The notes beneath the pieces are model-generated. The model did not search any database and was not told the DNA's origin. It worked only from the letters and a program-made list of their open reading frames with translations. From positions 1-35,146 of the forward strand of contig JAUYMU010000067.1 of assembly GCA_030698405.1 (NCBI GenBank): a stretch of DNA of 35,146 nt, read 5' to 3'. Origin of the DNA: Bacteroidota bacterium. GTDB taxonomy: Bacteria > Bacteroidota > Bacteroidia > Bacteroidales > Prolixibacteraceae. Both the position numbers and the translations under genes were made by a program. Within the stretch, counting starts at the first letter, position 1; each line of letters opens with the position of its first letter. Positions 1 to 35,146 of the stretch are shown here, piece by piece.

Positions 1-235
1 TATTCGAAAATGATCAGACAATGGCAATATTCACAAAAATGTTACCCGAAAGAGTACTCAATAAGGCAGCGTAATCCACTAAAAAAAGAAAGATCATTAT
101 AAACAATTGTATTACAGATATATATGTCAATCTTAGAGGTACGTAATCGAATTTTGTCACTCTATAAACCCATGTGGATCAAGAAATTTTTCCTCCGAAA
201 TGTTAGTAAAGTAATAACCAAAAACCGTTTTATTT
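1..235. other. Left-edge segment, possible 3' tail of an upstream gene
   Basis: No complete gene is visible. A short open frame at 3-74 on the plus strand ends in TAA and reads like a protein C-terminus (ending PERVLNKAA), so the last codons of an upstream gene may lie here. Frame 1 is also open to about 111, so the choice is uncertain. The rest is AT-rich and presumably holds the promoter of the Bro-N gene. No exact TAnnTTTG box was found at a suitable place. Confidence 0.25.
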
Positions 236-1069
236 ATGGAAAACAGTGATTCAATCAAGCTTTTCGAAAGCAAAAAAGTTCGTACCCATTGGGATGAAGA
301 GCAGGAGAAATGGTTTTTTTCTGTAATTGATGTGATAGAGATACTCACAGAAAGTCCAAGACCAAGGAAATATTGGAGTGCATTAAAAACCAAGCTTCAA
401 ACTGAAGGTAGTGAACTGTCCCAAAAGTTGGGACAGTTGAAAATGGCTGCAGAAGATGGCAAAATGAGAGAAACCGATGTGGCCGATACTGAAACGCTCT
501 TGCGAATTATTCAATCCATTCCTTCGCCAAAAGCAGAACCATTTAAGCAATGGCTTGCAAAAGTGGGGTATGAGCGCATGAAAGAAATTGCTGACCCAGA
601 ACAAAGTATCGAACGAGCAAGAGAGAACTGGCAGAAGTTGGGTCGTAGCGAAAAATGGATTCAACAACGAATGACTGGTCAGGAAACCCGAAACAAGCTC
701 ACTGATTACTGGAAAGGACACGGCGTCGAAAAATCGGATGAGTTCGCATTACTTACCAATATTATCCATCAGGAATGGACAGGATTAAAGGTAAAGGATC
801 ATAAGAATCTAAAAGGATTAAAATCACAGAATCTTCGGGATCACATGACCGAGGCAGAATTGATCTTTACTGCCCTTGCGGAACTGTCAACGCGGCAAAT
901 CGCTGAAACCGATGAAGCAAAAGGTCTGAAAGAAAATGCAAAAGCAGGAAAGAAAGGTGGCAAAATAGCAAAAGATGCGCGGGTTGCATTGGAATTGAAA
1001 ACAGGTAAAAAAGTGGTGACTGGCGAAAACTTTTTGCCGCCTTCAAAAGAAATCAAAAAGCTAAATTAA
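236..1069 (+). CDS. Bro-N domain protein (DinD / phage-antirepressor-like)
   Basis: A 277-residue protein with a Bro-N type N-terminal domain (about residues 8-115, including the aromatic run WFFSVIDVIEIL near residue 26) and a charged C-terminal half. The C-terminus is basic and Gly/Lys rich (around residues 237-250). Bro-N domains bind DNA and occur in phage antirepressors, baculovirus Bro proteins and the damage-inducible DinD protein. Length is close to DinD (about 274 residues), but I infer only family-level relatedness. The ATG at 236 has no Shine-Dalgarno sequence, which is normal for this phylum. The gene ends 16 bp before the AddB-like nuclease gene in the same direction, so the two could be co-transcribed. 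A role in DNA damage or phage response is therefore attractive but unproven. Confidence 0.75.
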   Translation: MENSDSIKLFESKKVRTHWDEEQEKWFFSVIDVIEILTESPRPRKYWSALKTKLQTEGSELSQKLGQLKMAAEDGKMRETDVADTETLLRIIQSIPSPKAEPFKQWLAKVGYERMKEIADPEQSIERARENWQKLGRSEKWIQQRMTGQETRNKLTDYWKGHGVEKSDEFALLTNIIHQEWTGLKVKDHKNLKGLKSQNLRDHMTEAELIFTALAELSTRQIAETDEAKGLKENAKAGKKGGKIAKDARVALELKTGKKVVTGENFLPPSKEIKKLN

Positions 1070-1085
1070 ATTACAAAACTTCTGT

Positions 1086-3929
1086 ATGTCTCCATTTTTA
1101 AAGCAGGTTGCCAGTTATCTCTATACCAATCATCGTTCCGAATTAAGCGATTTTTGCCTTGTTTTTCCGGGTAGGAGAGCGGGTGTGTTTTTTACGGCCT
1201 ACCTCAATGAAATGGTCGAGACTTCGATGCTTTCTCCTGAAATAATTACCATCAGCGAATTGATTTCATCTGTGTCGGGCTTGCAGCAGGCCGATCAGGT
1301 TGCGCTTGTGCTGAAACTTCAGGAAGTTTACTCGAAAGTGACAGGCCATCAGGAACCATTGGACGAGTTTTTCTTTTGGGGCGAAATTCTTTTGTCCGAC
1401 TTTGACGATATCGACAAATATCTGCTGAATGCGGATGATTTGTTCAGGAATATATCTGATTTAAAAGACCTTGAGAATCAATTTGAATACCTGACAGCAG
1501 AGCAAAAGGCTGCCATTGAGGAATTTTGGGGCAATCTGGAAAAGGTTCCACATTCGTTTAACAAGGAAAAATTCATCGGCATTTGGATAAAACTGGCTGA
1601 AATCTATCATCAATTCAGGGAGTCGCTTCGGCAAAACAATATTGCTTATTCAGGAATGATATACCGCGATGTGGCCGATGGATTGGCTGAGCAACTTCCG
1701 GTTGAATTGAAAGCGAAAAAATATGTATTTATCGGGTTCAACGCGCTGAACAATTGCGAAAAAGCTATTTTTAAGAAACTGGATAAATTGAACAAAGCTT
1801 TGTTTTTCTGGGATTACGACGAATTTTACCTGAATGACAATGAAAACGAAGCTGGCAGGTTTCTTCGGACGAATATGATTGCTTTTCCAGCTCCGAAACA
1901 CTTTGTTCCTGAAAAATCGCCGACTCCGAAAAACCGCAAAATTACAATGGTTTCGGTTCCCGGAAATATTACCCAGGCGCAGGCGATCAATATTCCGCAG
2001 GTGGTTAAAAGCTTCCAAATCAACAGCCGTTTCGACAATACTGCCTTTGTGCTGGCTGATGAAAACCTTCTGATTCCGGTTATTTCAGCGGTTGGTAAAA
2101 ACTTTGCCGACATCAATATCACGATGGGCTACCCATTTGTGAACACGCCTGTTTATGGTTTTATTTCGCAGGTGATCAGCCTTCAAAAGAACATACGCAA
2201 ATCGGAGGCATCGCCTGTTTTCTATCACAAGCCGGTGGTGGCGATTCTAAACCATCAGTTTGTTGTCAATGCCGAAATAAAGACGTTTGTCTCCGGAATT
2301 TACAAACGGAACAAGGTTTATCTGGAGGCTGGTGAATTGAATTTAAATCCGTTTGTCCGAAAGATATTTGCCCGTCCTGAAAGCTGGCTGGACATTCTCA
2401 ATTATTTCCTGGATGTTTTGAAAGAGCTGGCCCTGAAATTTGACAGCACAGAAAACGAACAGGTTAAATTGGAATCTGAATACCTTTTTCAGGCATACCT
2501 CACTGTTCAACGCTTGAAAGACACGCTGGATGCATTGAATGTTCCAGACTTTCCAGTTAAAATCCTGTACCGCTTGCTCGATCAGAGTTTGCGGCGTATT
2601 TCAATTCCGTTTGAAGGTGAGCCACTCACGGGCTTACAGGTAATGGGTTTGCTGGAAACCCGCTGCCTCGATTTCGAAAACCTTGTTTTGTTCTCGGCAA
2701 ACGAAGGTTTTTTGCCACGAATTGCAGCCGGTCATTCATTTGTTCCCTATCATCTGCGGAAAGGATTTGGAATGCCTACCTATGAGGACCGCGATGCCAT
2801 GTATGCCTATTATTTTTATCGCCTGATTCAGCGGTCAGAAAAAACTGTACTTGTTTACAATTCGATCACTGAAGGAATTGCGTCATCAGAAAAAAGCCGA
2901 TTTTTATACCAGCTTTTGTACGATTCGGAGTTTGAAATTGAAGAGTTCAACCTGAGTTTCAACTTCAAAGGAACAACCAACGAGCCCATCAGAATTGAAA
3001 CCAGCGAAGCGCACATTCAGAAATTGATTTCGAAATATTCAGAAAGTAAACTGAGTCCGAGCGCCATCAATACTTATCTGGATTGTAAGCTGAAGTTTTA
3101 CTTTAAATACATTGCCGGAATAAAGGAGAAAGACGAGCTGAAAGAGGAGATTGATGCCGTTCTGTTCGGAAACCTGTTTCATTATGCCATCGAGCTTTTA
3201 TACAAACCTTTTGATAATAAAGTGGTTGAGGCGATAGCTCTGAAATTGTTGTGGGGCGATCATCGCCGGATTGATGAAGTAGTTCGTCAATCGATCGCGG
3301 TGAAATATTATCAGATGAACCCGGAAGATGTGTCGCGGCTAAAGTTGGGAGGCCAGAGTATTCTGATTGCTTCGCACATTCGCGATTACATTTTTCAGTT
3401 GTTGGAAAACGACATTAAGTTTGCCCCGTTTCAGATTGCAGGTCTCGAAAGAGATTTTTCAGCCGATTATCAGGTGGTTTCGGACGAGAAAACCTACCAG
3501 ATCAAAATTGGTGGTATCATCGACAGGTTGGATCAAACGGCTGAAGGATTGCGGATTATCGACTATAAAACTGGCCGCAACATGAAACTCGATTTCAAGG
3601 ATTGGTCACAATTGGTTGACCGGAATTATGCTGATCGCCGGAAGGAAATATTCCAGACCCTGATCTATTCCGATATCGTCAACCGGTCAGAAAACCATTC
3701 AGCAATATTTCCGGTCATTTATAAACTCGACAATCTGTTTGATGAAGAGTTTGTTCCCAATGTTATTTATCAGGGAGATAAACTTTCATTTCATCAGGTG
3801 GCCGACGAATTCCGCGGAATCTTTTCTGATGTATTATCCGAAATTTTCAGTGGTACAAATACATACGATCAGACAAAAGACCTTCAAAAATGCAGCTATT
3901 GCACGTTCAATAAGATTTGCAGAAGGTGA
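1086..3929 (+). CDS. AddB-like PD-(D/E)XK nuclease with Fe-S cysteine cluster
   Basis: A 947-residue protein resembling the AddB/RexB half of AddAB helicase-nucleases that process double-strand breaks for recombination. The N-terminal part has FPGRRAG (about residue 28) where an active helicase would have a Walker A loop, so this half looks like an inactivated helicase fold. The C-terminal nuclease carries H699, D813 in GGIIDRLD, and D826/K828 in DYKTG, the PD-(D/E)XK signature. C667 together with C936, C939 and C945 (CxxCx5C) reproduces the spacing of the AddB [4Fe-4S] staple. No AddA/RecB-type helicase partner lies next to it in this window; it may be encoded upstream or elsewhere. The gene converges on trmD. 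Confidence 0.85.
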   Translation: MSPFLKQVASYLYTNHRSELSDFCLVFPGRRAGVFFTAYLNEMVETSMLSPEIITISELISSVSGLQQADQVALVLKLQEVYSKVTGHQEPLDEFFFWGEILLSDFDDIDKYLLNADDLFRNISDLKDLENQFEYLTAEQKAAIEEFWGNLEKVPHSFNKEKFIGIWIKLAEIYHQFRESLRQNNIAYSGMIYRDVADGLAEQLPVELKAKKYVFIGFNALNNCEKAIFKKLDKLNKALFFWDYDEFYLNDNENEAGRFLRTNMIAFPAPKHFVPEKSPTPKNRKITMVSVPGNITQAQAINIPQVVKSFQINSRFDNTAFVLADENLLIPVISAVGKNFADINITMGYPFVNTPVYGFISQVISLQKNIRKSEASPVFYHKPVVAILNHQFVVNAEIKTFVSGIYKRNKVYLEAGELNLNPFVRKIFARPESWLDILNYFLDVLKELALKFDSTENEQVKLESEYLFQAYLTVQRLKDTLDALNVPDFPVKILYRLLDQSLRRISIPFEGEPLTGLQVMGLLETRCLDFENLVLFSANEGFLPRIAAGHSFVPYHLRKGFGMPTYEDRDAMYAYYFYRLIQRSEKTVLVYNSITEGIASSEKSRFLYQLLYDSEFEIEEFNLSFNFKGTTNEPIRIETSEAHIQKLISKYSESKLSPSAINTYLDCKLKFYFKYIAGIKEKDELKEEIDAVLFGNLFHYAIELLYKPFDNKVVEAIALKLLWGDHRRIDEVVRQSIAVKYYQMNPEDVSRLKLGGQSILIASHIRDYIFQLLENDIKFAPFQIAGLERDFSADYQVVSDEKTYQIKIGGIIDRLDQTAEGLRIIDYKTGRNMKLDFKDWSQLVDRNYADRRKEIFQTLIYSDIVNRSENHSAIFPVIYKLDNLFDEEFVPNVIYQGDKLSFHQVADEFRGIFSDVLSEIFSGTNTYDQTKDLQKCSYCTFNKICRR

Positions 3930-3941
3930 GGGGGAAAAGTG

Positions 3942-4006
3942 TTCAGTGTTCAGTCTCAGTCGCAGTGTACACAGTCTCAGTTTTCAGTCTCAGAATTCAG
4001 TCATTT
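3942..4006. repeat. Low-complexity CAGTCT/CAGTTT iterations
   Basis: Directly after the nuclease gene the plus strand repeats a TTCAG(T/A) core about every 6-10 bp (GTTCAGT, GTCTCAGT, TTTTCAGT, GAATTCAGT). It has no coding potential. It is a degenerate short tandem repeat in the gap between two convergent genes. Confidence 0.55.
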
Positions 4007-4007
4007 T

Positions 4008-4135
4008 GTTATTGATAGTCATTCGTTGTCATTGATGGTCATTCAATTGAAATTTTCCTGGATGAATTCAATAAATTACATTTCAATTGAATGACGTGAC
4101 ACAAATGACTAAAAATGACTACCAATGATCATCTT
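4008..4135. terminator. Large inverted repeat between convergent genes
   Basis: The arms 4039-4053 and 4080-4094 are perfect 15-nt inverted copies (TCATTCAATTGAAAT against ATTTCAATTGAATGA) around a 26-nt loop. Outside the arms, iterated GTCATT units on the left face iterated AATGAC units on the right, so the palindrome extends imperfectly to about 4008-4135. Its place between the convergent nuclease gene and trmD suggests a bidirectional terminator. No strong U-tract is present, so the function is inferred from structure and position. Confidence 0.5.
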
Positions 4136-4138
4136 GAT

Positions 4139-4819
4139 TTAACCGTCTTTCAGTAAATCAGGCCTCAGCTGCTTAGTCCTTTCGTATGCTTGCTTTTCCT
4201 GCCATTCATTAATTTTCTTTTCATTTCCGGAGAGAAGTATTTCAGGAACTTTCCATCCGTTGTAGTCAGCAGGCCGGGTGTAAACCGGCGGGCTCAGCAG
4301 GTTGTCCTGAAACGAATCGGTTAGCGCTGAAGTTTCGTCGGATAAAACACCGGGAATCAGGCGAACCACGCTGTCAACAATTACTGCGGCAGCCAATTCT
4401 CCGCCGGTCAGAACGTAATCGCCTATCGAAATTTCCATGGTAACCAGGTGTTCACGAATACGTTGGTCGATTCCTTTGTAATGTCCGCAAAGAATGATAA
4501 TGTTATTCAGGAGTGAAAGTTTGTTGGCTATTTTTTGCGTCAGTATATTCCCATCAGGACTGGTGTAAATCACTTCATCGTATTCCCTCTGTAATTTCAG
4601 AAAATTGATCGCACTTTCGATGGGTTGGATGGTCATCACCATTCCGGCGCCGCCGCTAAAGGCATAATCATCTGTTCGGCGGTGTTTGTCCTGCGAAAAG
4701 TCACGGATGTTGTGTACAAAAATTTCAACCAGTCCTTTGTCCTGACCTCTTTTTATAATGGAATGCCTAAAAGGGCTTTCAAGCAATTCAGGAACAACGG
4801 TAAGAATATCGATACGCAT
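4139..4819 (-). CDS. trmD: tRNA (guanine-N1-)-methyltransferase TrmD
   Basis: TrmD uses S-adenosylmethionine to methylate N1 of G37 in tRNAs with G at position 36, which prevents +1 frameshifting. It is a cytoplasmic SPOUT dimer. From the chosen start ([13 protein letters not shown]) the protein is 226 residues, the usual size. Visible family motifs are [11 protein letters not shown] (residues 51-60), [24 protein letters not shown] (133-144, the trefoil knot) and the conserved D168 in TDSF. The frame is open for 10 codons further upstream, but MRIDI is the canonical TrmD start and lies 19 nt below a good -7 box. The gene stands alone here, not in the rpsP-rimM-trmD-rplS operon found in many bacteria, and is divergent from the DUF349 gene. 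Confidence 0.96.
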
Positions 4820-4837
4820 ATCACATTTTATTTTTGG

Positions 4838-4845
4838 CAAAAGTA
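4838..4845 (-). promoter_or_regulatory. -7 box of trmD promoter
   Basis: On the minus strand TACTTTTG matches the Bacteroidota -7 consensus TAnnTTTG and ends 19 nt before the trmD start codon, giving a very short 5' UTR. No convincing -33 TTTG was found at 19-21 nt. Confidence 0.5.
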
Positions 4846-4957
4846 ACAACCTGAGCTAAAAATTTTCCGGTTCGCTGAATTATTAGCTGAAAAAATCGTT
4901 TAAAAGTTATTTTTTCTCCATTAAACCAAATGATTTGCACTTTTATTAACGAAAATC

Positions 4958-4988
4958 TTTGAGTATTAGCTTGTAATATATATTTTCG
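4958..4988 (+). promoter_or_regulatory. Promoter of the DUF349 gene
   Basis: TTTG at 4958-4961 and TATTTTCG at 4981-4988 are separated by exactly 19 bp. This fits the Bacteroidota TTTG / TAnnTTTG promoter with one mismatch in the -7 box. Transcription would start near 4995, about 50 nt before the ATG at 5044. Confidence 0.6.
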
Positions 4989-5043
4989 TAGGCTGAAAGA
5001 AACCTTATTCTCTGTTAATTACAATGTAATTTAAAATTTTGTT

Positions 5044-7305
5044 ATGGAACCCAAAGATCTAAAAAACTCAAAAAATGAGTTAAGTGGTACACAAGTTGAA
5101 CCAGAAACTATTAATGATCAGGATGTTGCTGAAGTAGCTGAAGAACAAATTGAAGTAGCTGAAGTGACTGAATCTGAAGAAGCTGTTGTAGAAACAGTGA
5201 CTGAACCCGTTGAATTGGTTGTTGAAGAAAAAGTTGCCGGGGTAGAAGAATCAATAGTAGCCGAAGAGCCGGCAATAGTTGAAGAAGCGGTTGAAGTTGA
5301 GGAAACTGTTGAAGCTGAGGAAGTAATTGAATCCGCTGAAACTGTTCCTGAAGAAGTCGCTGCGGTTGTTGAAGAATCTGAAGTTGCTGAAGAGCCAACC
5401 GAAGAAGAAGATGAAGTGGTTGAAGTTGAGGAAACTGTTGAAGTTGAGGAAATTGTTGAAGAGTCAGTAACTGAACCTGAAGTAGAATCCGTTGTTGCGG
5501 TTACTGAAGAAGAAGTCGCCGAAGTAGAAGAAGTCGCCGAAGTAGAAGAATCTGCGGAAGACAACATTCAGAAAGATGAGCGTACAGATTATGCCGCTTT
5601 AAATGAAGTTGAGCTAATCAATGCACTTCGCGTTTTACTTGAAGGTGATGATGATCGCATCAAAGATGATGTGGAGGCTATTAAAGTTCATTTTTTCCGT
5701 CTTTACCGTGCAAATATTGAAGCACAGAAAGCTGCTTTTATTGAAGCCGGAGGCGATGTCGCTGAATTTAAAGCAGAACCTGATCCCAACGAATTGGATC
5801 TTCGTGAATTGCTAAAACAATACCAGGACGAAAGGAATGACCGGAACAAGAAAATAGATGAACTGAAAGATGAAAATCTTCAGAAGAAATATGATATTAT
5901 TGAAGAGATTAAAGCTCTTATAAACAATAAGGAATCGATCAACAGAACTTTCCACGAATTCCGCGAATTGCAGAACCGTTGGAGAGAAATTGGGCTGGTT
6001 CCTCAGGCAAAATTGAAAGATCTTTGGGAAACTTACCACCATCACGTTGAAAATTTCTATGATTTTATCAAAATCAATAAAGAACTTCGTGATTTGGACC
6101 TGAAGAAAAATCTGGAAATAAAGATGGAGATTTGCGAAAAATCAGAAGAACTTCTGGTTGAACCATCTATTATCAAGGCATTTAATATTCTGCAAAAATA
6201 CCACGAACAATGGCGCGAAGTTGGTCCTGTTCCCCGCGATAAAAAAGATGAACTTTGGGAACGTTTCAAAGCTGCCACTTCCATCATTAATAAAAAACAT
6301 CAGGATTATTTTGAAGGACGGAAATCGGACCAGAAGAAGAACCTCGATGCAAAAAATGCATTGTGCGAGAAAGTGGAAGAAATTTCGAACAGCGAAATAG
6401 AATCGCACCGCGACTGGGACGAAAGGTCGAGAGACCTCATTGAATTGCAAAAAATCTGGAGAACGATTGGTTTTGCGCCCAAAAAGGACAACAACAAAGT
6501 TTACGAACGTTTCAGAATTGCATCTGACAAATTTTTCGACCGTAAGCGGGAGTTTTACAATCAGAATAAAGAAGACCAAACCAATAACCTTCAGCTAAAA
6601 ACTGACTTGTGTGTTCAGGCAGAAGCATTGAAAGACAGCACCGACTGGAAGAAAACAGCCGACGAATTTATTAATATTCAGAAAGCATGGAAAGAAATCG
6701 GCCCGGTTCCGCGTAAATATTCCGATGTTATCTGGAAACGTTTCAGGGCTGCCTGCGATCATTTCTTCGAAAATAAATCGAAACATTTTTCTTCGATTGA
6801 TGGTGAACAGGCAGACAACCTCAAAAGGAAAAAAGCGCTTCTGGAAGAAGTAAAAAGTTTTGTGCTGAGCGGCGATGACAGCGCTGATTTGGATAAACTG
6901 AAAGAATTTCAACGCTCGTTTACCGAAATTGGCCATGTTCCGTTCAGAGACAAAGATGCCATTCAAAATGAGTTCCGTGATGTGATTAACCATCATTTCG
7001 ATTCATTGCGCATTGACGAAAAACGTCGTAACCTGATGAAATTCAAGAACAAAGTGGCAGGCAATACTTCTTCAGGAAAAGGCCAAAACAAAAACCGGTT
7101 TGAACGCGAAAAATATATGACCAGGTTGAAACAAATGGAAACAGACCTTGCATTGCTTGACAACAACATCGGTTTCTTTGCCAATACCAAAAATGCCGAA
7201 GCTTTGATTGGCGACGTAAACCTGAAAATTGAAAATACAAAAGAAAAAATCGAATTCCTTAAAGAGAAAATCCGAATCATGGATTCAATGGAAGACGATG
7301 AATAG
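5044..7305 (+). CDS. DUF349 repeat protein with long acidic N-terminus
   Basis: A 753-residue cytoplasmic protein of unknown role. Residues about 15-180 are a low-complexity region made almost only of Glu, Val, Ala and Thr, with tandem EVEE(T/I)VE-type units. The rest is helical and contains five DUF349-type repeats of about 78 residues. They are marked by WREIGLVP (about residue 312), WREVGPVP (390), WRTIGFAP (472), WKEIGPVP (549) and the weaker FTEIGHVP (626), each followed by a WERF-type helix. A coiled coil closes the protein (about residues 690-750). DUF349 proteins of this size are common in Bacteroidota and no reaction is known. The gene is monocistronic, with a promoter upstream and a terminator directly after. 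Confidence 0.85.
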   Translation: MEPKDLKNSKNELSGTQVEPETINDQDVAEVAEEQIEVAEVTESEEAVVETVTEPVELVVEEKVAGVEESIVAEEPAIVEEAVEVEETVEAEEVIESAETVPEEVAAVVEESEVAEEPTEEEDEVVEVEETVEVEEIVEESVTEPEVESVVAVTEEEVAEVEEVAEVEESAEDNIQKDERTDYAALNEVELINALRVLLEGDDDRIKDDVEAIKVHFFRLYRANIEAQKAAFIEAGGDVAEFKAEPDPNELDLRELLKQYQDERNDRNKKIDELKDENLQKKYDIIEEIKALINNKESINRTFHEFRELQNRWREIGLVPQAKLKDLWETYHHHVENFYDFIKINKELRDLDLKKNLEIKMEICEKSEELLVEPSIIKAFNILQKYHEQWREVGPVPRDKKDELWERFKAATSIINKKHQDYFEGRKSDQKKNLDAKNALCEKVEEISNSEIESHRDWDERSRDLIELQKIWRTIGFAPKKDNNKVYERFRIASDKFFDRKREFYNQNKEDQTNNLQLKTDLCVQAEALKDSTDWKKTADEFINIQKAWKEIGPVPRKYSDVIWKRFRAACDHFFENKSKHFSSIDGEQADNLKRKKALLEEVKSFVLSGDDSADLDKLKEFQRSFTEIGHVPFRDKDAIQNEFRDVINHHFDSLRIDEKRRNLMKFKNKVAGNTSSGKGQNKNRFEREKYMTRLKQMETDLALLDNNIGFFANTKNAEALIGDVNLKIENTKEKIEFLKEKIRIMDSMEDDE

Positions 7306-7311
7306 CATCAT

Positions 7312-7344
7312 AAAAAACCCGCTTTCTTCGAGCGGGTTTTTTAT
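7312..7344 (+). terminator. Intrinsic terminator after the DUF349 gene
   Basis: A perfect 12-bp stem AAAAAACCCGCT / AGCGGGTTTTTT with a 7-nt loop ends in a T run, 6 nt after the stop codon. It also separates this unit from pyrG. Confidence 0.9.
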
Positions 7345-7374
7345 TGTTATAAAAGGATTAAATTCTCATACATT

Positions 7375-7405
7375 TTTTAGCGGTAAGTTTTATTAATTAA
7401 CTTTG
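7375..7405 (+). promoter_or_regulatory. Promoter of pyrG-yidC
   Basis: TAACTTTG at 7398-7405 is an exact TAnnTTTG -7 box. A T-rich stretch (TTTT at 7375-7378) sits 19 bp upstream as a weak -33 element. The box lies 33 nt before the TTG start codon of pyrG. Confidence 0.6.
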
Positions 7406-7416
7406 CACGCTTTTAA

Positions 7417-9042
<1,626 letters not shown>

Positions 9043-9053
9043 TTAAATTTTAT

Positions 9054-10982
9054 ATGGATAGGAATACGGTTATAGGTGTAGCCCTTATTTTTACGATACT
9101 GATAGGGTTCAGCTATTTTAACAAACCCTCGGAAGAGCAGCTGACCGCTGCAAAACGTACCCGCGATTCGATTGAATTGCTGCGCATTGAACAGCAAAGG
9201 GAAATAGCAACTGCAGCAAAACTCGATGAAATACAGGCTTCAGCAGCAGTACCATTACAAAACGATAGTCTGACTTCGGATCAGGACAACGCGCTAAAGG
9301 AAAAATTTGGTGTGTTCGCAGCTGCTTCTGTTGGTCAGGAAAAGTTTTATGTGATCGAAAATAACCTGATGAAGGTTACTTTGTCGAACAAAGGTGGCCG
9401 CATTTATTCGGTAGAACTGAAAGATTTCAAAACCCATGATCAAAAGCCTTTGATTCTGTTTGAAGGAAACAGCAGTAAATTCGGAATGAATTTCTTTGCT
9501 CAGAACCGCAGTATCGAAACTGAATCGTTTTATTTTATTCCTTCTGATTCGGCTGCCAGTTCAACTGTAAAAGGTCCGGATGTGAAAAAGGGAAAAGAAG
9601 GCAATGAGAAGTTTAATTCGGAAAATAAAGGCGACTCAATTATTTTTTCGATGAAACTTTTTGCCGGCGATGGTAAATATCTTGAATATAAATACAAACT
9701 CAGCTACAATTCGTACCTTGTTGGTTTCGAAGTGAATACAAGTGGAATGAGCAATGTGATTACCACCAATTCGAATTACCTGAACTTCAACTGGAATATT
9801 AATGTTCCGCGTCAGGAAAGGAAATCGCAATACGGCGAAGACAGCTATACCACCATTCACTATAAATATCTGGATGATGCAGCTGATAATCTTTCAACCG
9901 GAAAATCTGAAGAAGAAAGCCTTCGCACCAAAACAAAATGGATCAGTTTTAAACAGTTGTTCTTTTCATCGGCCATAATTGCTGACGAATCATTTCCAAC
10001 TGCCGATATCAAGACTGAACTGACAAAAGAAGACCCGCTTTACCTTGGAAATTTTAATGCCGACATTGCTTTACCTTATGACGGAAAGGATTCGGAAAGC
10101 ATTAAAATGAAGTTTTACTTCGGCCCGAACCATTACAATACCCTGAAACAATACGATCAGTCGTTGGAAAGCCTGATCAATCTGGGTTATGTAGTTATCC
10201 GTCAGGTCAATCAGTGGCTGATCATTCCAACTTTTAATTTTTTACGAAATTACATCGACAACTTTGGAATTATCATTCTGTTACTGACCATCTTTATTAA
10301 ATTACTGATTTTTCCGTTCACCTATAAATCGTACCATTCTCAGGCTAAAATGAAAGCCCTGAAACCGGAGATCGATGAGATTAACGAGAAATTCAGCAAG
10401 GACAAAGCAATGGAGAAACAGCAGGCAACAATGGCGCTGTACAAAAAAGCAGGTGTGAACCCCATGGGTGGATGTTTGCCAATGTTGTTCCAATTTCCGG
10501 TACTGATTGCCATGTTCTTCTTTTTCCCAACATCAATTGAACTGCGTCAGGAAAGCTTCCTTTGGGCAACCGACTTGTCAACTTACGATTCAATTTTAAA
10601 CCTGCCTTTTACGATCCCTTTTTATGGCGATCATGTAAGTTTGTTTTGTTTGCTGATGACTGTCACGACTGTTCTTTCAACTTACCTTAATTCAGAGTCG
10701 CAGAATACAGCGGCTATGCCAGGAATGAAAACCATGATGTATATTATGCCGGTTATGTTCTTGTTTATCCTGAACAGTTATGCATCAGGCCTTAGTTATT
10801 ACTATTTCCTTGCCAACGTAATCACCATCGGTCAAATGTATGTGTTCCGAATGATGGTCGATGAAGATAAGATAAGGGCTCAGATTCTTATTAACAAGAA
10901 AAAGCCGCAGGCTCCGAAATCAGGCTTCCAAAAGAAACTGGAAGATATGGCAAAACAAAAAGGTGTGCAACCACGAAAATAA
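9054..10982 (+). CDS. yidC: Membrane protein insertase YidC
   Basis: YidC inserts and folds inner-membrane proteins, alone or with SecYEG. The 642-residue protein has an N-terminal membrane anchor (about residues 5-22), a large periplasmic domain to about residue 375, and the conserved five-helix insertase domain. The latter includes IIILLLTIFIKLLIFPFTYK, the cytoplasmic helical hairpin with LYKKAGVNPMGGCLPML, and later helices around MPVMFLFILNSYASGL. The tail is basic (KKPQAPKSGFQKKLEDMAKQ), as expected for a ribosome-facing end. It follows pyrG at 11 bp and ends in a strong terminator. Confidence 0.97.
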   Translation: MDRNTVIGVALIFTILIGFSYFNKPSEEQLTAAKRTRDSIELLRIEQQREIATAAKLDEIQASAAVPLQNDSLTSDQDNALKEKFGVFAAASVGQEKFYVIENNLMKVTLSNKGGRIYSVELKDFKTHDQKPLILFEGNSSKFGMNFFAQNRSIETESFYFIPSDSAASSTVKGPDVKKGKEGNEKFNSENKGDSIIFSMKLFAGDGKYLEYKYKLSYNSYLVGFEVNTSGMSNVITTNSNYLNFNWNINVPRQERKSQYGEDSYTTIHYKYLDDAADNLSTGKSEEESLRTKTKWISFKQLFFSSAIIADESFPTADIKTELTKEDPLYLGNFNADIALPYDGKDSESIKMKFYFGPNHYNTLKQYDQSLESLINLGYVVIRQVNQWLIIPTFNFLRNYIDNFGIIILLLTIFIKLLIFPFTYKSYHSQAKMKALKPEIDEINEKFSKDKAMEKQQATMALYKKAGVNPMGGCLPMLFQFPVLIAMFFFFPTSIELRQESFLWATDLSTYDSILNLPFTIPFYGDHVSLFCLLMTVTTVLSTYLNSESQNTAAMPGMKTMMYIMPVMFLFILNSYASGLSYYYFLANVITIGQMYVFRMMVDEDKIRAQILINKKKPQAPKSGFQKKLEDMAKQKGVQPRK

Positions 10983-10984
10983 AC

Positions 10985-11018
10985 AAAAAAAAAGCTGCCA
11001 ACTGGCAGCTTTTTTTTT
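10985..11018. terminator. Bidirectional terminator between yidC and the sigma-54 regulator
   Basis: GCTGCC (10994-10999) and GGCAGC (11004-11009) form a tight stem with an AACT loop. An A9 run lies on one side and a T9 run on the other, so the hairpin works in both directions. It serves convergent yidC (plus) and the response regulator gene (minus). Confidence 0.92.
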
Positions 11019-11037
11019 GTTTATTGAGAGCAAATCC

Positions 11038-12483
11038 TCATTCATCCTCGGTGGTGCTTGAGCTTTTTGAGACTTTGATGTTGTATTTCTTCATCCGACG
11101 GATCAATGCATCACGGGTAATACCAAGCAATTCAGCAGTTTTGTTTTGATTGTAATTCATTTCTTTCAAAGCCAGATGAACCAGTTTAAGCTCGTTTTCT
11201 TCCAGATTGAAATTTATTTTTTCCTTTTCCTTTTCAGAATCATGGCCTTCGTATGTTTGAAAATCACTGGCCTTTAAAGATTCTGTTTTGCAGAGTATTA
11301 TTGCACGCTCGATCATATTTCGTAATTCGCGGACATTTCCGGGGAATGAATAATTCAATAAAGCGTTGATAGCCTCTCTTTCGATGACTGGAACGGGTTT
11401 GTTTAGCTTCCGGGCAAAATCATTGGTGTAATGCGTTAAAAGTGGCTCAATATCATCAATGCGTTCGCGTAATGGCGGAATATGAATGTGAATTGTATTT
11501 AAACGATGAAGCAAATCAAGCCGAAACTTTTTCTCTTCGATCAGTTTGGCAATATCGTGATTTGTCGCTGCAATTATCCTGAAATCAGTTGCAATTGGAT
11601 CTGTTTCGCCAACCCGGGTAATTGTCTTTTCTTCAATAGCCCTTAGTATTTTAGCCTGAAGGTTTAGTGGCATATCAGCAATTTCATCCAAAAATAAAGT
11701 ACCCTGATCACTCACCTCAAAAAAGCCTTTTTTATCATTGATTGCTCCTGTAAATGAACCTTTTTTATGTCCGAAGAATTCGCTTTCGAGAAGAGAATCG
11801 GTTATTGCGCTACTGTTAACAGCACAAAACAGGTTTTCGTTCCGGGCACTTTCGTAATGAATAATCCTCGCAATGTTTTCCTTACCTGTACCGCTTTCAC
11901 CGGTAATTAAAACGCTGGTGTTCTTGTACTTTGCAGCGGTTACTGCAAGGTCTAAAATTTGTTTTATCTGTTTACTTTCTCCAATGAAATCACGTTTGAT
12001 TTTTTCCTGAAGGCTTTGTGAAATCAGGGAGTTTTTAGCCTCCATGCTTGTGATTACACGTTGAAGATCAAGGAATTTACGTGTTCTCTGTATCGCTATT
12101 TGGATATCAGTGTGACGAAATGGTTTTTTCAGATAATCAATCGCACCATTTCGTAAAGCTGTTATTACCGAATCCATATCTCCATGAGCAGAGACAATTA
12201 TTACCTCTAATTTCGGATAAGTTTGTTTTACCTCTTTTAAAACATCCAATCCGTTGATTCCCTTTAATCGAATATCGAGTATTAGAAGGTCAATATTTTG
12301 GTTTTTCAGTATCGACCTGCCTTTGTGTACATTATTTGCTGTATAGGATATAAACCCCTGGTTTTGAAGAAATTCTTCAATTTCTTCAGTAAAGTTTATT
12401 TCATCATCGATAACCAGCACTTTCAATTGCGAATTCAATTGGTAGTTTTCAGGTCTTCCTGGGGTATTATATAGAATTGGCAT
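11038..12483 (-). CDS. NtrC-family sigma-54-dependent response regulator
   Basis: A 481-residue transcription activator with three domains. The receiver domain (about 20-135) has D26/D27, phosphoacceptor D70 and K120. The AAA+ sigma-54 interaction domain (about 165-395) has Walker A GESGTGK (195-201), GSFTGA (242-247, a variant of GAFTGA) and Walker B LFLDE (263-267). The Fis-type helix-turn-helix is at about 446-468 (NKTAELLGITRDALIRRMKK). By family, phosphorylation lets it remodel RNA polymerase with sigma-54 at -24/-12 promoters. It is the last gene of the operon, 5 bp after the hybrid kinase gene, so it is probably the output of that relay. No obvious -24/-12 promoter was noticed in the window, so its targets are unknown. 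Confidence 0.93.
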   Translation of the reverse strand: MPILYNTPGRPENYQLNSQLKVLVIDDEINFTEEIEEFLQNQGFISYTANNVHKGRSILKNQNIDLLILDIRLKGINGLDVLKEVKQTYPKLEVIIVSAHGDMDSVITALRNGAIDYLKKPFRHTDIQIAIQRTRKFLDLQRVITSMEAKNSLISQSLQEKIKRDFIGESKQIKQILDLAVTAAKYKNTSVLITGESGTGKENIARIIHYESARNENLFCAVNSSAITDSLLESEFFGHKKGSFTGAINDKKGFFEVSDQGTLFLDEIADMPLNLQAKILRAIEEKTITRVGETDPIATDFRIIAATNHDIAKLIEEKKFRLDLLHRLNTIHIHIPPLRERIDDIEPLLTHYTNDFARKLNKPVPVIEREAINALLNYSFPGNVRELRNMIERAIILCKTESLKASDFQTYEGHDSEKEKEKINFNLEENELKLVHLALKEMNYNQNKTAELLGITRDALIRRMKKYNIKVSKSSSTTEDE

Positions 12484-12488
12484 AATTG

Positions 12489-14060
12489 TTAATTTTTTGT
12501 ACTTATTTTTTGTGCCGGAATTTTAATAATTATTGATGTTCCAATTTTTGGGGTACTTTTAATTTCCAGATCGCCCCCCAACTCCTTTATAATACCATAC
12601 GAAATTGACAGGCCCAATCCGGTGCCTTTGCCCGGGTCTTTTGTAGTGAAAAAAGGAAGAATTACTTTTTCGAGGTTTTCTGCATTAATGCCAGTACCAT
12701 TGTCTCTAATTTCTACAATTATTTGCTCGTCAATTTTTCTTGTTGATACTTCGATACGCTTTTCAGCTTTTTTAATGTCTTTTTTCTTCTTTTCTTCAAT
12801 TGCATCTTTGGCATTAATAAGCATATTGAGTATCACCTGTTCAAACCGGTAGGCATTTCCAATTATTGTAGGAATAGAATCTTCAGGTTTGAATATTAGT
12901 TTAATGGTTTTGTTAATGAATTGTTCCTCAACCATAGAGATACTACTCCGGATACTTTTATTGATATCAAATTCTTCCTGAACAAAATCATCCTGGTCTC
13001 TTGAAAAAGTTCTCACATGGTCGATTATTTTTTTTACCCGGTTAATACTGTCGAAAACCTTATTAATCTTGGCTTTAAGGTATGTATCTGTGAGATTTTG
13101 ATTTTCGAGTGAAAATAGAATATTGTCAATTGCCATCGAAATTGTGTTAAGTGGCTGATTTATTTCATGAGCCATTCCTGTTGCCAATTCACCAATACCT
13201 GCCATTCTTTCCGAATGTCTTAACTGCTTTTCAAATAACTTTCTTTCCGAAATATCTCTGATTACAACCATGAACGCCCTTAATTCATTGTTATTCCCTT
13301 TTATTTGTGATACGCTTATTTCACCCGAAAACTTAGTTTTATCAATACGGTTCAACTTCATTTCAAGATTCTGAACCAATCCCTCCTGAAGTGTTTTTTT
13401 GTAGATTATTAAATGTCTTTTTAATGACTCCGCCGGAATAAAATCCCTGAAATCCATTCCTTCAATTTCGAATTGTTTGTTTCCAAGTAAATCCAATGCA
13501 ATATCGGACGCTTCAGTAATTTTGCCGTTCAGGTCAATTAACACAATTCCATCGGGAGATGTTTTGAGCAACGAATGATAAAGTTCTTCAGATTCCTTCA
13601 GCTCATTCTGCTTTTTTTCAAGATCTAACTTCGATTCCTGAAGTGACTGTTTACTTTGAATCAGGCTTTTTTTCTGCTGATCAAGCTCCAGAAATATTTT
13701 TACCTTACTTAGAAATATTAATTTATTGACAGGTTTGGTTAAATAATCAATTGCACCATGATCATATCCTTTAAACATTTGTAATTCATCCGTTGCATAG
13801 GCTGTCAGGAATATTATTGGTACCAGATCCCGGTTAGACATTGTTCTGATGTGACCAGCCAATTCAAAACCATCCATTTCCGGCATTTGAATATCAAGAA
13901 TTGCTAAAGCAAAATCATTTTTGTTTACTAATTCCAATGCTTCTTTTCCTGAACTGACTATAAATACTTCGGCTTCAACATCTTTTAATATCGTTTTTAG
14001 AAGTGTAAGATAAAACGTGTTGTCATCAACAACTAATATTTTTGATAAGGTAATTTCCAT
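12489..14060 (-). CDS. Receiver-PAS-histidine kinase hybrid
   Basis: A 523-residue soluble signalling protein. An N-terminal receiver domain (about 6-125, acceptor D56, K109) is followed by a coiled-coil linker (125-160), one PAS domain (about 158-275), a dimerization domain with H298 in GMAHEINQPLN, and an ATPase domain with N412/N416, DNGTGI (453-458) and GTGLGL (479-484). No membrane segment is present, so it must sense a cytoplasmic signal or receive phosphate at D56. Its HEINQPLN H-box is of the NtrB/DctB-like type that commonly pairs with sigma-54 activators, matching the gene that follows 5 bp downstream. It lies 15 bp after the PAS kinase gene. Confidence 0.92.
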   Translation of the reverse strand: MEITLSKILVVDDNTFYLTLLKTILKDVEAEVFIVSSGKEALELVNKNDFALAILDIQMPEMDGFELAGHIRTMSNRDLVPIIFLTAYATDELQMFKGYDHGAIDYLTKPVNKLIFLSKVKIFLELDQQKKSLIQSKQSLQESKLDLEKKQNELKESEELYHSLLKTSPDGIVLIDLNGKITEASDIALDLLGNKQFEIEGMDFRDFIPAESLKRHLIIYKKTLQEGLVQNLEMKLNRIDKTKFSGEISVSQIKGNNNELRAFMVVIRDISERKLFEKQLRHSERMAGIGELATGMAHEINQPLNTISMAIDNILFSLENQNLTDTYLKAKINKVFDSINRVKKIIDHVRTFSRDQDDFVQEEFDINKSIRSSISMVEEQFINKTIKLIFKPEDSIPTIIGNAYRFEQVILNMLINAKDAIEEKKKKDIKKAEKRIEVSTRKIDEQIIVEIRDNGTGINAENLEKVILPFFTTKDPGKGTGLGLSISYGIIKELGGDLEIKSTPKIGTSIIIKIPAQKISTKN

Positions 14061-14075
14061 CTATTGGTCATTATT

Positions 14076-15653
14076 CTATTTTGTATCCGGGATTGTGAAA
14101 ATAAACTGGCTTCCTTTCCCTAATTCACTTTTTACTTCAATCGTACCATGATGTTTTTCAATAAAATCTTTACAAAGGATCAATCCTAACCCACTGCCTT
14201 TTTCATTTGCAGTACCAGGAATTGAAACTTCTTTTTCGAGGCTGAAAAGTTTCTTTTGTGTTGATTCAGTCATTCCGGTTCCAGAATCCGAAACGATTAC
14301 TTTTACCGAATTATTTAGGTGTTCAACATTAACAGAAATTATTCCACCCTGATGCGAATATTTAATTGCATTGCTGATAAGATTCTGCAATACTGTATTC
14401 AGCATATTTGTGTCAGCAAAAATTTCCAGATCATCCGGTACCAAAACATTGAGTGTAATCCCTTTGAGGTTTAATCCTGATTTGAATGTGCTGGTTACAG
14501 ATTCTAATAATGTTGTTAGTTTTTGCCTGACTGGTTGATATTCAATTCTTCCTCTTTGTGAATTTGCCCAAACCAACAGATTTTCGAGCAGATTTAATGT
14601 TGTGCCCGTATTTTCTGCTATTAACCTGATGTATTCTTTTCTCTCAGTATCATCGAAGGCATCATACTGAACAAACAACAGATCTAAAAATCCAAGAATG
14701 CTGTTGAAAGGGCTGCGTAAATCATGTGCAATAATCGAGAAGAATTTGTCCTTGGTTGCAATAAGTTCGTTTAGCTTAAGTTGGTTTTCGTGCAATATCT
14801 GATCCGCTTTTTTTCTTTGCGTAATATCGTTAACGATTAGCTGAAAGGCTGTTGATCCTTTATAGACTGCCTGAATAGTTGTAATCTCTGCGTCAAATAC
14901 AGAACCATCAAGCCGGATGCACTTTTCTTCAAAAGTATCCAGCAATTCTCCTTTGGCGATTAAGTTCATTTTCTTCCGGAAATCATTTTTCGAATCCGGA
15001 TGAATAAACTGAATAACTGATTTTCCCAGCAATTCATCTGCAGTGGTTGCTCCAAAAATCTGAACTCCAGCAGGGTTGATAAAAGTGATTTTATTGTTTT
15101 GGAAAATTGCAATTCCGGCTGGAATTGAATCTATCAGTACTTTGTACTGTTCTTCACGATGCCTGAATTGATCTTCTGTTAGTTTATACCTTGTAATATC
15201 CTGTATTACACCGTAAAATCTAATCGGATTTCCAAGTTTATCATAGTCGGTATTGCAAATTTCATTGATCCATTTAATTCTGCCATCTTTCATTTTCAAC
15301 CGATAATTGACCTCGATTGGTTTTTTTATTTTCGGTAACTCCTTCTGAATTGAATCCCTTAATTCACGATCGTCAGGATGCACCACATCCAGAAAAGTGA
15401 AATAATTTGCACCGTATTTCCTTGAATCAACCTCTAAAAGATCAAAAACGCCGTCAGACCAGAGCAGTTGGTTGTACTCAGGATCGAGGAACCAACGCGA
15501 CATGTGTGCATTTAGTTGGGCATTTTTTAGAATTCGTAAATGAATTTCTTCATCACGCGGGTCTGCGTAAATAATTTCGAAAGGTTCCTGATTTTCTTCT
15601 GTCCCCAAAATTGGTTCAATTGATTGTGAGGTTTCCTGTTTAAACTTTTTCAT
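14076..15653 (-). CDS. PAS-PAS sensor histidine kinase (soluble)
   Basis: A 525-residue histidine kinase without a transmembrane segment. A first PAS/PAC region (about 45-158, VHPDDRE and DGRIKWINEI motifs) and a second PAS (about 165-282) precede the HisKA domain with H310 in IIAHDLRSPFNSI. The ATPase domain has N424/N428, DSGTGM (456-461) and GSGLGL (486-491). It is the first gene of a three-gene operon with the hybrid kinase and the NtrC-type regulator. PAS domains of this form bind small ligands or cofactors; the ligand cannot be told from sequence. The likely scheme is a relay from H310 to D56 of the hybrid, then from H298 to D70 of the activator; this order is inference. Confidence 0.92.
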   Translation of the reverse strand: MKKFKQETSQSIEPILGTEENQEPFEIIYADPRDEEIHLRILKNAQLNAHMSRWFLDPEYNQLLWSDGVFDLLEVDSRKYGANYFTFLDVVHPDDRELRDSIQKELPKIKKPIEVNYRLKMKDGRIKWINEICNTDYDKLGNPIRFYGVIQDITRYKLTEDQFRHREEQYKVLIDSIPAGIAIFQNNKITFINPAGVQIFGATTADELLGKSVIQFIHPDSKNDFRKKMNLIAKGELLDTFEEKCIRLDGSVFDAEITTIQAVYKGSTAFQLIVNDITQRKKADQILHENQLKLNELIATKDKFFSIIAHDLRSPFNSILGFLDLLFVQYDAFDDTERKEYIRLIAENTGTTLNLLENLLVWANSQRGRIEYQPVRQKLTTLLESVTSTFKSGLNLKGITLNVLVPDDLEIFADTNMLNTVLQNLISNAIKYSHQGGIISVNVEHLNNSVKVIVSDSGTGMTESTQKKLFSLEKEVSIPGTANEKGSGLGLILCKDFIEKHHGTIEVKSELGKGSQFIFTIPDTK

Positions 15654-15879
15654 CTGTTTATTATTTGATTTTTAATTGTCAGATGGAACTCGCCAATATT
15701 TATTCTCCTGTTTGAGAAGTATTTCTCCTGGCTCGTTTCATGATATGTGGTTGTATGGCTCGTTTAAAAAACATTGAAATCAATAGTATAGAATTCTTTC
15801 TCAGACCAGAGGGTTAATGGAATAATATCCGGATTGGAATAATCAAAATGTTCATATTTACCCAAAACAATCCATCAGG

Positions 15880-15924
15880 CAAAAGTAATTTGAATTAGAA
15901 AGAAAGTAAATACGTAATTACCGA
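15880..15924 (-). promoter_or_regulatory. Promoter and upstream box of the signalling operon
   Basis: On the minus strand TACTTTTG (15880-15887) matches the TAnnTTTG -7 consensus and TTTA (15907-15910) lies 19 bp upstream as a -33 element with one mismatch. The 16-bp box AATACGTAATTACCGA (plus-strand reading, 15909-15924) overlaps the -33 element. A near-identical box lies in front of the lipoprotein gene at 20660-20675. The remaining gap (15654-15879) is an untranslated leader of about 220 nt in which I see no gene. Confidence 0.45.
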
Positions 15925-15950
15925 ACTTTAATGTTGAAAAACGGATCATG

Positions 15951-18900
15951 TTATTTCTGAAATGATCCATTTACTATTTTGTGTGTTGATACACTATTCT
16001 TATCAATTATTGTAACAAAAAATAAACTGTAGTTGTATTGTTTCAGTGACAATTCAGAACGATTTTCGAAAATGATTTTATTCAGAAGGAGTTGCCCCAA
16101 AGGATTCCGAACTTCAAGAGTAACTCCATGAAGAGGCATTTTATCGAAATGAATTTGTATTGTTCCGGAAGCCGGATTGGGAAATAATTTTACATTATCG
16201 AGAGAGTTATGTTGTTCCAGCAAAACCGGTATTGCGATTATATATTCTTTATGGGTAGTATATTTTGAGTCATCCAATGCTTTAACAATTACTTTGATAC
16301 TTCCTTCCGAAATAGTTGTAAGTTCTCCGTTCTGATCAATTTTAGCTTGTCCGGTAATACTCTCAACGATCCAATTTACATTTGAATTTGTTGCATTTTG
16401 TGGTGTTACCACTGCTTTAAGAGATAATTTTGTGGCGATACCGTTGATAGTATCATTTTTCAAATTATCAAGAATTGTAATTGTTTCAACCGGAATAACC
16501 TGGTTTGAAATGGTAATTATCAGTTCGCCTTTAACGCCCGAACCATCGGTAGCTGTAGCAATTGCTTTTACAGTTCCGTCTTTTTCAGCAGACAATAATC
16601 CTGAAGCGCTGATCGAAGCTTTCCCGGTAACATTCACAACCGACCAGCTAACCGTTTTTGTTGTAGCATCAGCGGGAAGTATAGAGGCTGACAACTGAAG
16701 AGTTCCATTGTCAGCTGTTATGGAAGTTCCAGAAGCAGAGCTTACCGAAATACTTTCAACCGAAACAACCTGGTTTGAAATGGTAATTGTAAGTTCGCCT
16801 TTAACGCCCGAGCCATCGGTAGCCGTAGCAATTGCTTTAATTGTTCCGTCTTTTTCAGCAGTCAATAGTCCTGAAGCGCTTATCGAAGCTTTCCCGGTAA
16901 CATTCACCACAGACCAACTGACCGTTTTTGTTGTTGCATCAGCGGGTAGGATAGAGGCTGACAACTGAAGCGTTCCATTGTCAGTGGTTATGGAAGTTCC
17001 GGAAGCAGAGCTAACCGAAATACTTTCAACCGGAATAATTTGGTTTGAAATGTTAATTGTAAGTTCGCCTTTAACGTTCGAACCATCGGCGGCTGTTGCA
17101 ATTGCTTTAACTGTTCCGTCTTTTTCAGCAGTCAATAATCCTGAAGCGCTGATCGAAGCTTTCCCGGTAACATTCATAACCGACCAGATAACTGATTTGT
17201 TTGTCGTATCATCGGGAAATGCTGTAGCCACCACTTGAAGTGTCCCATTATCACTGTTGATTATACTTTCCCCAATAGAATTAACCGATATACTTTCGAC
17301 CGGAATTACCTGGTTTGAAATGGTAATTGTAAGTTCGCCTTTAACGCCCGAACCATCATTGGCTGTGGCAATTGCTTTAACTGTCCCGTCTTTTTCAGCA
17401 GTCAATAATCCTGAAGCGCTTATCGAAGCGTTCCCGGTAACATTCATAACCGACCAGATAACTGATTTTGTTGTGGCATCGCTGGGAAGAATGGAGGCTG
17501 ACAGTTGAAGAGTTCCATTGTCATATGTAATTGAAGTTCCGGAAGCAGAACTAACCGAAATACTTTCAACCGGAATAACCTGGTTTGAAATGGTAATTGT
17601 AAGTTCGCCTTTAACGCCCGAACCATCATTGGCTGTGGCAATTGCTTTAACTGTCCCGTCTTTTTCAGCAGACAATAATCCTGAAGCGCTGATCGAAGCG
17701 TTCCCGGTAACATTCACTACCGACCAGCTGACTGTTTTTGTTGTTGCATCAGCAGGAAGAATCGAGGCTGACAACTGCGCGGTTCCATTGTCAGTTGTTA
17801 TTAAAGTTCCGGAAGCAGAACTAACCGAAATACTTTCAACCGGAACAACCTGGTTTGAAATGGTAATTGTAAGTTCGCCTTTAACGCCCGAACCATCGGT
17901 AGCTGTAGCAATTGCTTTTACAGTTCCGTCTTTTTCAGCAGACAATAATCCTGACGCGCTTATCGAAGCTTTCCCGGTTACATTCACCACCGACCAGCTG
18001 ACCGTTTTTGTTGTAGCATCGGTGGGAAGAATGGAGGCTGACAGCTGAAGAGTTCCATTGTCAGTTGTTATTAAAGTTCCGGTAGCAGAGCTTACCGAAA
18101 TCGTTTCAATGGGGATATTTGGGTCTGTATTTACTATCCATCCTCTGTTTTCCAGGTTAGATTTATAAACTAAGCCAGTGTATGTTGGTGGTTGATTAGA
18201 TCTTAGGTCAATTTTTCCATTGGAAGTGCCATATTCATCTACCTGTTTTAAGATCTTATCAATTGCGAATGATTCAAGTTTGTTATAACTAAGATTAAGT
18301 TCCTTTATTTGTATGCACCCTGCAATATCAACCGTAGTAAGTTGATTATTGTTTATGTTTATAAGTCCATGAGCTTTACTGTTTTTATAGGCACCTCGCA
18401 AGTCTAATGAAGAATATTTGTTATTCCAACCCCAGATACTGACACTTCTTGTAGGGTGAGATTTCGATATAACCAATTCTCCTTGCTGATTTGTTTTGGG
18501 TATCCATAATTCAGCTATCATTGGGAATTGGCTCAAATTATTAAACAAATTCTGATTTGTAATTGGATTACTCCAAACACAAATGTGCCAAATATTTTCT
18601 GTTTGAGTAGGAAAAGTAATTGTGCTAAAATTATTTAAAGCTCCTCTAATATCCTCCAAAGAGTTACAGTCTCGTAGATCGAAATTTATCAAATCGTTAT
18701 CTTCAAAACATACTCTTTTTAACTTAGGAGTATTTGCAAGTTGTAGGTATTTAAGTGATAATGAATTGAAACATTCAATGGTTTCAATATTTGTAAAGTT
18801 GCTAAAATCAAGTGAAACAAGTCTGCTATACGATGAACACCATTCTTTTAAATAAGGTGCAACCAAATTTAAGTTTTCAACCAATGAAACTTTTTGATCG

Positions 18901-19268
18901 GCAACTAATTCAATACTGGAAGATCCCCCATCAAGCGCATCGTACCCAATGTTAATCCGGCGGACTGCGCTCCAAGGCGTTACTTTTAAACTGTTTCTTC
19001 TTAATTTAGCTGTTCCATAATTTTTGGTGGGGGTAAGTGAATTACTTGTTGTATTATCCTCCCAGCTCCATGTAACCACAGCTTCCTCCTGAAGAACTAT
19101 AACTGGAGAAAAGATACTCCCATTGGAATAAAATACTATTTCATCAGAATTAACCGATAATTTATTCTGATCGTATTTTTCCTCTGTCGATATAGAAAAG
19201 CAATTAATTACTGGAAAAACGCCGAGCAATAAGTATTTCACTAAATTCAATATACGGGTATTTTTCAT
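15951..19268 (-). CDS. T9SS-secreted protein with LRR-like region and Big2 repeats
   Basis: A 1105-residue exported protein. A signal peptide (about 1-25) precedes a unique region. Residues about 105-345 hold irregular leucine-rich repeat units (LVSLDFSNFTNIETIEC, LKYLQLANTPKLKRVCF, IKELNLSYNKLESF). Residues 385-924 are six bacterial Ig-like (Big2) repeats of exactly 90 residues each. A seventh diverged Big2 copy follows (925-1015). Residues about 1026-1105 are a Por/T9SS sorting tail (KLFPNPASGTIQIHF start), which sends the protein across the outer membrane and to the cell surface. The LRR region would be the binding head and the Ig repeats the stalk, by analogy with surface adhesins. It stands alone with about 240 bp on the 5' side. 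Confidence 0.88.
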   Translation of the reverse strand: MKNTRILNLVKYLLLGVFPVINCFSISTEEKYDQNKLSVNSDEIVFYSNGSIFSPVIVLQEEAVVTWSWEDNTTSNSLTPTKNYGTAKLRRNSLKVTPWSAVRRINIGYDALDGGSSSIELVADQKVSLVENLNLVAPYLKEWCSSYSRLVSLDFSNFTNIETIECFNSLSLKYLQLANTPKLKRVCFEDNDLINFDLRDCNSLEDIRGALNNFSTITFPTQTENIWHICVWSNPITNQNLFNNLSQFPMIAELWIPKTNQQGELVISKSHPTRSVSIWGWNNKYSSLDLRGAYKNSKAHGLININNNQLTTVDIAGCIQIKELNLSYNKLESFAIDKILKQVDEYGTSNGKIDLRSNQPPTYTGLVYKSNLENRGWIVNTDPNIPIETISVSSATGTLITTDNGTLQLSASILPTDATTKTVSWSVVNVTGKASISASGLLSAEKDGTVKAIATATDGSGVKGELTITISNQVVPVESISVSSASGTLITTDNGTAQLSASILPADATTKTVSWSVVNVTGNASISASGLLSAEKDGTVKAIATANDGSGVKGELTITISNQVIPVESISVSSASGTSITYDNGTLQLSASILPSDATTKSVIWSVMNVTGNASISASGLLTAEKDGTVKAIATANDGSGVKGELTITISNQVIPVESISVNSIGESIINSDNGTLQVVATAFPDDTTNKSVIWSVMNVTGKASISASGLLTAEKDGTVKAIATAADGSNVKGELTINISNQIIPVESISVSSASGTSITTDNGTLQLSASILPADATTKTVSWSVVNVTGKASISASGLLTAEKDGTIKAIATATDGSGVKGELTITISNQVVSVESISVSSASGTSITADNGTLQLSASILPADATTKTVSWSVVNVTGKASISASGLLSAEKDGTVKAIATATDGSGVKGELIITISNQVIPVETITILDNLKNDTINGIATKLSLKAVVTPQNATNSNVNWIVESITGQAKIDQNGELTTISEGSIKVIVKALDDSKYTTHKEYIIAIPVLLEQHNSLDNVKLFPNPASGTIQIHFDKMPLHGVTLEVRNPLGQLLLNKIIFENRSELSLKQYNYSLFFVTIIDKNSVSTHKIVNGSFQK
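16497..18116 (-). repeat. Six tandem 270-bp Big2-coding repeats
   Basis: Six in-register units of 270 bp encode residues 385-924 of the T9SS protein. Most of each unit is identical at DNA level; for example TTCGCCTTTAACGCCCGA recurs every 270 bp on the plus strand. The third repeat from the right (coding copy 3) and copy 4 share SVIWSVMNVTG, while copies 1, 2, 5 and 6 have TVSWSVVNVTG. Only copy 4 is strongly diverged, in its first 40 residues. Confidence 0.95.
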
Positions 19269-19377
19269 AAATTCGGGTATTTTGATATTTATTACTTATC
19301 GAATGATGTTAAACCGATATTGTTTATTGAAATGTTTTGGACAATGCCAGATAAGTTTCAATAGAGACATTTAATAA

Positions 19378-19410
19378 CTAACCACGTCCTTCACTTAAGA
19401 ACGTGGTTAG
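19378..19410 (-). terminator. Hairpin after the lipoprotein gene
   Basis: A perfect 10-bp stem CTAACCACGT / ACGTGGTTAG with a 13-nt loop lies about 100 nt past the lipoprotein stop codon. On the minus strand it is followed by TTATTAAA. It probably ends that transcript before the Big2 gene; the T tract is weak. Confidence 0.6.
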
Positions 19411-19510
19411 GTAGTTTATATGAGAAAATAGCCTTTATAATCTAATGATTATATTTCATATTTGACTCATATTGTCGTTGATTTGCATTATGCTCGGATC
19501 AATAATAAAT

Positions 19511-20494
19511 TTATAAGTTAAAAATACTATACCATCCCCAACGGTTCGAAGGTAAAGTATTAAAAGAAATACTATTCTGCATTGGAATAGGAATTTTAAA
19601 GGTATGAGTTGTTGAAGTTACAATAGAAGGAGTTAGATATGGAAACCTCGCATAATCAGGGCATGTAAAAGTTAATTTATCAAGATCTTTCTGACTGCCT
19701 ACAAATAAATATGACTTAGTCAAAACTGCTCCTTCCTTAGAAAGAGTTACTACCACTGTTAGCTCTTCACCATCATCTGATACATTCACTTTTCCAACTC
19801 CATCTGGCCATGCTAATCTTTGAAGCATGTATTCATCGGGATTTACATAGTAATTGATACCAAATCTTACACAAGCGGTGCCAACAGGGTAATTAAAATC
19901 TCCATCAGTAAAAGCAAAATCTTTAATTAGCGTACCTTCATTATTCGTCCATTCAAATTCGGATTTTAGCAAGATTATAGGTTTATAAGTACATTTCGCA
20001 AATGCTGTTTCTTTCTGTACCACCAACCCATCTGCGACTTTTTTGACAACTGCATGTGCTACAACCATATATCCACCATCCGGAGCAGGAATTGGTAATG
20101 GTACTGAAAAACTATGTGTCGTACCATTAAGATTGCTTGCAGAATAAGGGAATTTGCCAATCTGGATTGCATCTTTGTTCATACAAGTTGCCATGAAATT
20201 TGCCATATTACCAATATAAAAATGGACTTCAGATAAGATCCACCCGCCAGTAGTTACATATTCCACCAGTAAGTTAGTTCCAACATGCGAATATACAACC
20301 TGTCCAACATTTATTGTTTGCCCGGCAATAAGATCACATACCATGTCGTCAGGTTGAGGAATTGCAACACTTTTAAGTGTTAAGTCAGATTCAGGACCAT
20401 CTACAGGCATTTCTTTTGTACACGAAAAGATAAAAGTGCTAAAAAAAAGCACCATAACTAAACCCAATTTATTAAAACTCAAATTTGTTTTCAT
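19511..20494 (-). CDS. Hypothetical surface lipoprotein
   Basis: A 327-residue protein with a lipoprotein signal peptide (membrane segment about 10-24, lipobox ending FSC with C25), so it should be lipid-anchored in the envelope. The next part (about 52-165) has AGQTINVGQV, TTGGWILSEVHFYIG, an HSFSVPLP strand and GYMVVAHAVV followed by ETAFAKC. From memory this pattern (AGQ, TTGGW, AHA, ETA) recurs in secreted Bacteroidota proteins of unknown function. A second beta-rich part (about 170-327) ends in NRWGWYSIFNL. No enzyme motif is visible. It is separate from the Big2 gene (hairpin between) and from the asnB operon (288-bp gap), and shares a promoter box with the signalling operon. Confidence 0.7.
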   Translation of the reverse strand: MKTNLSFNKLGLVMVLFFSTFIFSCTKEMPVDGPESDLTLKSVAIPQPDDMVCDLIAGQTINVGQVVYSHVGTNLLVEYVTTGGWILSEVHFYIGNMANFMATCMNKDAIQIGKFPYSASNLNGTTHSFSVPLPIPAPDGGYMVVAHAVVKKVADGLVVQKETAFAKCTYKPIILLKSEFEWTNNEGTLIKDFAFTDGDFNYPVGTACVRFGINYYVNPDEYMLQRLAWPDGVGKVNVSDDGEELTVVVTLSKEGAVLTKSYLFVGSQKDLDKLTFTCPDYARFPYLTPSIVTSTTHTFKIPIPMQNSISFNTLPSNRWGWYSIFNL

Positions 20495-20630
20495 AATGAT
20501 TAATTTAAAATTTATAAAAATAATTAACTCTATAATTGTGAATGATGAAATTGATTAATAATTTTCTATTTAGCTCATAAAATACTGCACGTATTTAAAT
20601 AAGCTCAGACATCATTTAAAAAATAATAAA

Positions 20631-20675
20631 TAAAATTAATTTGAAAAAGATTTAAAGGCAATACGTAATTTCCGA
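20631..20675 (-). promoter_or_regulatory. Possible promoter of the lipoprotein gene with shared box
   Basis: AATACGTAATTTCCGA (20660-20675, plus-strand reading) matches the box at 15909-15924 in 15 of 16 positions. A weak -7-like element, TAATTTTA on the minus strand (20631-20638), lies 21 bp away, the same distance as in front of the kinase operon. The rest of the 20495-20782 gap is AT-rich with nothing else recognisable. Confidence 0.35.
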
Positions 20676-20782
20676 CATCTATCTCTTTTTTCTGAAAATA
20701 TTTTGCCTTCCATTCCGTGTTAGTTAGAACAAAATAAATTATTTACTTATGAAATGGGATAATTTATTGGTGTAATTATGAT

Positions 20783-22756
20783 TTATTTGTCAACAACTCT
20801 ATAATTCATTAACTTGCCTGTGTCTGCAATTATAGGCTCCTGAATAAACATCTTGTAAAGCAATTGTGTCGAAAGAATTCCAACCAAAGCCATTTGGTCA
20901 ATTTCTGATGATGTTTCCTGCCGCTCTATTTTTGTCAGCAATGTCTTTACTTTTTCAGGATTAAAAATTCCGTATGACCTTATGGATGCATCTGAAAGAA
21001 TGTCGAAAATATAAGCAGGAGTTTTTTTTGAATAAAGGCTACCTGAAATAGGAGCCCGATAGGCTTGTTTTGGTCTCATTGTAATTGAAGCGGGGATTCT
21101 TCCTGCGCTCAGTTTCTTTAAAATGAATTTTTCATTTAATGAATTCAGCTTTTGATTGTCGGGCAGGTTGTTGCAGAACTCGATTATCCGGTAATCCAGA
21201 AAGGGATAGCGTCCTTCAACCGAGTTGCCCATGGCCATCCGGTCACCTTGTGATGATAATAAATAACCTGACATGAATATGGTTGCTTCGAGGTATTGAG
21301 ATTTTGAAAGATCACTCCAGTTTGCAAAATTTGCAGGAAGGGTTCCATAAACCTCATTGATTGAACTGCTTCCATTTTGAGACGATAGAATATAATCTGA
21401 AAAGAATGATTTTAAACGTCCGGTATTGTTCCAGCGAAGCAGGTGCGAATATGCAGGATCTTCTGTTTCTTTTAGTTTGTACCCAAAAAACATTTTCAAG
21501 GCCAGGTCGGGCGATTCCTTCATCATTGGAATGTATGGATAAAGTTTTGCCAGCAATCTTGGTCGTGCTTTTGAATTCGGCTCGTTAGCCCAAAACCTTC
21601 TTATTTTTGTTTCTTTGAAGATATTGTAACCGGCCAAAAACTCATCGGCGCCTTCTCCTGTAATTACAACCTTTATGTTGCTTTCCCTAACCTTCTTCGA
21701 CAATAAAAACATTGGGGTGGGGGAGGTTCTAAGAATCGGAAATTCAGTATGCCAGATTGTTTCCGCAAAATTCTCAGCCAATTCTTCCGCCGTACATGAA
21801 AAGGCTGTGTGGTTTGTGTTGAAAAACTTCGCAGCTTCAAGTTGATAGGCCGTTTCGTCATAAACCTTGTCAGCAAATCCAATTGAAAATGTATTTAAAA
21901 CATCGGGATTTATGGATTTGATATAGGACGTTGTGACACTTGAATCCAAACCACCGCTCAGGTATGCACCAACCGGGACATCGGCTCTTAAACGAATTTT
22001 AACCGCATCTTGGAGTAAACTATCCAACTCTTCAACCGAGTCAGCCAAATTGCGGTTTTGATTTTCTTTTCCTGAAGCAAAATTCATACTCCAATACTTC
22101 TTTGTTTGAAGACCATCTGAATTCACCTGCATGTAATGTCCGGGCTGTAATTCAAAGATGTTTTTGAAAGGCGTCTTTGGAGTTAAAGTTGTCCAGTAAG
22201 TAAAAATTTGCGAAAGACTTTCGGTATCCAAGGTTCTTTCAATTTGGCCAAGCGAAAAGAGCCCCTTAATTTCGGAACAAAAAGCAAAAGCTCCATTTTG
22301 CGCCCAGTAAAAAAGTGGACGAATCCCAACCCGGTCACGTGCCAGAAATAATTCGTTCTTGGTTCTGTCCCAAATACAAAATGCAAACTGGCCATTAAAC
22401 TGCTGCAAACACTCAGAACCATACCTGGCAAACATTTGGACCACAACTTCGGTATCGCTGAATGTTTTAAACTGAATCCCCTTTTTTATTAAATCAGTTC
22501 TTAATTCTTTAAAGTTGAAAATCTCTCCATTGTAAACTATCCAATATCTTTCAGTTATATCCGGCATAGGTTGCTGACCTGTAGAAAGGTCAATAATACT
22601 TAAGCGAACATTGCCAATTCCAATATTCTTATCCAGAAAAACTCCACTCTCATCAGGGCCCCGATGGGTTATCAGCGAGAGCATCTTTTTGACATTCTCT
22701 TCTGTCAAAGGCTCTTTTAATGAGTGATAATTATATATTCCGGCAATTCCGCACAT
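20783..22756 (-). CDS. Glutamine-hydrolysing asparagine synthase family protein
   Basis: A 657-residue AsnB-type amidotransferase. The N-terminal nucleophile domain starts at C2 (MCGIAGIYNY) with RLSIIDLS (51-58), NGEIFN (76-81) and SDTE (100-103), and releases ammonia from glutamine. The synthetase domain has the PP-loop SGGLDSS (267-273) and the EGADEFLAGY motif, and activates a carboxylate with ATP for amide formation. In housekeeping enzymes the substrate is aspartate. Paralogues in polysaccharide and antibiotic clusters amidate other carboxylates. Its place as last gene of an operon with an acyl carrier protein, AMP-ligase and NadE-like enzyme, 9 bp after the ACP gene, argues for a specialised substrate. 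I cannot tell which from the sequence. Confidence 0.92.
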   Translation of the reverse strand: MCGIAGIYNYHSLKEPLTEENVKKMLSLITHRGPDESGVFLDKNIGIGNVRLSIIDLSTGQQPMPDITERYWIVYNGEIFNFKELRTDLIKKGIQFKTFSDTEVVVQMFARYGSECLQQFNGQFAFCIWDRTKNELFLARDRVGIRPLFYWAQNGAFAFCSEIKGLFSLGQIERTLDTESLSQIFTYWTTLTPKTPFKNIFELQPGHYMQVNSDGLQTKKYWSMNFASGKENQNRNLADSVEELDSLLQDAVKIRLRADVPVGAYLSGGLDSSVTTSYIKSINPDVLNTFSIGFADKVYDETAYQLEAAKFFNTNHTAFSCTAEELAENFAETIWHTEFPILRTSPTPMFLLSKKVRESNIKVVITGEGADEFLAGYNIFKETKIRRFWANEPNSKARPRLLAKLYPYIPMMKESPDLALKMFFGYKLKETEDPAYSHLLRWNNTGRLKSFFSDYILSSQNGSSSINEVYGTLPANFANWSDLSKSQYLEATIFMSGYLLSSQGDRMAMGNSVEGRYPFLDYRIIEFCNNLPDNQKLNSLNEKFILKKLSAGRIPASITMRPKQAYRAPISGSLYSKKTPAYIFDILSDASIRSYGIFNPEKVKTLLTKIERQETSSEIDQMALVGILSTQLLYKMFIQEPIIADTGKLMNYRVVDK

Positions 22757-22765
22757 AGGAAAGTT

Positions 22766-23023
22766 TTAGTTGAGATCCAATTTCTTTTTGACAAAGCCAG
22801 CAATGGCATCAATAGATTCAAAATTTGCTTCAAGAAGTTCGTCGTCATTCGCTTGTATTGAGTAGGATTCCTCAATGAAAGTAATAAGTGACATAAAACC
22901 CATCGAATCCATTATGCCTTGTTCGAAAATTAAAGTATCATTATTAATTTGTTCATCTTCGGCATAAGAAGTCTTTACAATGAACTGTCTAACTTTTTCC
23001 TGAATTTGAAGTAAATCTTCCAT
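22766..23023 (-). CDS. Acyl carrier protein
   Basis: An 85-residue four-helix carrier protein. S40 in GIMDSMGFM is the expected 4'-phosphopantetheine site (the classic motif is DSL; here DSM). The protein is acidic, as usual. It is not next to fatty-acid synthesis genes but between the broken HHSTG gene (44 bp) and the asparagine synthase gene (9 bp). It is therefore probably a dedicated carrier loaded by the AMP-ligase of the same operon. No phosphopantetheinyl transferase is in the window. Confidence 0.88.
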   Translation of the reverse strand: MEDLLQIQEKVRQFIVKTSYAEDEQINNDTLIFEQGIMDSMGFMSLITFIEESYSIQANDDELLEANFESIDAIAGFVKKKLDLN

Positions 23024-23067
23024 AAAATATTCTTGGTTATTTTATATATTTCTGCACTTTCTGGTAT

Positions 23068-23796
23068 TTATTTATTCCGTTCGATCACATCTAAAATCCG
23101 TTGACAAAAAATAAGTGCAACCCTTTTCGCAAAAGCCTTATTGGGATGGGAATCCTTCTGATTCATCGCAAATTCTGATTTCATATTGAGTGTTTCTTCT
23201 GTTTCTAATTCAAAGAAATCAAATATATAAATATTATCGTTTGGAGTGTCCCATTCGTTTTTCACCCAATCAAAAAAAGTCTTTGCCCTTTGTGACTGTA
23301 ATTCTGTTGTATTTGATTTTACTTGTGCTACTCCAAAAAATTAGTGTCAGGAAATGCTCTCAATTTCTGCTTTAAGGCTATGTATTGAAGCTTGTAGTTT
23401 TCTATTCTTTTTTCTGATGAATTAATATCCGGATGATTGGTGTCTTCTGATATATTACAAACAGGAAAACAATGTTTGAATATAATCAGGTTATATTTCT
23501 TTGATAGTATTTCTAATGTAGGTTCGTTCATAGGTTTGTTCCCCTGCATTTTTTACCCAAATATTATAATAATCATAAGGGTAATTATTCCAGCCATAAA
23601 GTTTATTTTTCGGAAAATATTGCTCATTAAATGTATAGTTTGTTCCATGTGACTGGTTATATTTCTTGAACCAATTTGCAACAAAGAAAGATTGAATTTT
23701 GTAATTTACTAATATTCTATAAGTACGTTTCCCTTCCTTAAGTATTGAATTTCCAGTGCTATGATGGAGAAAGATTATATTACATGAATTTTTCAT
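23068..23796 (-). pseudogene. Frameshifted HHSTG/DSHPN protein (SGNH-hydrolase-like)
   Basis: Three consecutive minus-strand frames read as one protein of about 240 residues. The start is MKNSCNIIFLHHSTGNSI and runs to NIWVKNAGEQ in the first frame. PMNEPTLEILSKKYNLIIFKHCFPV to FPDTNF follows in the second. GVAQVKSNTTELQSQRAKTF to DSHPNKAFAKRVALIFCQRI is back in the first frame. The first break is an extra base in the run at 23535-23537. The second, near 23335-23345, joins TNF to GVAQ and looks like a small deletion. DSHPN near the C-terminus recalls the last block of SGNH/GDSL esterases; from memory intact homologues occur in Bacteroidota polysaccharide loci. The gene is either decayed or affected by sequencing errors. 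It lies between the ligase and ACP genes. Confidence 0.65.
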
Positions 23797-23905
23797 ATTC
23801 TTCGCAATTATAATTTTTATTCAAATTTTGAAAATTTCATTTGTCTTGTTATGAGAATTGTGATTGTAACCACCGGTAAAACAAGGTGAAATGTTATTTG
23901 TTAAT

Positions 23906-25375
23906 TTAAATAAAATGGTCGGATTTTGTTTTTTTACCAGTGGCACTAAGTTTTAATTCCTTTTCAAAATTAATGATTGATGGTATTTTATACCTCGAAA
24001 GTCTTTCCGCGCAAAATTGTTTTACAAACTCTTCATTAAGGCCATCTGCTCTATCAGATGTTATTATTGTGGCCTTTATAGCCTGATTCATAATTACATC
24101 ATCCACCGCTTCTATTGTACAATCTATTACGCCCGGTATCATATCAATCACTTCTTCTATTTCTTTTGGACTCACTCTTTTTCCTCCAACTTTAATGATT
24201 TCCTTTTTTCTGGAGGTAAGATAAATGTAACCTTCTTCATCAATTTTCGCCAAATCTCCTGTATAAAGCCAACCATCACGAAGTGCAACTGAGGTTTCAT
24301 TTTTGTCTCCAAAATAACCTAACATTACATTTTCACCTTGCGCTATGATTTCACCTATTTCACCTGGTAAAACGTTGTCGCCTTTTGAATTTACGACTCT
24401 AAGTTGAACCCCCGGAATTCCCTTTCCCAATGATCCCATTTTTTCAGACAATTTTTCCGGTGGCAAATATGATAGCCTTGCCGTTGCTTCAGTCTGGCCA
24501 TACATAACAATAAAAGAGATAGATGGAAACGAATCAATAAATTCTTTAATAAAGGTATTTGGGAGCTTTCCTCCAGCTTGAGTCACATAGCGTAGCGATG
24601 GAAATTTGGTGCTCCTGAACAGATTATTTTTTCGTAATAATATTTGGAAATGACTTGGAACTCCTGCAAATCCTGTACAATTATATTTTTTGATGTTACC
24701 AATGGTAGAGGCAAGAAGTATGAAATTATTATTTAAAACCAATTGTCCTCCTGCCCGAATATGGGTATGTAACAATGACAAGCCATAACAATAGAAAAAT
24801 GGCAATACAACCAACATTATATCGTTTTCACTTAAGTTTAAATATTGAATGATTGAATTTGTATTTGTAATGATATTTTTATGTGTTAACATTACACCTT
24901 TAGGCTTTGCTGTTGAGCCAGAGGTGAAAAGTATCTCAGCGATCTGGTTCTCATTAAAATCTACTTTTAATTCAAAATGTTCTGTTTCGTTATCTTTTAG
25001 GATTATCGAAAGATTATCTTCCGAAATAATTTCAATCGGAACACTTAGTTTTTTTAGAACTAATTTTGAAAAAAATCCCAAACTGCATTTGGTTTTATTC
25101 TGAATATAGCTGAAATTATTTTGCTCGATGGATGGATTTAGAGGGATACAAATATTTCCTGATTTTAATATGCCCAAATAAGCAATAATGAAAAAAGAAC
25201 TATTTTGAGAAATTAGCATTATGCAATTCCCTTGTCCAATTCTTTTATGCAAATATCTTGCAACCTGACTTGAACTTTCGTAAATTTCTTGATAAGAAAT
25301 ATTCTCCTGACTTCCAAAAATCAAGTTTTTCTTAAGAGATGATGTATGTTCAAACAGGTAATCAACACAGTTCAT
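23906..25375 (-). CDS. AMP-forming acyl-CoA/acyl-ACP ligase family protein
   Basis: A 489-residue member of the adenylate-forming (ANL) superfamily. Motif A3 is TSGSTAKPKG (151-160). Later come MYGQTEATARLSYL (A5), YTGDLAKIDEEGYIYL (A7), the SRKKEIIKVGGKRVSP hinge (A8), and the catalytic lysine in LSATGKKTKS (K481). It should activate a carboxylic acid with ATP and hand it to CoA, or more likely here to the acyl carrier protein encoded two genes downstream. Exosortase-associated exopolysaccharide loci in other phyla also combine such a ligase with an ACP and an AsnB-type amidotransferase. It starts 4 bp after the NadE-like gene, so the two are translated from one message. Confidence 0.9.
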   Translation of the reverse strand: MNCVDYLFEHTSSLKKNLIFGSQENISYQEIYESSSQVARYLHKRIGQGNCIMLISQNSSFFIIAYLGILKSGNICIPLNPSIEQNNFSYIQNKTKCSLGFFSKLVLKKLSVPIEIISEDNLSIILKDNETEHFELKVDFNENQIAEILFTSGSTAKPKGVMLTHKNIITNTNSIIQYLNLSENDIMLVVLPFFYCYGLSLLHTHIRAGGQLVLNNNFILLASTIGNIKKYNCTGFAGVPSHFQILLRKNNLFRSTKFPSLRYVTQAGGKLPNTFIKEFIDSFPSISFIVMYGQTEATARLSYLPPEKLSEKMGSLGKGIPGVQLRVVNSKGDNVLPGEIGEIIAQGENVMLGYFGDKNETSVALRDGWLYTGDLAKIDEEGYIYLTSRKKEIIKVGGKRVSPKEIEEVIDMIPGVIDCTIEAVDDVIMNQAIKATIITSDRADGLNEEFVKQFCAERLSRYKIPSIINFEKELKLSATGKKTKSDHFI

Positions 25376-25379
25376 AATA

Positions 25380-26366
25380 CTAATATTTTATGGGAGCCAT
25401 TCTTAAATACTCTGTTGTCTTTTCTTTTCTTCGAAAGTTTGCATAAGCAAATTCTACCTCTTCTGTTGTTTTACCAAGGACTCTTCCTACTTCATCGGGA
25501 GATAAACCATTCTCCAAACCATACCATATCAAATCCATTTCTTCATAGGGTAGCTGAAAGAAGAATTCCTCCTGAGTTTGTTCAGCCGTATAGGTGTCAG
25601 TGGTCGGTGTACGAGAGATTATTTCCGTTGGTACTCCTAAATATTCGGCCAATCGATAAACCTGCGATTTGTAAAGGTGAGCAATAGGCATTATGTCAGC
25701 ACCTCCATCACCATATTTAACAAAAAAACCTTGCTTAACTTCATGTATGTTTGGAGTGCCAATCACTGCATAATGCAAACGATCTGCATGATAATATAGC
25801 ATTGACATCCGGCATCGCTGTTTGAAATTGGATGCTGCCACTATTTGTAGATATTCATTTACAGGTAGTAATTTGCTTTTTTCAATTCCATCTTTCTTAA
25901 CTATGGTAATTGAAAATGCCGGAGGTAAAAATTGATTTAATCCACGCTTGTTAATTCCAATTTTCATTTTATCCTCTTTGGGGTCAAATTCCGGGAAAAT
26001 CAAGGATACAGCTTGATCTCTTCGTTCATAGCATCCTAATCCTTCCAAAGCACCGGTAATATTTTCTTCAATAGTCTGAATATTAAATGTTCTGCTGAGT
26101 TTTAATGCAAATTCTTTACTTTCCGGACTTGAATCTTTTTCAGGAAGCATAACTCCCAAAACATTTTCAGATCCCACTGCTTTTACTGCCAATGCCAATG
26201 TTACCGAAGAATCAATTCCACCGCTTATTCCAATAACTGCTCCTTTCCGTTTTAATACCCTAAAAATATCATTCTTGAGTTTTTCGGTTATTATATTGAT
26301 TTCTGCTTCAATATTTTCAAATTTAAGTATGTCATTTGAAAATGTTTCATAAAGTTGTGAACTCAT
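25380..26366 (-). CDS. nadE: NAD synthase family protein (NadE-like)
   Basis: A 328-residue ammonia-type NAD synthase homologue; these adenylate the carboxylate of nicotinic acid adenine dinucleotide and amidate it. The PP-loop is SGGIDSS (48-54). GTPNIHEVKQGFFVKYGDGGADIMPI is the family's second block, split here by no gap. It is longer than the E. coli enzyme (275) because of extra residues around 115-170. No glutaminase domain is present, so it needs free ammonia or a partner. It is first in the operon with the acyl ligase, ACP and AsnB. It could be the cell's housekeeping NadE or a paralogue amidating another adenylated acid; the context favours the second, the conserved motifs do not decide it. 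Confidence 0.85.
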   Translation of the reverse strand: MSSQLYETFSNDILKFENIEAEINIITEKLKNDIFRVLKRKGAVIGISGGIDSSVTLALAVKAVGSENVLGVMLPEKDSSPESKEFALKLSRTFNIQTIEENITGALEGLGCYERRDQAVSLIFPEFDPKEDKMKIGINKRGLNQFLPPAFSITIVKKDGIEKSKLLPVNEYLQIVAASNFKQRCRMSMLYYHADRLHYAVIGTPNIHEVKQGFFVKYGDGGADIMPIAHLYKSQVYRLAEYLGVPTEIISRTPTTDTYTAEQTQEEFFFQLPYEEMDLIWYGLENGLSPDEVGRVLGKTTEEVEFAYANFRRKEKTTEYLRMAPIKY

Positions 26367-26806
26367 TTTTTTATAAAATTATTAGAATTAAGAACCTTTG
26401 CTTTAAACTTTAAGTGTTTATGAAAGATATACATTTTTATGTAATCGTTTATCAATTCATATTTCGAATCAGACAAATTCCCACACAATTGTGCGATTTT
26501 GCTAAGTGAAAAGTACCTGTATTGACAGGTGCTAAAAAGTAGTTTTCAAAAATACAATATTTTCAAACTATTTATATGCCTAATGATTAGCATTTTATGT
26601 GCCTTAGTGCTGTTTAGCGTTTTCAATTTTAAATCCTTGGAATACGTTTTGGAATTGTATGTCCGTTCTAAACTACTGTTCTTTATTTACTGAATGTATT
26701 CAACAGATTATTGATTTTTAATTTGATAATCCGATGAATAGATAAGGTGGAGATGAATTTACGAGGGAGAAGATTTATTCAGTAATTTTTTAATAAAACG
26801 AGAGCG
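26367..26806. promoter_or_regulatory. Divergent control region between nadE operon and beta-helix gene
   Basis: No gene is seen in these 440 bp. A hairpin or operator-like palindrome AGTACCTGT-ATTG-ACAGGTGCT (26512-26533) and a 10-bp palindrome CACAATTGTG (26484-26493) lie in the middle. TGCTAA occurs on both sides of the larger palindrome in GCTAAGTGAAAAGTA and GCTAAAAAGTAG. On the minus strand TATTTTTG (26547-26554) is an exact -7 box that could serve the nadE operon with a leader of about 180 nt; no -33 box fits. No clear promoter was found for the plus-strand gene. Confidence 0.4.
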
Positions 26807-29800
26807 ATGAAGAGTATTTACGAAGGATTAGCAAAAAGAGCACTACTGTCCATTTTAATTGTCCATTTTGCCATGTTAAGTTTTGCTGCTACATACTATA
26901 TAAGTAGTAATGGCAGCGATTCAAATTCAGGTCTAACAACTGCATTGGCTTGGAAAACTCTGGCAAAAGTTAACACTGCTGCATTTAAAGCTGGAGATCA
27001 AATTCTGTTTAATCGTGGTGAAACATTTTATGGTTCTTTAGTAATTAATGATTCTGGTACTGTTGGTAACCCAATTACATTTGGTGCTTATGGAACTGGA
27101 GAAAAACCTATTATAACAGGCTTAACCTCAGTCACCGGATGGACAAATTTAGGAAATAATATTTGGGAAAGCACAAATGCTGTTTCTACATTGACTACCT
27201 GTAATATGGTTGTTATTAATGGGGTAAGCACTGCAATGGGGCGTTATCCCAATGCCAATGCTGCAAACGGTGGTTATCTTACCTATCAATCACATTTTGA
27301 AAGAACATCAATTACAAGTTCAAGTTTAACAGGAACGCCTAATTGGACAGGTGCAGAACTTGCTATCAGAGATAGTCGTTGGACTATGAGTAGGACATTG
27401 ATTACTTCTCAAACTGATGGTAGTTTGGTATTTACTCAAATTGGGCCTTGGCCAGTTGATGGATATGGGTTTTTTATTCAGAATGATCCACGAACACTTG
27501 ATCAACAAAACGAATGGTATTATAATCCTACGACTAAGAAAATTCAGGTTTATAGCACAACTCAACCGACGGACGTTAAAGTTGCATCTGTTAATTATTT
27601 AGTTGAATTTACAGGTATTAGTAATAATGCTTTGGGCAATTATACGACTTTTGATAACATATCATTCAAAGGTTCCAATAGTGATGCGATATATGTATGG
27701 AAATTTTATGCTGGTAAATTAAATAATTTAACTATTCAAAATTGTTCATTTCAATTTGCTTCAAAGACTACAATTTCCTTACAGGCAAATTATCTAACTA
27801 TTGCGAACAATAGTATATCTGATTGTAATGATGGGTTGCTTCTTAATTATTCAAAGTGGATTACTGTAAGTAATAACACGATGACAAATATAGGTACACT
27901 TATTGGAATGGCAGCAAGTCCGGGAACACAGGCAGCAATTTCAATATCATCGGTAACTAAGGCTACTGTTAGCAATAATTCAATGGTTAATTTGGGCAAT
28001 AATGGAATTGGGTTTTCCGGTGATTCTATTCACATAATAAATAATTTTATTGATACTTTTTGTACTGTGCTTGATGATGGGGGTGGAATTGGTACAGGGC
28101 GCAATCTTGCGCCAGACGATACAAAAGTAATTGGTAATATTGTAATTAACGGTATTGGAGCACCATACGGAACTGATGATGTTCCTACTGGTGGTCAGGC
28201 AATGGGTATTTACATGGATGATGCTACTAATTATGTTGAAGTTGCTTATAACACAGTTGCAAACTGTAAATGGCATGGATTCTACATACACAATGCCAGC
28301 TATATAAATTTTCATCACAACACTTCATTTAATAATAATGCTACACAGCTATGCGTAAAAGATGATGTTGCTGATATTCAGGAAGCAAAATTTAACAATG
28401 TCGAAAACAATATACTTGTTTCAAAAAAATCAACCCAAGTTGTTTTAGAACTTGCATATTATTCAACTGATTATTTGTCAGAAATAGGAGCATACAACAA
28501 TAATGTTTATGCTCGTCCAATTGATGATACCAATACGATACTATTTCATAATCTCACTTATGGATTTGGATATAGAACGCTTGAATGGTGGAAAACCAAT
28601 GGCGGTGGCAGAGATCAAAATACAACAAAATCAACACAATCAATTACCAGTGAAAATGATTTAAAGTTTGAATACAATGCAACAAAATCATCAAAAACAG
28701 TTGCATTAAGTTTGCCTATGATTGATATGAAAGGTGCAAAGTATGCAAACAGCGTAACCATTCAACCTTTTACTTCGGTGGTGTTGATGAAAGATGCCAA
28801 TCCGCTTCAGGTTGTCGTACCGGTATATGTTAGTTCTGTAATCGAAAATGCTGCTCCGGAAGTACTTGAAATAACCTATAATACAAGTCTGTCCAATGTT
28901 GTGCCTGCGGCTTCCGCTTTTTCTGTTAAAGTGAATTCAGAAGCAAGAATTGTTAACTCAGTTGCTATTTCAGGAACGAAAGTTATGCTGACTCTTGCCA
29001 GTCCATTGATTTATGGTGACGTTGTAACTGTGGATTATACCAAACCTTTACTTAATCCAATCCAAACAGCTTCCGAAGGACAGGCTGTGTCAGTAAGCGC
29101 ACAATCAGTGATAAATAATGTAGCCTTATTGAAACAGGGATCAATTCCTCCTACTCACTTTATTCCTGTTTGGAATGGTGAAAATGGCTTGAATCACATG
29201 AATATCATGGTGGTTTCGGCTGATTTGGAAGACTTGCCACTTTCACCAGAAGATGAAATTGCTGTCTTTAGCGGTTTAATCTGTGTAGGCTCCATGAAAT
29301 TGTCTGAAACAATTAACGCAGCCGACAATTCAACATTTCTTACCATTCCTGCATCTCAGGACGATGGCACCGGCAATGGATTTACAATCAACGATACCAT
29401 TGTTTTTAAGATTTGGGACAACAAAAACCAACAGGAAATGATTGCAAAAACTGTTGTTTATAGGAATAATGTGTCAAGTTGGCTTACGGGCGGTAAATAT
29501 GTTGCCGGGGCAACTTCTGTTGTTGAAATTGTTAGCTATACTGAATATTCCCAGACAATTCAATTAAAAAAGGGATATAACATGATTTCAACCTTTGTAT
29601 CCGCTCAAAATCCAATGGCTTGCCATGTTACCCAGTCATTGGCCGATGATGGATATCTGACGAAACTTCAGGATGAAGCCGGCAATTCGTTGGAAAACTG
29701 GGGCAGCTTTGGTGGCTGGGTCAACAATATTGGAAACCTGGAAAAAACTGAAGGTTATAAGATTAAAGTTACCGACAATTGTTTATTGTTGGTTACCGGA

Positions 29801-30730
29801 AGGCCAATTGCCCTTCCTCTTGATATCCCCTTAAAAACGGGATGGAACATCATCTCATTTCCGCGCACTGATTTGGTGAATGCCATGAATATTATACAGC
29901 CATTGATTGACCAGAATAAATTATTAAAAGTTCAGGATGAGGCCGGAAATTCAATCGAGAACTGGGGAATATTTGGTGGCTGGAAAAATGGCATTGGTTA
30001 TTTTTCCCCCGGAAAAGCTTATAAAGTAAAAATGACTTCAGACGCTGTTCTTACCATTCAGGAAAATTATCTGAAATCAGCTGTTCTGCTGGCCAGTATA
30101 GAACAAACTGAATATTTTTTAACCGAAGTTGAAGGAAATGGTTCAGAGCATGTAAATATTAATATCGTTGGTATAGGCAAGGCAGGTATTGTTGCAGGCG
30201 ATGAACTTGCCGCTTTTGATGGCGATATTTGTGTTGGTGTTCTTAAAGTTACTGAAAATCACATTATCGATGGATCTGCAAGTCTGGTAGCTTCTATTTC
30301 GTCTGATGTAAATTCCAATGATGGATTTACTGAAGGTCATAATATTAAGATTATTGCTTGGAATAAATTAACCGGCAATGAATCAGAAGTACAAGCTGAT
30401 GTTATCAGTGGTCAATTAAAATATGCTAAAAATTCAAGTGTCCTGCTGAATATTAAATCATTGACTACTGATGTTCGTAGTTTCCAGGATATGGTTACCA
30501 TTGATGTTTTTCCAAATCCCAGCCAGGGGATGGTTACGGTTCGTTTTTCTAATTTCCCAGATGCTGGTAGCAGTATCGAAATTCTTGATATTTCAGGAAG
30601 AAAGGTTGCTTCACGCATTGTTACAGGTATGTCTGAAGTGTTTAATCTGGATCAGCAACCTGCAGGTGTCTATTTGGTGAAATCGAAATTGGGTTCTAAG
30701 GAAACGATTAATAAATTGGTCATTAATTAG
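26807..30730 (+). CDS. T9SS-secreted right-handed beta-helix protein
   Basis: A 1307-residue exported protein. The signal peptide ends at SFA (about residue 28). Residues about 29-620 start YYISSNGSDSNSGL and form a right-handed parallel beta-helix of the kind found in polysaccharide lyases and glycosidases. Residues about 680-775 resemble a SwmB/Ig-like module. Two copies of a beta module (about 784-915 and 1090-1215, each with DE(I/L)A(V/A)F and (D/G)xICVG) flank two copies of a second module (about 921-1000 and 1010-1085, each with QDEAGNS(L/I)ENWG and FGGW). Residues about 1230-1307 are a Por/T9SS sorting tail (VFPNPSQG start). It probably binds or cleaves a polysaccharide at the cell surface; the catalytic residues are not identifiable by eye. 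Confidence 0.88.
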   Translation: MKSIYEGLAKRALLSILIVHFAMLSFAATYYISSNGSDSNSGLTTALAWKTLAKVNTAAFKAGDQILFNRGETFYGSLVINDSGTVGNPITFGAYGTGEKPIITGLTSVTGWTNLGNNIWESTNAVSTLTTCNMVVINGVSTAMGRYPNANAANGGYLTYQSHFERTSITSSSLTGTPNWTGAELAIRDSRWTMSRTLITSQTDGSLVFTQIGPWPVDGYGFFIQNDPRTLDQQNEWYYNPTTKKIQVYSTTQPTDVKVASVNYLVEFTGISNNALGNYTTFDNISFKGSNSDAIYVWKFYAGKLNNLTIQNCSFQFASKTTISLQANYLTIANNSISDCNDGLLLNYSKWITVSNNTMTNIGTLIGMAASPGTQAAISISSVTKATVSNNSMVNLGNNGIGFSGDSIHIINNFIDTFCTVLDDGGGIGTGRNLAPDDTKVIGNIVINGIGAPYGTDDVPTGGQAMGIYMDDATNYVEVAYNTVANCKWHGFYIHNASYINFHHNTSFNNNATQLCVKDDVADIQEAKFNNVENNILVSKKSTQVVLELAYYSTDYLSEIGAYNNNVYARPIDDTNTILFHNLTYGFGYRTLEWWKTNGGGRDQNTTKSTQSITSENDLKFEYNATKSSKTVALSLPMIDMKGAKYANSVTIQPFTSVVLMKDANPLQVVVPVYVSSVIENAAPEVLEITYNTSLSNVVPAASAFSVKVNSEARIVNSVAISGTKVMLTLASPLIYGDVVTVDYTKPLLNPIQTASEGQAVSVSAQSVINNVALLKQGSIPPTHFIPVWNGENGLNHMNIMVVSADLEDLPLSPEDEIAVFSGLICVGSMKLSETINAADNSTFLTIPASQDDGTGNGFTINDTIVFKIWDNKNQQEMIAKTVVYRNNVSSWLTGGKYVAGATSVVEIVSYTEYSQTIQLKKGYNMISTFVSAQNPMACHVTQSLADDGYLTKLQDEAGNSLENWGSFGGWVNNIGNLEKTEGYKIKVTDNCLLLVTGRPIALPLDIPLKTGWNIISFPRTDLVNAMNIIQPLIDQNKLLKVQDEAGNSIENWGIFGGWKNGIGYFSPGKAYKVKMTSDAVLTIQENYLKSAVLLASIEQTEYFLTEVEGNGSEHVNINIVGIGKAGIVAGDELAAFDGDICVGVLKVTENHIIDGSASLVASISSDVNSNDGFTEGHNIKIIAWNKLTGNESEVQADVISGQLKYAKNSSVLLNIKSLTTDVRSFQDMVTIDVFPNPSQGMVTVRFSNFPDAGSSIEILDISGRKVASRIVTGMSEVFNLDQQPAGVYLVKSKLGSKETINKLVIN

Positions 30731-30748
30731 ATCGTTTGGTTTGATAGG

Positions 30749-30785
30749 AAGTCCCCGTGTTTATAAGATCCGGGGACTTTTTGTT
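30749..30785 (+). terminator. Terminator of the beta-helix gene
   Basis: AAGTCCCCG (30749-30757) pairs with CGGGGACTT (30771-30779) around a 13-nt loop and runs into TTTTTGTTTT. It starts 19 nt after the stop codon. Confidence 0.9.
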
Positions 30786-30789
30786 TTCT

Positions 30790-30824
30790 AAGTGGGAGTG
30801 CGACTCAAAGTCGCGCTCCCACTT
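30790..30824. repeat. GC-rich stem-loop repeat
   Basis: A 15-bp stem (AAGTGGGAGTGCGAC / GTCGCGCTCCCACTT, one G-T wobble) with a TCAAA loop directly follows the terminator. It has no T tract and looks like an intergenic REP-type palindrome rather than a terminator. Confidence 0.7.
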
Positions 30825-30850
30825 AATTCATTGTGACCACTGTTTATCCC

Positions 30851-30997
30851 TGCCTGTCCCGATGAAGATCGGGAATAAAGTCGGGAAGGCACGAAGTGGG
30901 AAGCAATCCGTTGAATTTTAGGATTGCCACGGTTTTCGTTCCTCAACCTTGCAATGGCGGTAGTTTGGAATGGATTGCCACGTCCTCCTTCGTCGGA
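30851..30997. repeat. Dispersed repeat cluster, left part (target of the IS)
   Basis: It contains a small hairpin TCCCGAT-GAAG-ATCGGGA (30857-30874). Two repeat units follow, marked by GGATTGCCACGGTTTTCGTT and by GGAATGGATTGCCACGTCC. The second unit matches the one at 34010-34046 up to the base where the IS starts. With 32571-32706 it forms one repeat cluster that the IS has split. Confidence 0.75.
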
Positions 30998-31507
30998 CTA
31001 CCAATGACAGATTTGCGTAACTTGTTTATTGCTAGGGATTTCAATATTTAGCTCATTTGCCAACCTATTCAATGTTTTCATTTTATTTGCCAGTAATGTT
31101 TCTTCATAATGTATGATGCCTTTTTCTGCATAATCGAGTCCTTTGACCATCACTCGCCAATAAAGAACGGCTACTTTTCGGGCCATCGCTTTTATAGCAA
31201 TACTAGGACCTTTACGTCCCCTTAACCTTCTGCCGAACGATCCGATTGCAATGCCCTTGCTGTTTATTAGTCCCTGTGCAATGGTACGGAAGATTTGTCC
31301 TGCTTTTGGTCGTCCTTTCTTTTTTGCATTTCTGCGCATTTTGCCGGAGTTATTTTGTCCGGGAGCGAGACCAAGCCAACTGGTGAAATGTTTTTCTGTT
31401 GGCCACTTTGTCAAATCAAATCCTGTCTCTCCCAATAGTTGCATCCAGGTATAATCTGTGATTCCTGAGATCACTGTTGCATCTTTTCCATCAAAAATAT
31501 TGATCAA
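30998..31507 (-). CDS. IS110 transposase, C-terminal part (Transposase_20)
   Basis: This frame holds the second half of the IS110 transposase: GITDYTWMQLLGETGFDLTKW, then SWLGLAPGQNNSGKMRRNAKKKGRP. S54 of this fragment in the NNSGK motif corresponds to the serine nucleophile of the family. The nominal start is a TTG, but the same frame stays open upstream through HHKPAVEKLAPN to the A10 run near 31558-31567. It is therefore not a separate gene but the end of the transposase, shifted by one base from the N-terminal half. It needs a -1 shift or one extra A to be joined. Confidence 0.85.
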   Translation of the reverse strand: MINIFDGKDATVISGITDYTWMQLLGETGFDLTKWPTEKHFTSWLGLAPGQNNSGKMRRNAKKKGRPKAGQIFRTIAQGLINSKGIAIGSFGRRLRGRKGPSIAIKAMARKVAVLYWRVMVKGLDYAEKGIIHYEETLLANKMKTLNRLANELNIEIPSNKQVTQICHW

Positions 31508-32319
31508 GTTAGGAGCCAGTTTTTCAACAGCTGGTTTATGATGACGGATCGCTTTTCTTTTTTTTTTACATCTTGTCCTTTGCCTGATTGCCCAATTCGG
31601 TTCATGACTGCGTTGATCCTTTTGTCACACTCTTCATTCTGACGGAGATAAAACTTGTATCCATCGTATGCCTGTTTTAAAGCAAAAAGTCCAGCTTCGG
31701 TGTACTTTCCTTCCAAAGCTTTTATGATGAGTTCCTTTTTGTTTTTCAAGATACTCTGATGGCACAGGCTTACCAGAATGTACTTGTCTCTTTCTCCATT
31801 CAGGATTGCCTCGATAATAGCTATGCCACTTGCTCCGTGTATTTGGCTCAAAACCTCTTTCAGCCTGATATTCATCAACGTCAGTGCCTTTTGCATGTGG
31901 TTGATGTGCATGGCAGAACTGTTGATATGATCCTCCCTGAGACGCAGGTAACTCCTTAGTTCTTTAATATCGGTATCGACTACCAGACACCTGCCAAGCA
32001 ATCCATAACTGTGGAGTTCCTGTATCCATTGACAGTCTTTGACATCGGTTTTACGTCCAGGGACTTGTTTGGTCTGACGTCCATCAACAAGCCAAACATC
32101 GATCCCTGCTTCTTCCAATATTTCATACAAGATAACCCAGTAAACACCAGTAGCTTCCATGGCTACTGTTTCCACCTTATGCTTTAACAGGTAATCACGA
32201 AGAAGCATAAAGTCTTCTGTAAAAGTAAAGTGGCTTACAACAGGTTGTCCTTCAATAGCAGTAAACACTTTTTTTGCACCGATATCTATACCGGCAACGT
32301 TAGTCCTGATCTTTTCCAT
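31504..32319 (-). CDS. IS110 transposase, N-terminal part (DEDD domain)
   Basis: 271 residues with the RuvC-like DEDD domain of IS110 recombinases: D12 in GIDIGAKK, E55 in AMEATGVYW, D92 and D95 in GRKTDVKDCQWI. The domain cuts DNA together with the C-terminal serine under guidance of a bridge RNA. The frame runs through K-K-K at an A10 run (plus-strand T10 at 31558-31567) and ends 17 codons later in a non-homologous tail (INQLLKNWLLT). Without a frameshift the product lacks the serine domain and should be inactive. The gene lies just below the proposed bridge RNA segment. Confidence 0.87.
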   Translation of the reverse strand: MEKIRTNVAGIDIGAKKVFTAIEGQPVVSHFTFTEDFMLLRDYLLKHKVETVAMEATGVYWVILYEILEEAGIDVWLVDGRQTKQVPGRKTDVKDCQWIQELHSYGLLGRCLVVDTDIKELRSYLRLREDHINSSAMHINHMQKALTLMNIRLKEVLSQIHGASGIAIIEAILNGERDKYILVSLCHQSILKNKKELIIKALEGKYTEAGLFALKQAYDGYKFYLRQNEECDKRINAVMNRIGQSGKGQDVKKKEKRSVIINQLLKNWLLT

Positions 32320-32340
32320 AAATAAAACATTTATAAGTTA

Positions 32341-32520
32341 AAGATCTACACCCAAAAGGGCATTGTAAACTATACGTTGGCATGCTACCATACGGACATT
32401 CCTGTAAAGGAAGTACCACACATTGTGCCTCAATCTTTTGGAACCATACTCGCAAACAGGTTAAAAAACACTATACTAAGAACGGTCAAACTGTGCAGAT
32501 CATATCTGCTAAGGTAGCAA
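32341..32520 (-). ncRNA. Candidate IS110 bridge RNA
   Basis: Read on the minus strand, this segment has a 5' hairpin GCAGAT-ATG-ATCTGC (32509-32495). A loop follows that is closed by CCTGT / ACAGG (32460-32456 with 32405-32401), then a second loop region (32400-32341). The first loop contains TTGCGAGT (32455-32448), complementary to ACTCGCAA across the core and right half of the target, and GTGGTACT (32419-32412), 6 of 8 like the left half. The second contains TGGTAG (32390-32385), complementary to the CTACCA end of the element, and GGGTGTAGATCT (32353-32342), close to the other end GGGTGGAGACT. This is the guide order expected of target and donor loops. The exact ends and fold are not determined. 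Confidence 0.6.
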
Positions 32521-32570
32521 ATCCTCTCCCTGTCATATTCACATTGTGCCCAAAAAATTGGGTGGAGACT

Positions 32571-32706
32571 CGCAATGACGATAAGACGAGCGTCATTGCG
32601 AAAGGAGTGAAGCAATCTGATGATGAATCGGATTTATGTGTTTCTTGCAATGACGAGTGACTGAGTGGATTGTCACGGTTTTCGTTCCTCAACCTCGCAA
32701 TGCCGT
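32571..32706. repeat. Dispersed repeat cluster, right part
   Basis: Starting at the IS junction: CGCAATGACGATAAGACGAG, then a unit opening CGTCATTGCGAAAGGAGTG and closing TTGCAATGACG, then GTGGATTGTCACGGTTTTCG to CTCGCAATGCCG. The order of units matches the cluster at 33897-34046 (for example ATCTGATGATGAATCG against ATCTGACGATGAATCG). Confidence 0.75.
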
Positions 32707-33147
32707 GTTGATAAATATTTGATACGCCTCAAAATCAGTCCAATAAAAGCTTTTTACCCGTATTTTTATCCAAATAATGAAAATAATACAATATTATTAT
32801 CAACATTTAAAATGTTAGTTGATTGATATTGAGCATACTAACATAAGAGCGTTTGTAACTTTTATATCGTTTTTGTAAAAGTGGTGCCTTTTCAAGTATC
32901 TTAATAATTATATTTGTAACAGGCAGATAATGAAAGAGTATATTGAAGTAATAAACAAATGGCTGTTGAAAAGTATATTTGGAAGTATAACTGGCAAAAT
33001 AATTAAAATGACATACATCGACATTCGAGAATTAATGGGTTATAATCTTCCTAAATCCGGTTATTTCGTATTGACCGGTTCTCTCACACACGTGCAGTTT
33101 GCACGGTACGTATTATTAATTATTGTATAAACTCTAAAAAATAGAAG
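32707..33147 (+). promoter_or_regulatory. Leader region of the HU-related gene
   Basis: An exact -7 box TATATTTG lies at 32909-32916. Palindromes AACATT-TAA-AATGTT (32802-32816) and CGTGCA-GTT-TGCACG (33091-33105) lie before and after it. A 66-codon frame at 32930-33130 starts 13 nt after the -7 box and could be a small protein, but I recognise no family and it may be chance. The region may be a leader of over 200 nt with regulatory structure. Confidence 0.4.
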
Positions 33148-33531
33148 ATGAGTTTAAAATTGAAAAAAGTAAACAAGCGTAATCCAAGGTTACCTGAGGA
33201 TGCGCCTAAGTTTTACGCTTCAGCAATGCACGGGCGTAAAATTGCGTTGGATGAACTGGCAAGTTCGGTATCCGAACGTTGCTCCCTTCGTCGTTCTGAT
33301 GTTCATGGGGTATTAATCGCTCTTATGGACATCATTCCCGATGAACTGGGCAGGGGATCTATCGTGAACCTCGGTAAGCTGGGTAGTTTTTACGTTTCCG
33401 TAAAAAGTGAAGGTACCGACACTGCTGAGGAACAAACACCAGCCATGGTCTCTGGGATGAAGATCCAGTACAGACCAACAAAAGAGCTCAGAAAACAATT
33501 GCGAATGATTGACGTCAGCTACGCAAATTAG
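33148..33531 (+). CDS. HU-related DNA-binding protein
   Basis: A 127-residue protein of the HU-related (IHF/HU-like) group of Bacteroidota. An N-terminal basic stretch (KLKKVNKRNPRLPEDAPKFYA) is followed by the HU helices (ALDELASSVSERCSLRRSDVHGVL) and the beta arm region (GSIVNLGKLGSFYVSVKSEG). It ends in RPTKELRKQLRMI. It should bind and bend DNA. These longer HU relatives often sit at the edge of polysaccharide loci in this phylum, as here before the glycosyltransferases. The gene is monocistronic, with a terminator 19 nt after the stop. Confidence 0.85.
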   Translation: MSLKLKKVNKRNPRLPEDAPKFYASAMHGRKIALDELASSVSERCSLRRSDVHGVLIALMDIIPDELGRGSIVNLGKLGSFYVSVKSEGTDTAEEQTPAMVSGMKIQYRPTKELRKQLRMIDVSYAN

Positions 33532-33549
33532 ATTCCCAGGCTCTTTGCC

Positions 33550-33588
33550 AGCTCCGGGAGCGTACCACCGCACCGGGGCTTTTTTTTG
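33550..33588 (+). terminator. Terminator of the HU-related gene
   Basis: AGCTCCGG (33550-33557) pairs with CCGGGGCT (33573-33580), with one G-T pair and a 15-nt loop, followed by T8. Confidence 0.85.
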
Positions 33589-33750
33589 TTTCAAATGCCA
33601 AAGCTAATCTAATAATGTTCAAAATCAAATGTTTGCAAACATGTTCATAGAATAAAATTTGATTGCAAACCGTAACTTCTGTTTTTTTTGAGATAGAATT
33701 TACCTATCTACCTGTTCCAGATTATTTTCAATCAGCATACTATTTACTTT

Positions 33751-33837
33751 CATCAAGTCTTGAATAAATTATATCAAGACATGAAAAAATTACATCAGGA
33801 CATAATTTTTTTATTTCTTGATGTAATTTTTTTGTCT
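33751..33837. repeat. Three 21-bp iterations and a long hairpin
   Basis: CATCAAGTCTTGAATAAATT (from 33751), TATCAAGACATGAAAAAATT (from 33772) and CATCAGGACATAATTTTTT (from 33793) form a 21-bp imperfect period. AAAAAATTACATCA (33784-33797) is a perfect 14-nt inverted copy of TGATGTAATTTTTT (33819-33832), extended by AGACA/TGTCT. The rest of 33589-33896 holds no gene. Confidence 0.6.
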
Positions 33838-33896
33838 CAAGTTGTGATTTGCTTCTTACGTGCTCACAATTTTTTCTTAAGAGTGAATTGATTCAT

Positions 33897-34046
33897 TCCT
33901 CGCAATATCGCTAAGACCAGCGTCATTGCGACCACGAGGAGCGTGGTGGGTAGCTATCTGACGATGAATCGATTCCAGTTTTCTTTCACAATGACGGGTG
34001 ATTGGAATGGATTGCTTCGTCCTCCTTCGTCGGACTCGCAATAACG
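33897..34046. repeat. Dispersed CGTCATTGCGA repeat cluster, uninterrupted copy
   Basis: It starts TCCTCGCAATATCGCTAAG, then a unit from CGTCATTGCGACCACGAG to CACAATGACG, and a unit from TGATTGGAATGGATTGC to CGGACTCGCAATAACG. Unit ends are inverted copies (CGTCATTGCGA against CGCAATAACG). The last unit contains the same CT site at 34035-34036 that the IS110 element occupies at 30998. The cluster overlaps the 3' end of the WecG-type gene. Confidence 0.75.
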
Positions 34047-34765
34047 ATATAAGGTCTGGGTTTAGCAATTATTTTTTCTTTTAGCACTGCCCAAATAAAT
34101 TTATAATTACCAATCAAATACCGATGCCACATTCGTCGTGGTTCTTTAATTAACCGGTAAAACCATTCCATACCCAAATTGATTATCCACTTGGGAGCAC
34201 GTTTAATTGTACCGGCATAAAAATCAAAAACTGCGCCAATACAGCAAATATGACCTACCTGTAATTGATTGTAATGCTGGTAAGCCCATTTCTCCTGCTT
34301 TGGGGCGGTCATTCCAACCATTAATACATCAGGTTCAAAGGAATTAATATGCTCCAATATAAGCCTATTGTCTTCTTTGTTAAACTCAGCTTTGTAGGGT
34401 GGGGAATAGACTTCAACCTTTATGTTTGGATATTCTCTATTAATTTTTTCTTTGATTTGACGTAAGGTCTTGTTTGTGCTGCCAAGGAAGAAACATTTAC
34501 CCCCGGTTTTTTGTAAGCGTTCCAGTTCGTAAAAAAATAAATCGGCACCAGCAATTTTTTTTAGCTTCTCACCCTTCAAAAAACGAATTGCCCAAACAAC
34601 ACTGATTCCATCCGGAATCAAAACATCACTATTTAATAAAGCCTGATTGTAAAGACTATCAATTTGTGTGATATTATAGCAATGCGCGTTAATTGTTGTA
34701 ATTAAAGATTTATAGGCAGTAATTACACTTAATGGTTGATTATGAATGGAGAATTTTTGCAGCAT
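33986..34765 (-). CDS. WecG/TagA/CpsF family glycosyltransferase
   Basis: A 259-residue GT26-family enzyme that adds a sugar (N-acetylmannosaminuronate or N-acetylmannosamine in known members) to a lipid-linked acceptor in cell-surface polysaccharide synthesis. Family motifs: TTINAHCYN (about 23-31), the SDVLIPDGISVVWA block (46-59), GADLF (73-77), FLGST (92-96), VGMTAPKQEKW (about 150-160) and the C-terminal AGTIKRAPKWIINLGMEWFYRLIKEPRR. The start overlaps the end of the upstream glycosyltransferase gene by 26 bp, which suggests translational coupling. The last 19 or so residues (from V241) are translated from the dispersed repeat, so the ancestral C-terminus was probably near KPRP (residue 238). 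Confidence 0.92.
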   Translation of the reverse strand: MLQKFSIHNQPLSVITAYKSLITTINAHCYNITQIDSLYNQALLNSDVLIPDGISVVWAIRFLKGEKLKKIAGADLFFYELERLQKTGGKCFFLGSTNKTLRQIKEKINREYPNIKVEVYSPPYKAEFNKEDNRLILEHINSFEPDVLMVGMTAPKQEKWAYQHYNQLQVGHICCIGAVFDFYAGTIKRAPKWIINLGMEWFYRLIKEPRRMWHRYLIGNYKFIWAVLKEKIIAKPRPYIVIASPTKEDEAIHSNHPSL

Positions 34766-35146
34766 ACCTATTTTTTTTTATTACTTGTTGGAGGATATCC
34801 GCCATCTCATTTTCAAATATATTCAGTGTAAATTCTTCTTTGTATTTTCTGCGTCCGGATTTACCCATTTGTCTTCGTAATTCGGTGTTTTTAATTAATA
34901 TTTCCAGTTTATCGGACAACGCTTCAGCATTTTTTTGTGTCACTAAAAAACCTGTGATTCCATCCTCAACAATATCCTGAATACCCCCTTCGAAGGTAGT
35001 AACTGCAGGCTTAGAGAAACTCATGGCCTCCAACAAAACCAATGGAAAACAATCTTCATAGGTTGGAAATGCAAAAATATCGGCATTTTTGAAGGCAAAT
35101 TCTTTTTCACTCCCAAGTTTTCTTCCTTCATAGTAAACCTGTTGAT
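34740..35146 (-). CDS. GT4-family glycosyltransferase, partial (C-terminal part)
   Basis: The C-terminal 134 residues of a glycosyltransferase that continues past the right edge. The frame is open to the last base, reading QQVYYEGRKLGSEKEFAFKN and then ADIFAFPTYEDCFPLVLLEAM. The DCFPLVLLE stretch is the EX7E-type motif of GT4 enzymes with D in the first position. PAVTTFEGGIQDIVEDGITGFLV is the following nucleotide-sugar loop. The tail has a helical REMADI-like end (ENEMADILQQVIKK). It lies upstream of and overlaps the WecG-type gene in the same direction, so both belong to one surface-polysaccharide operon. Confidence 0.9.
   Translation of the reverse strand, partial: QQVYYEGRKLGSEKEFAFKNADIFAFPTYEDCFPLVLLEAMSFSKPAVTTFEGGIQDIVEDGITGFLVTQKNAEALSDKLEILIKNTELRRQMGKSGRRKYKEEFTLNIFENEMADILQQVIKKNRYAAKILHS

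What the first reader, a model, noticed from the sequence alone, without database searches (positions are those of the whole stretch)
32341..32570. Bridge RNA with readable guides in an IS110 element
The noncoding end of the IS carries four short stretches that fit target and donor guides. In transcript order on the minus strand they are as follows. TTGCGAGT is an exact complement of ACTCGCAA in the target. GTGGTACT matches 6 of 8 positions of GTCGGACT, the left target half. TGGTAG is an exact complement of CTACCA at the element's own end. GGGTGTAGA matches 8 of 9 positions of GGGTGGAGA at its other end. In both loops the first guide covers the side right of the CT core and the second covers the left side. 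The first pair lies in a loop closed by CCTGT/ACAGG. Bridge RNAs are known from IS621; this looks like a Bacteroidota case aimed at a different repeat. By chance alone a single 8-mer match is not rare; the ordered set of four is the argument.
Basis: partly seen in the sequence, partly recalled or inferred. Interest (0 to 1): 0.82.

Follow-up and report, generated by a model that had tools for sequence, protein, structure and literature searches.

The report
Bridge RNA with a third guide
A mobile DNA element in a Bacteroidota bacterium carries a guide-type RNA that names its insertion site and its own right end, and comparison with relatives suggests that the RNA also reads a stretch inside the element's left end, which the known bridge RNA model does not include.

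The parts
30998..32568 (-). IS110-family element (1571 bp, core counted once)
   Evidence: junctions from joined flanks, uninterrupted target near-copy at 34010-34042, and six Draconibacterium copies
32569..32570 (-). core dinucleotide AG (CT on +) at the left end
30998..30999 (-). core dinucleotide AG at the right end
32571..32579 (-). left target half, GTCATTGCG before the core
32549..32562 (-). DNA inverted repeat in the left end, CCCAA..TTGGG (last 2 nt overlap the third-guide copy)
   Evidence: longest perfect stem between core and match averages 4.6 against 3.35 shuffled over 56 elements; 29 of 56 have 5 or more
32540..32550 (-). left-end copy of the third guide, GGCACAATGTG, 19-29 bp from the core
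32530..32536 (-). subterminal inverted repeat ATGACAG (left copy)
31004..31010 (-). subterminal inverted repeat CTGTCAT (right copy)
32509..32516 (-). promoter-like box TACCTTAG (Bacteroidota TAnnTTTG type, motif name recalled)
   Evidence: TAnnTTnG in the 40 nt upstream of the RNA in 19 of 33 group A loci, 1.9 expected from simple shuffles
32342..32502 (-). bridge-like RNA, extent as modelled
   Evidence: covariance model R1, 148 bits (the window is one of the model's own sequences); only match at E <= 0.001 in the genome (150 of 1482 first-look candidates scored)
32493..32499 (-). P1 5' strand (pairs with 32345-32351)
   Evidence: 7 of 7 pairs change on both sides, 84.6% of cells paired
32442..32487 (-). 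target stem-loop: P4 (32483-32487/32442-32446), 5' loop side 32474-32482, P5 hairpin (32468-32473/32457-32461), 3' loop side with the guide
   Evidence: only 1 of 5 pairs in each of P4 and P5 changes on both sides
32448..32455 (-). left target guide TTGCGAGT
32435..32441 (-). P2 5' strand (pairs with 32352-32358)
   Evidence: 7 of 7 pairs change on both sides
32419..32429 (-). third guide GGCACAATGTG, 5' side of the donor loop
32394..32417 (-).
   Evidence: 98.3% of cells paired, 6 of 9 pairs change on both sides
32385..32392 (-). left donor guide TATGGTAG (TGGTAG exact), 3' side of the donor loop
32345..32358 (-).
31504..32319 (-). transposase, N-terminal frame (DEDD_Tnp_IS110)
   Evidence: PF01548, E 6.7e-18
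30998..31507 (-). transposase, C-terminal frame (Transposase_20)
   Evidence: PF02371, E 6.9e-11
31558..31567 (-). A10 run where the transposase frame is interrupted, as in several close relatives
34010..34042 (-). uninterrupted near-copy of the target repeat

Best explanation
The noncoding left end of this IS110 element encodes a ~160-nt bridge-type RNA that folds as a three-way junction: P1 joins the ends, a target stem-loop (P4, loop, P5) and a donor stem-loop (P2, loop, P3). The target loop reads the left half of a GTCATTNNGAG-type repeat through TTGCGAG(T). The donor loop reads the element's right end through TATGGTAG. On its opposite side the donor loop also reads a 10-11 nt stretch of the left end about 20 bp inside the core, beyond a DNA inverted repeat that may fold out. 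Shown by comparison: the fold, and the three sequence matches with their co-variation. [quoted passage not shown] In the window's group the right half of the target seems not to be read by any guide.
Against: No RNA data. P4 and P5, which frame the target loop, vary little: one pair each with two-sided change. The third guide matches the strand not expected from IS621's right donor guide. 23 of 56 elements have fewer than 7 of 9 matches; five of these look like no match at all (L112, L091, L095 placed at +8 to +11; L127 and L129 with 4-5 of 9), and others are placed far off (+30 to +41). In a sister-pair count its share of concordant double changes (33 of 67) is inside the range of mispaired controls (mean 0.34, maximum 0.53), though the absolute number exceeds the control maximum of 25. 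The left-end copy lies just upstream of the probable promoter, so a regulatory role is possible. The inverted repeat has a stem under 5 in 27 of 56. The transposase frame is interrupted in this copy.
Confidence: 0.74

Rival explanations
1. Ordinary IS621-like bridge RNA with four guides as the reader drew them.
For: Two of the four strings are right; IS110 transposase domains; RNA in the left end as in the IS110 group (PMC11208160, section read).
Confidence: 0.08
2. The third match is regulatory: the RNA pairs with the DNA just upstream of its own promoter, or the left-end copy acts on transcription, and plays no part in donor recognition.
For: The left-end copy lies 24-34 bp upstream of the promoter-like box.
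Against: Its place in the RNA is fixed opposite the donor guide inside the donor loop; in the DNA it is nearly fixed relative to core and subterminal repeat; stand-alone units without the RNA gene keep it.
Confidence: 0.12
3. The left-end copy and the RNA stretch are relics of one duplication, kept alike by inheritance and not by pairing.
For: Direct repeat, same strand; the sister-pair count does not separate it clearly from controls.
Against: Both sides differ together between relatives (GGCACAATGTG, GGCATAATGAG, GGCAAAAAGA, TGAAAGTG) with flanks unlike each other; swaps 110 better, 2 worse.
Confidence: 0.04
4. The transposase or another protein reads the same motif in RNA and DNA.
For: None direct.
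Against: The stretch shows no fixed sequence across the 56 elements.
Confidence: 0.02

Closest known systems
IS621 bridge RNA (IS110 group), PMC11208160 and PMC11208158
   Same: RNA gene in the left end, DEDD/Transposase_20 recombinase (PDB 8wt6 found with the profile, E 1.3e-13), two stem-loops with internal loops, one for target and one for donor, guides that include the core.
   Different: [quoted passage not shown] core is AG, not CT, on that strand; no right-target guide detected in the window's group; donor loop carries a same-strand match to the left end ~20 bp away; subterminal repeats of 6-11 bp in 42 of 46 instead of 2-3; transposase of about 430-460 aa in most open relatives against 326; IS621's RNA begins about 14 nt after its core, leaving no room for such a left-end unit (RNA start from recall); R1 gives no IS621 hit.
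seekRNA of IS1111 elements, PMC11187229
   Same: Order of guides (top-strand match 5' of bottom-strand match) where a right-target guide is detectable (group B); subterminal inverted repeats.
   Different: RNA gene is upstream of the transposase, as in the IS110 type, not downstream.
ISEc21 seekRNA (IS110 type), PMC11187229
   Same: Upstream RNA gene; natural retargeting between relatives (ISMch6).
   Different: Guide order reversed relative to ours; no left-end match described in the sections read. Its mini-element used 29 bp of left end; its sequence was not examined here.

Membership tests
IS110 family (transposase) | DEDD_Tnp_IS110 and Transposase_20 domains | tested here: met
   on the two frames; NF033542 129 and 62 bits on the halves, each below the whole-protein cut-off of 140, and 207 bits on the open relative L040
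IS110 family (transposase) | acidic DEDD residues and a conserved serine | tested here: met
   D12, E55, D92, D95 and S325 invariant in 20 relatives and present in the window's frames; that these are the catalytic ones is recalled
IS110 family (transposase) | copy-level, not defining: one open frame | tested here: not met
   frame interrupted at an A10 run; likewise at an A9 run in L033, L034, five of six Draconibacterium copies, L041 and L042 (the sixth, L043, has A8), but open in L040 and L044
IS110 group | noncoding RNA upstream, in the left end | tested here: met
IS110 group | short (2-3 bp) subterminal repeats, as described in PMC11208160 | tested here: not met
   7 bp in the window, 6-11 bp in 42 of 46 elements; group within the family therefore left open
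IS1111 group | RNA downstream, in the right end | tested here: not met
IS1111 group | subterminal repeats of 7-17 bp | tested here: met
   ATGACAG/CTGTCAT, 7 bp, in the window
Bridge RNA | two stem-loops with internal loops supported by co-variation | tested here: met
   donor stem-loop strongly, target stem-loop by few varying pairs
Bridge RNA | loop sequence co-varies with target | tested here: met
   left half only in the window's group
Bridge RNA | loop sequence co-varies with donor | tested here: met
   [not shown]
IS621-type bridge RNA | right target guide and right donor guide pairing with the top strand next to the core | tested here: not met
   [not shown]
Bridge RNA | RNA expressed, bound by the transposase, needed for recombination | not testable with these tools
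   needs bench work
Rfam families | match at gathering score | tested here: not met
   no match in the window, nor in three other loci including an IS621 copy

The most novel reading that the evidence does not exclude
A bridge RNA class whose donor loop uses two guides that both pair with the bottom strand, one next to the core and one ~20 bp away across a DNA hairpin that folds out, so that the RNA reads a folded DNA end; with the target guide the same RNA can also read the integrated left junction, and so could drive excision as well as insertion.
Probability: 0.5. Interest if true: 0.78.

Novelty: new variant of a known kind. Interest (0 to 1): 0.62.

Why it matters
Bridge recombinases are being developed as programmable DNA inserters. 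A distal donor guide would explain how the left end is recognised where no guide is seen to pair next to the core, would add a third programmable element, and would mean that donor sites for such enzymes must include ~40 bp of left end. The family also gives a natural series of retargeted relatives, and a group that seems to manage with one target guide.

Tried and rejected

Rows dropped: redundant RNAs (over 88% identity) and rows with under 60 nt upstream, 93 to 70; loci without a clear stop or enough downstream DNA, 70 to 60. In one search only rows with a donor match of at least 6 (58) or a target match of at least 6 and enough left end (56), so those later tests are conditional on a good neighbouring guide; one search used 46. 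Some best placements of the target guide are visibly wrong where the contig ends early (e.g. L052, L054, L042) and were kept in the scan. Of the loci then held, 96 sources went; L001-L032, L048, L113, L118-L125, L131, L132, L134-L137, L142-L144 and L147-L182 did not (duplicates, partial loci, repeats, distant or not needed).

Full report
WHAT IS THERE. On the minus strand the window holds an IS110-family element, 30998-32568, bounded by the core AG (CT on +) at 32569-32570 and 30998-30999. The flanks joined give ATTGCGAG|TCCGACGAAGGAGGACGTGGCAATC, and an uninterrupted near-copy of this repeat lies at 34042-34010, which supports both ends. Six copies in Draconibacterium orientale show the matching ends at variants of the same repeat: left halves ATTGCGAG (2), ATCGCGAG, ATTCCGAG (2), ATTTCGAG; right halves of five kinds (CGTAGCG twice, CATAGCG, two different GGAGGA types, GAGTGAAAC). 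The element gives one full-length DNA match in its own assembly, besides short repeat matches, and one RNA match. The transposase has the IS110 domains but is split at an A10 run. The genome's host group is inferred: G470, of the window's family, has the contig length of D. orientale.

THE RNA. Aligning upstream regions of relatives from one genome scan (best 80 of 430 kept) shows a strongly conserved segment (35 rows). On 26 sequences RNAalifold and a pair count give five helices: P1 (ends), P4 and P5 (target stem-loop), P2 and P3 (donor stem-loop); 94.5% of 852 cells paired, 134 cells with two-sided change against 38 shuffled, and 46.0% and 48.7% paired when slid by one column. I chose the structure from the same alignment, so the slid control leans towards it. 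P1, P2 and P3 carry 20 of the 22 pairs with two-sided change; P4 and P5 one each. Two always-G-U positions (columns 20-58 and 31-47) fit this strand and not its complement. A covariance model matches 90 of 96 sources given (93 matches at E up to 0.5, three weaker than 0.01), among them records titled Verrucomicrobia, Chlorobiaceae and Proteobacteria; the six without a match are L087, L094, L128, L130, L139 and L146. It has one match in the window's genome. It does not match IS621, and Rfam gave no family at its gathering score nor a credible weaker one.

STAND-ALONE UNITS. Genomes of the same genus and family hold ~50-bp copies of left target half + inverted repeat + third-guide copy + subterminal repeat without the rest (loci): 12 places inside contigs were seen, three more at contig ends. 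Of 24 loci given to the RNA model, two overlapping records of one place carry the RNA. They may be small elements moved in trans, or remains; I did not resolve this.

LITERATURE. Five searches of open PubMed Central text (no preprints, few subscription papers; one search showed 30 of 65) list no title or abstract start that names a left-end guide. I read named sections of PMC11208160 and PMC11187229, and passages of PMC11208158 and PMC12045711. Figures and supplements were not available, including the six diverse bridge RNAs of Durrant's Fig. 6d (legend only), so part of this fold may be drawn there already.

VERDICT. A bridge-type RNA, correctly spotted; half of the guide assignment wrong; a third, donor-loop guide with strong comparative support is the new part.

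Noticed in passing
window 31558-31567; L033, L034, L035-L039, L041, L042: The transposase frame is interrupted at the same A9-A10 run in the window and in close relatives of at least four genera, while L040 and L044 read through it. The C-terminal half has no stop in 8 of 9 matches checked. Looks like programmed slippage or frameshifting, not decay.
   Followed up: partly
L007, L008, L025, L026, L030, L186, L188, L190, L193, L194, L195, L201: Stand-alone ~50-bp units of left target half, inverted repeat, third-guide copy and subterminal repeat, dispersed in relatives' genomes without the RNA or transposase directly following.
   Followed up: partly
L184 and L185 (E. coli IS621): IS621 copies carry a second, partial left end joined inside the RNA gene, in L185 exactly at the left target guide's core: looks like self-targeting.
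   Followed up: no
window 30998-31000: The stop codon TAG of the transposase's second frame is the end of the donor sequence TGGTAG, core included.
   Followed up: no
L046 2807-4547; L093; L140: Two elements of this family in tandem: in L046 the second starts at the first one's right end; in L093 and L140 two RNAs lie about 1.6 kb apart.
   Followed up: no
L049, target loop 5' side: By eye, a long right-target match: ACCGGTCG in the RNA against the complement of the right target half, in a member of the window's group, where the statistic shows no such guide.
   Followed up: partly
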